Assembly (NCBI GenBank): GCA_947474065.1 | Contig: CANJHD010000003.1 | Span: 1 to 64,000, forward strand | From: Planctomycetaceae bacterium | GTDB taxonomy: Bacteria; Planctomycetota; Phycisphaerae; Phycisphaerales; SM1A02 | Direction: 5' to 3' | Length of the DNA stretch: 64,000 bases | Shown here: positions 1 to 64,000 of the stretch, piece after piece | Layout of the letters: every line of letters begins with the position of its first letter | Position numbering within the stretch: the first letter of the stretch is position 1 | The notes under the pieces: generated by a model | Told to the model about the DNA's origin: nothing | What the model saw: the letters and a program-made list of their open reading frames with translations, nothing else | Database searches by the model: none | Made by a program: the position numbers and the translations under genes

Positions 1-2
1 AC

Positions 3-962
3 TCAGGATGGTGCGGATCTGAACCGACTGGCGACGGCATTCATCTGCACTATTGGGCGTTTTCAAACCTTTGTTGGAATGACTTCTCGGGGACGGACGC
101 AATTACGAACACACTCATCGTTGAATGGTCCGCCGACTGCAACAACGACGGCATCGTCGACTACGGCCAATGCCACAATGGCACGCTTGACGACTACAAC
201 ATCAACAACATCCCCGATTGCTGCGAGCGCGGGGAGGCGTGTGTTGTTGGCAGTTATCCAGTGCAGTGGCGCGCCGAGGACGGCGGAAACAGCCACTGGT
301 ATTTCTTCAATTGGATTCACGACACTGGCCCAGCTGGAGTTTGTTGGCCGGATGCGCGACAGCGCTCGATCGCCACGGGTGGTGAACTTGTTTCGTTGGC
401 CTCGGCAAGTGAGGCTCAATTCATTGTGGATTGTTTCTGCCCTGGTCCTGGTAGCGAATTTGGTTGGATGGGAAATCTTGGTTGGCTTGGATACCAAGGG
501 ACCCCAGTATGGTCCGACGGCGAACCAGTGACCTACACCAACTGGTACCCCGGTCAACCAAGCGGTGATGGACCATACGTGGCGATGGGTTGCCAGACTG
601 CTTGGAACGATATTGGTGGAAGCGGCGGGTGTCACAGTTCATCAGAGTTACCGCTCAGTTTCTGGGTGACCGAATGGTCCGCCGACTGCAACAACGACAA
701 CATCGTCGACTACGGCCAAATCCTCACCGGCCAACTCGCTGACTCCAACACTAACGGCATCCCCGATATCTGTGAACAACCACAGTGCCAAGACGCCGAC
801 ATCACTAACAACCACATCATTGATGGTGCAGATCTTGGTGCCCTGCTCGCATTCTGGGGACCAGTCAATCCAGTGTTGCCACAGGCTGACGTCAATCGAG
901 ATGGTCAGGTCAATGGCGCAGACATTGGCATCCTGCTCTCGTACTGGGGCCCGTGCCCATAA
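3..962 (+). CDS. Secreted C-type-lectin-like protein with dockerin (5' end outside window)
   Basis: The reading frame is open from the left edge, so the start and signal peptide lie outside; 319 residues are visible. It contains the end of one lectin-like module, a Cys-rich calcium-type repeat (DCNNDGIVDYG...IPDCCE, visible residues ~44-78), a second module beginning VQWRAEDGG (~87-220) with the C-type-lectin hallmarks WSDG, TNWYPGQP and WNDI, a second DCNNDNIVDYG repeat, and a C-terminal dockerin with two EF-hand-like loops (IIDGADLGALLAFWGP and VNRDGQVNGADIG) ending YWGPCP. The module start and whole domain order recur in the protein at 2040-2855. Inferred role: extracellular ligand binding with dockerin-mediated attachment. 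An internal GTG at 261 is unlikely to be the start because the upstream frame encodes recognisable domains. Confidence 0.85.
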   Translation, partial: SGWCGSEPTGDGIHLHYWAFSNLCWNDFSGTDAITNTLIVEWSADCNNDGIVDYGQCHNGTLDDYNINNIPDCCERGEACVVGSYPVQWRAEDGGNSHWYFFNWIHDTGPAGVCWPDARQRSIATGGELVSLASASEAQFIVDCFCPGPGSEFGWMGNLGWLGYQGTPVWSDGEPVTYTNWYPGQPSGDGPYVAMGCQTAWNDIGGSGGCHSSSELPLSFWVTEWSADCNNDNIVDYGQILTGQLADSNTNGIPDICEQPQCQDADITNNHIIDGADLGALLAFWGPVNPVLPQADVNRDGQVNGADIGILLSYWGPCP

Positions 963-1008
963 GCGCAGTGCCACGACATCTGGCGCCTGAACTATTCTCA
1001 GCGCCCCG

Positions 1009-1755
1009 GTGGAAACAGATCACTTCCCAAGCACTCACGCCACGTGGATCGATGCGCAGTTAACAATCGCTGAGCGTGGTGACGTGGATCCAGCGCATCC
1101 AATGAACGCCAGTGCGGCCGCCGCCGCGCGCGCTGCTCTGCGGCGCCACCTCATGGAGCGCTACTACGACGCGCTGCGAATCTATGTGCGAACAAGCGCG
1201 CTGATTCGACTGGGCGAGCCAGAAGAAATCGTTGCGGAGTTCTTCGTCCGAGCGGTCGATGCTCCGGATTTCCTGCGGCGCTGGCGCGATTCAAAGATGC
1301 CACTGCGTCGATGGATGATGAATGCCATGGCATTTCATTGCCGAGGTGAACTGCGCGATCAGAACCGGTCGCGCGGTCGAATAGTGGGTGGCGATGGCCT
1401 AAATACACTGAAATCAGACGCTGTTGATCCAGCGCGCGCCTTCGACCATGCGTGGGCTGTAGCGCTCGCAAACGAAGCGATGTCGATCGCCATTGCTGAT
1501 GCTGATGAGCGTGGTCGTCCAAATGATGCGCTAGCATTTCGCTTGCATGTCATTGATGGGGTGTCCTATCGATCCATCGCTGCGCAGCTTTCTATGAGTA
1601 TTGCACAGGCCGAACACGCTGCGCGCCGGGTGAGTGACCGCATGCGCGAAGCTGTACGCGAAATTTTGCGCGAAGAAGGGGTGCTTCCACATGCGATGGA
1701 TGCTGCTCTCGCTGAAGTACTGCTACTTGTTGACGAGGCTGCAGGTGAGCCATGA
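1009..1755 (+). CDS. ECF-type RNA polymerase sigma factor
   Basis: A 248-residue protein with a divergent sigma-70 layout. A region-2-like helical segment (residues ~65-120, including RRWMMNAMAFHCRGELRDQNR-type basic sequence) is followed by a region-4-like helix-turn-helix (~185-215, core GVSYRSIAAQLSMSIAQAEH). It begins with GTG. Its TGA overlaps an ATG at 1752 (ATGA). It lies between two genes for related lectin/dockerin secreted proteins, so those may be its targets; that is inference. No classical anti-sigma domain is recognisable next to it, although the overlapping frame encodes one hydrophobic segment (see 1752-2039). The sequence is too divergent to assign an ECF group by eye. Confidence 0.75.
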   Translation: METDHFPSTHATWIDAQLTIAERGDVDPAHPMNASAAAAARAALRRHLMERYYDALRIYVRTSALIRLGEPEEIVAEFFVRAVDAPDFLRRWRDSKMPLRRWMMNAMAFHCRGELRDQNRSRGRIVGGDGLNTLKSDAVDPARAFDHAWAVALANEAMSIAIADADERGRPNDALAFRLHVIDGVSYRSIAAQLSMSIAQAEHAARRVSDRMREAVREILREEGVLPHAMDAALAEVLLLVDEAAGEP

Positions 1756-2039
1756 ACGACCGTCTGCAGGACACTGATCATTCGGCGTGCCCACGTATCG
1801 GCGCTCGACCACTTCGCTGGTCGGCAGTGGTCGTGTCGCGCGGGCTCAGGGCTGGCGCGATGGGTTCAACACCCCACACGCGCTCGACTCACACAAAGCC
1901 CGCGGCGGCCGTGTGTGCAATCCTTGGAGCCTCTCTCCTTGTTGTGGGGGCGGTTCTTATGAAACCAGTGGAATCTTCAGGGATTTCCCCGCGGATTGAC
2001 GGCGCGAACGGCTCTATCGACCCTCACCAGGAGTCAAAC
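1752..2039 (+). other. Stop-free in-frame leader coupled to the sigma factor gene
   Basis: ATG 1752 overlaps the sigma factor stop (ATGA) and opens a frame with no stop for 96 codons, running in frame into the secreted protein that starts at ATG 2040. The leader encodes Arg-rich sequence and one hydrophobic segment (AAAVCAILGASLLVVGAVLM). It could be a small membrane protein that has lost its own stop, an N-terminal extension of the downstream protein, or chance. The strong ribosome binding site and signal peptide at 2040 argue that the extension is not needed for the downstream product. Confidence 0.35.
2029..2033 (+). promoter_or_regulatory. Ribosome binding site deciding the start at 2040
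   Basis: AGGAG sits 6 bases before ATG 2040, which begins a typical signal peptide (MKTLHAFRTAGALGVLAVTQ...). This favours 2040 over the upstream in-frame ATG at 1752. Confidence 0.7.
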
Positions 2040-2855
2040 ATGAAGACGTTGCACGCATTCCGGACAGCAGGCGCCCTTGGCGTACTCGCTGTAACACAGC
2101 TCGCACTCGTTTCCAGGGCGAGCGCGCAGTCGGCCGCTGTGCAATGGCGCGTGGAGGATGGGGGGAATGGGCATTGGTATCGCTTGTCCACAGATCAACC
2201 ATCCATTCAGCAATGGACCCAAAATTCTGCGCCCCTTGGTGCTCCTGGATTCCATCTAGCTGTTGTAAATAACAGTGCTGAAAATGCGCACCTGGTTGAA
2301 ATGATTAGCGCTTATCCGGGGCACGGTTTCTGGATTGGTTACTACAGAATAAATGGAACGACATGGGGGTGGAACATCAATCAGGGATCCACATTCTTGT
2401 TTTGGGGCGGTACAAACTGTGGTGCAGGCCCGTATCCAAACTATGGGTACTCGGGATTCATCGCTGCCTTGTACAACAAGCGCCCTGATTGTGGCTGGAA
2501 CTGGGATGACTTTGCACCAGAAATCACCCCAAACAATTGGCAACTTTTGGAGTATGACGCCGACTGCAACGCCGACAATATCGTCGACTTTGGCCAGTGC
2601 CTCGACGGCTCGCTGCCCGACATCAATGGCAACAACATCCCCGACTGCTGCGAGCAAGGCATTCCATGCTCGCCTTGTTCCGCCTGCGACCTCAACCCCA
2701 CCGGCATCGTCGATGGTGCAGACCTCGGCGCCCTCCTCGCCTTCTGGGGTCCCGTGAGCCCAGCATTCCCACGAGCCGACATCAACCGCGACGGCAACGT
2801 GAACGGCGCCGACCTTGGCCTCCTGCTTGCAAACTGGGGCCCGTGCGGGCTGTAA
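2040..2855 (+). CDS. Secreted C-type-lectin-like protein with dockerin
   Basis: A 271-residue protein. Signal peptide (residues ~1-29, ending SRASAQS), lectin-like module opening VQWRVEDGGNGHWY (~33-175; GFWIGYYRING and WNWDDF correspond to the WIG and WND positions of C-type lectins), one DCNADNIVDFG...IPDCCE repeat (~176-210), and a dockerin-like pair of loops (GIVDGADLGALLAFWGP and INRDGNVNGADLG) ending NWGPCGL. The architecture matches the protein at 3-962 but with a single lectin module. Likely exported and held at the cell surface; the ligand is unknown. The start rests on the AGGAG at 2029-2033 and the signal peptide; the frame is open further upstream to 1752. Confidence 0.8.
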   Translation: MKTLHAFRTAGALGVLAVTQLALVSRASAQSAAVQWRVEDGGNGHWYRLSTDQPSIQQWTQNSAPLGAPGFHLAVVNNSAENAHLVEMISAYPGHGFWIGYYRINGTTWGWNINQGSTFLFWGGTNCGAGPYPNYGYSGFIAALYNKRPDCGWNWDDFAPEITPNNWQLLEYDADCNADNIVDFGQCLDGSLPDINGNNIPDCCEQGIPCSPCSACDLNPTGIVDGADLGALLAFWGPVSPAFPRADINRDGNVNGADLGLLLANWGPCGL

Positions 2856-2902
2856 CAGTCACTGAAACCATTACTACGCCTGACCACCAGACCGAGCGTC
2901 GA

Positions 2903-3766
2903 TTAGCGCGCAGGTGTTGACACCGCCGCCGGTGCCTTCACTGTTCCCACGGTCGCCTTCTCTCCAACTGTGGGCGCCACGACTGCCGGCGCCTCCGCCG
3001 ACTCACCCCCCGGCATGTCATTCCTCGCATTGTTCCCAACAAACGCCGCCACCGCCAAGATGAATGCGGCACTAATCAGTCGGCCGTAACGCTTCATGAA
3101 GCTCTCAAAGGCCTCCTTAAGACGCGCCGAGACGCCGGGGTGCACCGTCTCCACCACCGCAGGAATCAACCCAGGAATCAACGCAATCACCGCGAACATC
3201 ACAATGCCGATCGCTCGTTCGCCTGATTCTGGAACCTGCAACGCTTCGTGACCAGCTGCGGTCACAATCGGGAAGATCTTGGGATGTAGACCGTCACAAG
3301 CGAAGCCAAGGAGTGCCCACCGAACAGCGTGTTCGGTGGTTGAAATTTCAATGCTTCCATCAAATCGCTTGGCTATCGCTGGGAATGTTGCCTTGAACCA
3401 ACGACCGAGACGATGCGTCCAACTTCGCTCTTCTTGCTCTGGTGTCTTCTCAATTGGAGCGTTCCTGATTGCGTTCACTAGCCGATACATGCCAACAACA
3501 AGGAGTGCAGATGCGATGCTTGTGCGGACTATAAATCCAACCCATGTCGACTGATGATCCTGTGGCGTGCTCGGGTGAGTTTGTGCAAGCAGGAACCCAA
3601 TGACCAGCGCGAATGCCAGACCAACAATCGTTCCGATCCCGAACGCCCACGCGTATGTGCGTGGGTGTCGGCGATCACTTGCCGCAACAAGGCCGAGAAC
3701 AGTGATCTCTGGTGAGAGGAGCACGGCGGCTCCAAGCGATGCAAGGATGGCGTAGTAGTTGTTCAT
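2903..3766 (-). CDS. Multi-pass membrane protein (GAP/Sap, LysE-like)
   Basis: A 287-residue protein with about six hydrophobic helices: a pair at the N-terminus (ILASLGAAVLLSPEITVLGL, then WAFGIGTIVGLAFALVIGFLL), one at ~80-100, a long polar loop (~105-170), and a C-terminal group. The arrangement resembles the GAP/Sap 'addressing' proteins related to LysE-type exporters, but the match is by general pattern only. The last ~40 residues are Ala/Pro/Val-rich and probably disordered. It ends the minus-strand gene run that starts with the split aldehyde dehydrogenase, 41 bp after the crotonase stop, so it may be cotranscribed. Substrate unknown. Confidence 0.55.
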   Translation of the reverse strand: MNNYYAILASLGAAVLLSPEITVLGLVAASDRRHPRTYAWAFGIGTIVGLAFALVIGFLLAQTHPSTPQDHQSTWVGFIVRTSIASALLVVGMYRLVNAIRNAPIEKTPEQEERSWTHRLGRWFKATFPAIAKRFDGSIEISTTEHAVRWALLGFACDGLHPKIFPIVTAAGHEALQVPESGERAIGIVMFAVIALIPGLIPAVVETVHPGVSARLKEAFESFMKRYGRLISAAFILAVAAFVGNNARNDMPGGESAEAPAVVAPTVGEKATVGTVKAPAAVSTPAR

Positions 3767-3807
3767 GGTGATTCGGTGTGTCTCTGTAGATTAAAAATCT
3801 GGCGGCC

Positions 3808-4719
3808 TTAAGACTTACTCAGGAATGCTGTGAGTTTGGCGCGGGCTTCGGGCGTGTGACGCAGACGCACCAAGTGCGTGCGCTCCGCGGCAACAGCCGC
3901 TTCCCAACCGCGCGTGTAGCCGATGTGAACGCAATCAAAGCAGGCATCTGCGTGGTGACTTGTGGGAACAGCAGCGCGCGCGGATGCCAACGCCGCCTCC
4001 ATACGGGCGGCGTCTGCTGGAGAAATTGCGCGCCGTGGCGCCTGTTTCCCGCTAAACGCTGTCGTTGCTGCAAATGTTGCTCGTTCCGCGTGAATCCAAC
4101 GCTTCGCCTCGTCCACCATGTCGCCTTGTGTACTACCGGCTGGCAATGTGCTCGCAAAGAGCCCAGGCGGAACATCCACGCACTTCCACGGCGCGCCGTT
4201 CGCGGTGGCAACCATGGCGGACTTTGGATCAATACGCGCGGGCAACATTTGCGTACCACCCCATCCAGGGCAGATACAAAGGCCACACTCGGGCAGGCCA
4301 ATGATCCATGGCTTCTCGCCTTCCGCTGGAAGTGTGCCAACAAGTGCATCGCAATGCATGGCAAGTTCAAGGCCGCCGCCAAGTGCCGCTTTATGAATCA
4401 CCGCCACACTTGGAACACCAAGCGCAGGTATCGCTGCAAACGCAGCCGCGCCACGCTCAAGATAAACATGCAGTGCCGCGTCATCAAGCGCGTCAATCTC
4501 TGCGAGGTCGGCGCCAGCAACAAATACACGCGTGCTGGCGGAGGCAAGCACGAGACCTGTGCAACCATCGCGCATAATCTGTGCGCAAGCATCCGTGATA
4601 GCACCAATCAACCACGCATCAAGCACCACCACGCCACCACGCGGCTTCGCTGGATTTGGCTCAAGCCAGAGCGTGACAATCCCGTCAGAGTCACGATCGG
4701 TTCGGAGGAGGTGCGGCAT
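3808..4719 (-). CDS. Enoyl-CoA hydratase/isomerase family protein
   Basis: A 303-residue crotonase-fold protein. The oxyanion-hole segments are visible (GLVLASASTRVFVAGADLAEI, and AALGGGLELAMHCDALVG), as is the active-site region LPECGLCICPGWGGTQMLPARI, which keeps the Glu and the GWGGTQ-LP pattern of the hydratase half of FadB/FadJ. Expected to act on acyl-CoA thioesters in the cytoplasm. It lies 62 bp downstream of a second crotonase and behind the split aldehyde dehydrogenase, suggesting one pathway for an aldehyde or acid feeding a beta-oxidation-like route (inference). The C-terminus (~215-303) diverges from the family. No dehydrogenase domain is fused. Confidence 0.8.
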   Translation of the reverse strand: MPHLLRTDRDSDGIVTLWLEPNPAKPRGGVVVLDAWLIGAITDACAQIMRDGCTGLVLASASTRVFVAGADLAEIDALDDAALHVYLERGAAAFAAIPALGVPSVAVIHKAALGGGLELAMHCDALVGTLPAEGEKPWIIGLPECGLCICPGWGGTQMLPARIDPKSAMVATANGAPWKCVDVPPGLFASTLPAGSTQGDMVDEAKRWIHAERATFAATTAFSGKQAPRRAISPADAARMEAALASARAAVPTSHHADACFDCVHIGYTRGWEAAVAAERTHLVRLRHTPEARAKLTAFLSKS

Positions 4720-4781
4720 TTGGAACAGGGTACGGAAATCGCGGTCTTCTGGCTTGAGTCTTGTGGGTACTCAAGCAAGAA

Positions 4782-5561
4782 TTACCCGACGCCAAACATC
4801 TTTCGCAACCGCTGTTGCGCTTCGTCACCAGCAATGATCTGCGCGCTGAGTTCCGCGGCTTTATCAAGAACGGCGTCGTCATTCGAGCCGTCAAGTTCAT
4901 TGAGCAAACGCTTGGTGGTTGCGATCGCTTGTGGCCCCCCGGCGCACAGGCGCTGAGCGAGCGCCGCAACTGTTGCATCGAGTTGATCATGCGCGCAGAT
5001 GTGTGTAGCAAGTCCCAAATCAAATCCTTGTTGTCCACTCATCGTTCCACCCGCAAGCAACATGGCACGCGCGCGGCCAGCGCCGATCTTCTTGATGAGC
5101 CATGGTGCAACAACCGCCGGGCATATGCCGAGGTCTACTTCTGGATAGCCAACCTTTGATTCAGGGTGTGTAACCGCAAAGTCCGTTACCACCATAAATC
5201 CGCAGCCACCACCGACTGCTGCGCCTTGCACGCGCGTTATGGTTGGAATGGAGAGACGTCGAATGTTTCGGCTAACACGCGAAAGTCCGCGGAGCATTTC
5301 ACCCATGGCCGCAGGGTCATCAATGACGCCGCGCAGATCCATGCCGGCACAAAAGACTTTGCCAACACCCGCGAGAATGAGAACGCGAATATCGCCATGT
5401 GGTGCGCAACGTGGCGTAATAGTGTCGAGCGCGATGCTGATGGCATCAATCAACGCGTGACTGAGCGCGTTCGCTTTGTCGCCACGGTTCATGGTGATAG
5501 TGGCAACGCCATCTACAACAGTAAGCGCAACAAGATCAGTGGTGGTGTTCGGCGCGGTCAT
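4782..5561 (-). CDS. Enoyl-CoA hydratase/isomerase
   Basis: The start at 5561 gives a 259-residue protein, the usual crotonase length; the frame stays open upstream but has no family similarity there. Core elements: NRGDKANALSHALIDAI, VLILAGVGKVFCAGMDL (first oxyanion loop), QGAAVGGGCGFMVVTDF (second loop), and VGYPEVDLGICPAVVAPWLIK carrying the catalytic Glu in PEVDLG. It most resembles methylglutaconyl-CoA hydratase-type members, but substrate cannot be fixed by reading. Upstream neighbour is the pseudo-ALDH (46-bp gap), downstream the second crotonase. Confidence 0.85.
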   Translation of the reverse strand: MTAPNTTTDLVALTVVDGVATITMNRGDKANALSHALIDAISIALDTITPRCAPHGDIRVLILAGVGKVFCAGMDLRGVIDDPAAMGEMLRGLSRVSRNIRRLSIPTITRVQGAAVGGGCGFMVVTDFAVTHPESKVGYPEVDLGICPAVVAPWLIKKIGAGRARAMLLAGGTMSGQQGFDLGLATHICAHDQLDATVAALAQRLCAGGPQAIATTKRLLNELDGSNDDAVLDKAAELSAQIIAGDEAQQRLRKMFGVG

Positions 5562-5607
5562 GGGTAGATCGTAAACCGTATCTGTGGCGTCCCGCCATGC
5601 AATCGAG

Positions 5608-6489
5608 TTACACCGCCGAGGGGTGCCAAACCGTCTTGATCTCCACAAATGGAGCCAAACGGCGCGGATTCGTCCAGCGATCTGTATCAGTGAAATCCTC
5701 ATCCACCGGCAAAATTTGCACGCGCTTGAGGTTCTCCGCAGCACCTGCACGAAGTTGGCTTGCGATCTTGTCGTTGGCAATGGCGTGAATCGAATCAACG
5801 TCGCGGTGGCTGGCAACCCATCCTGCTAATTCTGCAGCGTCGCCAGTGATGACATTGAGAGCGCCTGCTGGAATGTCAGCAGTCGGCGCTGTTTCAGAAA
5901 TCAAGAGAGCGCCAAGCGGGTGTTCTGTGTTCGCGATCGCAACAACCGTGTTTCCTGTGCACAGTGGTGGCAACACTAATGAAAGGAAGCCAAGCAAAGA
6001 GTGCTGCTCTGCCACACCCTGCACAACAACACATACGCCGCTTGCCTCAGGCATACTGAAGTTGTGATATGGCCCAGCAACCGGATTTCGCGAACCAAGC
6101 ACCATTGGAAACTTGTCGCACCAACCAGCCCAGCTCACTGTTCGATCAATTGCTGCGATCACTTCTGCTTCAGCCTTCTTGCGTGAAACGCCAGAAGTGC
6201 AACGAATGGCATCAGTCAGATCAAGGCGTCGACCCTCAAGCATCTCTGCAAGTCGGTAAATAATCTGACTGCGCAAGTACGCCGTGTTTCCACTCCAACC
6301 GAGAAACGCCGCGCGCGCGGACTCGATGGCTTCGCGGAGATCCTTGCGACTTGCGTGTGAGAGATGTGCAACAAGTGCGCCCTTGCTGTCATTCAGCGGA
6401 AGCGTCCGACCGCTCTCTGAGCGTGGAAATCCGCCTTTAATAAAGAGTTTCCAAGTCTTGAGTACGGCCAATCGATCTTGTTCATTCAT
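5608..6489 (-). CDS. ALDH16-like C-terminal pseudo-aldehyde dehydrogenase domain as a separate gene
   Basis: A 293-residue aldehyde-dehydrogenase-fold protein that starts like a normal family member (WKLFIKGGFPRSESGRTLP) and keeps the Rossmann part, but has no catalytic Cys loop, no E-L-G-G-K segment and no C-terminal catalytic/oligomerisation region. It is not a random truncation: the ALDH16 family is known to carry a second, non-catalytic ALDH domain of about this length after a complete one, and the gene directly upstream encodes a complete ALDH. The best reading is the second half of ALDH16 as its own gene, probably acting in a complex with the first. Start 6489 is preceded by AAGGA at 8 bases; an upstream ATG at 6528 lacks support. 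Confidence 0.7.
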   Translation of the reverse strand: MNEQDRLAVLKTWKLFIKGGFPRSESGRTLPLNDSKGALVAHLSHASRKDLREAIESARAAFLGWSGNTAYLRSQIIYRLAEMLEGRRLDLTDAIRCTSGVSRKKAEAEVIAAIDRTVSWAGWCDKFPMVLGSRNPVAGPYHNFSMPEASGVCVVVQGVAEQHSLLGFLSLVLPPLCTGNTVVAIANTEHPLGALLISETAPTADIPAGALNVITGDAAELAGWVASHRDVDSIHAIANDKIASQLRAGAAENLKRVQILPVDEDFTDTDRWTNPRRLAPFVEIKTVWHPSAV

Positions 6490-6537
6490 CGTGTAATTCC
6501 TTGTTGCAAACTGCCAGCGACATCTCAACTACCACGG

Positions 6538-8004
6538 TCACTCTGACAGATATGCGGCCAATCCTTGCATTCCACCCTCACGGCCAAATCCGCTTTCTTT
6601 GAAACCACCAAATGGGCTTGTGGCATCAAACTGGTTGTATGTGTTGCACCAAACAACGCCGGCTTGCAAGCGCCGCGCCACATCAAACATTTTGCTGCCC
6701 TTCTCGGTCCAAATACCAGCAGCTAATCCATAGGGTGAATTGTTAGCGCGGCTGATTGCTTCTTCCGGTGTACGGAAACTCATCACCGCAAGCACTGGCC
6801 CAAATATCTCTTCCCGCGCAACAATGTGTGCTGGTTGCACGCCGGTCATAAATGTTGGTCGGCACCAGTACCCCTTTGCAGGAAGCGCTTGCTCGCTTGG
6901 CTGCCACACCGTGCATCCCTCATTGCTACCCGCAGCGATGTACCGCTCAATGATGGTGAGTTGTTGTTTGCTATTGATGGCACCAATGTCGGTGTTCTTA
7001 TCAAGAGGATCACCAACCCGCAGCGTCTTCATGCGCATTTCCAACTTGCGGGTGACCTCTGGCAATATGGACTCCTCAACAAAGAGTCTGCTTCCGGCGC
7101 AACACACATGGCCTTGGTTAAACCAAATTCCTTGCACAATGCCTTCGATCGCTTGGTCGATTGCCGCGTCTGCAAAGATGATGTTCGCGCTTTTTCCACC
7201 TAATTCAAGGGTTAATCGTGTCCCGCGCGCCGCGCACGCCTTGGCGATTTGTTTGCCGACTTCGGTACTTCCCGTGAATGCGATCTTGTCAACACCAGCG
7301 TGATCAACAAGCGCTTTTCCTGTGGCACCAGCTCCGGTCACGATGTTCACAACACCGGGAGGTAACTCACACTCCTGAAGAATTTCCGCCAAGCGCATTG
7401 CTGTAAGCGACGTTGTTTCGGCTGGCTTCAACACCACTGTATTTCCACAAGCGAGCGCGGGTGCTAGTTTCCACGCCGCCATGAGTAGTGGAAAGTTCCA
7501 TGGAATGATCTGCCCACAAACACCAACTGGACGTGGCTCGCGGGTGCCCGGCATCGCGTATCGCAACTTGTCGCACCAACCAGCGTGGTGAAAGAAATGC
7601 TGAGCTGCAAGCGGAATGTCCACATCACGACTCTCTTTAATTGGCTTGCCACCATCCATTGATTCGAGAATCGCTAATTCACGGGCGCGTTCCTGGATTC
7701 TTCGTGCGATCCGATAGAGGTACTTCGCGCGCTCACTCGCCGGAAGCTTTTCCCATGGCTTCAATGCCTTCCGCGCGGCGCTCACCGCTGCGTCAACATC
7801 AGAGGCGTCACCGTCGGCAATCTGTGAAAGCGTTACCTCTGTTGCTGGATTGATTGTCGCAAACCACTTCTTGGAGCGCGGCTCGACAAACTTTCCACCC
7901 ACATACAACTGAGTCTGATCCGGAATCACCACCGGAACTGTCTCGGGTGCAGGGCTGTATTCCCATGTGGTGGGGGACGAATTTCCAGCAAGTGCGTCGG
8001 CCAT
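6538..8004 (-). CDS. Aldehyde dehydrogenase, catalytic (ALDH16 N-terminal half type)
   Basis: A 488-residue, full-length NAD(P)-dependent aldehyde dehydrogenase. Visible: [20 protein letters not shown] and [11 protein letters not shown] (cofactor binding), FTGSTEVGK, the general-base Glu in [10 protein letters not shown], the nucleophile Cys in [14 protein letters not shown], and [12 protein letters not shown]. It oxidises an aldehyde to the acid; substrate unknown. The partner gene follows after 48 bp. Start: ATG 8004 has no clear Shine-Dalgarno. A GTG at 8043 would add 13 residues (VRKVLGRGKYDEF), and the later EYSPAPE resembles the N-terminus of ALDH16 proteins, so the longer form is possible. 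Divergent from the SOUL gene. Confidence 0.9.
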
Positions 8005-8127
8005 GAATTCATCGTACTTTCCCCGCCCGAGCACCTTGCGCACCAGGCTGAAATGCGGTGCATTATTGATTCTGCTGGCACTGAATCGACCAGTACCGAT
8101 CGTGCGAACACCACCACAAGGACCCCC

Positions 8128-8991
8128 ATGATCATTGCAACACTTGCCTTCCTTGCTTCCGCGTTTCAGCCCCATGGCGATACGACCACAACTCCCGCAA
8201 CTCCTTCCCCCGACGCACGGCCAGTGACCACCCGGCCCGAGGGCGCGCCATTGCCAGGTGTGGCGTTGCGCATCGTCGGAGATCCCAAGGTGAAGCCGGT
8301 CCTTGAGAACGGCGAGTACCGCCTTCCTGAGTTGGGCATGTTGATTGAAGCACCACTTCCCGAGGGCTATCCGGCACCAACGCCACCAGGGATGATCGAG
8401 CTTAAGACATATCCAAGTGTTCGACGCGCTGAGTACAGCGCGAAGGGTTCAAGCAACTTTGGAATGAATGTTGGTTTCTGGCCGCTCTTTAACCACATCA
8501 AGAGCCGCGACATTGCCATGACGAGCCCGGTCGAAATGGATTACAAACCATCCGGCGAACGTGCTCCACTTGCGCCGATGCAGGATGCGGAGGGCTCGTG
8601 GACAATGAGTTTCCTTTATCGCAAATCCGACCTTGGACCAACCGGCGCTGATGGTCGAATCAAGGTTGTTGATACCCCTGAGATCACTGTGCTTTCCATT
8701 GGTATGCGTGGTGGTTACGGTATGGGAACCGTGAACTCTGGCATGGAAACACTCTCAACATGGCTGGCCGCACAATCTGATTGGGAGGCGACCGGAGACC
8801 CGCGCGGATTGAATTACAACGGTCCACAAGTTCCTATGAAGAACAAGTGGAGTGAGGTGCAGATTGTTGTTCGTCGAAAGGGAACGAGTGATGTGTCGGC
8901 AAAAAGTGATGCGCCCGTCGCACCAGCGACGCCAGCATCACCCATAACACCGCCCGCCCCAACTACGCCCGCGGCGCAACCCCACCTATAA
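8128..8991 (+). CDS. SOUL family haem-binding protein, probably secreted
   Basis: A 287-residue protein. ATG 8128 is preceded by AAGGA (8118-8122) and starts a short signal peptide (MIIATLAFLASAFQP). A Thr/Pro-rich stretch follows, then the SOUL domain (~75-255): IELKTYPSVRRAEYSAKGS, FWPLFNHIKSRDIAMTSPVEMDY and a C-terminal VVDTPEITVLSIGMRGGYG segment are typical of SOUL/HEBP proteins, which bind tetrapyrroles. The last ~30 residues are Ala/Pro/Thr-rich. Its 3' end overlaps the convergent lgt gene by 29 bp. The 123 bp before it are shared with the divergent ALDH gene. Confidence 0.8.
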   Translation: MIIATLAFLASAFQPHGDTTTTPATPSPDARPVTTRPEGAPLPGVALRIVGDPKVKPVLENGEYRLPELGMLIEAPLPEGYPAPTPPGMIELKTYPSVRRAEYSAKGSSNFGMNVGFWPLFNHIKSRDIAMTSPVEMDYKPSGERAPLAPMQDAEGSWTMSFLYRKSDLGPTGADGRIKVVDTPEITVLSIGMRGGYGMGTVNSGMETLSTWLAAQSDWEATGDPRGLNYNGPQVPMKNKWSEVQIVVRRKGTSDVSAKSDAPVAPATPASPITPPAPTTPAAQPHL

Positions 8992-9892
8992 GTGGACCGC
9001 GAGCACGTGTTGAATAGATAATTACTGCAAATCCAAGCACCACCATGAGTGCAGACACCATCATTGGCAATGTTGCCGGGCCAATAGTGAACACCCCGTC
9101 ATCGGGCTCTCGATATTGCTCGCTGATATTGCGCAGAATGCCATATGCAATGAGGAATGTGCCCGTGAGCGCTCCTGCGTGTCGTGGTTTCCACCACACA
9201 ATCACAAGCGCCAACATCAACAGTGGTCCATCGGTAAATGCTTGAATGAAATTGTTTGGATAGCGCGCTGGAACAAGTGCGGAAATGTCTTGAATTGCCT
9301 GAGCATTCCCGGCATACACCATGGCGTGGAGATGCTTCGCTGCAACATACGCATCGGGTGTTGGTGCAAGAACAAGAGCCTCATCTGGGTACTTAACACT
9401 CCACCACGGTGGTGTGGCTTGCATGGAACTTGGTAACACCTTGCCCCATAGTTCACCGTTCACCCAATTTGCAAGTCGACCAAACATAAGTCCGGGTGGT
9501 GTCATAAACGCGGCGGTATCAACAAGTCCGAGTGAAGAAATACCAACTCGCCTTGCGAACAACACGGTGACCACCACCACACCAATGATCCCGCCGTGGC
9601 TCGACATACCACCCTTATGAATCTCTAGGACGCCCCAGAATGGGATGTCTGTTGAAAATTTCCAAAGCAGGAAGTGGTCATAAAAAAGTACGTGGCCAAT
9701 GCGACCACCAAGTACAACGCCTGCAATACACCAGGTGATGTAATCACCAACCAGTGCTGGCTTCAGTTGTGTTCGCCTTGTGTTCGCTAGCCAGCGCAGC
9801 AACTGCCAGGCAACAACAAATCCCATTGCGTAGGAAATCCCGTACCAGCGGATCCCGATTGTGTCGGTAAACCGCAGGGCGAATGGACCCAT
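8963..9892 (-). CDS. lgt: Prolipoprotein diacylglyceryl transferase
   Basis: Transfers diacylglycerol from phosphatidylglycerol to the lipobox Cys of prolipoproteins in the inner membrane. Seven or so hydrophobic helices; family signatures are IRWYGISYAMGF near the N-terminus, HKGGMSSHGG (catalytic His region), and MFGRLANWVNGELWG (the G-R-x(2)-N-x-x-N-G-E signature). It is longer than the E. coli enzyme owing to an insertion of about 45 residues after the signature (rich in Ala, with PDAYVAAKHLHAM). Start 9892 (MGPFALRF) fits the family; ATG 9952 would add 20 residues with a weak AGG upstream but overlap trpD. Convergent overlap with the SOUL gene. Confidence 0.93.
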   Translation of the reverse strand: MGPFALRFTDTIGIRWYGISYAMGFVVAWQLLRWLANTRRTQLKPALVGDYITWCIAGVVLGGRIGHVLFYDHFLLWKFSTDIPFWGVLEIHKGGMSSHGGIIGVVVVTVLFARRVGISSLGLVDTAAFMTPPGLMFGRLANWVNGELWGKVLPSSMQATPPWWSVKYPDEALVLAPTPDAYVAAKHLHAMVYAGNAQAIQDISALVPARYPNNFIQAFTDGPLLMLALVIVWWKPRHAGALTGTFLIAYGILRNISEQYREPDDGVFTIGPATLPMMVSALMVVLGFAVIIYSTRARGPLIGGVAPRA

Positions 9893-9895
9893 CGA

Positions 9896-11032
9896 ATGGA
9901 CGATGCTCTCGGCGATGATCTGCACGCCGCGGAGTCTACGGAGGCGTACCATCGCGCTGTGCCTACTCCGCAGAATGCAAACGGATTGCCTGAATTTGCG
10001 CGGCCGCCTGTTACTGGCGACCTGACGCCGTTCATTGCCACGCTTGTCAGTGGTCGAACACTTGGTTTAGAGGAGTCTCAGGCAGCATTTGCGTGCTTAA
10101 TGTCCGGTGAATGCCACCACGCCGAAGTGGGTGCATTGCTCGCATTGATGGCGACACGCATACCCACCGCTGACGAGCTCGCTGGCGCCGCGAGTGCCAT
10201 GCGCGCGCATGTTGACCGGCTTGACACTGGTGTTCCAGCGAGTGCGCTTCTTGATACGGCGGGTACTGGTGGCACCGCCAAGCTCTTCAATGTCTCAACC
10301 GTCGCCGCCATCATTGCTGCCGCTGCGGGTGCAAAGGTGGCCAAACATGGCAATCGAAGCCGGACTGGACGCGGGAGTGCTGAGGTCTTGATGCAACTTG
10401 GGGTGAATATTGACGCCGGTCGTGAAACACAACGACGATGCATGGATGAAGCTGGCATTTGTTTCTGCTTTGCGATTCACCACCACCCAGCCACGCGTCA
10501 TGTCATGCCGGTACGAAAGGCTTTGGGAATTCCCACCATTTTCAATCTCTTAGGACCACTCACTAATCCTGCGGGTGCGCGGCGACAAATAGTTGGCGTG
10601 TATGCGCCACAGTTCGTTCGACCAGTAGCGGATGCTTTGGCAATACTTGGTGTGGAGCGCGCTATCGTCATGCATGGACTCGATGGACTTGATGAGTGTT
10701 CCATTTCTTCGCCCACCATGATTGCTGAAGTGAGCAATGGTTCCGTGACCGAACGTGTGTTGACAACAAATGACCTTGGTGTCGCGGTTGCCCCACATTC
10801 GGCGTTGATTGTTGGTGACCTTGAAGATGCCGCAAATTTACTCATGTCGATTCTGAATGGGAACGAACGCGGTGCGCGCCGCGATATGGCTGTAGTCAAC
10901 GCCGGACTAGCCATCATGGCTGCTGGACTTGTGGATGATCTTCCGTCAGGAATGCGACTCGCCACGGCTGCGATCAATGACGGCGCGGCTGCGCAGACCA
11001 TGGAACGATTGCGGACCGCATCCAATCACTAA
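9896..11032 (+). CDS. trpD: Anthranilate phosphoribosyltransferase
   Basis: Second step of tryptophan synthesis: anthranilate + PRPP to phosphoribosyl-anthranilate. 378 residues, with an N-terminal tail of about 40 residues before the usual start of homology (LTPFIATLVSGRTLGLEE). Family motifs: DTAGTGGTAKLFNVST (PRPP loop, GTGG), AKHGNRSRTGRGSAEVL, and FNLLGPLTNPAGARRQIVGVY. No other trp gene is adjacent. The start is uncertain: ATG 9896 lies only 3 bases from the divergent lgt start, and GTG 9959 is an alternative that would remove 21 residues lacking family similarity. Confidence 0.93.
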   Translation: MDDALGDDLHAAESTEAYHRAVPTPQNANGLPEFARPPVTGDLTPFIATLVSGRTLGLEESQAAFACLMSGECHHAEVGALLALMATRIPTADELAGAASAMRAHVDRLDTGVPASALLDTAGTGGTAKLFNVSTVAAIIAAAAGAKVAKHGNRSRTGRGSAEVLMQLGVNIDAGRETQRRCMDEAGICFCFAIHHHPATRHVMPVRKALGIPTIFNLLGPLTNPAGARRQIVGVYAPQFVRPVADALAILGVERAIVMHGLDGLDECSISSPTMIAEVSNGSVTERVLTTNDLGVAVAPHSALIVGDLEDAANLLMSILNGNERGARRDMAVVNAGLAIMAAGLVDDLPSGMRLATAAINDGAAAQTMERLRTASNH

Positions 11033-11119
11033 CCCGGTCGTTTGTGGATTTTTGTGGAAACACCACTGAAATAGCGCTGTGATTTCAATTGTGTTCCGCG
11101 CTGTCCATAGCGTTTGGAA

Positions 11120-13486
11120 ATGGACAAAACTATCAAGGAGGTGTTGCCCCGCGAGGGGTGGCCGCTTGCTTTCCGCTGCGCTGTTGCGATGGCTTGTGGT
11201 GCCGCTATTGCTTGGAACACGCGGCTATTTGTTGATCGGCTCCCTGATGAACCAGTCATTGTTGATGTGTCCGCGTGGCGAGTAGTTGATGTTGTTGTTG
11301 TTCTCTGTATTTTTTTGGCGTTATTTGCGTCAGTAGTCGCGCTTGTTGTGCGGTGGCGTTTCGCTAGAGATGCACTCGCTATTGCTGCGGTTATGTCTAT
11401 TGGATGCGCCCTTGCAACAATTTCTTCGGAACGGGTTTCTCCATTTGAATCAATGGACGATCGTCCGGTGACTGTCTGTGGAGTCGTTGCTTCTGCGGTT
11501 CGTATGGATGACGGTGGAACAGACCGCCTTTCCAAATATGCAATACGGGCGGCTGCGCAGTCGTTTGTGTTGAATGTCAATTCTGTGGTTGGTATTAAAA
11601 ATACTGATCTTGACACCGACATATTGGTGCGTGTTTCTGGACTTGCGCCATTGCCACCGCGTGGAATGCGTGTTTGTGTGCGTGGCTGGTATGAGGCACC
11701 GACCGCCACTATCAATCCAGGAGCTCGTGGGCGTCGTCCAATAGGAAGCATTTCCACTACAAGCTCAACACTTGTTACACCGATGGGTTCGGGTGTTGTT
11801 GAACGTTTCATGATTCGCATACGCGAAGCCGCTCACGCCTCGCTTACAAAGTCAATGCCGGAGTGGTCATCACCAGAAAGCCAGGCGTTGGTGGCGGCGA
11901 TGACTACTGGTGTTCGACTGCCAGGTCTGTCTCGCCCGTCAGCAGAGTTTCGAGCGGCTGGAATGAGTCATGTACTAGCGATCAGTGGCTTCAATGTTGC
12001 CGTATTGATTGCCGCATGTGCCGGTGCCGCAAAGATATTTGGTGCTTCTGCCAAATGGCGTTCCATCATTGCCATTGTGGTGGCCGTAGCGTTTTTGATT
12101 GTCACAGAGCCAGACACGAGTGTTCTGCGTGCTGGACTGGGTGCTGGACTTGCATCAATCGCGTCAATACGTGGCGGCCAAGCGCGTGGCCTTGGAACAC
12201 TTGGTGTTGTTGCTTTGGTAACAATGTTCTTTGATATTGACGCTCTCGCTGGCGCTGGGTTTCAATTGAGTTACGGGGTTGTGATTGCATTACTTGTGAT
12301 CACACCACGTGTTCACGGTCGCTGGGATGAAAGAACGCTTCGTTGGTGGCGCTCAATTCCAATAAAGTCTTTCGCAAACAGTGAGTGTGCGTCCTTGCTG
12401 CGTTCTGTTGCTATCGAGGCAGTTGTTGCTGCGCTTGTGGCATGGACCGTGAGTACGCCAATTGCCGTTTGGCATGCTGGTTCTATGAACGGGTGGGCCG
12501 CACCACTTAGCGTAATGACGATGCCGGCGGCTGCTATTACAACCATTGCTGGGGTTGGTGCAATTGTCACCATGGATGTTGCCCCGCCCATTGGTCGTGT
12601 GTGTGGCGTGATTGCGACTACTTGTGCGACAACACTGGGGAGCATTGCATCAACAGCCGCGGCAACACCAGGTGGCACATGGAGCACAGGAAGACCTGAA
12701 GTCTGGTGGACGGCCATTGCGCTGTTGACTTGTGTTTATTCATGGATCGCCGCCCATCAGGCTGTTCGCGTGGTGGCATGGATTGCGACCATTTCTCTCG
12801 TAACTGGGCTGTGGTTTGGTGCATTTCGACCATACGCCCAATTGCCTGGTGTTGGTGATCTGTACGTCGAATCAATTGCTGTTGGAAACGGCGCTTGTCA
12901 CTTGATTCGCACAGACACCACAACCATCGTTTTTGATGCTGGTACTTCTGGTGACTCCAGCGCTGGTTCGCGGCGAATAGTTCCCGCCCTTGCGACATTA
13001 GGTGTGCGTCGGATTGATCGACTGGTGATCGGGGCGCGGTCACTGGCTGAGGTTTCTGGGATCCCTGAAGTCATATTGGCGTTCCACGTGGACAGTGTCG
13101 TGATGGATACGCGTTGCTTGAGTGCATTCAAATCTGCGCGCGATGGATTCCCGAAAGATGTGTTGACGGCGATCGCAGAGAGGCAAATTCCAATCACATC
13201 CGTCACTCATCAACAACAGATAACCGTTGGGAATATCTGTATGACAGCACTGGTTCCACCACCAAACCCATTGGCACGCCACGATAATGGTGGTGTCTTG
13301 TTTGAAATTCGAAACCGTGACTGGGCACCGCCAATCAAGTCGATCATTGTCGGTGGTGACACAAAATTAGCGGCGCGCGCGCTTGTTACTACGACCGAAA
13401 CGCCACAATCATGTGCCATGCGAACGATTGTTGATGTGCACGGACGATTGAAATTTCAAGTGTGGACAAGCCGTGGGTGGAGATAG
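11120..13486 (+). CDS. comEC: ComEC/Rec2-type DNA uptake channel with degenerate C-terminal domain
   Basis: A 788-residue polytopic membrane protein. N-terminal helices, an extracellular OB-like region (~105-225), then the competence channel core starting SPESQALVAAMTTGVRLPG, with GMSHVLAISGFNVAVLIAA matching the conserved H-(L/V)-x-A-I-S-G-x-(H/N)-V signature. Ten or so further helices follow to ~590. The C-terminal part (~600-788) aligns with the metallo-beta-lactamase domain (LIRTDTTTIVFDAG, LGVRRIDRLVI), but the metal-binding T-H-x-D-x-D-H segment is replaced by IGARSLAEVSG, so nuclease activity is unlikely. Starts: ATG 11120 or TTG 11114. Imports single-stranded DNA in competent bacteria. 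Confidence 0.88.
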   Translation: MDKTIKEVLPREGWPLAFRCAVAMACGAAIAWNTRLFVDRLPDEPVIVDVSAWRVVDVVVVLCIFLALFASVVALVVRWRFARDALAIAAVMSIGCALATISSERVSPFESMDDRPVTVCGVVASAVRMDDGGTDRLSKYAIRAAAQSFVLNVNSVVGIKNTDLDTDILVRVSGLAPLPPRGMRVCVRGWYEAPTATINPGARGRRPIGSISTTSSTLVTPMGSGVVERFMIRIREAAHASLTKSMPEWSSPESQALVAAMTTGVRLPGLSRPSAEFRAAGMSHVLAISGFNVAVLIAACAGAAKIFGASAKWRSIIAIVVAVAFLIVTEPDTSVLRAGLGAGLASIASIRGGQARGLGTLGVVALVTMFFDIDALAGAGFQLSYGVVIALLVITPRVHGRWDERTLRWWRSIPIKSFANSECASLLRSVAIEAVVAALVAWTVSTPIAVWHAGSMNGWAAPLSVMTMPAAAITTIAGVGAIVTMDVAPPIGRVCGVIATTCATTLGSIASTAAATPGGTWSTGRPEVWWTAIALLTCVYSWIAAHQAVRVVAWIATISLVTGLWFGAFRPYAQLPGVGDLYVESIAVGNGACHLIRTDTTTIVFDAGTSGDSSAGSRRIVPALATLGVRRIDRLVIGARSLAEVSGIPEVILAFHVDSVVMDTRCLSAFKSARDGFPKDVLTAIAERQIPITSVTHQQQITVGNICMTALVPPPNPLARHDNGGVLFEIRNRDWAPPIKSIIVGGDTKLAARALVTTTETPQSCAMRTIVDVHGRLKFQVWTSRGWR

Positions 13487-13503
13487 TTGCGCCGAGTCAA
13501 TGA

Positions 13504-14739
13504 TCATTCTTGGAAAAGAACCGCTCGCTCTAAGACAACCATGTCACCAACCGCGCTTCCGTCTGCTGGTTGTAACTCGATATCAAACGGTGCGGCTAAC
13601 AAATCGACACGAATCTCCACGCGTGCTCGATCTGTGTCCAGTCGCTCGCGAAGAACTTCCTTTCCAGCAGATCGAATCACTAAATCAACAATGCCAGCCT
13701 TTCTGCTGGTAGTCGATCGACATGCAACGGCAATAAGCCGGTGTTTCTCTACCAGCGCTGGATAAGACAAAATAACTGGTCCCTCAATCTCCAGTGGCGG
13801 TGCGTCGAGCGACCATGTCCCTGGTGCGGCTAGTGGTGTACTTGTGATGAACCGCATTCCCTCACAACCCTTTGGAACAGATGAAACAGGAACAAGCGAT
13901 GCGAGCGGAATTGCGGACTGTGGTGTGGATTGCACCGCCAATACGCGGTCGCGCGGCACTGTCAATGTGGGTATTTTTGCCCCCGCGACGCCGATCATGC
14001 GTAAGTAATCCGCGCCAGACCAACTCACCAATGGTCCATCAATGACCGTGCCATCAGCCAACCAAATACGTGCTCCGCTATGGGGCTTTGTTGGCCCAAC
14101 AAGACTCATTGCGGTGATTGTGTCAATCCCGATGGACACCGTGGCGTCTGCTCCAGTACCAACGTCGATTGTTACTGCTTCGGGTGCAATTGCTGTAATG
14201 AGCCCTGAAATGCGATCGCCATTCTTGAGTTGTATGACGTCAGTATTGGTTGCTTGTGGTGGCGTTGATCGACCAAACGAAAGTGATCGGACCTCATCGA
14301 TGGCGATTGTTCGCGGGGCGCACCATAGGGATACCCAAGTTGCAATCCCTTGGCGATTATCAAGTGTTCCAGGAATCCGTTGACCATCAACGAGCACTAG
14401 AAGGCCTTTGCTTGTGCTCTCTGCCGCCTGATTGGTGTTGGCCACCAAAGCCAACATTGATGATGAGTCTCCTGGAGTTTGGTTCGGCGAAACAATCCCT
14501 ATGACTGCGCCTTGACCGATTGTGAGGTAAGTAAGTTCCTTTGGGAGGTTGTCTTGCTTTGTGACCCGAGATTGTGAACCAGGAACAAGTACCGGCGCAA
14601 CAATTCTGTTTGGATTCTCGTTGGCTAATTGCCCTTGTGCGCTGCTTGTAAACCACAAACACAATCCTTGAACACACGCATAAGCCAGGTATGTGGTCGC
14701 TACTTGGTGTTTGAAATGCATCTGGTGTTGTCTGGTCAT
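13504..14739 (-). CDS. Secreted beta-rich protein of unknown function (last gene of MoxR operon)
   Basis: A 411-residue protein with an N-terminal signal sequence (ending SSAQGQ, residue ~36). Two or more short repeats of the type IQLKNGDRISGLI and IWLADGTVIDGPL suggest a repeated beta-structure; the C-terminal ~130 residues look like a carbohydrate-binding-type beta sandwich, but I do not recognise a named family with certainty. The start is fixed by a 4-base ATGA overlap with the preceding gene at 14736-14739. Likely periplasmic. It is the final gene of the eight-gene MoxR operon. Confidence 0.6.
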   Translation of the reverse strand: MTRQHQMHFKHQVATTYLAYACVQGLCLWFTSSAQGQLANENPNRIVAPVLVPGSQSRVTKQDNLPKELTYLTIGQGAVIGIVSPNQTPGDSSSMLALVANTNQAAESTSKGLLVLVDGQRIPGTLDNRQGIATWVSLWCAPRTIAIDEVRSLSFGRSTPPQATNTDVIQLKNGDRISGLITAIAPEAVTIDVGTGADATVSIGIDTITAMSLVGPTKPHSGARIWLADGTVIDGPLVSWSGADYLRMIGVAGAKIPTLTVPRDRVLAVQSTPQSAIPLASLVPVSSVPKGCEGMRFITSTPLAAPGTWSLDAPPLEIEGPVILSYPALVEKHRLIAVACRSTTSRKAGIVDLVIRSAGKEVLRERLDTDRARVEIRVDLLAAPFDIELQPADGSAVGDMVVLERAVLFQE

Positions 14740-15902
14740 TTTTGAAAAATTGGAAGGTAGCGCTTTGGCATCTGCATGATGATCAGTGCCATTGATGTTC
14801 CCAGTGGTTGCCCCCACTGAGGGTCAGACCAGCTTCCATCGGCGTTCTGGTGTTGAATCAACTCTGAACGGATACGTGGCCACCATCCCTTCCACCAGTC
14901 ACCGCCGGCGAGGTACATCGCTTGTGCAGCGTAGTAGTGGCCGTAAAAGTAATACGCCTGAACCGCGGGACCGGCACCATCCGGTGTTGCTGCTCGTCGC
15001 ACATATGCCAATCCGCGCGGAATTGAATCGTCGTCGTAGACACCGGCGTAGAAAAGAGTGGCTACACCTGCAGCGGTCCGGGGCCAGCCACTGGCTCCAG
15101 ACGTGCGCATGTATCGAAATCCACCGTCTGGGTTCTGACACTCGCGCACATAACGAACTGCGTTGTCAATCACTTGTTTCGGAATCCGAATTCCAGCGTT
15201 TCGCGCGCTCCGCAATGCCATTACTTGGCAAATAGTGACACTTACATCGGCGTCATCAGGAACTGGGTTGTAGCGCCACCCACCCTCGTCATTCTGACTG
15301 TTCTCAATGAGCCGAATGGCCCGGGTCAATGCATCGCGAACCCGGGTGTCGTCGGTTGACATCCCATAAATCTCACCAAGAAAGAGTGCTGCAAATCCGT
15401 GTCCATACATAGGCCCATTCATGTTCTCGCTTGATACAAGACCACTCTCTGACACATGTTGCAACACATATTCAAGAGCCCGCTCCACAGCGGCTCCATA
15501 GCGACCGCGCCCAGGAATGTTTCCATCAGCCATGAGTGCCAGCGCGCACAGTGAAACAATTCCGGCATTACCACTCATGCGACCTTTACCAAAGCTGCCA
15601 TCGGGATTTTGTGTACGCGCTAGCCACTCTAAACCACGCTCCACCGAATCTTGCCATTGCGGGTTTGTTTCATTTTCGCTCGGCGCGTTTTGCGCTGAAA
15701 CACCAGCATCCACCGGTCGCTTAACTTCTGGTTCGGGGGTGGTTGGCTTATCTGGTGTTTGTGGTGGCGCTTGTGGTGGCGCTTGTGGTGGCGCCTGAAC
15801 TGTGGTTAGCGAACTACCGGCCACTGCTTCTTGTGAAAGATTGGACGCGCTATCTGATGACAGCATGAGCGACACAACTATTGAAACAGTTGTTGAAATC
15901 AT
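14736..15902 (-). CDS. Secreted prenyltransferase/squalene-cyclase-like alpha-toroid protein
   Basis: A 388-residue protein. Short N-terminal signal, a Pro/Gln-rich linker with APPQ repeats (~37-70), then alpha/alpha-toroid repeats of the QNPDGSFG / QNDEGGWRYNP / QNPDGGFRYM / QNADGSWSDP type seen in squalene-hopene cyclases and protein prenyltransferases. The cyclase DxDD catalytic motif is not seen, so the fold is probably used for binding rather than terpene cyclisation. Coupled by ATGA overlaps to both neighbours in the MoxR operon. Such proteins recur beside MoxR/VWA genes in planctomycetes (family knowledge); function unknown. Confidence 0.75.
   Translation of the reverse strand: MISTTVSIVVSLMLSSDSASNLSQEAVAGSSLTTVQAPPQAPPQAPPQTPDKPTTPEPEVKRPVDAGVSAQNAPSENETNPQWQDSVERGLEWLARTQNPDGSFGKGRMSGNAGIVSLCALALMADGNIPGRGRYGAAVERALEYVLQHVSESGLVSSENMNGPMYGHGFAALFLGEIYGMSTDDTRVRDALTRAIRLIENSQNDEGGWRYNPVPDDADVSVTICQVMALRSARNAGIRIPKQVIDNAVRYVRECQNPDGGFRYMRTSGASGWPRTAAGVATLFYAGVYDDDSIPRGLAYVRRAATPDGAGPAVQAYYFYGHYYAAQAMYLAGGDWWKGWWPRIRSELIQHQNADGSWSDPQWGQPLGTSMALIIMQMPKRYLPIFQK
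15759..15794. repeat. Three exact tandem 12-bp copies inside the toroid protein gene
   Basis: The unit TTGTGGTGGCGC occurs three times head to tail and encodes the APPQ repeats of the Pro/Gln-rich linker. Copy number could vary between strains by slippage without breaking the frame. Confidence 0.8.
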
Positions 15903-16660
15903 CGCTTTGGCTCCTCGGCAAGACGTCGGTAGTAATCCTGCGTCAACTGGCGATATGCCGCACTCATTGGGTCGCGCAACCCCTGACGAACAGCCTCACG
16001 AACGCGTGGTGGAAGTCGACCCCACTCTGCGCGACCTTCATCAAACTGTGCGTCACTCATTGTTGGGTCGACCAGGTCAGGTGGCTCATTCGCATTCGCT
16101 TCGCCATCTTTCCGACGCTTCCCACCATCGCCGTCTTGGTCTTTCTTGCCATCGCGCCCGCCGCGTGGCTGACCGTTCTCACCAGGCTCACGGCGCTTTC
16201 CATCTTCGCCATCCTTTCCATCCTTATCGCCTTGGTTCTTTCCTTGATCTTTCCCCTTGCTACTTTGCCCCTGTTGACCCTGCTGACCCTGCTGACCTTG
16301 ACTTTGTTGTTTTTGCTGTTGTTGCATCCGCTGTGCAGTAGCGATGAGTTCATCAAGTTTGCGTACCACCGACTCTTGAACGCGACGTGTCGATATTCCA
16401 GAATCGTTTGCGTCGAGCAACTGGGCACTGTGTTTCATGTCATCAATAGCTGAGTTCAATATGTCGCGCGGCTTGGCGCCATCAAGGCTTCGTTGTAGTT
16501 CTGACGCACCATTAGCCGTGTCTGGCGTATTTGCGGGACCACCAAGCCCAAGCGCTTCATCCAACGTCGGCGGATTGTTCGCTGGCGGTGGTACTGGTGG
16601 CACCGCTGGAACGTCGCCGCCAAAGACAGTCATTGCAACAGACACTATGAGACTAATCAT
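15899..16660 (-). CDS. Secreted Gln/Lys/Asp-rich low-complexity protein
   Basis: A 253-residue protein with an N-terminal hydrophobic signal (MISLIVSVAMTVFGG), a Pro-rich stretch, a helical part (~55-115), a Gln-rich run (QQQQKQQSQGQQGQQGQQGQ) and a highly charged Lys/Asp/Gly region (~135-190), and a conserved-looking C-terminal tail (GRLPPRVREAVRQGL...QDYYRRLAEEPKR). That tail resembles the end of planctomycete proteins found after the giant membrane protein in this operon type. It overlaps the upstream gene by 8 bp and the downstream gene by ATGA. Probably periplasmic; no enzyme domain is visible. Confidence 0.65.
   Translation of the reverse strand: MISLIVSVAMTVFGGDVPAVPPVPPPANNPPTLDEALGLGGPANTPDTANGASELQRSLDGAKPRDILNSAIDDMKHSAQLLDANDSGISTRRVQESVVRKLDELIATAQRMQQQQKQQSQGQQGQQGQQGQSSKGKDQGKNQGDKDGKDGEDGKRREPGENGQPRGGRDGKKDQDGDGGKRRKDGEANANEPPDLVDPTMSDAQFDEGRAEWGRLPPRVREAVRQGLRDPMSAAYRQLTQDYYRRLAEEPKR
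16271..16297. repeat. 9-bp tandem repeat in the Gln-rich region
   Basis: CTGTTGACC is followed by two exact CTGCTGACC units, encoding the GQQ repeats of the minus-strand protein. Low-complexity coding repeat. Confidence 0.7.
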
Positions 16661-19600
16661 TGGTTCGCGCTCCCAGGTCTGATTCGCCAACGCCTTGTGC
16701 GGGGGGTGGATAGTGTGAACTTGGCTTGTTTGGTTGCTCTGGTGAGTCCATTTTGACATCTGGTGAACGCGATTGTTCTTGCATGACTTTTGCCCACCGT
16801 TCACCAAGTTCTGTGATGCGTTTCTGGCGCATTGCAATTCTGCTCAAGTACGCCGTTCGCTCTGCCTCTGGCAGATCATTCGCGCTGTTTGTGTCATCAA
16901 GTACACGTTGTGCCATGGTCCGAAGCAGTCGTAATTCTGCCATGGGTGGAACTCGTTGTGCACCACCTGGTGGTCCACCACCTTCCGATTTCTGATCGCC
17001 ACCTTTGCTTGGTGCTTGTGCAAACGGATCATCTGGCTCCGGTGGATCCGCGAGGGCTTCAAGAAGTGATGCTATTGATGTCTCTACTTCGCGCTGCACC
17101 AGGATTGTTCGCCGCGAAAGTGCTGAAGCGGACAAGTCTTGCCCAGCAAGGGTGCTCGCAGAAATCATTTCCTGGTTACTCGTGGAATACAGCTCACTAC
17201 CAGCTACATCACCGCGCGTGCCAATGGTGGTTAGTAGGCTTGTCACTGTTGCTTGCTCGGCCGCAATGCGCTTGCTCTCCACAAATCCTCGTCGATCAAG
17301 TGGCTTTCCGGCAGTTGGAACAATGGCCTCGGCGCCACTACGCGCACTCCGTTGGCGCTCTAGTACTTGCTCGTATACGCCGCGGAGTTCCTCTCGTCGT
17401 TGATTTTCAGCAGACTGCTCCGCCTCTTGCTTCGCATTTTGTGCGGATGCAAGCGCCTCTTGGATAGAACTTCGCGCCGCATCAAGTGACTCTCGTGCTG
17501 GTGCTACCTCTACTGCTACCTTTCGAAGCAATACCGCCACAGAATCGAGTTGCTCTGCACCACGAATCACCAATGTTGCGGTTCGGCGCATTGTTTGCCC
17601 GGCGGCGCTGGCATTTTCAGCAATGCCAGATGCATTGCGTGAAAGTTGCAACATGATGGCTGAGAGTCGGGCTACCTCCGAAGTATCGGTGATATCTAAT
17701 TTCTGTACTGGTAATGCATTTGTCTCAATTGCACCAAGAAGTGATCGCAACGCATCAACTACGTCGGTAATCCGGCGCTCCAACTCTTCTGTGCGGCGTT
17801 TGGATTGAGTCTTCATCGCTTGTTGCATCGCCTTGACGGCTTGTTGAGCCTGTTGTTGCGATTGCTGCGCACCCTGCATTTGATTCTGTTCGGTTTGCTG
17901 TGCTGCTTTTTCTAACTGTCGTGCCAAACCACGGTCGTCTGCCTCGTGTTGAGCCTCACGCATTGCATCGGAGGCTCCCTGATCAGACTTCTCTTGCTTC
18001 TGAATTTCGTCAGCGCGCTTTCCAAGGTCTTCGGCCAGCGATCGCGCCTCTGTGGCGGCCTCGCGCTGAGCTTGGGCCGAGCGATCCATAAGGGCCTTTG
18101 TATCGTCAGAAAGTTGATCGCGTTGCTTGCCAATTGACTTTTCAGCCGCTGCGCGAGTGTCCTTACTAGCAACATCGATTCGCTCGGCAAGCTTGTCAAT
18201 ACGACGTGATAGTTCCGCACTTTCTCGGTCGCGCTGAAGTGATGTCTCTAAATCAGCCAAGGCGCTCTCTGATTCTGACGCACGCTCCGCTGCCTCAGTG
18301 ACCTTTGATGTGTCTGGTAAAGCAACCGCTGACTCTTGCGCACGCTTGCTAGCAGTGCGCGCCAATTGAGCTGCCTCTTGAATAGTCGCCGATAGTCCCT
18401 CTCCATCAGTCTTGTTGCGCTCTAGTTTTGAGGCAAGTTCGGCAAGGGACCGCTCAAATGATGCCACCCGGTCAGCCATGCGCCCCTCTGACCCCGCTAT
18501 TTGTGTGCGCTCTGTTTCTGTTGCCGCGCCGCTTTCTTGTTTGGTTCGTTCCGCGGCTTTGCTCACCGCATTCGCGATACCAGCCTGCTCTTCACGTAGG
18601 CGTTCCGCTGCATCGCGCATCTGTCCAAGGCGTGAACGTACTTGTGCCGTCAGTTCACTCGCTGAAATAACACGGAACACACGCGGTGTGCTCGAAATAG
18701 GTACCCGTGGCGTGTTCTCCCGTTCAAATGCGTCGGTAATTCGACCAATGCACACAACGCGATCACCAGGCTCAACGCCATATTCAGAGAGCTTGAGTGT
18801 TGCTTCTACTCTTGCATTCGTATCTGGCCTTCCGTCAACACTTGTCACCTGGTGTGGTGCTTGGTTGTTATGAATAACCGATACATCAAGCCATACACGC
18901 TTTACCCCTAGATCATCGCGTCCTTCGGCGACAACTAATGGTGTTGCTTCTGGGGTAACGGTTTCGTCTGTGGTCGGCTCAACAATCGTGATTGATGGTG
19001 CGGCGTCATCGATCGCTGGTATCTCAAACGCTATTCGCTCTGACGGAAGAATTCCGTCGGGACCACGCGGCTTGATTTCCAGAACACCACGCCTATTGGC
19101 AGTCCATTCCAATTTCCAGTGGGTTTCATTCGTCGGATCAACGCTGAAGTGCGGGACGATTTTCTCGCCGTCAATACCTGTAATTGATATTGTTTCTGCG
19201 AGCCACGCCGCCTGTGTGTTCACCTCTGTCGGCACTGGATTTGCACCACGTACCACTGCTTCAAACATTACTGTTGATCCAGTAAGTACCGGCGGTGAGA
19301 CTGTTGCGCGACGATCTGTGCCGGTTCCTAGGTCAATAGTGCGAACATCAACCTTAGCACCGAGATACCCTGGTGGTGTCAGAACTACATGGGACGACTC
19401 CACAAATGGCGGTGGAACAAGCCGAATGACGATCGGCAGTGTTTCCATGTCGTCAGTTCGAAACAGTACTTCTATCGTCTCGCCGTCGGTTTCTACAAGG
19501 CGCTCGAACGCTCCGTCGGGTTGCGCTGAGAGAAGTACTTTGTGCCAGTCGCCAGTGCTGTTTTGTAGCAGCCTGTATTCGGCCTCAACACGCATATCAG

Positions 19601-20294
19601 CAACATCACCACGCACCACCTGAGCGCGTAAAGCCAATGCCGCGCCGCGTGGGTGCACAAGTGATGGCATTGCCGCCTGAACCATGGTTCGGGCTGGCCA
19701 CTGAATGTCTGCAAATGGTGTCAGTAATCGAAGTAGTGCCGTTCTTGATGTATCTGGTGCAAACACCAACATCAAAGCAAGCGCACTTGTTGTCGCTATT
19801 GCAGCCAATACCGCCCGTTTGGCTGGTTTGTAATCAATGCGTTGATGTGATGTTGATTTAGCGATCGCTTGAGCTTCGCTAATCACTATCGACGTGAGTT
19901 GGTTGGTTGTGTGGTCTTGGGTGGAGTGCGCTTGTGCTAAATCTGCGCCAGCCGCGAGTTTTCCGCGCGCCACCGAGCTACCTCGCTCAAGCCACAGCGC
20001 AACATCGACCAGTGATGGTGAGAAACGAATTGCGGGAATAACCCGAACAACAATCCAGGTGATCCCACCACCGACTAGCCCGATCAATTCTGCGACTCGA
20101 ATGATTGGCGGCAGCCGAAAGAATCGGTCAAGTATGACCGCTAGCACAATTGCTAATAGACCAAACGCTATGGCTTGTGTTGCGCGCTCGACTACCAACG
20201 CCCGACGCACGGCTGACCGAGTAATTCCAAGTGACACCAACACTCCATCAGGAGTATTGGTTCGGTCGTTGGTGGTGGATGGTGTTTCTTCCAT
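16653..20294 (-). CDS. Giant membrane-anchored coiled-coil protein (DUF4175-like)
   Basis: A 1213-residue protein. Two transmembrane helices near residues 35-95 and one at ~160-182, then a beta-rich extracytoplasmic part with Ig-like sequence (~185-510, e.g. VVLTPPGYLGAKVDV, IEIKPRGPDG-type strands), then very long Ala/Glu/Arg/Gln-rich coiled coils (~515-1080), and a Pro-rich C-terminus. The layout resembles DUF4175-type proteins that accompany MoxR and VWA genes. No enzymatic motif is seen. Probably a scaffold that the MoxR/VWA proteins act on in the periplasm (inference). It starts 7 bp after the preceding stop and overlaps the next gene by 8 bp. Confidence 0.7.
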   Translation of the reverse strand: MEETPSTTNDRTNTPDGVLVSLGITRSAVRRALVVERATQAIAFGLLAIVLAVILDRFFRLPPIIRVAELIGLVGGGITWIVVRVIPAIRFSPSLVDVALWLERGSSVARGKLAAGADLAQAHSTQDHTTNQLTSIVISEAQAIAKSTSHQRIDYKPAKRAVLAAIATTSALALMLVFAPDTSRTALLRLLTPFADIQWPARTMVQAAMPSLVHPRGAALALRAQVVRGDVADMRVEAEYRLLQNSTGDWHKVLLSAQPDGAFERLVETDGETIEVLFRTDDMETLPIVIRLVPPPFVESSHVVLTPPGYLGAKVDVRTIDLGTGTDRRATVSPPVLTGSTVMFEAVVRGANPVPTEVNTQAAWLAETISITGIDGEKIVPHFSVDPTNETHWKLEWTANRRGVLEIKPRGPDGILPSERIAFEIPAIDDAAPSITIVEPTTDETVTPEATPLVVAEGRDDLGVKRVWLDVSVIHNNQAPHQVTSVDGRPDTNARVEATLKLSEYGVEPGDRVVCIGRITDAFERENTPRVPISSTPRVFRVISASELTAQVRSRLGQMRDAAERLREEQAGIANAVSKAAERTKQESGAATETERTQIAGSEGRMADRVASFERSLAELASKLERNKTDGEGLSATIQEAAQLARTASKRAQESAVALPDTSKVTEAAERASESESALADLETSLQRDRESAELSRRIDKLAERIDVASKDTRAAAEKSIGKQRDQLSDDTKALMDRSAQAQREAATEARSLAEDLGKRADEIQKQEKSDQGASDAMREAQHEADDRGLARQLEKAAQQTEQNQMQGAQQSQQQAQQAVKAMQQAMKTQSKRRTEELERRITDVVDALRSLLGAIETNALPVQKLDITDTSEVARLSAIMLQLSRNASGIAENASAAGQTMRRTATLVIRGAEQLDSVAVLLRKVAVEVAPARESLDAARSSIQEALASAQNAKQEAEQSAENQRREELRGVYEQVLERQRSARSGAEAIVPTAGKPLDRRGFVESKRIAAEQATVTSLLTTIGTRGDVAGSELYSTSNQEMISASTLAGQDLSASALSRRTILVQREVETSIASLLEALADPPEPDDPFAQAPSKGGDQKSEGGGPPGGAQRVPPMAELRLLRTMAQRVLDDTNSANDLPEAERTAYLSRIAMRQKRITELGERWAKVMQEQSRSPDVKMDSPEQPNKPSSHYPPPAQGVGESDLGARTND

Positions 20295-20301
20295 GAGTCA
20301 C

Positions 20302-22656
20302 TCAAATCAAGCGCGCGCCCCGACGGATGATCCACTCTGAGGCGAGTAGCAGCATCAGTATCGCAAGTGCAAGTGGACTATTCCAAATTGGATCGCGTAA
20401 TGGATTCTCTGTGTGGATTGACCTGTTCGGTAGTGAACGCACAAGTGCCGCGGCGTCGAGTGGCCCTACTACCTTTCCACCTGTTTCACGAGCAAGCGAC
20501 TCGAGCAATGGCTTATCTGCTTCTGCGTCACGTAACTCTCGGTCGCTTCGTGTGACATCCAGGGTTGCACCACTACCCGCGCGCGCTGCTAATGATGGAT
20601 CACGCGGTCGAATCTTCCAGTGACCATCATGATCTGGTGACCATGCCGCCACAAATACTCCGCTCGGCCCCGGCAGTGCCACAATGTCAACAACTGCACC
20701 GCGTGAATCCTCTGGAATTGCTTCGAGTGCGATAGAAGTTGGTGGTGCCCCTGTTGGAAGTTCTACTTCTACACGCACAGTATCCCCAACCACTGACCGT
20801 CCTGGCTCGATTGCTATTCGAACATCTTCATGACCAATTCCCAATGACGGTCGCGCTAATGATCGCAGCAGTTGCACCCAAAACCGTTCCGGATAAGTCT
20901 CACCGCGACCATTCCGCCATCGCCAAATTTCATCGGTGGCTACATACAACACATTTCCGGCGCCGTAACGCATTCCCACAACCAACGGTGCATGCCCACC
21001 ATCAATCACTTGTGTCGACTCAGCAAGTATTTCACTTGCTGGTTTGAGTGATCGAAGCGGGATGTGTTGTGCCCATTCCAATTGAGCCCAACCTTCGTTC
21101 GGTGAAAGCAACTCTGGTGGATACGCCGCCTTTGGATCGTCGGCCAGCCGCAACACACCAAGGCGCGCGGCCAAGGGTGTTGGTGACAGATTGACTGGAA
21201 TTTGTAGGCGTTCAAGTTCGTATGGACCCGTGAATGGAAGCATTTCTTCCGCGGTTGTTCCATGCCACGTCCGTGGTGTACTCCGCGACCCGCCAATCCA
21301 CACCAAGCCCGTACCGCGCTCGGCGACGGCTCGGCGCATTTCTGATAGTTGTTCACCTGTAAAGAATGTGGCTGGAATATCGCCAATCACAATCAAGTCA
21401 AATCGTTCAAATTCTTCACGGGTGCGCGGCAATCGCGCAATAGGCGTGTTTCCCTCTTGAGCAAAATCGCGGTCTGCCGACAAGAGCATCACGGAACTTT
21501 CAATGGTTCGTTCTCGTTGTAATAAGTTCTTGAGATAGCGGTACTCCCAGCGTGGATATCCATCGATATATAGAACTCGCATTGGGCGATCAACGAGCGT
21601 AATTGGCACGGCGCGTCGGTTATTCCCTGGAAATAAGTCGCGTGTTTCGCGATCGTTGTTGGCTGTATCTCCCAACAAAACGTCTGATACACGCACCTCC
21701 CATCGCGCATCGCCAGTGCTTATTGGGTTTGCTACTAGTTGCACCGTATCGCTTGTTGGTGTGTTGGTATTTGTGGCGTCACCACTCGCTGGCAACTCCG
21801 CGAAGTCCAACACGGTGCCCGTACCAACATCGACCAGCTCCACACGTGACGCGCGCAACCGGGCTGGTCCACGCCGCTCAACAGTCGCCTCTACTGGAAC
21901 AAGATCTTTGGAGAAAGCGCGTCGCGGTGCCTGAATTCCAGCGATCGATGTATCTCCAATAGCCACGTCCGAACCAAGCGCCACTGATGAAATTGTCACT
22001 CCATCTGCTTGAAGACGACGAACCAATGCCCTATCGGGTGGATTTGTTGTTCGTCCATCTGTAAGTAACACGATCGCACTTACTTGTCTGCCCGATGAAC
22101 GCGCCAACGCTTGTTCTATCGAACGAGAGAGAAGTGACTGATCACCATTCGCGTCTCCAACGTCAACAGAGCCGTCGTTAGCAATTGTCAGCACCGTCAG
22201 CGCGTCGGAGAATCCATACCAAGACACACGATGCTCGTCACCAATGTGATTAAATGGAGAATCGATTCCGGCAAGGGTGCGAAGGGCTGCGTCCCGCGAG
22301 TGGGGTTCACCTGTGGCGCCCATGAGGTCGGTGACCTCCATCGAGCGACTTCTGTCTGCCAGAATGATGACCGAATCAGGCTCGACCGATTCTCTTGGAA
22401 CCTCTAAAAGTGGCCCAAGCAGAAGCGTGATCAGATAGATGATTGTTCCAGCGCGGAGGACACACAGAACCCGACGACGCCTAGTTGCCATCACGACGCG
22501 GTGATATGAACCCCAAGCAACAGCCGTTGCAAAAATAAATATCAACAACCATATAAATGGTGATACTGGTCGCTCCCATGCAAACCGCACAGATTCTGTG
22601 TTGGTTGAAAGTGATTGAAGTCCAAACAGCCAGCGGAAGAGGGGGTTGTTGACCAT
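20302..22656 (-). CDS. Membrane VWA-domain protein with amidotransferase-like fold
   Basis: A 784-residue protein. Two N-terminal transmembrane helices (~33-52, ~65-85), a VWA domain (~90-235) with a complete MIDAS first loop (DRSRSM) and LLTDGRTTN, a beta region, a class I glutamine-amidotransferase-like segment (~355-470, starting MRVLYIDGYPRWEYRYL) without the Cys-His pair of active enzymes, and a C-terminal helix (LALAILMLLLASEWIIRR). Start: ATG 22656 overlaps the previous TGA by one base (TGATG); a GTG one codon upstream is possible. Inferred metal-dependent adhesion and scaffold role in the MoxR system. Confidence 0.8.
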   Translation of the reverse strand: MVNNPLFRWLFGLQSLSTNTESVRFAWERPVSPFIWLLIFIFATAVAWGSYHRVVMATRRRRVLCVLRAGTIIYLITLLLGPLLEVPRESVEPDSVIILADRSRSMEVTDLMGATGEPHSRDAALRTLAGIDSPFNHIGDEHRVSWYGFSDALTVLTIANDGSVDVGDANGDQSLLSRSIEQALARSSGRQVSAIVLLTDGRTTNPPDRALVRRLQADGVTISSVALGSDVAIGDTSIAGIQAPRRAFSKDLVPVEATVERRGPARLRASRVELVDVGTGTVLDFAELPASGDATNTNTPTSDTVQLVANPISTGDARWEVRVSDVLLGDTANNDRETRDLFPGNNRRAVPITLVDRPMRVLYIDGYPRWEYRYLKNLLQRERTIESSVMLLSADRDFAQEGNTPIARLPRTREEFERFDLIVIGDIPATFFTGEQLSEMRRAVAERGTGLVWIGGSRSTPRTWHGTTAEEMLPFTGPYELERLQIPVNLSPTPLAARLGVLRLADDPKAAYPPELLSPNEGWAQLEWAQHIPLRSLKPASEILAESTQVIDGGHAPLVVGMRYGAGNVLYVATDEIWRWRNGRGETYPERFWVQLLRSLARPSLGIGHEDVRIAIEPGRSVVGDTVRVEVELPTGAPPTSIALEAIPEDSRGAVVDIVALPGPSGVFVAAWSPDHDGHWKIRPRDPSLAARAGSGATLDVTRSDRELRDAEADKPLLESLARETGGKVVGPLDAAALVRSLPNRSIHTENPLRDPIWNSPLALAILMLLLASEWIIRRGARLI

Positions 22657-24878
22657 CACAAACCCCCATTCACTACGCGTGGGCCATATTTGTGTGTGGT
22701 GTTTGGCGCCGCAACACCTACCGCATACGAAAATCTTCGAGCAAGAAATGCCTCTATCACAGCCAACAACACCGCTGTTACTAAGAGTGCGGGTGCAATG
22801 CCACTCGATTGGCGTGGCGACATAGGTATTGCCAGTGTGTGTTGTGTGTTGTTCGTTTCAGGTCCAACCCACTCTGTCACGCCCGTGGTAGCCAACCAGT
22901 TTCGCAACCGGTCATGTTCAATGATCGCCACCGACGACGCGCCATCGTCAATCACTGCGGCCATCATGCCTTGGACGTGCCCAGATCCATCGACCATTTC
23001 AAGCATCCCTGCGTGATCAATTGCTGTTGTTGTTCGTCCACCAGGTCCAACTGCTATTGAATGCACGCCAGGCATTGCATCACCATCCGCTGCCACTGGG
23101 CGTAATTCAATGATTCCTGCGCGATCTACATTTGGTTGTGTTCCCACAATGACAACCTGTGCCGCCGAGGCGCGCCGCCTTCCCTCTGCTACGAGTTCTT
23201 GCCACAGCGGGACCATAAGAGGCTTCAATGGAAGCGTCGTCCATGACAACTCTATTGCGCTTGTAAACAACAACACTGTCCCGCGGGCATTCACTGGGCG
23301 CCATGACAACACAAACGGTGCGCCATTTTGTAGGGAAAGCTGTGTTGCCCCAGGATCCATAGAGGCATCGACCACCAACGTGCGAAACACTTCGACTGTT
23401 GGTAATAATTGCGTCAACTCACCACTGAGGGCTGCAAAGTACGAGGCGCCCGGCTGCTCTGTCGCCAGCGCTAACGGAGCGGGAAGGTCACGAGCTTCAA
23501 GCGATAGTTTCCACGGAACAGCGAATGCGGTTGCAAACTGTCCTGTCCACGCTTGAATCTGTTCGCCAGCGGTTGGTAGAACAACCACAACACCACCGCG
23601 TGTAACAAATGCGTTCAGGGACGACCATTGTTGCACGCTCACTAGTTGTGGTTGTGCAATGACAATCGTGTCCGCAGTCGCTATGGATCGAGAGTCAAGT
23701 GCAGCCGGATCTGTCATTGAGACGTCGATCAGTGCTGGATCACTTGGCGCTAATGCCCGCGCAACCCAGTCACCGGCCGGAAGTCGATCAATCGCGCCGT
23801 TTGCTTCGAATGTCCGTCGGTCGACAACCACAACCCGTAGTCGGTCTATTGAAGTCAGAACTGTCGCTCGAGAATCATCCACGGGCTGTGCATCAACAGA
23901 AATTGACGCGACCACCGCTCGCCGCAAGGTAGTGGATGGATTTTCGGGTCGTTCAGATAGCGCAACCGATACAGCGCGTTCCCGCTCTCCGGCATTCAAC
24001 TCAATGGCACGTTCAATCGGAGCTGTCAAGGTTGGACCATTGACCCGGACGGTGGTGCGAAGTGCACCGTCTCCGCGATCGCGGGCCACCACTACCCGTA
24101 CAACAACGGGTGATCCCGTCCCAGAACCAGCCACACGATCAATGTCGACGGCTGAAATTCGTAGATTCATTCCATCTGCTATTGGATCGGTAGTCGCACG
24201 AACAATAACTGGTGTTTCACCAGTGCTTAATTTCTGAAGTGGTGTAAGTGCACCAACAAACCCAGCGCGGAATGCGCTGCAAATCAACACCTCTCGTTGT
24301 GTCCCGTTTGATTCTTCGTGTCCAAGAATCGCTGTTGCGACCTCAAGTGCAGCGCTTAAGTCACCTGAAGTTTCGGTCGCCGTGAGACCAGTTAATCGTC
24401 GCGCTGCACCTTGGTGGTCGAGAGATGCTGCCTCGCGACTTGAAATTGCTGCGCGCGATGAAAGCACCACTGAAACACGATCGCCCGGGACTAACTCGCT
24501 GATTGCTGTTCGCGCGATAGTGATTGATCTTTCAAAGGCTGTCCCTGAGCTCAATCGCTCATTTGCTGACGCTGAGTCATCAATAACAATGACAAGTGTT
24601 CGCGCTACGCGTGTGGTGGTGATGTTTGAACCAAGAAATGGCGCGGCGATTGCAAGGCCAGCACACACAACCAACAGACAACGCACCGCCAGGAGTAACC
24701 ATCGCTCTACACGACGCTTTCGCTCAACACGACGCAGCGCTTCGCGCAATAAATCCATTGCCGCCCATTCGACTGGTTTCCGTCGTCGTCGCATCAGTAA
24801 ATGAATGGCGACAGGAATTGTTGTGGCTACACCAGCTGCTACCGCTAGTCCTGGTGATGCGAAGGTCAACCAGCTCAT
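22656..24878 (-). CDS. BatA-like membrane protein with VWA domain
   Basis: A 740-residue protein. The N-terminus is the BatA type: a helix, then IPVAIHLLMRRRRKPVEWAAMDLLREA...RRVERWLLLAVRCLLVV (residues ~20-72), a second helix, then a VWA-like domain (~90-220) with DDSASAN at the MIDAS position but no recognisable TDG loop, so metal binding is doubtful. A long beta-rich extracytoplasmic region follows, and a helix near the C-terminus (IAPALLVTAVLLAVIEAFLARRF). Joined to the DUF58 gene by an ATGA overlap. Members of this family act with MoxR ATPases at the membrane. Confidence 0.82.
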   Translation of the reverse strand: MSWLTFASPGLAVAAGVATTIPVAIHLLMRRRRKPVEWAAMDLLREALRRVERKRRVERWLLLAVRCLLVVCAGLAIAAPFLGSNITTTRVARTLVIVIDDSASANERLSSGTAFERSITIARTAISELVPGDRVSVVLSSRAAISSREAASLDHQGAARRLTGLTATETSGDLSAALEVATAILGHEESNGTQREVLICSAFRAGFVGALTPLQKLSTGETPVIVRATTDPIADGMNLRISAVDIDRVAGSGTGSPVVVRVVVARDRGDGALRTTVRVNGPTLTAPIERAIELNAGERERAVSVALSERPENPSTTLRRAVVASISVDAQPVDDSRATVLTSIDRLRVVVVDRRTFEANGAIDRLPAGDWVARALAPSDPALIDVSMTDPAALDSRSIATADTIVIAQPQLVSVQQWSSLNAFVTRGGVVVVLPTAGEQIQAWTGQFATAFAVPWKLSLEARDLPAPLALATEQPGASYFAALSGELTQLLPTVEVFRTLVVDASMDPGATQLSLQNGAPFVLSWRPVNARGTVLLFTSAIELSWTTLPLKPLMVPLWQELVAEGRRRASAAQVVIVGTQPNVDRAGIIELRPVAADGDAMPGVHSIAVGPGGRTTTAIDHAGMLEMVDGSGHVQGMMAAVIDDGASSVAIIEHDRLRNWLATTGVTEWVGPETNNTQHTLAIPMSPRQSSGIAPALLVTAVLLAVIEAFLARRFSYAVGVAAPNTTHKYGPRVVNGGL

Positions 24879-25825
24879 CGCCCACCCCCGCGCAAGAATG
24901 TTTCGCGCCGAGCCAGCAGTGCGGCCATTGTTGGTCCAACAGATTCATGTGTATCAAGACGAATCATGTCGAACCCAAACCCACGGACAAGGCGTTCCAG
25001 TTCGCGCTCGTCTTCTGCAAGTACATCTAAATAAGCCTGGCGAACACTTCGGGCATCCACCTCTATCGTTGCTTCGCCTTCCAATCCTTCAAACGGCGCG
25101 TTTTCATCAAGGTCGAATCGCAATTCAGCCCGATCAAGGACTCGCACCAAAATCACGTCGTGACCACGATGACGCAGCCGGGCAAGTGCATCTTTCACCT
25201 GTTGTTTCGGCATCAGAAAATCACTCACAATGACCACAAGTGATCGGTGTGTACCCCTCGAAAGTAGCTCATCAACCGCTCGCGGAAGATCCGCACGCCC
25301 GTCAACCGCGTGTGTTGCTAGGCACTGGACGATTGCACGCCAGTGCCCTTGTGAATTCGAGCATCGGGTGGCTGCGATTAACTTTGGACCGAACATTTCG
25401 GTGGAAACTCGATCGCGTTGAGCAAGACCAAGAAATGCCATTGCGGCAGCAGCGGCTGTTGCGTGATCAAACTTTGTCCAACTTGATTGCTTGCCCGTCT
25501 GTGTGCCGCCCCAGCCATCTTTGCTTCCTAATGTGCCAAACCGCATACTTCCAGATGCGTCCACCATAATGTGAATGTCAAGATTTGTCTCTTGTTGAAA
25601 GCGTTTGAGATACAGCTTGTCACTGCGCCCAAAGACCTTCCAATCAATGTGGCGAACTGGATCGCCGGCAACATATTGCCGATGCTCCGCGAACTCCACA
25701 GCGAGTCCTTGATAAGGCGAGCGATGCATTCCACTCATAACACCCTCCGCGATGCGCTTTGCGCGCAACTCGAACGGCCCAAGTTGGGCTAGTGTCTCGG
25801 GTGCCAAGTACTGCTCTGCGCGCAC
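24875..25825 (-). CDS. DUF58 domain protein
   Basis: A 316-residue cytoplasmic protein with the DUF58 signature GLAVEFAEHRQYVAGDPVRHIDWKVFGRSDKLYLKRFQQE (given here in name only; key residues D-P-V-R-H-I-D-W) and a following VWA-type fold (HIMVDASGSMRFG, MIDAS-like D-A-S-G-S). DUF58 proteins are the usual partners of MoxR ATPases. GTG start at 25825, 10 bp after the moxR stop; its stop overlaps the BatA-like gene (ATGA). Confidence 0.88.
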   Translation of the reverse strand: MRAEQYLAPETLAQLGPFELRAKRIAEGVMSGMHRSPYQGLAVEFAEHRQYVAGDPVRHIDWKVFGRSDKLYLKRFQQETNLDIHIMVDASGSMRFGTLGSKDGWGGTQTGKQSSWTKFDHATAAAAAMAFLGLAQRDRVSTEMFGPKLIAATRCSNSQGHWRAIVQCLATHAVDGRADLPRAVDELLSRGTHRSLVVIVSDFLMPKQQVKDALARLRHRGHDVILVRVLDRAELRFDLDENAPFEGLEGEATIEVDARSVRQAYLDVLAEDERELERLVRGFGFDMIRLDTHESVGPTMAALLARRETFLRGGGR

Positions 25826-25835
25826 GGGGATCCGT

Positions 25836-26909
25836 TCAGGCGCCCGCGGGCTTCACAAGGCGTTCTAGTTCCTTGGCGCCAGTTGCGCTGGTGTCTTCAA
25901 CGCGAATCTCGCGCAGCAGTTCATCAATCACCTGATCTGGTCCAACCCGATCTGCTTGCGCGTTGAAGTTCAACTGAAGCCGGTGGCGCAGAATTGGTTT
26001 GGCCACTGCTCGAACATCGTCTGGCGTTGCTGTGGCGGCACCTGCAAGTAATGCCCGAGCCTTCGCTGCAAGAACCAAGAATTGGCTTGCGCGTGGACCG
26101 GCACCCCAGCTCACGTATTCCATGACGCGCAACTTTGGTGATTGGGTCGATGGGTCCTGTTCCTGTCGAGTGGCGCGTACCAAACGAAGCGCATACCGAA
26201 CAACGTGATCGGCAACGGGGACTTCTCGCACCAGCGCTTGTATCGCGCGCACGTCTTCACCACTTAGAACGCGTTCAGTGGGCTTGGGTGCGGCGCCGGT
26301 TGTGCGACGAACGATTTCGGCCTCTTCATCCGCGGTTGGGTATCCAATCAATATCTGCAACATGAATCGGTCGAGTTGCGCCTCGGGTAATGGGTAGGTG
26401 CCCTCTTGCTCAATCGGGTTTTGTGTTGCAAGCACAAAGAATGGATCTGGTAGTTGGTGATTCACGCCACCTACTGTGACCTGTCGCTCCTGCATTGATT
26501 CCAGCAAGGCGCTTTGTGTCTTTGGTGGCGTGCGATTTATTTCGTCAGCCAATATCACGTTTGAGAATATTGGCCCGGGAACAAATCGAAGCCTTCGTGT
26601 TCCGGTTAATCGGTCTTCCTCGATGACTTCTGTTCCCGTCATGTCGCTTGGCATGAGGTCGGGCGTGAATTGAATGCGCGAAAATCCAAGAGACATACTC
26701 CGCGCGAGTGTTGACACTAGGAGTGTCTTCGCCAGCCCGGGAACACCTTCGATCAACGCGTGACCGCCACAAGCAAGGGCGATCATTACCTCGTCAATCA
26801 CGCGATCTTGTCCAACAATGACCGAGTGAACCGCGACACGTAGTCGCTCGGTGGCCGCCTTCGCATCGGCGGGGGTGTGAATGACCGTCGACGGAGCGGA
26901 TTCTTGCAT
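25836..26909 (-). CDS. MoxR family AAA+ ATPase
   Basis: A 357-residue AAA+ protein. Walker A GVPGLAKT (residues 55-62), Walker B VILADEINR (118-126), a pore/sensor region LLESMQERQVTVGG, sensor-1 LATQNPIEQEGTYPLPEAQLDRF, and a C-terminal lid (~265-357). MoxR ATPases remodel or activate VWA-domain partners, here presumably the DUF58 and VWA proteins encoded downstream. First gene of the operon. ATG 26909 gives the usual length; the frame is open upstream but without homology. A TATACT hexamer (minus strand, 26921-26916) lies 6 bases before the ATG and no Shine-Dalgarno is visible. Confidence 0.92.
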   Translation of the reverse strand: MQESAPSTVIHTPADAKAATERLRVAVHSVIVGQDRVIDEVMIALACGGHALIEGVPGLAKTLLVSTLARSMSLGFSRIQFTPDLMPSDMTGTEVIEEDRLTGTRRLRFVPGPIFSNVILADEINRTPPKTQSALLESMQERQVTVGGVNHQLPDPFFVLATQNPIEQEGTYPLPEAQLDRFMLQILIGYPTADEEAEIVRRTTGAAPKPTERVLSGEDVRAIQALVREVPVADHVVRYALRLVRATRQEQDPSTQSPKLRVMEYVSWGAGPRASQFLVLAAKARALLAGAATATPDDVRAVAKPILRHRLQLNFNAQADRVGPDQVIDELLREIRVEDTSATGAKELERLVKPAGA

Positions 26910-26931
26910 AAAGGAAGTATAGTTGCGCACC

Positions 26932-27831
26932 TTGCCGGAACTCCCGGAAATCGAAGTCTTACGCAACACCATCGCGCCCATCTTGGTGGGCCGAAGGCTG
27001 AGCGTTATGACCGTCGGGCCGCATGACATGCGCGCCCGGGGTTGTGGACGGGGTGAGGAGCTCTTGGTTCCGCGCGCATGGATGAATCGAACCGAGCTGC
27101 TTGATGGTTGCGTCATTCAGTCCATCGAGCGCCGTGGCAAACGGTTAGCCCTCTGCGCCACCGACGGTCGATGCTTAGTTGTCCAACTGGGAATGAGTGG
27201 TCAATTGGTTGCCGGTGCCAGTGCGGGCAGGTCACATCAGCATGTCACTTGGTCGATTACTAGCGCAAGTCCGCGTCGTAACGGCCATGCGCACATTCCC
27301 GTATTGGTGTTTCGTGATCCACGCCGGTTTGGTGGCTTAACCCCATACCAAACCAAAAAAGAACTTCATGAATCGTGGAAAGCGGAACTCGGGCCAGACG
27401 CGTTGACTGTGCAGGCCAGCGCTCTCCGTATTGCTTTGCGCGGGGCACGCGCCGTAAAGACCGCTCTCTTAGATCAAACTGTTGTTGCAGGTGTTGGAAA
27501 CATCTATGCCGATGAGTCACTACACATCGCTGGAATTGATCCACGAATTGCTTGTGATCGAGTTTCTGACTCCGACATCCAAAGACTCGCCGGAGCGATT
27601 CGGTTGATTCTGCGCCGCGCGGTCAAACATGGTGGTAGCACGCTTCGTGACTATCGCTCTGGCACAGGAAGCAAGGGTGCTGCACAGGCGCTACATGCCG
27701 TCTATGGGCACGCGGGTGAGCCATGTGGGTCTTGCTCGGAAACACTCCGCGGAACGCGCCTGGGCGGTCGTGCGACCGTGTGGTGTCCACGCTGTCAGCC
27801 AGGGACACGGTCAAAGAGATCTCTCACCTGA
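26932..27831 (+). CDS. mutM: Formamidopyrimidine-DNA glycosylase
   Basis: Base-excision repair enzyme that removes 8-oxoguanine and formamidopyrimidines. 299 residues. The family needs Pro as residue 2, exposed after Met removal, so the TTG at 26932 (Met-PELPEIEVLRN) must be the start rather than the upstream TTG 26923. Also visible: the catalytic Lys in ERRGKRLAL, VVQLGMSGQL, VFRDPRRFGGL, VVAGVGNIYADE, the KHGGSTLRDY loop and the C-terminal zinc finger CGSC-x16-CPRC. Divergent from moxR with a 22-bp gap; convergent with dnaA across 338 bp. Confidence 0.95.
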   Translation: MPELPEIEVLRNTIAPILVGRRLSVMTVGPHDMRARGCGRGEELLVPRAWMNRTELLDGCVIQSIERRGKRLALCATDGRCLVVQLGMSGQLVAGASAGRSHQHVTWSITSASPRRNGHAHIPVLVFRDPRRFGGLTPYQTKKELHESWKAELGPDALTVQASALRIALRGARAVKTALLDQTVVAGVGNIYADESLHIAGIDPRIACDRVSDSDIQRLAGAIRLILRRAVKHGGSTLRDYRSGTGSKGAAQALHAVYGHAGEPCGSCSETLRGTRLGGRATVWCPRCQPGTRSKRSLT

Positions 27832-28169
27832 ATCGCGTCGATACGACCGCATGACAGGGCTTGGAAAGAATGAACTCTTATATATTCCTCCCCCTAGTAA
27901 TGAGTCCTGTCAATAGGTGGACAAGTTTACAAACCGAATCGTAAACCACTGTCAGGCACACAGATACGACCAAAGTACCCCTGTGGTCGACTTGTCAACA
28001 CCGAGTCACAAGCGTTCTCTAACCCGCCATGTGTAGGGGGCTAGCGGTCACAACCAAGCGCCGGCCGACCAACAACCTTGCAAGTGGCCCAAACACAGTG
28101 TTATCGCCCCAGATACTCGTCACCAATCGTCAAGCAATCCACCACCACCCCACACGCGCGAACAATCAG
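27832..28169. other. 338-bp non-coding gap between mutM and dnaA; weak origin candidate
   Basis: No gene is seen. The stretch holds an AT-rich patch (TCTTATATATTC at ~27877-27888), an inverted repeat GTTTAC...GTAAAC around 27925-27946, and sequences distantly like DnaA boxes: TTGTCCACC (minus strand, 27916-27924) and TTGTCAACA (27992-28000), each two mismatches from TTATCCACA. TTATTCAGCAATAA near the dnaA stop is a small hairpin that could serve as terminator. Position beside dnaA makes an origin possible, but no box cluster is convincing. Confidence 0.3.
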
Positions 28170-29588
28170 TTATTCAGCAATAATCCGACGCTCAATCGAC
28201 TGTTCGATTCGCGTCACATCGCTCGATAACGCGGTATCGGTTTGTGTCTTTGCACCAACGGTTCGCACGGCGTGCATAACAGTTGTGTGGTCGCGACCAC
28301 CAAAGTAGCCGCCAATTTCTTCAAGTGAGAAACGCGTGTGTTTGCGAGCAAGCCACATACACACCTGCCTCGGAAGAGCAACACTCTTGTGTCGGCGCTT
28401 AGACATGAGCTCACTCAACTTGATGTCGTAGTAACGGGTAACCGCGTCAATGATCTGTTGGATAGTTGGTTGTGTTGAACCACCAGCAACATCAACCGGT
28501 CGACCATCTGCGAGCGCTTGTTTAGCCAACTCAAGTGTGATTGGAACACCATGAGCCATCGCGAGTCCGCGTAGGCGTGTAAGCGCACCCTCAAGCTCTC
28601 GAATATTTGAATCAAGTCGAGCAGCGATGTATGCAGGAACATCATCAGGCAACGACAATCCATGAAGCGCGGCCTTTGATTTCAAAATCTCAATACGCGT
28701 CTCATACGGCGGCCGATCAATACGCGCCACAAGCCCACAGTTGAAGCGGCTCACCAAGCGCTCTTCAAGATCAGGGATCTCTGATGGCGACGCGTCAGAA
28801 CTCAACACAATCTGTCGGCCACCCTGGTACAAGGCGTTGAAGGTGTGAAAGAACTCTTCTTGTGTCTGTTCGTGCTTTGAGAGAAAGTGAATGTCATCAA
28901 TCACCAGCATGTCGGCATTGCGAAAGCGGTGACGAAACTCCATCATTCGCCCAGCGCGCACTGCTTCATGAAACACGTCCATAAAGGTGCTACATGAGAT
29001 ATAGACAATTCGAGTAGTTGGGTCACGCCGCAACATCTCTTGACAAACAGCTTGCAGCAAATGGGTCTTCCCCATACCTATGCCCCCATGCACAAAGAAT
29101 GGGTTGTAAGCGCGGCCTGGTTTGGCCGCCACCGCTTGCGCGGCTGCGTGACCAAGGCGGTTGTTTGGACCAACTACAAATGTCTCAAATACATAGTCAG
29201 GGGATAACTGTATTTGTTCGTCAAATAGCGCCTCACCAGAGCCATTTGGGCCCACGGTGTTTGACGCCAACAAAGCCGCTTGATTCGCCGGAAGAATCAT
29301 CCGATCACCAACAAATTGCACTCCAATGAGTCGACCGGTTGCGGCACATGCAGCTTCGGTGAATTGAGGAACACAACAACGCTGCAAGTACGACAACCGC
29401 ACCGGCTCTGTCACCAACAAAGACAGATTTGCCCCATCAATTGCCACAACCTCAATTTGATCAAACCAATGGCGCTGAAGTTCACCATGGTGTTTACGGA
29501 TGTACTCAAATAGTTTCTCACGAACATCCGCGTTGGCCAACAAAGTGGCTCGGGAAGAGGTGTCACGTGTTGTGGTTCGCGTGGCCAT
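28170..29588 (-). CDS. dnaA: Chromosomal replication initiator protein DnaA
   Basis: Binds DnaA boxes and melts the origin. 472 residues from ATG 29588 (the frame is open to 29678 but the extra residues have no similarity). Domain I ~15-90, short linker, AAA+ domain with Walker A GGIGMGKTHLL (168-178) and Walker B MLVIDDIHFL (227-236), and DNA-binding domain IV with the signature GGYFGGRDHTTVMHAVRTV near residue 430. GGAG lies 11 bases before the start. The 251 bp upstream carry direct repeats. No dnaN is in the window, so the classical dnaA-dnaN order is absent. Confidence 0.96.
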   Translation of the reverse strand: MATRTTTRDTSSRATLLANADVREKLFEYIRKHHGELQRHWFDQIEVVAIDGANLSLLVTEPVRLSYLQRCCVPQFTEAACAATGRLIGVQFVGDRMILPANQAALLASNTVGPNGSGEALFDEQIQLSPDYVFETFVVGPNNRLGHAAAQAVAAKPGRAYNPFFVHGGIGMGKTHLLQAVCQEMLRRDPTTRIVYISCSTFMDVFHEAVRAGRMMEFRHRFRNADMLVIDDIHFLSKHEQTQEEFFHTFNALYQGGRQIVLSSDASPSEIPDLEERLVSRFNCGLVARIDRPPYETRIEILKSKAALHGLSLPDDVPAYIAARLDSNIRELEGALTRLRGLAMAHGVPITLELAKQALADGRPVDVAGGSTQPTIQQIIDAVTRYYDIKLSELMSKRRHKSVALPRQVCMWLARKHTRFSLEEIGGYFGGRDHTTVMHAVRTVGAKTQTDTALSSDVTRIEQSIERRIIAE

Positions 29589-29839
29589 GATCAGTAACGC
29601 TCCAAATAGTTTCAAGACACACCGACGCGTACACAACCCATTGACACCATCACGGTGCAACTCGAACTTCCTACCCAAGTTTCAAACACACATCCAGTCG
29701 GTGCAACAGCACAGAAACAGAGTGTGAACAAAGACAAACCAACACCATATTGTTGCGCACGGAGAGATTGCCCACCACGCCGCGCTATCAAAGCGGGCGC
29801 ACTTTAGACCACATTCCCCCGACCGTCAACCACACAGAA
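29589..29839. promoter_or_regulatory. dnaA upstream region with two pairs of direct repeats
   Basis: AGTTTCAAGACACAC (29608-29622) recurs as AGTTTCAAACACACA (29678-29692), and CGGTGCAAC occurs at 29653-29661 and 29699-29707. A TTGTTCACA-like 9-mer on the minus strand (about 29725-29733) resembles a relaxed DnaA box. These could regulate dnaA; no clear -35/-10 pair was found. Confidence 0.35.
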
Positions 29840-30868
29840 CTACAAATCTTTTTCAAGATGTTCTGCTGTTATCTCGGGTGATGCTGCTGGGCAATCAGAC
29901 AGCGTGTTAAAAAATTCCCCGGCTGTTGTAGGACTATTTTGCACTTTTGAATTTCCATCAATATTTTCAAAGGCTGCCACTTGATTTTCATAACGCACAC
30001 GATTTGATCGGTGATCCATCAGCAGGTGAACGTGTTGTGCTCGCTCCGGTCCAGCAATAGCTTCAATGCGCTCGCGAGCAAACGGAATCAACGTGCGTCG
30101 CGAAACATGACCAATGATGATGTCACGCGCGGTCCACGCCTCTAGTAACGGCCGCAAATCTTCAACATGAATGTGCTTTCCGACTTTCGCGCGGTCGCGG
30201 TGCTCTTCTTCAAAGAAGGTGCACTCAGTAATGACTACCTGCGCATTACGGAATTCATCGCGAAACAGGAAATCACCAATTTCAGTGTCGCCAGTGTAGG
30301 CAACAAGCGGAATTTCAATTGTCTTGGTGATTTCCACACCCTGCCCACGCAATTCACGCAGTCGATCTTGAGACACACCACGAAATTCATCGCGTAGTTT
30401 GCTTCGTCGCTCAATTACAACAAATGCCAAAGCGGGCGTGGTGTGACTCACCTCAATCGCGCGGACAAACATGTTTGGGCGCAATTGGTATTCAGAATCG
30501 GGCTCAATAGGAACAATCTCGTGCGGCGTGTGTTGTCGCTCAAGATCAATCCACGACGCCATCATTCTGCGCACGGGCTCAACCATTTTTGGGTGCACCA
30601 GACAGCGCGCGGTCCCAGGCATCTTTTGGAATGCCCGTTGGCTGAACCAATACGGCAAACCAGCGACATGATCCATATGTGTGTGGCTCAAAGCCACTGT
30701 TGGTGACGCCAACACTGGTCTTGGGCAAAGACCAATATCGAACACCAAATCTAATTCTGGAACATGAACAACAGCCTGCTCACCGGCGACAGAAACACCC
30801 TGAATGCGGAATGGAGCAGAGTAGATATAACCAAGTCGGGCCTCTTGCGGAGGCATACGCGGAACCAT
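29840..30868 (-). CDS. RNase Z-like metallo-beta-lactamase-fold hydrolase
   Basis: A 342-residue protein with the metal-binding motif ALSHTHMDHVAGLPYW (HxHxDH), a later Asp in AYTGDTEIGDF, and His in IIGHVSRR, arranged as in RNase Z-type proteins that trim tRNA 3' ends. The strong AGAGGAGA (minus strand, 30883-30876), 8 bases before ATG 30868, fixes the start and excludes the ATG at 30952. The C-terminal ~50 residues after HLLMDHRSNRVRY are variable. Upstream of dnaA on the same strand. Assignment to RNase Z rather than another MBL subfamily is likely but not proven. Confidence 0.72.
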   Translation of the reverse strand: MVPRMPPQEARLGYIYSAPFRIQGVSVAGEQAVVHVPELDLVFDIGLCPRPVLASPTVALSHTHMDHVAGLPYWFSQRAFQKMPGTARCLVHPKMVEPVRRMMASWIDLERQHTPHEIVPIEPDSEYQLRPNMFVRAIEVSHTTPALAFVVIERRSKLRDEFRGVSQDRLRELRGQGVEITKTIEIPLVAYTGDTEIGDFLFRDEFRNAQVVITECTFFEEEHRDRAKVGKHIHVEDLRPLLEAWTARDIIIGHVSRRTLIPFARERIEAIAGPERAQHVHLLMDHRSNRVRYENQVAAFENIDGNSKVQNSPTTAGEFFNTLSDCPAASPEITAEHLEKDL

Positions 30869-31043
30869 GCTGGAATCTCCTCTCACAGCGCTTCCGCGCG
30901 GCGGGGTGTAAGTGCGAACGGTGGAGTCTAATAGGTATTGGCTGAATTCCAAGGTGCCAACAGTTCAATCTGTAAATTTTGACAAATCCCGTAAACTTTC
31001 GGTTGGAGTTCTTACAGTGAATCCAACTATCACTTGGTCTTAA

Positions 31044-31361
31044 ATGCGCTTATCAAGCGACCAAACAACACTCCGCAGCGAGTTCGCCGATGACCCCGAC
31101 ATGCTTGGGATCGTCGCACTGTTTATTCATGAATTGCCGCAGCGTTTAGCCGCTATGCACACAGCACTCGCGGCATCTGATCGTGAGCAATTGGGCATGC
31201 TCGCGCACCAACTAAAGGGGGCTGCCGGGGGTTATGGGTTTCCAAAGTTAGGGGAAGCCGCAGCGCTTGTTGACCAGGCAATCAAAGACCGCAATGACGA
31301 TAATGTTGTCCGCAGCAGGGTTGGAATGTTGGCAGCTGTGGCGGCTCGGATTCGACCTTAA
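31044..31361 (+). CDS. Hpt domain phosphotransfer protein
   Basis: A 105-residue stand-alone histidine phosphotransfer protein. The phospho-acceptor His55 lies in LAHQLKGAAGGYGF, the usual H-x-L-K-G-(A/S) motif; the remainder is the expected four-helix bundle. It would pass phosphate between a hybrid kinase and a response regulator. The gene for a receiver-GGDEF protein follows 27 bp downstream and is a natural partner (inference). No Shine-Dalgarno is seen before ATG 31044. Confidence 0.85.
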   Translation: MRLSSDQTTLRSEFADDPDMLGIVALFIHELPQRLAAMHTALAASDREQLGMLAHQLKGAAGGYGFPKLGEAAALVDQAIKDRNDDNVVRSRVGMLAAVAARIRP

Positions 31362-31388
31362 TAAAAAATACGTGCGAAAAAGCTACCA

Positions 31389-32357
31389 GTGCCGAGTAAC
31401 CAAAATTCTGTCCCCCCTCCCATGACGGCACTCCCCTCGGGTCTTCCCAAGGTGCTTGCGATTGACGATTCGGTGTTGATTCACCGGTTGTTGCAAGTGC
31501 GCCTGCAATACGAGCAGATCGAGTTGTTTGGTGCCACAAGCGCTGAGGTTGGAATCAAAATGGCGCAGGAACTCCGCCCCGATGTTGTTCTGCTCGACAT
31601 TGATCTTGATGTTAAAAAACAAGGTATGGATGGATTTGGCGTTCTACAGGTGTTTAAGTCGGATGTCGACTTACAAGACATCTCGGTCATCTTCATCTCA
31701 GCAACAGCGAGTATGGAAGATCGCGTACGAGCACTTGATTTAGGCGCCAGTGACTTTGTAGCCAAACCATTCGAGGTTGTTGAACTACAAGCACGCGTAC
31801 GCAGTGCGCTCCGTGTGCAACACCTTGTGAAGATGTTGGCACAGAAGGCACAAGTCGACGGACTTACCGGTTTATGGAATCGAACATACTTCGATCGAAG
31901 ACTTTCACAAGAAGTGGGCGAAGCAGTTCGTCACCACCGTTCTTTGTCACTTGTGATGTGTGATATCGACGGTTTCAAGAAACTCAATGACGAGCGCGGC
32001 CACCCATTTGGAGACAAGGTGCTTGAGCGCCTCTCTAAGATTCTTCAATCTGGCCGTGGTAGCGACATAGCTTGCCGCTATGGCGGTGAGGAGTTTGGAA
32101 TTATTCTGCCAAACACGGTTGGTTCAGAGGCGGTTGAGGTGGCGGATAGATACCGCCGCGCCATTGAGCAAGAGGTTTGGCCAACCATGCCAGGAACAGT
32201 GATTACCGCGAGTTTTGGTGTTGCAGACGTATTCGCACTGACTGGCACCCCTACTCCAGAAGACTTTATTTCCGCAGCAGACACAGCCTTGTATCGAGCG
32301 AAACAGAATGGGCGCAACCGAGTTGAGGCCACTGCTATGACGCCGCTCCTGGGGTAA
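31389..32357 (+). CDS. Response regulator with diguanylate cyclase (REC-GGDEF) domain
   Basis: A PleD-like regulator of 322 residues that makes cyclic di-GMP. The receiver domain (~20-140) has the acidic pair IDD and the phospho-acceptor Asp70 in VVLLDID, plus Lys in FVAKPFE. The cyclase domain (~160-320) has the active-site GGEEF in CRYGGEEFGIIL, and the inhibitory RxxD site (RGSD) exactly five residues before it, so product inhibition is expected. Start: GTG 31389, with ATG 31422 as an alternative. Probably cotranscribed with the Hpt gene; recO begins 4 bp after its stop. Confidence 0.92.
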   Translation: MPSNQNSVPPPMTALPSGLPKVLAIDDSVLIHRLLQVRLQYEQIELFGATSAEVGIKMAQELRPDVVLLDIDLDVKKQGMDGFGVLQVFKSDVDLQDISVIFISATASMEDRVRALDLGASDFVAKPFEVVELQARVRSALRVQHLVKMLAQKAQVDGLTGLWNRTYFDRRLSQEVGEAVRHHRSLSLVMCDIDGFKKLNDERGHPFGDKVLERLSKILQSGRGSDIACRYGGEEFGIILPNTVGSEAVEVADRYRRAIEQEVWPTMPGTVITASFGVADVFALTGTPTPEDFISAADTALYRAKQNGRNRVEATAMTPLLG

Positions 32358-32361
32358 ATCC

Positions 32362-33102
32362 ATGGGCACCACGCACGATCAGGGTGTCTGTATTCGACAA
32401 TGGGATTTCAGTGAAACCAGCCAGACAGTTAGCCTGTTTGGCAGATCGCTCGGTGTTGTGCGCGGACTCGCTAAGGGTGCGCGTCGCGAACGCGGCGCCT
32501 TTGATGGCGGGTTCGACTTACTTTCTCGCGGTGAGTTTGGCGCGATTATCAAATCAAATCGAGATCTAGCAACACTCACAGAGTGGGATCTCTTAGAGGT
32601 CTTTCCACGCCTGCGTACAGACCTAGTAGCCAATCAAACAGCTTTCTACATGGCAGATCTTGTTGGCAAGATGCTGCAACCAGAGGACCCCCACCCAGTG
32701 TTGTTTGATTGCTTTGTTGATTCACTTAGAACGATCGGCGCAGCGCGATCATCAGAGGAACCACCACCAGATGGGGCTGGTTCACTTCTAATATTCCAAT
32801 CAACACTATTAGCCGAAACAGGCTACAGACCACGAATCACCACCGACACACCTGGCGATATTCTTGAGTTCGCACCAGCAGTTGGTGGTGTTCTTCAAGT
32901 AGGCGAAACAACAGATGGTCCGCGGTGGAAAGTCCGCAGGGGCACTATCGAGTGCATCGCGGCGATCGATGCAAAGCAACCACATAACACAGCAACAATA
33001 ACAGTTGATCGAGCAAATCGATTGTTAGCTGCATATACACGTCATGTATTAGGCGCCGAACCAGCAACTATGCACGCAGTATTTGGCAAGTCATCAGGTT
33101 GA
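32362..33102 (+). CDS. recO: DNA repair protein RecO
   Basis: A 246-residue recombination mediator that works with RecR to load RecA. The N-terminal OB-fold (GVCIRQWDFSETSQTVSLFGRSLGVVRGLAKGARRERG) is typical, followed by the helical domain (FYMADLVGKMLQPEDPHPVLFDCF, LLIFQSTLLAETGYRP). The four Cys of the usual RecO zinc finger are missing from the segment after TGYRPRI, as in several other bacteria. It follows the GGDEF gene by 4 bp and overlaps the convergent M16 peptidase gene by 9 bp at the 3' ends. Confidence 0.85.
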   Translation: MGTTHDQGVCIRQWDFSETSQTVSLFGRSLGVVRGLAKGARRERGAFDGGFDLLSRGEFGAIIKSNRDLATLTEWDLLEVFPRLRTDLVANQTAFYMADLVGKMLQPEDPHPVLFDCFVDSLRTIGAARSSEEPPPDGAGSLLIFQSTLLAETGYRPRITTDTPGDILEFAPAVGGVLQVGETTDGPRWKVRRGTIECIAAIDAKQPHNTATITVDRANRLLAAYTRHVLGAEPATMHAVFGKSSG

Positions 33103-34341
33103 ACAAACAGCAGTCTCAGGAACCACCTGTGCTCGCAGTGTTGGTCGCAATGGGAAATCGCGAGCCACAGACAGTAGGTCTTCGACCGTCAAGCTTTCAA
33201 TTTGTGCCAGCTCTTCCTCAAGCGACGCATATGCGCCTCGGTAAAGCCAGACTGACCCAAGCCGACGCATTCGTCCATCTGGACGCTCACCAGCAATCGC
33301 TACAGCGGTAGCAATCTTTGCGCGGGCATTAGCTAGTTCTTTCTTAGAGATCGCCGTGCACACGCGTTCAAGTTCGGTGCGAACTATCTCGTCGACACGC
33401 GCGACATTGTCGGGGCTGCAAGCCACATAAACCACATACTCACCAATACCATCATGACCGTCGAATTGCGCCTGCGCTTCTTCGGCGATACCAGTTTCTA
33501 CTAAGGCCCAATACAGGCGCGAACCCTCAGAATCACCAAGGATTTGCGCCAACATTGCCGCCGCGTATCGACGCGGATCTTGTACCGAGGGCGCAGGGCA
33601 TAACCAAGCAAGGTAAGCCCGATTTGCTTGTTTCATAGGAACCATGACGCGTTCTTCATGGGTGTGGAACGGGGGATGGGTTCGGGAAACCTCACCACGC
33701 TGCCATGATCCACAACAAGCTTGGACCTGCTCAACAAGTTTGTCAAAGTCCAAAGCACCAGCAGCACAGACCACAGTGTTTGACGCGCAGTAGCGACGAT
33801 CAAAGTACGACTGCATTTGCTCACGCGTGAGCGCACCAACGGTTTCACGGGTTCCAAGAACACGGTGTCCTAACGGGTGTGCGCCAAAGAACCTCTCGTT
33901 GGCGTGCTCCCAGAGTCGCCAAAATGGGTTGTCGTCATACATTGCAATCTCTTCGAGGATCACACCCTTTTCTTCGTCAAAGTCCGCCTGGCGGAGCGAC
34001 GGCCGAAGAATGTCTGCAATAATCGCGGTGGCCTCCATAAGTTTCTCAGGAAGGACATGCGCGTGAAAGGCCGTCAGTTCACCAGTGGTGAATGCGTTGT
34101 GGCTTGAGCCAATACGGTCAAAGTCACGGTTGACGTCATCAGCGGTTCGACGCTCTGTCCCCTTAAAAACCATGTGCTCTAAGAAGTGACTTACACCCAT
34201 CAATTCGCGCGGCTCGTCTCGGGCACCAGTTTTCACAAAGAAGCCCACCGCCGCAGTGTGCGACTCTGAGCTGGTTTCAGCGATCACCGTCAAACCGTTG
34301 TCGAGCACTGCGTGCCGAAATTCAAACGCCATAAATGGCAT
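33094..34341 (-). CDS. M16 family zinc metallopeptidase
   Basis: A 415-residue protein of the insulinase/processing-peptidase family. The inverted zinc motif is present (SHFLEHMVFKG, HxxEH), with the third ligand Glu in EEKGVILEEIAMYDD, and the C-terminal M16 half (~185-415) including RRLGSVWLYRG follows. No signal peptide, so cytoplasmic or exported by other means. Starts: ATG 34341 (AAGAAG upstream) or ATG 34332 (AGGA at 8 bases). Its 3' end overlaps recO. Confidence 0.9.
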   Translation of the reverse strand: MPFMAFEFRHAVLDNGLTVIAETSSESHTAAVGFFVKTGARDEPRELMGVSHFLEHMVFKGTERRTADDVNRDFDRIGSSHNAFTTGELTAFHAHVLPEKLMEATAIIADILRPSLRQADFDEEKGVILEEIAMYDDNPFWRLWEHANERFFGAHPLGHRVLGTRETVGALTREQMQSYFDRRYCASNTVVCAAGALDFDKLVEQVQACCGSWQRGEVSRTHPPFHTHEERVMVPMKQANRAYLAWLCPAPSVQDPRRYAAAMLAQILGDSEGSRLYWALVETGIAEEAQAQFDGHDGIGEYVVYVACSPDNVARVDEIVRTELERVCTAISKKELANARAKIATAVAIAGERPDGRMRRLGSVWLYRGAYASLEEELAQIESLTVEDLLSVARDFPLRPTLRAQVVPETAVCST

Positions 34342-34506
34342 CCTAGGGCTTCTTTGCGGCAACCCCACGCCCTAACGGGCATTTATCACACCAAGGACAT
34401 GTGGGTGGATGGTTTTGAGACATTACAGGCGGCACAGACCGAACATTTGTGCAGTTTGACCCGTTGAACCATTGAACAGGGGTCCTTTGAAACGGAGACT
34501 CTCAGC

Positions 34507-34848
34507 ATGGACAACCCACGCCAACGCTCACATGTCCGTCGGGATAGCGCATTTCTTGATTCGATTGAGCGCCGTGATATGGGGCGCCGAAACAATCTAG
34601 GTGAGTTCGTGATGTTTTGGCACCACGACCCGGCTGATTTATGTCGGTACGTGACGCTTGACCTGAGTAATACCGGCGCCCGATTGCGTACAGATACACC
34701 ACTTCCAGAAGGAATGACAGGTGTTGCAATGAGTGCTCGATCTTCCGATGAACAGATAGAGCGAACCGTCATGGTTGTCTGGTCACGGAGTATTCGTGAT
34801 TCCGATGGCAATACAACTCACCACGAGGCGGGTCTTCGATTTATTTGA
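34507..34848 (+). CDS. PilZ domain protein (putative c-di-GMP receptor)
   Basis: A 113-residue single-domain protein. The two PilZ signatures are visible in order: RxxxR (RDMGR, residues ~23-27) and DxSxxG (DLSNTG, ~57-62), followed by strands as in the family (VMVVWSR). It should bind cyclic di-GMP. GGAG lies 9 bases before ATG 34507. A diguanylate cyclase gene lies 2.1 kb upstream. The effector target is unknown. Confidence 0.78.
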   Translation: MDNPRQRSHVRRDSAFLDSIERRDMGRRNNLGEFVMFWHHDPADLCRYVTLDLSNTGARLRTDTPLPEGMTGVAMSARSSDEQIERTVMVVWSRSIRDSDGNTTHHEAGLRFI

Positions 34849-34877
34849 CGGGCACCATTGATGCCGACATCCATTCC

Positions 34878-35930
34878 TCACACGACATGTGCAAGTTGGT
34901 CAGCTTGCTCTTCGGCGTGGTAGCTAGAGCGGACCAAGGGTCCACTTTCACACACCAAGAACCCGCGGTTAAGCGCTTCTTGTTTGAACACCGCAAATTG
35001 ATCCGGGTGAACCCATCGATCAATTGGTAAATGATTGCGCGTTGGTTGCAGATATTGACCAATCGTCAAGATGTCTGCCTTACTTGCAGCACGAATATCA
35101 TCCATAAGCGTGAGAACCTCTTCATCACGCTCGCCAATACCAACCATAACACCAGTCTTTGTTACCAAACCATTTGCCTTAAATTGCCCTAAAACAGCCA
35201 AACTCCGTTGGTACTTCGCTTGTGGCCGCACAGCTGGGTGCATGCGATACACGGTCTCCATGTTGTGTGAAAGAATTTCAGGGCGAGCATCGCAAATCAT
35301 TTGAATTGCACGCTCGTCACCGAGAAAGTCACCCACCAAACACTCAACGCTCATTCCTGGGCACGCTTGGTGTACAGCACGAATGGTCTCCGCCCAAATC
35401 GCTGCGCCACCATCAGGCAACTCATCGCGATTAACACTCGTGATGACTACATGCTTTAGTTTCATCAAAGCCAAACTCTCAGCCACACGACGTGGCTCAT
35501 CCACGTCCAAAGCGGCTGGACGGCCGGTCTTTACATTACAAAATCCACACGAGCGCGTGCATGTATCCCCCAAGATCATGATCGTCGCCGTACCGCGACT
35601 CCAACACTCACCCATATTGGGGCAACTCGCTTCTTGGCACACCGTATGTAGACGATGCTCAGTAATGATTCCTTTGAGGCGCTCGTACCCGGCGCCCCCA
35701 GGAACGCGCGCGCGCAACCAGCTTGGCTTGCGGCCAATAAGGCTGTGTTGTGGTGCACCATCATTGTTGTTCAGAACCATGCCACTCAAACTCACCAATG
35801 CGGGACCAACACCGCGTGCAGTATCCCCACCAAGCGGACGTGGATGGCGCGCGAGAGTACGAGCCACCGCGTCTGGCGAAACACTAAGCGGCATATGTTC
35901 AGGAGTTGGCGAACCGTCGTGTGTGTTCAT
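34878..35930 (-). CDS. lipA: Lipoyl synthase
   Basis: Radical SAM enzyme that inserts two sulfurs into protein-bound octanoate to make lipoate. Both iron-sulfur clusters are represented: the auxiliary cluster CQEASCPNMGEC and the SAM cluster CTRSCGFC, plus the C-terminal RSSYHAEE that ligates the auxiliary cluster. The start is uncertain: ATG 35930 gives 350 residues with a Pro-rich N-terminal tail; ATG 35780 gives 300 residues and starts nearer the family's usual homology (RKPSWLRARVPGG). lipB is not in the window. Confidence 0.93.
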   Translation of the reverse strand: MNTHDGSPTPEHMPLSVSPDAVARTLARHPRPLGGDTARGVGPALVSLSGMVLNNNDGAPQHSLIGRKPSWLRARVPGGAGYERLKGIITEHRLHTVCQEASCPNMGECWSRGTATIMILGDTCTRSCGFCNVKTGRPAALDVDEPRRVAESLALMKLKHVVITSVNRDELPDGGAAIWAETIRAVHQACPGMSVECLVGDFLGDERAIQMICDARPEILSHNMETVYRMHPAVRPQAKYQRSLAVLGQFKANGLVTKTGVMVGIGERDEEVLTLMDDIRAASKADILTIGQYLQPTRNHLPIDRWVHPDQFAVFKQEALNRGFLVCESGPLVRSSYHAEEQADQLAHVV

Positions 35931-36014
35931 GTGAATTCGACAGTGTAGGAGGCATGGCAACAACAGCCAACACACACTAAATACCACAGCCTGAACCAAC
36001 ATACAGAGCAGTGA

Positions 36015-37019
36015 TTATGCAACCGGCTCATGAGCACCAACACACTTGCGAACCACATATGGTCGCACGGCACCAATACCACTGACGGCATCACTTAATA
36101 ACTCCAGCACGAACCCCATCGCGAGCATAAAGAGAGCTGCGAAGAAGAGCATTACCACTACAAAGAACATTGGTCGCTCGGTGAGTGGCTCTGCTTGGTA
36201 GATCCGCTGCCAAAGCAGCCAAGATCCCACTGCAACATCAACAATCAAGACAACCAAACCAATGCGACCAAAAAGGTACATCGGTCGGCTGTGAGTTGCC
36301 CCTTGAAACCACAACATCAGTACATCAAACAACACGTCAAGCGAGCGTCCAATTCCATAGTGGCTCTGGCCAGCAAAGCGTGGTGGCGCGCTCACAAATA
36401 CCTCCTCAACAGCACCTCCGCGCATCCAAACAATCGCAGGAAGCAGTCGGTGATGGCCAGGACGCAATCGAAGCCCACGCGCAATATCTCCCCGCATGGC
36501 TTTAAACCCACCCATATCCCGCACGTTGCATCCAGATACACGACGCAACATCCAGTTTGCCAACCTGCTTGGCATTCGGCGGAGCACCCAGCTTTCGGTA
36601 CGACCACGTCGACTTCCAGACACAAGCGCATTACCGCGACCCATTGCTTCAACCAAACAATGAATCTCCTCGGGGGCGTGTTGTAGATCCCCATCCATTA
36701 CCACAATAATTTCACCTTTGCTTGCTTGAATTCCCGCATACATCGCAGTGCATTGCCCACCATTACGGGCTAGAAAGACACCACGAAGCGCTGGAAACCG
36801 TTGACAAAGATCACTAACCAAGGGTTCAGTGCGATCGGTTGAACCATCACTCACAATAATGATTTCGTATGTTCTGCCAATTGCCAACAACGCAACATTG
36901 GTCCGCTGTACGAACTCTTCAACACACCCCTCCTCATTGTGCATCGGTGTGACAACAGAAATCGCGGGAGCAGAATTCACCAATCCTTTATCAGCCGCAT
37001 TAGCACCTTCGTTGGTCAT
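36015..37019 (-). CDS. Family 2 glycosyltransferase (DPM1/GtrB-like)
   Basis: A 334-residue membrane glycosyltransferase. The GT-A domain shows ISVVTPMHNEEGCVEEF, IIIVSDGSTDRT, the DxD-type VVMDGDLQHAPEEI, and GFKAMRGDIAR; two C-terminal transmembrane helices (~245-270 and ~280-305) anchor it. Such enzymes move sugars onto polyprenyl phosphate carriers. The gene overlaps the upstream cupredoxin gene by ATGA. Donor sugar and acceptor cannot be told. Confidence 0.88.
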   Translation of the reverse strand: MTNEGANAADKGLVNSAPAISVVTPMHNEEGCVEEFVQRTNVALLAIGRTYEIIIVSDGSTDRTEPLVSDLCQRFPALRGVFLARNGGQCTAMYAGIQASKGEIIVVMDGDLQHAPEEIHCLVEAMGRGNALVSGSRRGRTESWVLRRMPSRLANWMLRRVSGCNVRDMGGFKAMRGDIARGLRLRPGHHRLLPAIVWMRGGAVEEVFVSAPPRFAGQSHYGIGRSLDVLFDVLMLWFQGATHSRPMYLFGRIGLVVLIVDVAVGSWLLWQRIYQAEPLTERPMFFVVVMLFFAALFMLAMGFVLELLSDAVSGIGAVRPYVVRKCVGAHEPVA

Positions 37020-37840
37020 AGAGCGACCTTCAATTTTCCATTCATCATGCGCCAGTGTCCTGGATAGGTACAGACATACTGATAGGTCCCAGGCTTTTTA
37101 GGGACGGCATAGAAAAGCGTTCCGGATTTACCAGGATCAATCAAACCCATGACAGCAAGGACAGAAGGCATGTCAGGTACGAATTGACATTCCTTTCCCT
37201 CAGCTGTTTCGCCCATCTTGTCGGCGGCAACACCAACTTCACTCATCTTTCCAGGCATGGTGATGAGCAAATTGTGCTGCATTGTGTCTGTGTTCTTAAA
37301 TACGAATTCAAGTATTTCACCAGGTTTCGCTTTGATCTCTTTAATGTCATATTGCATAGCACCAGGAACAGTCCCTATTGCAATGGTTCGCACAGTGATG
37401 TCCTTGAGTGACACGGGACGCTGTTCGGGCGGCATAACTGCAATTGTGCGACAAGCGGCAAGGTAGGCGGGGTCTTCGGGGTTCAGCGCACTTTTTGTCA
37501 GTCGCTCAAGCGCAGTGGGATCCTTTGCAGCGTCAGAAGCGAGCAGTACGAGTACGTCAGCAAGATCACGGGTGGCGCCACATGTACCAGCGCATTGCGC
37601 GATAGCGTCTAACACAACAAGTACTGGTGAGTTTCCAAGAGACTTCACGGCGCGCATTCGAGTCTCAGTGGGAACACCATTCTCGGTGAGCATGCGCTTC
37701 GCCGCCACCGCGTCTGTGGTGGGATCAGCAACTAGTAGTTTCGGAAGATCTGTTGGTGGCACTGGTGGGACCAAACGAGCCGGTGGACCACCAGTAGCTA
37801 CAGCGAGAATTACGCACACAAGTGTGATGCTGATCATCAT
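37016..37840 (-). CDS. Secreted plastocyanin-like cupredoxin
   Basis: A 274-residue protein: N-terminal signal (MMISITLVCVILAVATG), Pro-rich linker, a helical region (~35-125), and a C-terminal blue-copper domain with the type-1 ligands in order: His (MQHNLLI), Cys (YVCTYPGH), His (same motif) and Met (WRMMNG). Expected to be a periplasmic electron carrier. In planctomycetes this domain often ends large dehydrogenase-type proteins; here it is a small stand-alone one. The frame extends upstream to 38257 but without coding character. Confidence 0.82.
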   Translation of the reverse strand: MMISITLVCVILAVATGGPPARLVPPVPPTDLPKLLVADPTTDAVAAKRMLTENGVPTETRMRAVKSLGNSPVLVVLDAIAQCAGTCGATRDLADVLVLLASDAAKDPTALERLTKSALNPEDPAYLAACRTIAVMPPEQRPVSLKDITVRTIAIGTVPGAMQYDIKEIKAKPGEILEFVFKNTDTMQHNLLITMPGKMSEVGVAADKMGETAEGKECQFVPDMPSVLAVMGLIDPGKSGTLFYAVPKKPGTYQYVCTYPGHWRMMNGKLKVAL

Positions 37841-38071
37841 GGCAAGGTACCGCCCCGAGGTGATTCTTGAACTTTGGTTATCGCCAGTGGTTTGTATTGG
37901 TTGGCGGGCTTGGGCATCGTGACCAGTATGGAATTGGTGGTGTTCTGAGTGGTGGTTCCATTGGCGAGAATGATGGTGACGCGGACTATCAATGTATGGT
38001 CTTCTGTACAAAGTCAAACGACCACACGAATAGCAATCGCGCATGGTGTTTAGCTGGTTTATCAAATCATT

Positions 38072-38923
38072 ATGGCCGTACGGCACATTACAAACACCGA
38101 AGATCCGCACCTTGCACCGTATCAGCAAGTCCGTGATCGCGATGCGCTTGGTCCCGACGGTCGACCTGGCTTGTTCATCGGCGAGAGCCCGGTTGTCATT
38201 GCGGCCATGATGCACTCTCGGGTTGAGGTCTTGAGCATTCTCACCAGTGATCGTCACGCAGAGCGGGCGATGGCGATGGTTGAGGATGCGCGGAAGTCAC
38301 GGGGTCACATGCATGATCCAGATGTGTTACTTGTTCCAGACGATGTACTTGATGCCACGGTTGGCTTTAATATTCACCGCGGGTTTCTTGCAGTGGGAAG
38401 GCGACCCGCCCAGCGCACTGTGCGCGAAGTAATTCCTGCCCGTGAGCAAGATGCATTACTTCTCTTAGTGGAAGAGATCAACAACATCGACAATATCGGG
38501 CAGTTGTTTCGAAACGCAGCCGCGTTTGGTTGTAGTGCAGTGATTCTCTCGCCGGGTTGCCATGATCCTTTGTATCGAAAGAGCCTTCGTGTGAGTTGCG
38601 GCTGTGTGTTGCGTGTTCCCTACGCGCGTGGTTGCGCGTGGAATGACGACCTTCGATACCTCCGCGACGAGAAGGGTTTCACGCTGCTTGGTGCGACTGG
38701 TGGAGGCGATAGCACCCTCCGTCAAGTAGCGGAGCGGTTGGCGCCTCCTCGTCAACAACCCCGCAGGATTGCGGTTGTCATGGGCGCAGAGTTCACGGGT
38801 CTATGCGCAGATACCCTTGCAATGTGCACAGAGCGGGTGAAAATTCCCATGGCTATTGGGGTCGATTCACTGAACGTTGGCGTCGCGGCGGGCGTATTTC
38901 TTTCACGCCTGACCGAACAGTAG
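38072..38923 (+). CDS. SpoU/TrmH family RNA 2'-O-methyltransferase
   Basis: A 283-residue enzyme with the knotted SPOUT fold. Motif 1: NNIDNIGQLFRNAAAFG; motif 2: VVMGAEFTGL; motif 3: IPMAIGVDSLNVGVAAGVFL. An N-terminal substrate-binding domain (~1-110) precedes it. Methylates a ribose in tRNA or rRNA using S-adenosylmethionine; the exact target cannot be told. Divergent from the cupredoxin gene with a 231-bp gap. Confidence 0.88.
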   Translation: MAVRHITNTEDPHLAPYQQVRDRDALGPDGRPGLFIGESPVVIAAMMHSRVEVLSILTSDRHAERAMAMVEDARKSRGHMHDPDVLLVPDDVLDATVGFNIHRGFLAVGRRPAQRTVREVIPAREQDALLLLVEEINNIDNIGQLFRNAAAFGCSAVILSPGCHDPLYRKSLRVSCGCVLRVPYARGCAWNDDLRYLRDEKGFTLLGATGGGDSTLRQVAERLAPPRQQPRRIAVVMGAEFTGLCADTLAMCTERVKIPMAIGVDSLNVGVAAGVFLSRLTEQ

Positions 38924-39065
38924 GGCGCACCTAGCAGAAGTTTCTGGGTCTGTTGGGTCTGTCATAGTTCGCTGTGTCCCACCCCACTAGTGTTTGATAA
39001 TCCGATTTTCAATGGGGAAATCATTGGATCCACGAACGCTGTTGTTTGTGAGGCGTAACGAGCCC

Positions 39066-40205
39066 ATGCGAAATCTCATTTCCTCAGCGGTTGTATTGGG
39101 CACACTCGCAGTTTTTCCGACCGTGACAATGGCGGCAGAGCCCCCGACGTCAGCGACGGGGTGTGAGCAACGGAGTTCGGTGGCAAGGTTGTCAGCCGAA
39201 GACCAAGAAGCGATCAGGTACGCCAAGAGTGTTTCCCGAGCGTTTCGAGCAATATCAAAACTAACTGGCCCCTCGGTGGTGTCGATTGAGGTGACTCCCG
39301 AACAAACTATGGCGCGCCACCAAGGTGGGCGGATGAATTCACGAGGCACGGTGCCACAAGGCGTTCCAATGGGTGTTGGCACGGGGTTCATTGTGGCAGA
39401 AGAGGGGTATGTGGTCACGAATAATCATGTTGTTCGAGAAGGCGGTGCATTCAAGGTCCGCCTCAATGATGGTCGTATCGCTAGCGCGGTCTTGGTTGGT
39501 TCTGATCAAGAAACAGACATTGCTGTTCTTAAGATCGATCTCCCGAACCTTACCGCCATCGAGTTTGGTGATAGTGATGCAGCAGAAGTGGGTGATTGGG
39601 TGATTGCGCTTGGGTCACCATTTGGTCTGAAAGACAGTGTTACAGCCGGCATCATTAGTGCTCGGGGGCGCGAGGTTGGACTAAGCCCACTCGAGAGCTA
39701 CTTACAGACTGATGCCACAATCAATCCAGGTAACTCTGGCGGTCCACTTGTGGACATGGATGGGCATGTTGTCGGAATCAACACCGCGATTGAGAGCCGA
39801 AGTGGTGGATCTGACGGAATTAGCTTTGCGATCCCGTCGAATATGGCAAAGGGCGTGGTGGAATCAATCATCGCCGGAAGTGCACCATCGCGTGGATTCT
39901 TAGGAATTCAAATGCAACCTCTCGACGCCAGAGCGCTGGCTCTGTCCGGGTTTCGTGGCCAAGGCGTCCTTGTAAACCAGGTAGTTCCCGGTGGCGCAGC
40001 AGCACTTGCCGGAATGCAAGTTGGAGACGTTGTTATCAAAGTCAACGGCGAGGAGACCGCTAATCCACAGCGCGTTATGCGAGCAATTCGTCTCTGTGCG
40101 CCAGGAGCGGTGTGCCCCATCGATGTCTTTCGAAACGGCTCTGTAGTGTCACTGAAAGCGACACTTGGTGACGCCTCAAAGCACATAGTTCGCGCTGCAC
40201 AATGA
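39066..40205 (+). CDS. Periplasmic DegP/HtrA-like serine protease
   Basis: A 379-residue protein with a signal peptide (MRNLISSAVVLGTLAVFPTVTMAA) and a trypsin-like domain whose triad is His121 (TNNHVVREGG), Asp151 (ETDIAVLKI) and Ser224 (NPGNSGGP). One PDZ domain follows (~285-370, GFLGIQM ... VVPGGAAALAGMQVGDVVIKVNG). Degrades or refolds damaged exported proteins. ATG 39066 is chosen for the signal peptide; the frame opens at 38994. Its stop overlaps the next gene by ATGA. Confidence 0.92.
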   Translation: MRNLISSAVVLGTLAVFPTVTMAAEPPTSATGCEQRSSVARLSAEDQEAIRYAKSVSRAFRAISKLTGPSVVSIEVTPEQTMARHQGGRMNSRGTVPQGVPMGVGTGFIVAEEGYVVTNNHVVREGGAFKVRLNDGRIASAVLVGSDQETDIAVLKIDLPNLTAIEFGDSDAAEVGDWVIALGSPFGLKDSVTAGIISARGREVGLSPLESYLQTDATINPGNSGGPLVDMDGHVVGINTAIESRSGGSDGISFAIPSNMAKGVVESIIAGSAPSRGFLGIQMQPLDARALALSGFRGQGVLVNQVVPGGAAALAGMQVGDVVIKVNGEETANPQRVMRAIRLCAPGAVCPIDVFRNGSVVSLKATLGDASKHIVRAAQ

Positions 40206-41458
40206 TTCACGGTTCGATCGAGCGAAGTCTTTGCCTACCATGCTCGATCACGATGCCCAATGCCAGACGAACCACGTCGCTTGATACGCCACTTTTGGTG
40301 CACTTCCGGCACCGAGTGACATTCACGCATGATGTGTTCGCGGTAACGAATCCAACATTGCGGTCTGTCTTTGATTTACCAATAAGTGGCGCCCAATCAG
40401 ACCCCACAAACCAACGAGCAATAGTATTTGTTGATAGTAATGTTTTGGCAGCAAACCCATCGCTGCCTCATGACATCCAGACTTACATGACCCACGCCGC
40501 TACTGGGGAATATGGTTCTAAAGCAGGTAAACACTCGTTCCCTGAACTCACCATGGTTGAGTCGGTGGTTGGCGGCGAAGCAGCCAAACAGTCAATGAAT
40601 GTCACCGACCGCGTGATTCGCGCCGTTGATGAACATCGCATTGACCGCCAGAGCTATGTGATTGCAATAGGCGGCGGCGCGGTGCTTGATGCCGTTGGAT
40701 TTGGCGCGTCAATTTCCCACCGCGGCGTTCGGTTGATACGCCTTCCAACAACAACACTGGCACAAGATGACGCGGGAATGGCTGTAAAAAACGCCATCAA
40801 TCTTGGACCAAAGAAAAATTTCGTCGGCAACTTTGCAGTTCCACATGCGGTGGTGTGCGACACCGCGTTCTTACAGTCGACACCAGACTGGTCATGGACC
40901 GGCGGCTTTAGCGAGGCCGTCAAGATCGCATTGTTACGCGACGAAGAATTGTTCACACGTATCGAAAGAGATGCCCAAGCAATCGCAGCGCGCTCAATGG
41001 ACGCCGCGATACCCGTGATCATTCGCAGTGCAGAACTTCATTACCGACACATCATGGAGGGTGGTGATCCATTCGAGACACACAGTGCGCGACCACTCGA
41101 CTTTGGTCACTGGTTAGCACACCGACTCGAGGGAATGACCAGTGGTGCACTTCCACATGGCCAAGCGGTTGCAATTGGTGTTGCAATTGACACGCTTTAT
41201 TCTGAGTGTGCCGGGATGATGAGAAGTGAAGATGCGCGTCGGGTGATTGCTGTACTACGGGCGCTCGCCTTACCAGTAACACATCCACTGCTGACTGATA
41301 TTGATCGTGTGTTTGCTGGACTTGCGGAATTCCGGGAACACCTTGGTGGTCGTTTAACCATCACCCTGCTTCGTGGTATCGGCGATCCAGTCGACGTGCA
41401 CTCTATTGATCCAAACATCCTGCGCACGGCGATAGCACTTACTTCTCGGGATGCTTGA
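40202..41458 (+). CDS. eboD: EboD-like 3-dehydroquinate synthase homologue
   Basis: A 418-residue sugar-phosphate-cyclase-fold protein. NAD-binding IGGGAVLDAVGFGAS and RLPTTTLAQDDAGMAVKNAIN, then LGPKKNFVGNF, which is the pattern of EboD rather than true AroB (AroB has a VGGKT-type segment here). The zinc ligands are kept: Glu in GGFSEAVK, His in FGHWLAHRLEG and His in LPHGQAVAIG. The product and substrate of EboD are not known. It belongs to the ebo gene set continued at 41894 and 48571. ATG 40253 is an alternative start. Confidence 0.78.
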   Translation: MIHGSIERSLCLPCSITMPNARRTTSLDTPLLVHFRHRVTFTHDVFAVTNPTLRSVFDLPISGAQSDPTNQRAIVFVDSNVLAANPSLPHDIQTYMTHAATGEYGSKAGKHSFPELTMVESVVGGEAAKQSMNVTDRVIRAVDEHRIDRQSYVIAIGGGAVLDAVGFGASISHRGVRLIRLPTTTLAQDDAGMAVKNAINLGPKKNFVGNFAVPHAVVCDTAFLQSTPDWSWTGGFSEAVKIALLRDEELFTRIERDAQAIAARSMDAAIPVIIRSAELHYRHIMEGGDPFETHSARPLDFGHWLAHRLEGMTSGALPHGQAVAIGVAIDTLYSECAGMMRSEDARRVIAVLRALALPVTHPLLTDIDRVFAGLAEFREHLGGRLTITLLRGIGDPVDVHSIDPNILRTAIALTSRDA

Positions 41459-41558
41459 CGGGGTTCGACTCTTTAGAAGCCAGGTGCCTGGAGGCAAAGC
41501 CGCGGGTTCATTCAGCTCCCGTGTAGTCGCACCGGCACCGTACCCCTAGACTTCCAAC

Positions 41559-41891
41559 ATGAGTGAATCTGCACCTAAACCAGAACCACCAGAACCACCA
41601 GAATCATGTCCCATGACACGCGCTCAGGTGGTTGACGCGTATTTCATGGAACACCGTGCTCGTCTCCTTGATGTAGCGGCGTTTCTTGATCGTATTGATC
41701 GAGCCGGCCATGGTGTAGATGACTTTCGCATGAGTGCTTACCGCAGCGCAATGACTGTGCTTGTTGATGGTCAACCACAACGAGCCCGCCGCATCCTTGA
41801 ACTATTGAGTGATCCAAGCACAACACCTATTGCCTCAGCGCACACAAAAGGCGCTACGGGTGCCCATGATCCAAGCGGAAAGACACACTGA
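41559..41891 (+). CDS. Small protein of unknown function in the ebo region
   Basis: A 110-residue protein: Pro/Glu-rich N-terminus (PEPPEPPESCP), a central helical region (~20-85, VDAYFMEHRARLLDVAAFLDRIDRAG ... RRILELLSD), and a flexible tail. No family recognised. It ends 2 bp before the eboB-like gene, so it is probably cotranscribed. Its position would suit EboA, but it is far shorter than EboA and I see no convincing similarity. Codon use is like its neighbours, supporting it as real. Confidence 0.6.
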   Translation: MSESAPKPEPPEPPESCPMTRAQVVDAYFMEHRARLLDVAAFLDRIDRAGHGVDDFRMSAYRSAMTVLVDGQPQRARRILELLSDPSTTPIASAHTKGATGAHDPSGKTH

Positions 41892-41893
41892 CC

Positions 41894-42727
41894 ATGTATA
41901 TCGATCCACATGTTCATATGGTGAGCCGGAGCACAGACGACTATGTGCACATGGCCCGCGCTGGTTGTGTGGCGATCACCGAACCTGCATTTTGGGCGGG
42001 ATATGACCGCTCTAGTCCACAAGGTTTCTTTGACTACTTTCGACAACTGACGGACTCAGAGCCACGACGCGCCGCTCAGTACGGAATTCGCCATCACACG
42101 TGGCTTTGTATCAATCCAAAGGAGTCCGAAGATCCAATATTCGCCCGCGAGGTCATTGCGCTTATCCCTGAATTCCTCAAGAAACAGAATGTCCTTGGTA
42201 TTGGCGAGATTGGCCTGAACAAGAACAGTCGTAATGAAATGGAGATATTGGAAGCGCATCTGCAATTGGCAAGCGACCACAATCTCCTAGTGCTGGTGCA
42301 CACACCACACTTAGAAGACAAACTCAAAGGCACGCTTCTCATATTGGATGCGATTCGCCGGTTTCCCAAGCTCGATCCAGGTCGGGTGCTCATTGATCAT
42401 GTTGAAGAGCACACCGCCAAGCACGTGCTCGACCGCGGTTTTTGGTGTGGCATGACTCTTTATCCAGACACCAAGTGCACACCACAACGGGCCGTCGACA
42501 TCATTGAGACATATGGCAGTGAACGCATTTGGATGAACTCTGCAGGGGATTGGGGTCACAGTGACCCAATCGCGGTGCCAAAGGCGCAGATGGAAATGCG
42601 TCGGCGTGGACATCTCGAGAGTTTGGTTCGGCAGGTGACGTTTACGAATCCAGAGCGATTTCTCTCACAATCAGGTCGCTTCAGCGCAGAACCACTTCGC
42701 CCAACCGCGCCCGACATAACACGTTGA
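41894..42727 (+). CDS. eboB: EboB-like TatD-family metal-dependent hydrolase
   Basis: A 277-residue TIM-barrel hydrolase. It begins MYIDPHVHMVSRSTDDYVHM with the HxH metal motif, and AGCVAITEPAFWAGYDRSS follows, a start characteristic of EboB within the TatD family. Further metal ligands: Glu in GIGEIGLNKN, His in VLVHTPH, His in LIDHVEEH, and Asp in MNSAGDWGHSDP. The substrate is unknown; ebo products in cyanobacteria help move a secondary-metabolite precursor to the periplasm. Confidence 0.8.
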   Translation: MYIDPHVHMVSRSTDDYVHMARAGCVAITEPAFWAGYDRSSPQGFFDYFRQLTDSEPRRAAQYGIRHHTWLCINPKESEDPIFAREVIALIPEFLKKQNVLGIGEIGLNKNSRNEMEILEAHLQLASDHNLLVLVHTPHLEDKLKGTLLILDAIRRFPKLDPGRVLIDHVEEHTAKHVLDRGFWCGMTLYPDTKCTPQRAVDIIETYGSERIWMNSAGDWGHSDPIAVPKAQMEMRRRGHLESLVRQVTFTNPERFLSQSGRFSAEPLRPTAPDITR

Positions 42728-42779
42728 TCATTCACAGCTATCTCACGGCAAATCAATAGACACAAGGGTCACAACCGCG

Positions 42780-44381
42780 ATGGATCGCAGCAATACGCCA
42801 CCACGTCACACACCACAGACACCACATGGACACCACGGCCATCTGGTTGCAGACGGCGCTCAACAACGACGCTGGTTGGTGTTGCTGGCGATGACGGGAA
42901 GTTTGGCGATGATCTTTGTCGACATGACAGTCGTCGGTGTCGCACTGCCTCGCATTGGTTCTTCGCTCTCTATGAGTGATGTGGACCAAGCTTGGATCGT
43001 TACGAGTTACCTCATAACACTGGCGTCACTGATGGCGCTTGGTGGTCGTATTGGAGACCTGATCGGCAAGGTTCCCGCATTTGTTGCGGGCGTTGTTGGG
43101 TTTGCACTTGCAAGCATCGTGTGCGCTTCTGCTCATGATGGAACTCAACTCATCATTGGCCGAGTGTTACAAGGGCTTGCCGCCTGCTTTATGCAGCCAG
43201 CATCTGGCGCCTTGGTCATTGGGGCGTTTGCGCCCGGCGAGCGCGGCAAGGCAATGGCGGTGTACGTAGGAATACCGCTGATTTTCATGGCAATTGGACC
43301 AGCGCTTGGTGGGTTCATTGTGGAGAACATGGGGTGGCCGTGGGTGTTCTGGCTCAATGTTCCCGTCGCGGCGGCCGCCGTGCTGCTCACGGTATTAGCG
43401 CGACCGCGTGATGCGCGTAGCACAGATCGCTCAATTGACTGGATCGGCGGAGTGTTGTTGATTCTTGGCCTGCCGTCGTTTGTCTATGGTTTGCAGCAAC
43501 TCGGCGCTGTTCGTCCCGATGGAACCATTGCGTGGACCGATCGGCTAACACTTAGTTTGCTTGGTGGTGGCGCCGCAGTACTTGTGATGTTTGTACTGCG
43601 ACAACTTCGGCACCCACATCCACTACTTCGGCTGCGTTTATTTGCAGACCGAGCACTTCTCGCTGATGCACTGGTGGTGGCAAGTATGCAATTCGCAATG
43701 ACGGGTCTTGTGATTGCAGGATCTGTGTATGCGCAGGAAGTACTTGGATTTACACCTTTCCAAGCTGGTTTGTCACTACTTCCATTGTTAGCCCCTGTGA
43801 TTTTGATTGTGCACGTAGCAGGGCGTTGGTATGACCGCGCTGGAGTACAAGCACCCGCGTCATGGGGCACAGCCGCAGCAACAGTGGGAATGGTCATTCA
43901 GGCCACGGGGGCTTGGATGCAGAGTTACCCAGTCATGGCCGTTGGAATGTTCATCTTGGGAATAGGCATTGCCTTCACTATGAGCCCAACCAATACCGAC
44001 GCGCTTGGACGAGTATCCCATTCAGAACGCGGACAGGTTTCTGGGCTTGTTCAAACATTCCGGCAGGTGGGCGGAAGTGTTGGTGTGGCGGTTGTTGCTG
44101 CAACCGTTTCACTAGCGATCGGCTGGTTTAGTGCCATGTCTGGCGCCGCACCACGCGAGCGCGTTGCAGAACTTCGGATGATGATGCGCTCTGGCGATGC
44201 TGACGCGCACGGCCAAGCAGCAGCAAGTCCCGACCTTCAGTCAATGCACGAAACTGTCGCACATTCGTACGCGGTGGGATATGCAGTTGCTTCACTTGGA
44301 ACACTCGCCGCATTTGTCGCTGCTCGTGGTTGGATGAAGCCAGGGAAATGGCCAACGGTCATCCGCACCGGAAACGCCTAA
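42780..44381 (+). CDS. MFS drug/metabolite exporter, DHA2 (EmrB/QacA) family
   Basis: A 533-residue transporter with about 14 transmembrane helices. The DHA2 pattern is visible: motif-like FVDMTVVGVALPRIGSSLSM in the first helix, YLITLASLMALGGRIGDLIG (motif A), RVLQGLAACFMQPAS, and the antiporter motif C-like segment GPALGGFIVENMGWPWVFW. Proton-driven exporter of small molecules. It lies 52 bp after the eboB-like gene on the same strand, so it may export whatever that pathway makes (inference). Its 3' end overlaps the convergent gene by 4 bp. Confidence 0.9.
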   Translation: MDRSNTPPRHTPQTPHGHHGHLVADGAQQRRWLVLLAMTGSLAMIFVDMTVVGVALPRIGSSLSMSDVDQAWIVTSYLITLASLMALGGRIGDLIGKVPAFVAGVVGFALASIVCASAHDGTQLIIGRVLQGLAACFMQPASGALVIGAFAPGERGKAMAVYVGIPLIFMAIGPALGGFIVENMGWPWVFWLNVPVAAAAVLLTVLARPRDARSTDRSIDWIGGVLLILGLPSFVYGLQQLGAVRPDGTIAWTDRLTLSLLGGGAAVLVMFVLRQLRHPHPLLRLRLFADRALLADALVVASMQFAMTGLVIAGSVYAQEVLGFTPFQAGLSLLPLLAPVILIVHVAGRWYDRAGVQAPASWGTAAATVGMVIQATGAWMQSYPVMAVGMFILGIGIAFTMSPTNTDALGRVSHSERGQVSGLVQTFRQVGGSVGVAVVAATVSLAIGWFSAMSGAAPRERVAELRMMMRSGDADAHGQAAASPDLQSMHETVAHSYAVGYAVASLGTLAAFVAARGWMKPGKWPTVIRTGNA

Positions 44382-44860
44382 CGACCATGTCGTATTGCGG
44401 CACAGATAGCGCCACCTATGAGCGATCCTGCAAGTCCAACAAATGGCATTGCCAGGATGTAACCATCACTGTTTTGTGTGTTTTCGCTGGCCACCGTGAA
44501 GTTGACCGCGCCTTGTGGCCGTTCGACCCATGGGTCTATTCGCGACGCTTGTTTGTTCCACGCTATCGCTCCACCCACAACACCAGAAACCACCATAAGG
44601 AATGCCAACATAACCGCAGCGCGCTTACCACCGATGCGACATGCAAACCAACCAGCGCAAATGGCGGCTACAAATCCACAAGCCAACTTCAAGATTTCAA
44701 ACAGTGATGAATCGCGGTATGAGCCAGGTTCAAACCCACCATCAGATCCAAGTTCTAAATAGCACAAAGTGACCATCAACAGGACAAGCACTACCGAAAG
44801 AACATATCCAGCGAACATTCCAAGAACCGAACGACCAAGCGGAATTGGCTGTGAATTCAT
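44378..44860 (-). CDS. Small four-helix membrane protein of unknown function
   Basis: A 160-residue protein with hydrophobic segments at about 14-35, 58-75, 80-100 and 135-155, and a charged loop between helices 3 and 4. No family recognised. The start overlaps the stop of the sialate esterase gene (ATGA), so the two are probably translated together. Confidence 0.6.
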   Translation of the reverse strand: MNSQPIPLGRSVLGMFAGYVLSVVLVLLMVTLCYLELGSDGGFEPGSYRDSSLFEILKLACGFVAAICAGWFACRIGGKRAAVMLAFLMVVSGVVGGAIAWNKQASRIDPWVERPQGAVNFTVASENTQNSDGYILAMPFVGLAGSLIGGAICAAIRHGR

Positions 44861-46956
44861 GGAGTGCTGTTTGGTTGGGTCTGAGTTGGATCAGCTTCAA
44901 CACGAACACGGAACGGGTGTGCGGGTAGTTTGGACATTTCATCCACCACATTGGCGTCCGCTGGATTGTCTTGCCATCCGTAGCGAACTTCCACCGGTAG
45001 TGGAACGGCAGAACTACGAACCTTGATGGCATTTGGTGGACGCAATTCAGCGTCAGCCTTGAAGAACTTTCCATCAGCACCAGCAATGGCGAAACTAGCC
45101 GGCGCCTTGCCATCACGTGTTGTGAGCCGCCCACGCTCAACATCAAAGTCAATGACGATCCCATCAGTATCGCGTCGAACACTCTTGGTTCTTGGACCAC
45201 GCCACGCGGTGTCGGGCTTTCCGTATGACGTAGCCATGGCCCAACGCGCTAGACGTTCACCAACAGTGCGTTTGTCGCGAGGATGGATATCACCAGCATC
45301 ACCAACGTCAATCGTGGTGACAACGCCAGCATTTGGTGAAGAACGCTCGGTGGCAAGTTGTGCATCGCGCAGGATTGGCCATATGCCAGAAATCGGCTCG
45401 TTCGGTTGATATGGCTGGTACGCCGCCAAACTCACAATACCGAACGGCATGTCTGGTTGTTGGAACGCAGCTCGCCAACTACGGATGGTGAGCGGGAGCA
45501 GTGAGCGGTAAGCCTCCGCGTCAGCCACAGATCCGGCGTTCGCTTCACCCTGATACCAAATAGCACCCTTGATTTCTACGCCTGCAAATGGAGCAATCAT
45601 GGCGTTAAACATTGATGCCGGATCACCACCTCCAGTGCCAGGCGCAACTTCTTGTGAGGGGCGCTGTGGTGGTTGTGGAAGTCCATGAGCCGATCGACCC
45701 ATACGTGAAAGCCATTCACCCGACAATGGTATTGATGCATTGTTTACGTCGGCACAAGTGATGCGCATTGTCTCTGGCGGACTCATGAATCCACCCTCGC
45801 CTTGCATATCAACCACCTCAAGTGCAATTGTCCATGAACCCGACTTCACCATTGATGCAGGTATTCGGTAGCGTCGTGATGTTGCTAAATCAGAAATAGT
45901 GTTTGCAATCGGTCGACCATTGACGAATATGACATCGGCATCGTCAATTGCTCCAAGCTCAATGAAGCACTCCTTACCGTTCCACTCCGCGGGGATTTCC
46001 ACGGCGCGTCGATACCACTCAATGCCATCGATGTCCTTGCGTACAGGATCTGTGCTCCACCGGAGCGGCAGATTGACAGGCTTCCATTCATTTGCCTCTT
46101 CGGGTGCATCCTTGGAGAACCACTTTCCCTTTGCACCAGGATCAGTGGCGTTGATAGCACTCCACCACGCAGTACCAGCTTCCTGAAATCGCTTTCGCTC
46201 CACTTGGAATGCAGCATCTCGCTCTGCCACAGAAAGGCTGCTCCAGGCGTCCACAGAACGGCGTAGTTCCGCGACTTTGGCGGTATAGAGTGGATCCGCG
46301 CCAAGGGTGGCGAGATCAGTCCATGGTTCAGCGCGGGTTCCACCCCAGTTGAGCTCCAAGATTCCAATCGGCACACCTGTTGCTTTATGTAATTCTTGTG
46401 CAAACCAGAAATCAATCGCACCCATCTGTGGAGCGCTCGTTGGTGACAACACAATCCACGTCGCATTGACAGTGAACGCTGGGCGGTTAGCGGTGACATG
46501 TGGTGCTCGCAAGAACCGGATAGATGGCTCATTAGCAATAGCAACTCCGGCGGTGGTCTGGTCACCAGTGCCGCCCAATGTCCACTCCATATTGCTTTGG
46601 CCACCAGCAACCCAGATGTCACCAACCACGACATCTTTCACACTCACCGTATTTGCGCCCCGTACCTCAAGGGTGAGTGGATCATCACTGCCAGCCATCG
46701 GCGCCAACTCGACAACAAACCTGCCGCTTTGGCCAGCCGTCACACGCCCACTGCGCAATACGGCTCCCTTGGAATCAAGCAATTCCACGGTGATCTGTTC
46801 GTTGGGTTGCGCCGTTCCGAAAATGTGCGTACGCCGGTCGCGCTGTAGCACCATGTGATCGGTGAACGCCGCTGGAAGGGTTACGTCGGCAAGGGTGGCA
46901 AAGCAACAAATGGCGGCCATTGGAACAGCAACATTGGATGAATTGGTCAGGCGCAT
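44857..46956 (-). CDS. Secreted sialate O-acetylesterase family protein
   Basis: A 699-residue secreted protein. Signal sequence (~1-25), an N-terminal beta domain beginning LPAAFTDHMVLQRD, catalytic Ser in GDIWVAGGQSNMEW (GQSNM, residues 119-123), a jelly-roll insertion (~225-400, WYRRAVEIPAEWNG), the carbohydrate-esterase middle part, and the catalytic Asp-His in GDAGDIHPRDK near the C-terminus. It removes acetyl groups from sialic acids or other sugars. Start 46956 rather than 47025 because of the signal peptide. Confidence 0.88.
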   Translation of the reverse strand: MRLTNSSNVAVPMAAICCFATLADVTLPAAFTDHMVLQRDRRTHIFGTAQPNEQITVELLDSKGAVLRSGRVTAGQSGRFVVELAPMAGSDDPLTLEVRGANTVSVKDVVVGDIWVAGGQSNMEWTLGGTGDQTTAGVAIANEPSIRFLRAPHVTANRPAFTVNATWIVLSPTSAPQMGAIDFWFAQELHKATGVPIGILELNWGGTRAEPWTDLATLGADPLYTAKVAELRRSVDAWSSLSVAERDAAFQVERKRFQEAGTAWWSAINATDPGAKGKWFSKDAPEEANEWKPVNLPLRWSTDPVRKDIDGIEWYRRAVEIPAEWNGKECFIELGAIDDADVIFVNGRPIANTISDLATSRRYRIPASMVKSGSWTIALEVVDMQGEGGFMSPPETMRITCADVNNASIPLSGEWLSRMGRSAHGLPQPPQRPSQEVAPGTGGGDPASMFNAMIAPFAGVEIKGAIWYQGEANAGSVADAEAYRSLLPLTIRSWRAAFQQPDMPFGIVSLAAYQPYQPNEPISGIWPILRDAQLATERSSPNAGVVTTIDVGDAGDIHPRDKRTVGERLARWAMATSYGKPDTAWRGPRTKSVRRDTDGIVIDFDVERGRLTTRDGKAPASFAIAGADGKFFKADAELRPPNAIKVRSSAVPLPVEVRYGWQDNPADANVVDEMSKLPAHPFRVRVEADPTQTQPNSTP

Positions 46957-47003
46957 ATGTGGATGATGCCCGGAGCCGGGCGCAGATGCAATATCGTTTA
47001 CAT

Positions 47004-47678
47004 ATGGCAGATTCTGAGAGACCACGGATTGGTATCACCGCCGACATAACTCGCGACGATCGCGGCCGCGCGCGGCACCAAGTACCCGCGACCTATATCG
47101 ACGCCGTTGTTGCCGCGGGTGGACTCCCGATCATTTTGCCAGCCAGTGCCGAGTTACGGAAAGAACTGCTTGGTGCGGTAGATGGAGTAATCATCATTGG
47201 TGGCAATGATGTGGACACCCGTGAATTCGGAATTCCACTTCACTCCGAAGCACAGGTGATAGATGCGGCGCGACAAGCGGCGGACCTTGCTCTACTTAAA
47301 GACCTTGATGCAACACCCACGCTTCCAGTACTAGGCATTTGTCTTGGTATGCAGCTCATGGGCGTTTATCAGGGCGCGGAACTTATTCAGCACCTTGGCG
47401 ATCAGTTGGCTGATAGTGATCGGCACCGTAATGATTACAAACACATAGTGGAGAGTGCTCTTGGTAACGGACCAGTTGCCAGCTCACACCACCAGGCGCT
47501 CGCGGATGCGGGACGCCTTGAGGTCATCGGCCTGTCAGACGATGGAGTGATTGAGGCGATTCGCGATCCATCCAAGCCGTTCTATGTGGGCGTGCAGTGG
47601 CACCCTGAGCGAACCGACGATTTGACCATGGGGCTTGGGGTAATTCGCCTCCTCGTGGAAGCAGCGCGCAGGCGGTAG
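47004..47678 (+). CDS. Peptidase C26 family (gamma-glutamyl hydrolase type) protein
   Basis: A 224-residue class I glutamine-amidotransferase-fold hydrolase related to PuuD. Cys113 sits in the nucleophile elbow GICLGMQLMG, and the His-Glu pair in VGVQWHPERTDD. The family hydrolyses gamma-glutamyl bonds such as gamma-glutamyl-GABA. ATG 47004 gives MADSERPRIGITAD, the family's usual start; 47 bp separate it from the divergent esterase gene, so both promoters lie there. Confidence 0.86.
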   Translation: MADSERPRIGITADITRDDRGRARHQVPATYIDAVVAAGGLPIILPASAELRKELLGAVDGVIIIGGNDVDTREFGIPLHSEAQVIDAARQAADLALLKDLDATPTLPVLGICLGMQLMGVYQGAELIQHLGDQLADSDRHRNDYKHIVESALGNGPVASSHHQALADAGRLEVIGLSDDGVIEAIRDPSKPFYVGVQWHPERTDDLTMGLGVIRLLVEAARRR

Positions 47679-47687
47679 GCTGATTTC

Positions 47688-48563
47688 ATGCTCATTCCCA
47701 CCTTTGTCGCCAGTATCGCTTTCTTCGCAATCGGTGATGTCTTGGTTCCAGGCAAGCCAGCACCCGCCTTCACTGTTGACTCGTTTGTTCGCGGCCAAGA
47801 GGTGAAGACACTTGAGTTGGGCAAGGTGCACGTGATCGACTTCTGGGCAACATGGTGTGGGCCATGTGTTGCCAGCATGCCGCATCTCACCGAACTACAG
47901 AAGCAGAATCCAGACGTTCAATTCATTGGTGTTGCGGGATTTGAACGCGGCAAAGATGCTTCGGATAGTAAGAAGCGTGTTCAGGACTTTCTTCAGGCAA
48001 AGAGTGACCGGGTTGGATTTGCTATTGCGTTTGATGGCGACGGAACCATGGCAACTGAATGGATGACTGCCGCGCGACGTAACACCATTCCAACATCGTT
48101 CATCGTTGGCAAAGATGGCAACATTGCATTTATTGGATCACCAAACGCCGAACTTGATGCCGCGATAGCTGAGGCAAAGAAGGCTGTCTCTTCTGTTGTT
48201 CCCCCTGCGCCAACAGCAACAAAGCCAAACACCACTGATTCAGGAATCCCTGTAAAAACAGTCCAAGTGAGCGAAGAACCAACAGATGAGAAGGGAACAT
48301 CCACCACCACATCTGTTTCTACAGAAACTCACTCCGTTACTAAAAACGGGGTATCAAGTAATAGCGTCGTGACTGTTGAGACCACAGTTGAAATTCGCGA
48401 TGGCCGCCGCAAGACCACAGTTACACGAACTGAGGCGGGGTCCAGTGATTCAACCAAGCAGTCATCGGGAACAACCGGCGCCTCAGGGGCGAAGTCATCA
48501 TCGGGCGCGTCAGGGAGTTCATCTGGATCATCGAAGTCGAGTTCGTCTGGCAACCAGCCCTGA
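47688..48563 (+). CDS. TlpA-like secreted thioredoxin with Ser-rich tail
   Basis: A 291-residue protein. Signal-like N-terminus, thioredoxin fold with redox motif WCGPC (residues 56-60) in VIDFWATWCGPCVASMP, cis-Pro region NTIPTSFIVGKDG, then a Thr/Ser/Gly-rich, probably disordered tail of about 120 residues (~170-291) with SSSGASGSSSGSSKSS. Likely a periplasmic disulfide reductase or oxidase attached to the envelope. It follows the C26 gene by 9 bp and precedes eboE by 7 bp. Confidence 0.85.
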   Translation: MLIPTFVASIAFFAIGDVLVPGKPAPAFTVDSFVRGQEVKTLELGKVHVIDFWATWCGPCVASMPHLTELQKQNPDVQFIGVAGFERGKDASDSKKRVQDFLQAKSDRVGFAIAFDGDGTMATEWMTAARRNTIPTSFIVGKDGNIAFIGSPNAELDAAIAEAKKAVSSVVPPAPTATKPNTTDSGIPVKTVQVSEEPTDEKGTSTTTSVSTETHSVTKNGVSSNSVVTVETTVEIRDGRRKTTVTRTEAGSSDSTKQSSGTTGASGAKSSSGASGSSSGSSKSSSSGNQP

Positions 48564-48570
48564 TCTCTAA

Positions 48571-49743
48571 GTGCTTCCCGCATATTGCACCAACGTCGTG
48601 GCGGGGCGCACCATCAAAGAGACGTGCGCAAATGTCGAACGAGTATTTGTTCAGGTACGGGATCGTGTTGCGCCAAACACGATGCTTCCACTTGGCTTGT
48701 GGCTGTCATCCCGCGCAGCTGAACAACTTTCGGAGTCTGTAGGAGGTGGTGCGGAATTGCGCGATCGTCTAGCGGCGGCCGGGCTTTCGATTGTCACGCT
48801 CAATGGGTTTCCGTATCACGATTTTCACAGTTCTGAGGTGAAATTACGGGTTTATGAGCCACACTGGGCAGACACGCGCCGCGCCCTTCATACACAGCGC
48901 CTTGCCGATTTACTCCCAGACTTGTTGATGCCAGGCACGCGCCACGCATCCATCTCTACCCTGCCGCTTGGTTGGCGCGCGCGATTCAGTCAAGAAGGCT
49001 GCGGAGCGAGTATTGGTGTTGCGAGCGCACTGTTGGAACAAACCGTGCGTCACTTGGCGCGCCTTGAGGATAGAACCGGAATTCGAATTACAGTTGATAT
49101 TGAGCCAGAGCCAGGATGCATGCTTGATCGTGCAGTTGATGTGGTTGGGTTCTTTGAACACGCCTTGCACGCGCGCCGTGGCGAACCAGACCCGCGTCGA
49201 TATGTTGGCGTATGTCATGACACATGTCACGCGGCGGTTATGTTTGAAGATCAAACAACAGTGCTTCGCTCTTACCGCACCGCCGGAATTAGTGTGAATA
49301 AGATTCAACTTTCAAGTGCACTCATTGCGGACGGAAGCACAGAATCACTTGCAAGTCTTAGTAGTTATTCTGAAGCGCGCTATCTTCATCAAACTTGCGT
49401 TCGTGCCACAAATGGCACAGTACGGTTTTTTGACGACCTTCCGCTAGCGCTTTCTGAAAGCCCTGTTGGCGAGTGGCGAACACACTTTCACGTACCGGTA
49501 TTTGCCCCAAGCCTTGGCCGCCTCGGTACCACACAGGCGGGAATAGTTGAGTGTATTAATGAAATACGGTTGTGGCCCATCGAAGAGCAACCCGTGTTGG
49601 AGATAGAGACTTACGCATGGGATGTATTGCCAAGCGGTGTTTGTGATGAAACCACCCTTGTCGACGGAATTGTGCGGGAGATCGAGTGGTGTTCTCAGTA
49701 CACGGGGTCTGCAGGCCAGTCGTCCGCGGTGAAACCATCATGA
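48571..49743 (+). CDS. eboE: EboE-like TIM-barrel metabolite traffic protein
   Basis: A 390-residue protein of the sugar-phosphate isomerase/epimerase TIM-barrel type. The opening MLPAYCTNVVAGRTIKET is typical of EboE, as is the later VDIEPEPGCMLDRA, GVCHDTCHAAVMFE and NKIQLSSAL (metal-site residues Glu, His/Asp, Gln). GTG start. Overlaps the eboC-like gene by ATGA. In cyanobacteria ebo products assist export of a metabolite precursor; the reaction of EboE is unknown. Confidence 0.78.
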   Translation: MLPAYCTNVVAGRTIKETCANVERVFVQVRDRVAPNTMLPLGLWLSSRAAEQLSESVGGGAELRDRLAAAGLSIVTLNGFPYHDFHSSEVKLRVYEPHWADTRRALHTQRLADLLPDLLMPGTRHASISTLPLGWRARFSQEGCGASIGVASALLEQTVRHLARLEDRTGIRITVDIEPEPGCMLDRAVDVVGFFEHALHARRGEPDPRRYVGVCHDTCHAAVMFEDQTTVLRSYRTAGISVNKIQLSSALIADGSTESLASLSSYSEARYLHQTCVRATNGTVRFFDDLPLALSESPVGEWRTHFHVPVFAPSLGRLGTTQAGIVECINEIRLWPIEEQPVLEIETYAWDVLPSGVCDETTLVDGIVREIEWCSQYTGSAGQSSAVKPS

Positions 49744-50657
49744 GTAATTCATTGCCGGTAGGCGCATGGCTGTCTGTGTTACGAATATCAAACGCGCCAA
49801 CAGTGATTTCGCAGGTACTCGCTGGTGTTGCGATCGGTATCTACACCCACGTCATCGATACCTACGCGCTGTTCGGTCTAACAGTGCTTGTTGGCGTTGG
49901 CATACTTCTTTCGTACTTAGCAGGAATGGTTCTCAACGATGCGTTTGATGCGCGGATAGACGCTATTGAGCGACCAAGTCGACCAATCCCATCTGGACGA
50001 ATTTCTCTCTTCATCGCTCGATTCGTGGGTGGTTCGATGTTGCTTGTTGGTATTGGCATGCTTGCCGTTGCATCACCAGCGACATTCATTTGGGCGTTGG
50101 TGCTTGGCGTGTGCATTGTTGCTTACGACATTCTGCATTCACTGTCGGCAGGCAGCTTCCTGTTAATTGCATCTTGCCGCGCCCTAGTGCCGATCATTGC
50201 CGCATTTGCAGTAAACCAAGATGCGGAATGGTCACTCCTTTCATGGGTCGCGGTTGGATCATTTACATTCATTGCGGCCGTCAGCATTGCGGCAAGGAAT
50301 GAAATGGTCGGCTTTGGTGTAGTCGCCCGGGCTGCATCGTGGGTGTTAGTGGTCGCAACGTGTGTCCCCATTGCGATGTGGTATGTCGCGGGAGTCTGTC
50401 CAAACAACGCGTTGTTTGTCGCGGCCGGATTGGGCTCGGTCGCAATAGCAGTGTCCCTGGTCATGGTTGGCATTCGCACCGCATCGGGGGCAGAACCAGC
50501 CTGTTGCGTTCCCGTCGCGGTTGCCACATGGATTGGGGCGATCCCGGCGGTGGACGCCGCAACCTGCTTTCTCTTGGGAAGACCCATTCTCGCTGCGCTA
50601 TGCCTAGGAATGTTGGTTGTGGCCCGGACCCTTCGACCACGATTCGCTGGCAGCTAA
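49740..50657 (+). CDS. eboC: EboC-like UbiA family prenyltransferase
   Basis: A 305-residue integral membrane protein with about nine helices. The first Asp-rich motif is present as NDAFDARIDAIERPSRPIPSG (N-D-x-x-D-x-x-x-D), the second is weaker (AYDILHSLSAGS), as in EboC proteins. UbiA enzymes attach a prenyl chain to an aromatic acceptor; here the acceptor is unknown. The start at 49740 is fixed by the ATGA overlap with eboE. Confidence 0.8.
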   Translation: MSNSLPVGAWLSVLRISNAPTVISQVLAGVAIGIYTHVIDTYALFGLTVLVGVGILLSYLAGMVLNDAFDARIDAIERPSRPIPSGRISLFIARFVGGSMLLVGIGMLAVASPATFIWALVLGVCIVAYDILHSLSAGSFLLIASCRALVPIIAAFAVNQDAEWSLLSWVAVGSFTFIAAVSIAARNEMVGFGVVARAASWVLVVATCVPIAMWYVAGVCPNNALFVAAGLGSVAIAVSLVMVGIRTASGAEPACCVPVAVATWIGAIPAVDAATCFLLGRPILAALCLGMLVVARTLRPRFAGS

Positions 50658-50690
50658 GGGTCGGCTCGCCTTGCTACCATTCGCGCCCGC

Positions 50691-51086
50691 ATGCAGATTC
50701 TTGCCGACACATCACTGACGAATTACATCCCGATAGCCATCGCCTTGGCGATGAGTATCGGCTTCGCCGTTGTGAATGTCGGCGCCAGCCTCATTCTTGG
50801 GCCGCGCCGCCAAGGCGCCATCAAGGGTGCAACCTATGAGTCAGGCATGGAGGCGATCGGCTCCACACGCAAGCGCTTCAATGTGCGCTTCTTTGTAGTG
50901 GCGATGACCTTCTTGCTCTTTGATGTAGAAGTGATATTTCTCTACCCATGGGCAGTTGCATACAGCCAACTCGAACCACAAAGCCCCATGGCAGGATTGT
51001 TTCTGGCGCGCATTCTCTTCTTCATTAGCACCAGCGTCATTGCTTACATCTATGCATGGCGCAAGGGTGTGTTTCGCTGGGACTAA
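50691..51086 (+). CDS. nuoA: NADH-quinone oxidoreductase subunit A
   Basis: A 131-residue subunit of respiratory complex I with three transmembrane helices. The family signature is clear: ATYESGMEAIGSTRKRFNVRFFVVAMTFLLFDVEVIFLYPWA (key elements Y-E-S-G, F-D-V-E, F-L-Y-P-W). No nuoB or other complex I gene follows; the next gene is on the other strand. The 34 bp to the eboC stop suggest cotranscription or its own weak promoter. Confidence 0.93.
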   Translation: MQILADTSLTNYIPIAIALAMSIGFAVVNVGASLILGPRRQGAIKGATYESGMEAIGSTRKRFNVRFFVVAMTFLLFDVEVIFLYPWAVAYSQLEPQSPMAGLFLARILFFISTSVIAYIYAWRKGVFRWD

Positions 51087-51157
51087 TACCGGCGCGAGGG
51101 TGGATGCTTGACACACAAAAACAAGATTGCCGGGCCACCAAGAGCGTCACCAGGTGT

Positions 51158-51184
51158 GTGACGTCACTGGATGTGTGACGTCAC
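51158..51184. repeat. Two GTGACGTCAC palindromes in tandem
   Basis: The perfect 10-bp palindrome GTGACGTCAC occurs at 51158-51167 and 51175-51184, 17 bp centre to centre, each preceded by GT, between convergent nuoA and the aldo/keto reductase gene. A further half-site CGTCACC lies at 51145-51151. Either a protein-binding site or part of a bidirectional terminator; no T-run follows. Confidence 0.7.
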
Positions 51185-51207
51185 CAGCTTTCTACTGCAC
51201 GCAATTA

Positions 51208-52308
51208 TTACCAACGCTCACTAGCACTCTGTGGCGCCAGTGGCCATGGGTCACCATGAACTCCATTGATGGTGGTGCCATTGTGAATACCCGATCGCAC
51301 AAACTCTAGGAAATCACATGGAAATGGCAGTTCTGGCTTGGTGAGAGCATCGAGCTCATCAATTTCTTGCACACTGAGATGGACGTTCATGGCGCCCATG
51401 TTGTCTTCAAGCTGTTCGAGTGTGCGAGTACCAATGATCGTGCTGGCAACACCCGGTCGGCCCATTGTCCAACGTAATGCGAGCTGAGCAACAGTGCACT
51501 GCTTACTGCTCGCCATGGCGTGCATCACATCAAGCAATTTCCAGGTTCGTTCTGTGAGGAACTTCGAATCAGGCTTCACGCGGGTGGAGCCATCATCTTT
51601 GGGTGGATGGGAGCGACTGAACTTTCCACTAAGAACCCCCCCTCGCAGTGGACTCCAGGGCGTGACACCCATTCCCTCATGAATGGCCATCGGAATGAGT
51701 TCGGCTTCGACAGTTCGCTGTAGCAGGCTGTATTCGATCTGCAACGCCACGAGTGGCGTTGACCCATTGTTGCGAGCAAAGGACTGAGCGATCGCGCACA
51801 CCCAGGCGGGATGGTCACTCAATCCAATGTGGCGCACTTTGCCTTGGCGCACTAGGAGTTCCATGCCGCGCATTAACTCGTCGATCGGTGTGAGGCGGTC
51901 CCAGAAGTGGCACCAAAGAAGATCGATGTAGTCAGTTCCGAGGCGACGCAGGGAGTGTTCCACCGCGTTCATCATGGCCTTTGAGCCGCTTCCACCCCCG
52001 TTTGGGTCGCCCGGCCACATGTTTCCACCGAATTTCGTGGCAATCACCACGCGATCACGGCTGCCAGCACCGGCGCCTGTGTGGAAGTAGTCACCAAGGA
52101 CCTTCTCACTGTGCCCCTTGGTGTAAATGTTGGCTGTATCGATGAAGTTTCCACCAAGTTCAAGGTAACGCGAGAGCATGGCGTTGCTCCCAGCGACGTC
52201 AGTTCCAAAGCCCCACTCGGTACCAAAGGTCATGGCGCCAAGGCAAATTGGATGAACCCGAAGGCCGCTGCGTCCAAGGGTGACATAGTGTGGTGCGGTG
52301 GTGTGCAT
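51208..52308 (-). CDS. Aldo/keto reductase
   Basis: A 366-residue (alpha/beta)8-barrel NADPH-dependent oxidoreductase. The catalytic tetrad is present: Asp and Tyr in FIDTANIYTKGHSE, Lys in VIATKFGG, His in LLWCHFWDR. The cofactor loop (ASTIIGTRTLEQLEDN) lies near the C-terminus. It resembles the YghZ-type group with long insertion loops (GDPNGGGSGSK). ATG 52308 gives the usual start (VTLGRSGLRV); the longer frame to 52410 would overlap the divergent gene. Confidence 0.9.
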   Translation of the reverse strand: MHTTAPHYVTLGRSGLRVHPICLGAMTFGTEWGFGTDVAGSNAMLSRYLELGGNFIDTANIYTKGHSEKVLGDYFHTGAGAGSRDRVVIATKFGGNMWPGDPNGGGSGSKAMMNAVEHSLRRLGTDYIDLLWCHFWDRLTPIDELMRGMELLVRQGKVRHIGLSDHPAWVCAIAQSFARNNGSTPLVALQIEYSLLQRTVEAELIPMAIHEGMGVTPWSPLRGGVLSGKFSRSHPPKDDGSTRVKPDSKFLTERTWKLLDVMHAMASSKQCTVAQLALRWTMGRPGVASTIIGTRTLEQLEDNMGAMNVHLSVQEIDELDALTKPELPFPCDFLEFVRSGIHNGTTINGVHGDPWPLAPQSASERW

Positions 52309-52348
52309 GGCAGCACGATATGCCCGCTCTTCCCTATGCTGCAAGTCT

Positions 52349-53809
52349 GTGTCTAAATCACCATCATTGACGTTCTTTGGGGCTGCAGGCGAGGTCACCG
52401 GAAGTTGCACCCTAGTAGAGACGGAGCACGCCCGCGTCTTGATCGACTTTGGTCTGTTTCAGGGGGCGATGTCCCAAGAGCAACGCAACAAGGTTCCTCC
52501 TGCTCTGGACTTTCGGCGATTGAACGCCGTTGTTTGTACTCACGCTCATATTGATCACTGTGGTCGACTGGGGATGCTGCCTCGCCTTGGATTTGAGGGA
52601 CCCGTCTTCTGCACCGAGCCAACAGCAACACTGTTGCCGATGGTCCTTCGTAGTTCTGCAAACCTGCAGAAGATGCGGGTTGAAGAATTTCGCGAGGGCA
52701 CAGGGCCAGACGCCGTGGTGCTGGATCCACCACCAGATCCGTCATTGAAGGTCGATGACAGGCACGAAGACCCGCCGGTTCTGTACGCGCGCGGTGATGC
52801 TGAGCGTGTCAGTCGGAACTTAGTTGCGGTGCCTTATCGCGTATGGCGAGAGATTGTCCCAGGTATTCGCATGCGCCTTCATGATGCAAGCCACATCATC
52901 GGTAGCGCATCAGTGGAACTTGAGATCACGCATGGCGCATCACGCATTCGAGTGGTTTTTTCAGGCGATATTGGCCCTTCTGGCGAAACCTATCTGGCCG
53001 CTCGCGGCTACGCGCCAGAAGCAGACGTAGTGGTCATGGAGTCCACCACTGGTAGCCGTCCTATTGGGACACATGCTCCAGATACCGACGCGTCACTACG
53101 CGAGGTGATCGAGCATTGCCGTCACGGTCGTCGCACCGCCATCATGCCAACCTTTAGTGTTGGTCGCGCGCAGGTGCTTGTGCATCACCTTGCACAGTTG
53201 TCGCGCGAGGGATTGCTTGATGACATTCCGGTGTATCTCGACAGCCCGATGGCCATCCGCGCGGCTGAGTTGTGTGTTCAACACCCAACACTGCTTTCGG
53301 GTACCGCCCGAGCAATGATTGGTCGCGGGCACTCACCGTTTGAATTTGATTCGCTTCATTGCCTGTGGTCTCGTAAGCACTCATTGAAGATTGCCGGGCG
53401 TGAGGGCGCAGGAATTGTTCTTGCTGGAAGTGGCTTCTGTGATGCTGGTCCGGTGTTGCATCACTTGGAAACAGCTCTTGGTCACGACCGCGGATTTGTG
53501 GTGTTCACTGGCTACGTGTTGCCGGGTTCGATGGCAGAATCCTTGGCGAACGGGGTTGCCAAGCGTGTGCGCATCAATGGAACAGAGTTGGACGTTCGGG
53601 CGCGTATCTCACGATTGCAGGGTCTGAGCGGTCACGCCGACGCAGATCAGATGTGCGACTGGGTGGCCGGTAGTGGGCACGTTCCGGGGTTGGTTGTCTT
53701 GAACCACGGCGACGACGCAGCACGAATTGGCATGGAAACCCGCATTTTGGCGGCCATGACCACCAAGATTGTCCGTCCAGCGTGCCAAGACACAGTTGCC
53801 CTTGCCTAA
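52349..53809 (+). CDS. Metallo-beta-lactamase/beta-CASP RNA nuclease
   Basis: A 486-residue nuclease of the Ysh1/CPSF73-like family. Starts LTFFGAAGEVTGSCTLVE, the family's standard opening; metal motif CTHAHIDHCGRLG (HxHxDH), then LHDASHIIGSAS, FSGDIGPSG, the beta-CASP domain (~210-410, PTFSVGRAQ, DSPMA), and the closing His motif GLSGHADADQM. Processes or degrades RNA. GTG 52349 is chosen because it leaves a gap to the divergent aldo/keto reductase gene. Confidence 0.88.
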   Translation: MSKSPSLTFFGAAGEVTGSCTLVETEHARVLIDFGLFQGAMSQEQRNKVPPALDFRRLNAVVCTHAHIDHCGRLGMLPRLGFEGPVFCTEPTATLLPMVLRSSANLQKMRVEEFREGTGPDAVVLDPPPDPSLKVDDRHEDPPVLYARGDAERVSRNLVAVPYRVWREIVPGIRMRLHDASHIIGSASVELEITHGASRIRVVFSGDIGPSGETYLAARGYAPEADVVVMESTTGSRPIGTHAPDTDASLREVIEHCRHGRRTAIMPTFSVGRAQVLVHHLAQLSREGLLDDIPVYLDSPMAIRAAELCVQHPTLLSGTARAMIGRGHSPFEFDSLHCLWSRKHSLKIAGREGAGIVLAGSGFCDAGPVLHHLETALGHDRGFVVFTGYVLPGSMAESLANGVAKRVRINGTELDVRARISRLQGLSGHADADQMCDWVAGSGHVPGLVVLNHGDDAARIGMETRILAAMTTKIVRPACQDTVALA

Positions 53810-53922
53810 ATTCGTTCCTGTGTAAGGTGTCCCTATTTAATAGGCGAGCCCCGCTGTGGTGGCGGTGGGTTTAACACACCAGCTTCTATGGTGGACGTTT
53901 TTTGTGGCAATAGGGGTAGATA

Positions 53923-54044
53923 GCCACATGATCGCGTGAGATCGACACAAAATCGACCAGTCAAATACGGTTGAAGGTTCGGTCTTTAACAACCAAAATA
54001 ACGATTGATCGCGATAGAACAGACCATGATCGCCACATGATCGC
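53923..54044. repeat. Iteron-like direct repeats upstream of parB
   Basis: The 13-mer GCCACATGATCGC occurs exactly at 53923-53935 and 54032-54044. Shorter relatives (CCATGATCGCC at 54023-54033 and TTGATCGCGAT at 54005-54015) lie between, the last including the palindrome ATCGCGAT. They might bind a partition, replication or regulatory protein. Confidence 0.6.
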
Positions 54045-54294
54045 AACTATTCAATGTAGTTTGTGATTAACAATCGTTTCAAAGACCGTTTTGTTATGAG
54101 CCATCGTATGGGTGTGTTGCACGCTAGTGGTTGGGGGAACCGTGATCCGACAACCGTCATGTGCGACATGTCCGCTCTTGGAGCCAAATGTCGTGCCTTC
54201 CGATTGGTGAATCTCACGGATGATGTTCGTGCCTGTTCTTTCGATTCGTCGATACGATTTGATCACACTACTGACCGGCGGCTGAATGTGTGCA

Positions 54295-54310
54295 TGTTCC
54301 ACGTGGAACA
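54295..54310. promoter_or_regulatory. parS: parS centromere-like site, upstream copy
   Basis: Perfect 16-bp palindrome TGTTCCACGTGGAACA, a variant of the chromosomal parS consensus TGTTTCACGTGAAACA with both symmetric positions changed. It lies 28 bp before the parB start, inside the leader, so ParB loading here could also repress parB. Confidence 0.9.
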
Positions 54311-54326
54311 TTGCTCAGCATTACTC

Positions 54327-54332
54327 AAGGAG
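54327..54332 (+). promoter_or_regulatory. Ribosome binding site fixing the parB start
   Basis: AAGGAG ends 6 bases before ATG 54339 and excludes the in-frame ATG at 54063, which has no such signal. Confidence 0.8.
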
Positions 54333-54338
54333 TTCACT

Positions 54339-55436
54339 ATGGCCAAGGCACCCGATGATCGCACCAAGATGACGCAATCAAAGTTAGGCCGCGGCCTTGG
54401 GATTTTGATTCCCGTGCCGATCCAGCGAACAACGAATGCCGAGGGTGCACACCCAACCACAGTCACCACATCTGAACTTTCGGGGCGCAACACAGACGTC
54501 GCAAATGCTACGGCTGGTGGGCCCACAAGCACACGCTCCGCTGGCACGGTTGAGCCTAAACCGGCACAGACGGTGTTGTTGGCAGATGCATCGGTGGACC
54601 AATTGGCAGACGGGATGGTGACATTCATCTCGGTTCGGGCGATTCAGCCTGGCAAGTACCAGCCGCGCGGTGGCATGGATCCAGTCGCTTTGGACACCCT
54701 TGCGCGCAGTATCGAGCAGTCGGGATTGATGCAGCCGGTCGTGGTGCGTCCACTCAGTGGCTCGCCAGGAAGGTTTGAATTGATCGCTGGCGAACGCCGA
54801 TGGCGCGCTATGGATCAGCTTGGGCGCACAGAAATACCTGCGATTGTCCAAGTTGTTGACGATCGCCAGGCTGCTGAGTTGTCCCTCATTGAGAACCTTC
54901 AGCGTGAAGACCTTAACCCGATGGATCGCGCCGCAGCACTCCGCCGCCTTGCTGATGACTTTGGACTAACACACCAAGACCTTGCTGGCCGAGTTGGACT
55001 TGATCGCGCAACTGTGTCAAACCTGCTTCGCCTCAACGACCTTGATGGCGGCTCGGCATCGCACGTGCGCTCGGGGGCTATCTCCTTGGGACACGCTAAG
55101 GTTCTTCTGGGTGTGACCGAGGTTGGCGTGCGAAGGAACTTTGCCGAGCAAGCGGCGGTACATGGTTGGTCTGTTCGAGAGTTGGAGGGTGCTGTTCGGG
55201 ATGTTGCAAGTGTTCCACGTGGAACACCGCTCACCAAGCCAAAGACTCGCGGACCAAAGAGTGCACACCTCGCCGACCTCCGTCGGCAACTCGAGCAACA
55301 CCTCGGTACCCGTGTTGACATCAAGGTTGGTCGAAAGAAGGGTGCTGGCGAATTGCGAATCCAGTTCTTCTCACTTGATGAATTCGACGGGCTCATGCAA
55401 CGTATTGGATTCGACAAAAATCGCCTGCCAGACTAA
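54339..55436 (+). CDS. parB: Chromosome partitioning protein ParB
   Basis: A CTP-dependent DNA clamp that loads at parS and helps segregate the chromosome. 365 residues. N-terminal ParA-interacting stretch (SKLGRGLGILIP, residues 14-25), a linker of about 70 residues, the CTP-binding domain with VTFISVRAIQPGKYQPR, GERRWRAM (151-158) and ENLQREDLNPMDRA (185-198), the helix-turn-helix LTHQDLAGRVGLDRATVSNLLR (~210-231), and a C-terminal dimerisation domain (~305-365). One parS lies upstream, another inside the gene. No parA is nearby, which is unusual. Confidence 0.95.
   Translation: MAKAPDDRTKMTQSKLGRGLGILIPVPIQRTTNAEGAHPTTVTTSELSGRNTDVANATAGGPTSTRSAGTVEPKPAQTVLLADASVDQLADGMVTFISVRAIQPGKYQPRGGMDPVALDTLARSIEQSGLMQPVVVRPLSGSPGRFELIAGERRWRAMDQLGRTEIPAIVQVVDDRQAAELSLIENLQREDLNPMDRAAALRRLADDFGLTHQDLAGRVGLDRATVSNLLRLNDLDGGSASHVRSGAISLGHAKVLLGVTEVGVRRNFAEQAAVHGWSVRELEGAVRDVASVPRGTPLTKPKTRGPKSAHLADLRRQLEQHLGTRVDIKVGRKKGAGELRIQFFSLDEFDGLMQRIGFDKNRLPD
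55211..55226. promoter_or_regulatory. parS: parS centromere-like site inside parB
   Basis: A second perfect copy of TGTTCCACGTGGAACA, extended by one matching base on each side (GTGTTCCACGTGGAACAC), lies in the parB coding sequence at about codons 291-296, encoding SVPRGT. Intragenic parS sites in parB are known in several bacteria. Confidence 0.9.
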
Positions 55437-55507
55437 GACTGTCCAATAACCACAAACACCTCGTTACTGCGTCTTTGCCAACCATGTCAACCGCACCCAT
55501 CAGCCAT

Positions 55508-56179
55508 ATGAATCACACCACTCTCCACCGTAGCAAGCACCTCATCACTACGACCGTTCTTTGCACCCTTGGTTGCCTACTCATGTTGGGCGTCGCGAGT
55601 CCTCAGCAAGCACCCACAGTGCCTGCGAAGGTCGCCACGCCTGCTGCCACAGCTATCTCTGGCCCTCAGGTATTCACAGTGGACGATGTCCACTCCATGG
55701 CTCTGTTCCGTGTCCAGCACTTTGGCGCCGGTCAGTTCTGGGGCCGATTCAACGACATTGAAGGCAACTTCACCTTTGAACCAGGCAAAGCAGAGGGCAT
55801 GAAGTTCGACATCACCATCAAGGTGGACTCGATCGATACCGCCAATGATGACCTCAACAAGCACCTTCGCAGTCCAGATTTTTTCTCAGCAAAGGATTTT
55901 CCATCGATGACCTTCAAGAGCACAAGTGCAAAGAAGGCCGACGACATGGTCTATGACGTGACCGGCGACCTCACCCTGCACGGCGTTACCAAGTCTGTTG
56001 TTGCGCGCGTTGAGTATTGCGGCATGGCGGACATGGGTCGCGGTCTCAAAGCGGGATTTGAGGCTCAATTAGTGATTAAACGCAGTGACTTCGGTATCAA
56101 GTACGGCACCGACAAGGGCGCCATTGGCGACAGCGTAAAGATCATTGTCGGCCTCGAGGGCGGGGTAGCGAAAAAGTAG
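55508..56179 (+). CDS. YceI family periplasmic protein
   Basis: A 223-residue secreted protein: signal peptide (MNHTTLHRSKHLITTTVLCTLG...) then the lipocalin-like YceI domain (~50-220): FTVDDVHSMALFRVQHFGAG, GRFNDIEGNFTF, the repeated VDSIDTANDDLNKHLRSPDFF, FPSMTFKST, GDLTLHGVTKSV and RSDFGIKYG are all family positions. YceI proteins bind isoprenoid-type lipids in the periplasm. Start uncertain among ATG 55484 and ATG 55508. Confidence 0.9.
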   Translation: MNHTTLHRSKHLITTTVLCTLGCLLMLGVASPQQAPTVPAKVATPAATAISGPQVFTVDDVHSMALFRVQHFGAGQFWGRFNDIEGNFTFEPGKAEGMKFDITIKVDSIDTANDDLNKHLRSPDFFSAKDFPSMTFKSTSAKKADDMVYDVTGDLTLHGVTKSVVARVEYCGMADMGRGLKAGFEAQLVIKRSDFGIKYGTDKGAIGDSVKIIVGLEGGVAKK

Positions 56180-56195
56180 TTCGACGGCCGCCGCC

Positions 56196-57125
56196 ATGGA
56201 ACTCGACATCATCATTCGCGCAGTGCTAACACCCACACTAGCGGTGTTGGTAGTGATGTTGCTGTTGCATTGGATCTCAAACAAGATGCATTCGTGGACA
56301 CTGGCAAAGCACGGGCGCCGTCACGTCGCTTTGTATTTCTCACTCAATCTCTGGATGCCAATTCTTGTTGTCATTCCGCCCATTGCCGCACATTTCCATT
56401 TACAACCCGGGCTTGAGTGGCCATGGACAACCGCTTACGGTCAGCTACCAGTATCGCTGTTGATTGGCGCATGCGGCGCGATGATCACAACGTATTTCAC
56501 AAAGCAGTCGTGGCAACTAACCGGAGTGATAGCAGTAGCAGTGTGCTCTACGGTGGTTCTTGCCCCGCCAGGAATCGGCGGAGTTCCCCAGCATTTGATT
56601 GTTGCGCTTGTCGCCACACTTTCCTCATGTGGTATTGCGCAGTCGGCCACACAAACAAGGGCGACATCATTTGCTGCACTGATGGTCATCGCAGCATGCG
56701 CCAGCGTGATGTGCATGCTGAGTGGATTTGCGAAGCTAAGCGTGGTTGTTGCCGCACTGAGCGCCGGGAGCGCGACATTCGCGGTTGCAGCCATGTTCTT
56801 TCCATCAGTTCACCTTGGCCGCGCGGGGGCCACAACATTCGCCTGTTCACTTACAGCCTGTATGTTTGTTGGCGCCGGATACGACGAAAGCGGATTTCCA
56901 TGGTGGATCTGGACCATGTTGGCCCTGTCGCCAGCACTCATGGGCGTTAGCGCACTCCGGGCTGTTTCGAGCCGTCCAGGTGTGAGGCTGTTCGCAATTG
57001 TCGCCACCCCCGCAGCATTTGCCGCATGTGCGGTCGCCACCGTGGTATTGACGTCCGGTGCCGTGTTCAAACAATCAAACCAAAGCACACCAAGCGAGTC
57101 GTACGGCACCGATCGACAACCGTAG
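56196..57125 (+). CDS. Multi-pass membrane protein of unknown function
   Basis: A 309-residue protein with about nine hydrophobic helices spread along its whole length and almost no soluble domain except a short polar tail. Helices are Ala/Val/Cys-rich (LMVIAACASVMCMLSGFA). No family recognised. It follows the yceI gene by 16 bp and is followed 1 bp later by a small membrane protein, so the three are probably one unit. Confidence 0.6.
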   Translation: MELDIIIRAVLTPTLAVLVVMLLLHWISNKMHSWTLAKHGRRHVALYFSLNLWMPILVVIPPIAAHFHLQPGLEWPWTTAYGQLPVSLLIGACGAMITTYFTKQSWQLTGVIAVAVCSTVVLAPPGIGGVPQHLIVALVATLSSCGIAQSATQTRATSFAALMVIAACASVMCMLSGFAKLSVVVAALSAGSATFAVAAMFFPSVHLGRAGATTFACSLTACMFVGAGYDESGFPWWIWTMLALSPALMGVSALRAVSSRPGVRLFAIVATPAAFAACAVATVVLTSGAVFKQSNQSTPSESYGTDRQP

Positions 57126-57126
57126 G

Positions 57127-57378
57127 ATGCCAGTCATGCTCGCGTGGATCCCATTTCTGCAACCCGCCCCCGGTGTGTCCACTTATTGGTGGGCGTTGGT
57201 GTTTCCACTCTCCATTTTCGTGAGCATGACGTGGCGCGCCATTCGGCAGACAGATCTAGCTGGCTACTGGCCATCGGTTGCGCGGATGTCAGCACAGATT
57301 GTGGTTGGCATGCTGGCGCTCTTTGTTGGCTTGGCGATAGTCATCCGCGTGATCGTGCCAATGTTGCCCGTGGACTAA
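57127..57378 (+). CDS. Small two-helix membrane protein
   Basis: An 83-residue protein with two hydrophobic helices (~17-33 and ~50-78) and an RxxD-type polar loop between. The start lies 1 bp after the preceding stop (TAGGATG), suggesting translational coupling. Function unknown; its 3' end faces the convergent gene at 57397. Confidence 0.55.
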   Translation: MPVMLAWIPFLQPAPGVSTYWWALVFPLSIFVSMTWRAIRQTDLAGYWPSVARMSAQIVVGMLALFVGLAIVIRVIVPMLPVD

Positions 57379-57396
57379 CGCACTGCGTTTGTTCCA

Positions 57397-57966
57397 TCAT
57401 GCGGCGGCGTGTGTACGCCGGGTGCGCATCCATGCGACGAACTCAAGCACGCCCCACCATGGCAATGCCCAAATCACGGCACCAAGCGCGGCTTGTGGGA
57501 ACAAAATTCTGCGCACTGCGTGTGAATCACCACTGATCGTTCGCCGCACTGCTTCTTTGGGACTTTCGCCACTGGTGTCACGTTCTGCAGGTGGAGGAAA
57601 CCCCTCATCGCCACGTTCGGCGCGCCACGAAGCTGCGACCACTGGAAATGGCCAGCCAATTCCAACGGCCGCGGCGCGCACATGACCAGCGTCAAGCGGC
57701 GGTGCTGGTTCAGCCCACCCTGGAACCACCCCAGTCGTTTCCGATGGGTTCACCAGTGGACCAACTGTTTCAACATTGATCCACCGAATACATGCAGATC
57801 GACGCTCGGAACCACTCCATGCAGCAGTCCCACGCAACAAGAGAATGTCAGTGGATTCATGAATAGCCGACATCGTCATTTGCGCGTAGGGCACAGTGGC
57901 GGCAATGCTCATTGCGCCAAGCATCAGGCCGATCGCCGCGTAACCCACGTGCAGACGAATCGTCAT
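57397..57966 (-). CDS. Membrane protein of unknown function, coupled to the DEAD-box gene
   Basis: A 189-residue protein: N-terminal helix (~8-28), an extracytoplasmic region with Trp/Pro/Glu-rich sequence (~30-150), and a C-terminal helix (~155-175) followed by basic residues (WMRTRRTHAAA). No family recognised. Its ATG overlaps the stop of the helicase gene (ATGA). Confidence 0.55.
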   Translation of the reverse strand: MTIRLHVGYAAIGLMLGAMSIAATVPYAQMTMSAIHESTDILLLRGTAAWSGSERRSACIRWINVETVGPLVNPSETTGVVPGWAEPAPPLDAGHVRAAAVGIGWPFPVVAASWRAERGDEGFPPPAERDTSGESPKEAVRRTISGDSHAVRRILFPQAALGAVIWALPWWGVLEFVAWMRTRRTHAAA

Positions 57967-59666
57967 GTCACCTTCTTCACGCCGCCACCTGGTTTCTGGC
58001 CCTTGGCGATTGGCGCCTTACGCTGTTTACCACGTTTATGCGCCTGATTCTTCGGCTTGTCACCCTTTTGAACACGCTTCTCTTTGCGCTTCAACGCAGC
58101 AGGAGCATTCCGGATCATCGCAGCGAGCGATCGTCCCGCTGGCACCGGTGCGTTCGGGTCCGTGCTACCGCCAATAGTCAATGGTCGGTCAACTCGTCGC
58201 GTTGGTCGGTCGGTTCGCCCAGCAATCCGTACGCCGCCACTTCGCGCACCAGTTGCCCGTGTAGTAGCCGCCCGGATAGTGGACGGACGCGCGCCAGCTG
58301 GACGACCAGCCGGATGCGCGCCAGCCGGTCGAGCAGTCGGCGCTCGTGGTCCAGCAATGCGTGGTCCCGCCGTGCGGCTTCCGGCACTACGCGGTCCACC
58401 AGTACTCATTTCAACTTCGCGGTCAGGCACAGCACCATCGCGCATCCGCATGTACGCGGCATATGCAGGCGGCTTCTTGGGCATCAATTTGACGCGCTGT
58501 GTGCGTTCCACATGTAGCCAGCGCTCAACATCAGCCGGGCAACGAAGCGTGAATGCCTCAGCACTACCGCCTCCGTGACCAGCGCGTCCAACACGGTGAA
58601 CATACTCCTCAGGAAGGAGCGGAACGTCATAATTAATCACGCAGCGTGCGGCTGGCACATGCAATCCGCGTGAAGCAACATCAGTGGCAACAACCACGTC
58701 TGCATGCCCAGTAGTGAATGCCGCGAGAGCCTCGGTGCGCTGTCGCTGACTTCGGTCGCCGTGGATGAGCACAGTCTTGATCGCGTGTCGTCGCAATGCT
58801 GATGCAACCCAACCAGCGCGCCGGCGCGTGCGGCAGAACACCATGACACCCTTGCGATTTCCATCTTTGATAAGCGCAACCGTCAACGCCGTCTTTGACT
58901 CATCATCAATGTCATAAATGTGCTGACCAAGGTCGGAACGAGGCTCGGGCGTACCAGCCACCTTCGCACGATCGCGACCAACAAGATCCACACGCGCTGG
59001 GTCACGCAGCATTTCTTCAACAACCTTCTCAACAGGTCGCGGCATCGTTGCTGTGTAGAAGAGCAACTGTCGTGATTCCGGTGCACGCGAAAGAATTTCC
59101 TTCGCCTGTGGAAGGAAGCCCATGTCAAGCATGCGGTCTGCCTCATCGAGCACACATTGCTGCACAAACGCGAGCGATATGACATCAAGCTCGCAGAGTT
59201 CCTTCACTCGACCTGGCGTCCCAACAAGAAGATCTACGCCAATCGAGACAGCCTCACGCTGTGGTGCAAGTGGGCTCTTGCCGTAAACAGCAGCGGTTCG
59301 CAACACTGAACCACGGAACAGGAGTGCAGCTTCGCGTGCAACCTGTTGTGCCAACTCGCGTGTTGGACAAAGAACAAGGGCGCGAAGTCGTCGTCGCGGA
59401 TCAACGGGCCGACCACGAACACGCAGTGGCGGATCAGCCAAGAGTTTCATTGCTACTGGTAAGAGGTACCCAAGCGTCTTGCCGGTACCAGTGGCCGCAA
59501 CGACCGCAACATCTTTGCCAGTACTTGCCGTGGGGATCGCTGCCCGTTGCACAGGCGTCGGATCAGTCACGCCCATGCGTGCCAATGACTCCACCAACAT
59601 CGTTGAGATGCCAAGTGCCGCAAACCCTGAACCGCTCTCCGCTCCTTTAGACTTCATGCGTTGCAC
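57963..59666 (-). CDS. DEAD-box RNA helicase with a long basic tail
   Basis: An RhlE/CsdA-type ATP-dependent RNA helicase of 567 residues. Q motif (DPTPVQRAAIP), Walker A (AATGTGKT), PTRELAQQ, VGTPGRV, the DEAD box (VLDEADRMLDMGF), TAT (FYTATMP), and HRVGRAGHGG motif VI. Beyond ~residue 395 the protein is low-complexity: repeats of GPR/AG-type sequence and a strongly basic Lys-rich end, probably RNA-binding. Expected role: ribosome assembly or RNA unwinding. ATG 59657 is an alternative start. Confidence 0.93.
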   Translation of the reverse strand: MQRMKSKGAESGSGFAALGISTMLVESLARMGVTDPTPVQRAAIPTASTGKDVAVVAATGTGKTLGYLLPVAMKLLADPPLRVRGRPVDPRRRLRALVLCPTRELAQQVAREAALLFRGSVLRTAAVYGKSPLAPQREAVSIGVDLLVGTPGRVKELCELDVISLAFVQQCVLDEADRMLDMGFLPQAKEILSRAPESRQLLFYTATMPRPVEKVVEEMLRDPARVDLVGRDRAKVAGTPEPRSDLGQHIYDIDDESKTALTVALIKDGNRKGVMVFCRTRRRAGWVASALRRHAIKTVLIHGDRSQRQRTEALAAFTTGHADVVVATDVASRGLHVPAARCVINYDVPLLPEEYVHRVGRAGHGGGSAEAFTLRCPADVERWLHVERTQRVKLMPKKPPAYAAYMRMRDGAVPDREVEMSTGGPRSAGSRTAGPRIAGPRAPTARPAGAHPAGRPAGARPSTIRAATTRATGARSGGVRIAGRTDRPTRRVDRPLTIGGSTDPNAPVPAGRSLAAMIRNAPAALKRKEKRVQKGDKPKNQAHKRGKQRKAPIAKGQKPGGGVKKVT

Positions 59667-59676
59667 TGTACGCGCT

Positions 59677-61077
59677 TCAAGGATGCGGATCCTTCGTCAC
59701 AGACGCAGGAAATACCGGAACTGGAGCATCAATAACGGGATCAGCCGGGGCCCGTTGCAGCTCTTTTTCTAGGTACTTGTTATGCATGCGCGTCTGGCGG
59801 TCATTCAAGTCGACCTCCCGACCGTCAACCCACGCTCGGCGGACAACAGTGGTGATTTCAAACGGGTCGCCAGACCAAAGCACCAGGGTTGCACTCATTC
59901 CAGGCGCAACAGTTCCATAGTGGGCGCCTACGCCGGCCAACTCAGCAGGGACTCGGGTCACACATTCGAGCGCCTGATTCACATCAAGACCATGACCAAC
60001 AGCGCGCCCGCATTGTGAAGGAAGACTGCGTTCGTGGGCGGGTTCATCGCCGGAAGCAATTGAGAAATTCAAACCAGCATTTGCGAGCTTCGCTGGAACC
60101 TCAAACACCGCAGAGACACCGTCACTTTCGCGTAACGGCATGCGATTAATACCACGCACAATTACCGGAACACCATTGGCCTTGAGAAGTGGAATCATCT
60201 CTGGCGCACCAAGTCCACCAACCACTACAGGCCGATAGCCGCGCCGAATTGCCCACAGAACGGAAGCCTCAATTTGTCCAGGCCAATTGGCATCAAGAAG
60301 CACTGGTTCGCGCTTTTCAATGACACCACGGAGTGACTCATAGCGCGCATCCTTCGCACCACTTGGGTCAGCAGCACGCGCACGTAAATACGCCTCGGCA
60401 TTATCAAAGAAGCGATCGATTGCAGCGATTGCCTTGTCGCGATCTTTTCGTTGCTCATCAAACGACTTTGATTGCCAACGCGATTGCACCGGCTCCATCA
60501 TTGGCCAGTGCACAATCATTCCAGCTTCCGCATTTACAGTGCGATCCATTATTGTCCACCCATCAAGGCGCATAGCGCTGGCGTGACCACCAACGACGCC
60601 GCTTACAGGAAAGACGTGAGCCATCAAGATGCCGGCATTACGCGCTACGGGTGGCAGATCACTGTCGGGGTTCGTTGCGGTTGAAGCCTTAATTTCCGGA
60701 TGAAAATCACCAAATTCGCTCGTGTCATCAGTCGCTTCAACCTGCGCAGTTTCAATGAGACCGAGCGTAGTTGCGCTTGCCCAGAGACCTGGCGTCAAGA
60801 CGTGACCAGGTGCATCAATCTCCATCGCATTGGCTGATGCAACACCAGGACCAATTGGTTCCGCTCCAACGGCAACAACACAACCCTTGTCAAACACAAC
60901 CCATCCATTGGGAATTGGTTTAGCTCCTGGTGTGCACGGGCGCACATCAACATGCCGAAGCACCATCTGCGTCCGTTGTTTCGGCGCTGGTATCTCGCTG
61001 GATTGACGCGCGGCGACATTCGCGGTGATCGTTACTACAACAGAAGCAACAAACCACAATTTACGGTTGTTCATCAT
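59677..61077 (-). CDS. Secreted amidohydrolase-like protein lacking the HxH metal motif
   Basis: A 466-residue protein with a signal peptide (MMNNRKLWFVASVVVTITANVAA). The overall pattern is that of imidazolonepropionase-type amidohydrolases (VLTPGLWASATTLGL at the start of the barrel, then a C-terminal strand set ending GTVAPGMSATLVLWSGDPFE), but the usual PGLIDxHxH is replaced by PGLWASATT, so metal binding is unlikely. It overlaps the upstream amidohydrolase gene by ATGA. Possibly an inactive partner subunit. Confidence 0.75.
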   Translation of the reverse strand: MMNNRKLWFVASVVVTITANVAARQSSEIPAPKQRTQMVLRHVDVRPCTPGAKPIPNGWVVFDKGCVVAVGAEPIGPGVASANAMEIDAPGHVLTPGLWASATTLGLIETAQVEATDDTSEFGDFHPEIKASTATNPDSDLPPVARNAGILMAHVFPVSGVVGGHASAMRLDGWTIMDRTVNAEAGMIVHWPMMEPVQSRWQSKSFDEQRKDRDKAIAAIDRFFDNAEAYLRARAADPSGAKDARYESLRGVIEKREPVLLDANWPGQIEASVLWAIRRGYRPVVVGGLGAPEMIPLLKANGVPVIVRGINRMPLRESDGVSAVFEVPAKLANAGLNFSIASGDEPAHERSLPSQCGRAVGHGLDVNQALECVTRVPAELAGVGAHYGTVAPGMSATLVLWSGDPFEITTVVRRAWVDGREVDLNDRQTRMHNKYLEKELQRAPADPVIDAPVPVFPASVTKDPHP

Positions 61078-64000
61078 CGGACACCTCCTTCGCCGCCAGT
61101 GATTTCAAATATTGCATTCCACGAGTCCATTTGGTTACAACCGCACTCCCCAGGACGAATGGCCGCAGGGTCGATTCCTGATCGCACCATTTCCATAAGA
61201 CGATCGCGTTGATTCAAGCGCATTCTCGCGAGCAACGGCGTTCCAGATCGGGCACCTTGGCTGACAGTCACATCATCGACCGGCGGGGTATCAGGGTCCT
61301 GCACACCGGGAACCGCGCCGCGCTTTCCGCGCCGACCCTTTCCACCGCCACCATCACTTCCACCGCCACTCTTGCCCCATTCCGAAGTCGCTAGCGCGAT
61401 GATCGCCGTTCGTGTCTTTGCGTCGCGTTCACGCATCATCTGATCGGTCGACACATCAAATCGGCGCACTCCGTCCACCCATGTTTGCATGCAACGTGCA
61501 TAAACACTGAGCGGATCCGCGCTCCAGATCACAAAGTCTGCATCCTTTCCTGGCTCCAGCGATCCACACTTTGAGTCGATACGGAGCTGCTTGGCTGGAT
61601 TCAGGGTTACAAACTTGATTGCCTCTTCGCGTGGAACACCACCATAACGCACCGCCTTCGCTGCTTCAGTGTTCAAGCGCCGCGCCAATTCGTCGCTGTC
61701 TGAGTTGAAACTCGTGACAACACCAGCCTTCCACAACATTTGGCCATTCCACGGAATGGCATCCATGACTTCCATCTTGTATGCCCACCAATCACTGAAT
61801 CCAGAGGCGCCAGCGCCGTGCCGCGCAATCTCATCAGCGATCTTGTACCCCTCGAGTACGTGTTGAAATGTGCCAATTTGGAATTTGAAATCATCAGCGA
61901 CATGAATCAGCATGGCAATTTCGTCTTGCCGATAGCTGTGGCAGTGAACGATGCGCTTACCTTCAAGTATCTCCGCGAGTGTTTGTAATTCGTAATCGGG
62001 TTGCGGCGGCATCATTCGTGCGCGCTCGTCGGGCAACAGGGCAGCGTATTTCACTTGTGCAGAGCGCCACTCACGTGCGGACTGGAATCGATCACGAATC
62101 AGTGTCTCCACGCCAAGTCGCGAGCCTGGGTAACGATTTTTGCTACGGACGACATTCTCACCAAGTGCAAACTTGATTCCCGGGATCGCGCCCTGCAGAG
62201 GAAACGCACTGGAATTTTCGCCCCAGCGAATCTTCACAACGGAATTCTGCCCGCCAATTGGGTTTGAACTTCCGTGCAGTTGATTGGCCACCGTGAGACC
62301 ACCTGCAAGCTGCCGATACCAGTTGATGTCTTCGGGATCAAGGACATCAGCGATGCGCACCTCGGCTGTGACATTCTGTGTCGATTCATTGACACCGCCA
62401 TCAATACCGGTGTGACTATGACAATCGATCAATCCAGGCGTGACGTGTAAGCCAGTCCCATCAATCACCATTGTGTCGCCAAGCCCACCCAAGAGCGTTG
62501 AGCGCAGATTGTTACCAATCGCCACGATCTTTCCATCTTTGACCAGGAGGTCGGCATCGTTCAATATGCCGCGTTCAGAGGCGGTCCAAACAGTGGCGTG
62601 CTCTACCAAGACAGACTTGGGAGCAACGCCTTTTTCTACGCCACAATCAGCAAGTGGGAACGTGCGAGGGATCGCTGCAAGCACGGGCTTTGGGTCAAAC
62701 TTGTCAGCATCATCGCCAGTTCCCTTTGGATGATCGTGACCATCTTTGTCACCCTTGTCCGACTTACTTTCCTTGACATCTTTGCTGTCTTTGCTGTCTT
62801 TGTCGCCACCATTCTTTGCACGCTTGTTCTTGCGTTCTTCCTTCGGATCGGGTGCGTCCCCTGTGCGCGCACCTGCAAGAATGTTCCAGCGCGCAACACG
62901 ACCATCAGCCGCAGTGAGAGTGATGACAGCGCTGTCACGCATGGCAACAATGGTTCCACGCACCGCCCCACCGGCACCTAGTTCCTTGCCTGGAAGAGTA
63001 AATCCGGCGCGCGCATCGTCGAAGTTCGCACTGTCGGCGCGAATCGACGGAGAATCATCTCGTTTGTGTTCGCCACTACCGCCGCCACCATCGCCACCAT
63101 TTGCCCCCGCTTCAACCTTCCCCTCTTTCGCATCAATCACGGCCACTGCCTTTGGAAGTCCAAACGAAACGGTTCGTTCGTCAGCATCAACGGTCACTGA
63201 CAGTGGCATCACCGTGAATGCACCAGACCCATCGGGGGCAGCCATGGCATAAACACCTTTCATCGGGAATTTGCTCACTGGCTCAACTTCGTGCCGCAAT
63301 CCAGCGATCCACACTTCGCGAATCTTTGAATCTTCGCCATAGAGCGGACCTTTACAGACCACGAGATTTGCCATACGACCAGCGCGCACTTCACCGGCGA
63401 TACCGGACATTCCAAGCATGCGCGCTGGATGAGTGGTGAGCGCGGCCAAGAGTTCATCTTCAGTCGTTCCGCATTCTGTTGTGCGCCGCGCTGCCTTTGC
63501 AAAGTCACCCACATCTTTCAGTCGTACCGTACTTACCGCCGTAGGAACGCCAGCACGCAACAGCTCAGAGAGATTTGTTGGCGCTAAGGCCCACTTCTCG
63601 AGCTCGCTCAGGGGCACAGCGTCAATAGCGTGCGGAGTCTGTACATCGGGGGTCTTTGGGAAGTTCAAAGACACCACTACTGGTCGGCCAGTCGCCTGCA
63701 CTTCTGCGAGCCTGCGGTACTCGAGCCCACTACCAATGAAACCAGCGTCAAGAGACATCTCGCGCGCAAGTGCATCGGCTCGCAAGAGATTGCGTTCGTC
63801 ACTTGCATCGAACCACACGCGTTGCTTTCCACCTGCCGCAGCGTGCAGAGACTCAAGAGCATTCGCAAGAACCGGTGGCTCGTTTCCAGCGGGATGCGCC
63901 TGCCATACTGTTGTGCACTGCGCGTGCCACGCAGCGTCGGCAAATGTCTGGCGCTGCAGCGCAATCGCCCCCATGAGCGCGCCCGGATAGGTAGCTCGGC
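61074..64000 (-). CDS. Tandem amidohydrolase fusion, 5' end outside the window
   Basis: The frame is open to the right edge, so the protein is longer than the ~974 residues visible. The first visible part (~300 residues) is the C-terminal half of one amidohydrolase module (LTTHPARMLGMSGIAGEVRAGRMANLVV), followed by a beta domain, a Lys/Asp-rich linker (DSKDSKDVKESKSDKG), and a second, complete module that keeps the metal motif PGLIDCHSH, IVHCHSY and a terminal GSLEPGKDADFVIW. Thus at least two modules are fused. Likely secreted with the downstream partner; substrate unknown. Confidence 0.82.
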   Translation of the reverse strand, partial: RATYPGALMGAIALQRQTFADAAWHAQCTTVWQAHPAGNEPPVLANALESLHAAAGGKQRVWFDASDERNLLRADALAREMSLDAGFIGSGLEYRRLAEVQATGRPVVVSLNFPKTPDVQTPHAIDAVPLSELEKWALAPTNLSELLRAGVPTAVSTVRLKDVGDFAKAARRTTECGTTEDELLAALTTHPARMLGMSGIAGEVRAGRMANLVVCKGPLYGEDSKIREVWIAGLRHEVEPVSKFPMKGVYAMAAPDGSGAFTVMPLSVTVDADERTVSFGLPKAVAVIDAKEGKVEAGANGGDGGGGSGEHKRDDSPSIRADSANFDDARAGFTLPGKELGAGGAVRGTIVAMRDSAVITLTAADGRVARWNILAGARTGDAPDPKEERKNKRAKNGGDKDSKDSKDVKESKSDKGDKDGHDHPKGTGDDADKFDPKPVLAAIPRTFPLADCGVEKGVAPKSVLVEHATVWTASERGILNDADLLVKDGKIVAIGNNLRSTLLGGLGDTMVIDGTGLHVTPGLIDCHSHTGIDGGVNESTQNVTAEVRIADVLDPEDINWYRQLAGGLTVANQLHGSSNPIGGQNSVVKIRWGENSSAFPLQGAIPGIKFALGENVVRSKNRYPGSRLGVETLIRDRFQSAREWRSAQVKYAALLPDERARMMPPQPDYELQTLAEILEGKRIVHCHSYRQDEIAMLIHVADDFKFQIGTFQHVLEGYKIADEIARHGAGASGFSDWWAYKMEVMDAIPWNGQMLWKAGVVTSFNSDSDELARRLNTEAAKAVRYGGVPREEAIKFVTLNPAKQLRIDSKCGSLEPGKDADFVIWSADPLSVYARCMQTWVDGVRRFDVSTDQMMRERDAKTRTAIIALATSEWGKSGGGSDGGGGKGRRGKRGAVPGVQDPDTPPVDDVTVSQGARSGTPLLARMRLNQRDRLMEMVRSGIDPAAIRPGECGCNQMDSWNAIFEITGGEGGVR

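Follow-up and report, generated by a model that had tools for sequence, protein, structure and literature searches.

What does a gene for an ECF-type σ factor do between two genes for lectins that end in dockerins, and is it functionally linked to them? The window examined here, a stretch of 64,000 nucleotides from a freshwater planctomycete genome, opens with this arrangement (Table 1). Its position 1 is base 1 of contig C3, where the first open reading frame (ORF) is still open and its 5′ part is cut off, and the rest of that preceding unit, together with a presumed σ gene of its own, lies beyond the contig end. The counterpart of the truncated protein in the related genome G002 (69% amino acid identity) is a two-lectin/dockerin gene with a σ paralogue upstream. 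Two copies of a repeated cassette are present in the window, one of them complete and the other truncated. The sequence-only reading had seen two secreted proteins around a σ factor, and their common elements (a VQWR-EDGG segment, the DCN..IVD.G...IPD.CE repeat, and a two-loop dockerin-like end) are indeed present in both ORFs, while the σ-like ORF between them proved to be of ECF type by profile and fold. The first protein is incomplete, and the second ORF is more than a single secreted product from 1752: it has a second start at 2040.

Table 1. Features of the cassettes at the start of the window.
Feature	Position	Strand	Basis
Preceding tandem unit, 3′ part of its ectodomain/dockerin gene	3..962	+	ORF open at window start
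Ca-type repeat DCNNDGIVDYG...IPDCCE	135..227	+	sequence
C-type lectin-like domain, first protein; 3′ limit approximate	261..672	+	similarity, lectin matches in ORF
Second Ca-type repeat DCNNDNIVDYG...IPDICE	685..776	+	sequence
Dockerin; N-flank Cys and Cys of the terminal WGPC as putative clasp	786..959	+	profile; NF041540 16.7 bits
-10-like TATTCT, leaderless position before σ start	993..998	+	comparison of σ gene upstreams
ECF-type σ factor gene, GTG start	1009..1755	+	TIGR02937, AF2 fold, orthologues/paralogues
Putative membrane-regulator module with N-terminal cytoplasmic stretch, single TM segment, and GSI linker	1752..2039	+	coding signal, frame linkage
TM segment AAVCAILGASLLVVGAVLM	1905..1961	+	Kyte-Doolittle mean 2.54 over 19 residues
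Internal Shine-Dalgarno AGGAG	2029..2033	+	SD enrichment at internal starts across units
Internal start and signal peptide (MKTLHAF...ASAQ), secreted form	2040..2129	+	conserved start codon; cleavage site inferred
C-type lectin-like domain, second ORF; 3′ limit approximate	2142..2535	+	profile, fold, divergence
Ca-type repeat DCNADNIVDFG...IPDCCE	2562..2654	+	sequence
Dockerin, second ORF	2676..2852	+	alignment A2; model; 2y3n_B

The σ ORF matches TIGR02937 with an E value of 2.7e-6 over residues 44 to 214, below the curated cut-off. Its AF2 model (pLDDT 85.7) resembles σE/RseA (1or7) and AlgU/MucA (6in7), with σE and AlgU matched over both domains and region 4 of σE alone giving a Z score of 8.6 over 69 residues. 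By profile and fold comparison it has the makeup taken here to define an ECF factor, i.e., σ70 regions 2 and 4 and no region 3. No second σ gene of this family was found at an E value of ≤0.01 in the window's own genome, whose assembly is ~79% complete, so the multiplicity of units rests on relatives; comparison of gene positions likewise revealed no ECF gene upstream of the other dockerin genes of this genome. σ paralogues precede a module/lectin/dockerin ORF both within the genus and in several further genera of the family; those of the same genus stand before genes for lectin or other ectodomains plus dockerin, and in one genome (G013) σ paralogues lie in tandem about 2.5 kb apart. This pairing bears out the proposal that the σ factor belongs with the lectin/dockerin gene. 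The σ family as a whole is not tied to dockerin genes, since several of its members in other genera have a soluble partner of another kind or no partner that could be detected. The genomes are mostly metagenome-assembled, with deletions or joins at repeats possible, and a direct σ-dockerin fusion (L218/L324) with a truncated σ factor and no TM segment was treated as a probable deletion.

The second ORF (1752 to 2855) starts within the ATGA at 1752, overlapping the σ stop, an arrangement seen in many σ/anti-σ pairs. Between orthologues, the stretch from 1752 to 2039 shows an excess of third-position substitutions and an indel of 3 nucleotides, a pattern of the coding type. Across units the order is the same: a short, presumably cytoplasmic stretch, one TM segment, a linker, an internal Shine-Dalgarno sequence (SD), start and signal peptide, an ectodomain, and a dockerin. 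The ectodomains vary and are mostly C-type lectins; the dockerin is nearly always present. A short helix motif recurs before the TM segment, e.g., DRPAARRLA, TRGQMARALREG, and NHEAAARILDL. The module belongs to no Pfam family, and Pfam-A matches of ten modules up to an E value of 1 included no anti-σ family.

How might these parts work together? Our best reading, to which we give a probability of about one-half, is an ECF σ/membrane-regulator/lectin sensor cassette that resembles SigI-RsgI and has an unrecognized regulator module and a nested start. The σ factor would be translationally coupled to a dual-start gene, whose long product would run from the σ stop through cytoplasmic segment, TM helix, and linker into the whole lectin/Ca-repeat/dockerin protein, while initiation at the internal SD and ATG would give a short product, the lectin/dockerin protein alone behind a normal signal peptide. 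In the long form, the cytoplasmic segment may hold the cognate σ factor at the membrane, and release of the σ factor through proteolysis or conformational change may be triggered when the lectin captures a ligand, or may depend on whether the dockerin is docked; the freed σ factor would then change how surface-protein genes are transcribed. Export and docking on the surface would be the fate of the short form. Going further, we tentatively suggest, at less than even odds, that a σ-holding membrane sensor and a secreted dockerin-bearing copy of its lectin are made from one frame, as a previously undescribed class of one-gene receptor and effector, and that the cassette is multiplied in tandem as a set of sugar-sensing switches with the lectin part swapped by recombination.

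The strongest competitor is that the in-frame module does no more than anchor a tethered copy of the lectin/dockerin protein in the membrane, or serve as a leader for translation coupling, with the σ factor being a neighbor that transcribes the locus and is not regulated by it. The lack of a recognized anti-σ domain fits this explanation, as do module N-terminal sequences that differ greatly in length between units and dockerin proteins that already own a plausible surface-attachment domain. However, the module accompanies the σ family across genera, the helix motif recurs before the TM segment, and the module start overlaps the σ stop in the window, so that we consider an anchor-only role rather unlikely, if still worth serious attention.

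Is the internal start real? Start codon and second hydrophobic segment are kept there in all units, and an SD match of at least 5 nucleotides precedes 20 of 39 internal starts but 2.6% of control sites, an enrichment that argues for a real start. It would be improbable, then, that only the long form is made, as a two-TM regulator with an incidental SD and the second hydrophobic segment as a second TM helix. The continuous frame is compatible with such a protein, but besides the SD enrichment and the conserved start codons, a second TM helix would leave the ectodomain, rich in Cys and of Ca type, on the cytoplasmic side. The presence of a signal-peptide-like segment after the TM segment in one continuous chain does make the topology of the predicted long form uncertain.

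The internal SD and signal peptide could by themselves suffice for a secreted protein, which leaves the idea of ordinary lectin/dockerin genes beside an unrelated σ factor, with the frame upstream of 2040 a chance product of high G+C content. In 37 of 39 nonredundant units, the frame that encodes the secreted protein also carries the strongest TM segment upstream of the internal start, and the 60 codons before that start contain 3 stops in this frame versus 24 and 50 in the others. Together with the coding-type substitutions and a TM module in all in-frame units, these counts make a chance frame very improbable, and it is already disfavored. The distance from σ gene to internal start is mixed modulo 3 (20/11/8 over the 39 units), indicating that the constraint on frame applies specifically between module and ectodomain. 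In two units of G010 (L147 and L212) the secreted gene is out of frame with the module, which makes these two exceptions to the fusion. Conserved across genera, a nested in-frame start is an unusual gene design.

The ectodomain itself is a C-type lectin by both fold and profile. Foldseek gave C-type lectins as best matches, and the profile of alignment A2 matched PDB lectin chains with E values down to 4.5e-63 for multidomain and ~1e-14 for single-domain chains, the matches being mannose-receptor-type domains. An EPN-type motif occurs in several relatives and is absent from the window's second lectin. For the complete lectin/dockerin protein, the AF2 model (mean pLDDT 64.5) is weak outside the dockerin. 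In bins of 60 nucleotides, identity to G002 is ~83 to 100% over σ gene and module, falls to 33 to 58% in the lectin, and returns to 91% in the dockerin. The sharp divergence from orthologues begins at ~2161; with a diversity-generating retroelement in mind as a conceivable source of the lectin variation, we note that it covers the whole domain, not a short variable repeat. In the truncated unit, the lectin is 96.7% identical to a lectin of G009 (L145) and 50% identical to one of G002. Such a pattern is as expected of a fixed signaling core with exchangeable sensors, judged from sequence identity. If the one-frame receptor/effector design is true, uncultured freshwater planctomycetes would have a repertoire of sugar-sensing σ switches.

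A promoter common to the dockerin genes and the σ gene, as the sequence-only reading anticipated, was not found when upstream regions were compared. TANNNT occurs at -19 to -11 before 18 of 27 σ genes, mostly at -12/-13, and it stands at the same place before other genes of the own genome too; the element before the σ gene is therefore read as a leaderless housekeeping -10, and TA[CT]CCT at -12/-13 was rejected as a σ-specific promoter on the same ground. At -12/-13 no enrichment was seen for the dockerin genes of this genome.

The dockerin raises a question of its own, the role of its terminal Cys. Its modeled segment (pLDDT about 76 to 96 except at the extreme C terminus) superimposes on 2y3n_B with a Z score of 9.1 and a root mean square deviation of 1.9 Å over 57 residues and has the two Ca-loop/helix fold. 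The window copies score 17.4 and 16.8 bits against Dockerin_1 (PF00404), under the gathering threshold of 22.9 bits; at an E value of ≤0.01, that family is matched by 21 of the 27 sequences in alignment A2. Both also fall under the 29-bit cut-off of NF041540, the GC-type dockerin, with 16.6 to 16.7 bits, a cut-off passed at two other places in the own genome. The window dockerin is thus a divergent form of an ordinary, named family that spans the order, found in 108 of 151 of its genomes, and the expectation of lineage-typical, little-characterized modules is borne out. Dockerin-type domains match at ~75 places in the 2.58-Mb genome, far from chance, and are extremely abundant at C termini; some are internal or N-terminal in proteins that end with other domains.

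The terminal Cys was said to be invariant near the extreme C terminus, hinting at a sorting route. The actual ends are WGPCP and WGPCGL, and a Cys lies within the last four residues of 37 of 58 own-genome copies and is absent from 21. Invariant positions are the W and, in the loop/helix core, the G and D; D/N-rich loop positions are conserved. What the Cys does follow is another Cys, the one before the domain: 35 of 42 copies with the preceding Cys have the terminal one, versus 0 of 15 without it (Fisher P = 8e-9). The number of Cys residues is even in 49 of 57 copies, both Cys are present in the order-wide copies readable in frame by eye, and Cys183 (2676 to 2678) and Cys239 (2844 to 2846) of the mature window protein are the invariant pair of alignment A2. 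Because the two are lost or kept together, the terminal Cys and the one preceding the dockerin most likely form a head-to-tail disulfide. This co-variation led us to reject a sorting or lipid-type site, and it argues against lipidation at that residue. The pair would also account, in simple structural terms, for the “GC” in GC-type dockerins, which are present in ~70% of sampled genomes of the order. Hence, despite the C-terminal abundance of the domain and the NCBIfam name “GC-type dockerin domain-anchored” for such proteins, a sorting signal with a dedicated enzyme and a common σ-driven promoter is barely credible, given the often missing and paired Cys, the internal and N-terminal dockerins, and the lack of a common promoter. 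The sequence-only reading had itself named a C-terminal motif no more conserved than the rest of the domain, and no promoter in common with the σ gene, as grounds for refutation, and on the present results these apply to its sorting claim.

The nearest known parallel for the cassette is the SigI/RsgI system of Clostridium thermocellum, with several paralogous σ factors that each have a TM partner (PMC12203970, PMC4711584). In both, the partner lies directly downstream of the σ gene and has a cytoplasmic N terminus, one TM segment, and a variable extracellular domain, and the host is rich in dockerin proteins (PMC12203970, PMC4711584). In contrast, the window σ factor is ECF-like rather than σI and would be bound by its putative regulator; the module has no recognizable RsgI N-terminal or autocleavage domain; the ectodomain carries C-type lectins instead of CBM3, PA14, or GH10 and ends in a dockerin; and an additional start in the same frame, with its own SD and signal peptide, would give a secreted form. 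If the proposed mechanism holds, this would be a SigI/RsgI-like multicopy sensory system built from different parts, in planctomycetes with tens of unexplained surface dockerins, and sensors could be assigned to σ factors from sequence alone.

The window dockerins resemble NF041540 in their C-terminal two-loop domain, a Cys before it and another near the end, and many copies per Phycisphaerales genome. They differ in ending W-G-x-C rather than F-x-x-G-C, in scoring 16.7 bits versus the curated 29, and in the loss of the Cys pair from some own-genome members. In known dockerins the N- and C-terminal ends are held together by a head-to-tail clasp of Tyr/Pro ring stacking (Slutzki et al. 2013 and Chen et al. 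2014, as cited in PMC4728124). The ends would be held together here as well, by a co-varying Cys pair in place of Tyr/Pro stacking, and the disulfide may be a covalent version of that clasp.

Surface docking of the dockerin proteins is plausible from the domains encoded, so that part of the surface-attachment proposal stands while its Cys sorting route finds no support. “Planctosome” cohesin/dockerin proteins were described in freshwater Phycisphaerae (Nemodlikiaceae); the passages of that account on peptidases and a cohesin scaffold do not mention σ/TM/lectin cassettes (Andrei et al. 2019, PMC6461901). The likeness extends to freshwater planctomycetes, dockerin proteins, and a protein of cohesin and HYR type, of which there is one here. 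Cohesin-like proteins are present in the own genome and the genus, and the suggested search for a cohesin-like receptor led to a protein on contig C68 with cohesin, HYR-like, and EF-hand parts, whose cohesin domain (G000:C68:1167-1478; E value, 2e-5; over the Pfam cut-off) may bind the dockerins.

In the genus of the window genome, wherever enough downstream sequence could be read, nearly every copy of the sigma factor gene precedes a gene with a dockerin at its end, usually with lectin modules. The association of the sigma factor with lectin/dockerin genes pointed out by a sequence-only reading extends beyond the window. The VQWR-EDGG module, repeat and dockerin that this reading noted are likewise real and lie in the two lectin/dockerin ORFs listed in the table. 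The first of these proteins is cut short by the assembly (2.58 Mb in 133 contigs, ~79% complete), with window position 1 being base 1 of its contig. The genome of a relative, G002, carries counterparts of both window genes in the order sigma gene, two-lectin/dockerin gene, sigma gene, lectin/dockerin gene, so that the truncated ORF is most likely what remains of an upstream unit, the sigma gene of which would lie off the contig.

Features of the window and of other loci discussed in the text
Feature	Location	Remarks
Truncated lectin/dockerin ORF	3-962	5' end open; Ca-type repeat, C-type lectin-like domain, second Ca-type repeat, dockerin ending WGPCP
Sigma factor ORF	1009-1755	
Second lectin/dockerin ORF	1752-2855	Overlaps the sigma stop codon (ATGA) and is open from there
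Secreted part of the second ORF	ATG 2040	AGGAG ahead, signal peptide after
Cohesin protein, own genome	G000:C68:957-2585 (L163)	Also HYR-like and EF-hand parts
Dockerin cluster, own genome	G000:C26:18000-32269 (L077)	
Mosaic sigma gene	L147 4264-5013 (G010:C3)	
Two small ORFs	L149 5702-6300 (G006:C50)	
Sigma-ectodomain fusion	L218 4968-6074 (= L324 locus)	

Pfam matches of the window proteins to Lectin_C and Dockerin_1 were all sub-threshold; a family profile strongly matched C-type lectins of known structure, in agreement with the predicted model. The dockerin part gave a confident model matching a B. cellulosolvens dockerin (2y3n_B; Z 9.1, rmsd 1.9 A over 57 residues). The sigma factor matched TIGR02937 below the family cut-off, and its model (mean pLDDT 85.7) matched ECF sigma factors, some of them solved with anti-sigma partners.

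Same-genus genomes have several paralogues of the sigma gene, with four copies ~2.5 kb apart in G013. The secreted protein is separated from the sigma stop by roughly 70-170 open codons. These encode a short hydrophilic segment in which a helix-like motif recurs, a single transmembrane (TM) segment and a linker often marked by GS[ILV]. Substitutions between orthologues of the window stretch (1752-2039) mostly fall on the third base of a codon, and an indel spans 3 bases, indicating that the stretch is coding. Across 39 non-redundant units, drawn from metagenome-assembled genomes (MAGs) and of shared ancestry, the strongest TM segment ahead of the internal start was in the frame of the secreted protein (frame 0) in 37, with simple hydrophobicity thresholds and starts assigned by inspection. 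The 60 codons before the internal start contained 3, 24, and 50 stops in frames 0, 1, and 2, and the longest open run was in frame 0 in 32/39 units (p 5e-10 versus one third, relatedness ignored). As an internal control, the spacing between the sigma stop and the internal start was mixed modulo 3 (20/11/8). The internal start is also real, since Shine-Dalgarno matches of at least 5 nt, again a simple threshold, preceded 20/39 of them compared to 2.6% of control sites. The two frame exceptions were the unit at L212 and one in G010, with one extra base just ahead of the start. Thus, the gene appears to be selected both for read-through from the sigma gene and for restart at the signal peptide.

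In 60-nt bins, the window and G002 are about 83-100% identical across the sigma gene, membrane module and signal peptide; identity falls to 33-58% from 2161, just inside the lectin, and is back at 91% in the dockerin. The lectins of G002 and G010 are nearly identical despite the mosaic sigma gene of G010. The unit is a conserved core with an exchangeable sensor. The mosaic gene is about 50-66% identical to the window gene in its N-terminal half and about 80-93% in its C-terminal half, suggestive of recombination between paralogues.

A family-wide search found the sigma family in 92/181 genomes, and loci from other genera show the unit architecture again, with ectodomains that are C-type lectin, beta-helix-like, FGE-like (ending GFRVARNP), LamG-like and others, named by inspection rather than by profile. 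For further sigma paralogues there, the partner is soluble or none was detected. Distant members (L208, L210, L213-L217 and others) are followed, in place of a dockerin gene, by a conserved soluble protein (~160 aa, C-terminus like LLDLA..TP.PW..L), possibly a different partner class. At L149, two small ORFs, which we take to resemble a DUF433/DUF5615-type toxin-antitoxin pair, seem to have been inserted downstream of a sigma gene, ahead of its membrane module. At L218, a truncated sigma factor is fused straight to an ectodomain-dockerin without the TM module, which looks like a deletion within a unit.

The anatomy of the unit, in which we have high confidence, matches that of a system working like SigI/RsgI: a sigma factor, a bitopic partner whose extracellular binding domain varies, and several paralogous pairs (PMC12203970). 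Unlike RsgI, the partner has a second start and a dockerin; unlike SigI, the sigma factor is ECF-like; and Pfam-A matches up to E 1 revealed no RsgI N-terminal or other anti-sigma domain in ten membrane modules. The unit is therefore not classed as RsgI. The partner would bind the sigma factor, and we infer a ligand, proteolysis and a regulon; both the long form and the short form would be made in vivo, the former in a presumed membrane topology. We put the probability of this whole SigI/RsgI-like sensing mechanism at about one half.

A -10-like TANNNT precedes most sigma genes at -12/-13, also within tandem arrays (18/27 within -19..-11). Other own-genome genes are likewise enriched for it at this position (66/2841 candidate starts versus a background of ~7 per position), so it was rejected as a sigma-specific promoter and is best taken for a housekeeping promoter of the leaderless type. 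Hence, autoregulation is not established, and the sigma and dockerin genes have no promoter in common. The pattern suggests that leaderless transcription with a -10 element is widespread in this lineage.

The terminal Cys of the dockerin, described earlier as invariant and, with the calcium-type repeats, as a hint of a surface-attachment or sorting route, is neither invariant nor independent of the Cys preceding the domain. It occurs within the last four residues of only 37/58 own-genome proteins with a C-terminal copy, far less than the loop Asp, core Gly and Asp, and Trp of the second repeat (98-100%). All 35 alignable terminal-Cys proteins also have a Cys at most ~9 residues ahead of the first loop, compared to a terminal Cys in 0/15 proteins lacking the latter (Fisher p 8e-9). 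Linkers contain no Cys in 39 proteins, two in 16 and one in only two; the domain total is even in 49/57. The partner Cys is present in 26/26 dockerins of relatives with a terminal Cys, and both occur in GC-type dockerins across the order, among copies readable in frame. Such paired gain and loss is predicted by a disulfide and not by a processed sorting Cys, so the two residues most likely form a disulfide. In cellulosomal dockerins, the published head-tail clasp is non-covalent (PMC4728124), and the Cys pair at both domain ends would be a covalent version of it.

The family is already named in NCBIfam (NF041540, GC-type dockerin domain-anchored protein). The window domains reach 16.6-16.7, below its cut-off of 29, which is passed at two places in the own genome; GC-type dockerins occur in 108/151 sampled genomes of the order, frequently in >30 copies each. 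Cohesin-like domains are rare, and the only own-genome match above the Pfam cut-off, on C68, is a possible surface receptor for dockerins. This protein is similar to the adaptor in the proposed "planctosome" of freshwater Phycisphaerae (PMC6461901). Relatives found by name are for the most part MAGs, many of lake or pond origin. On C26, about seven dockerin-type proteins are clustered, among them close relatives of the window's lectin protein and some with an N-terminal dockerin and a terminal FGE-like GFRVARNP domain.
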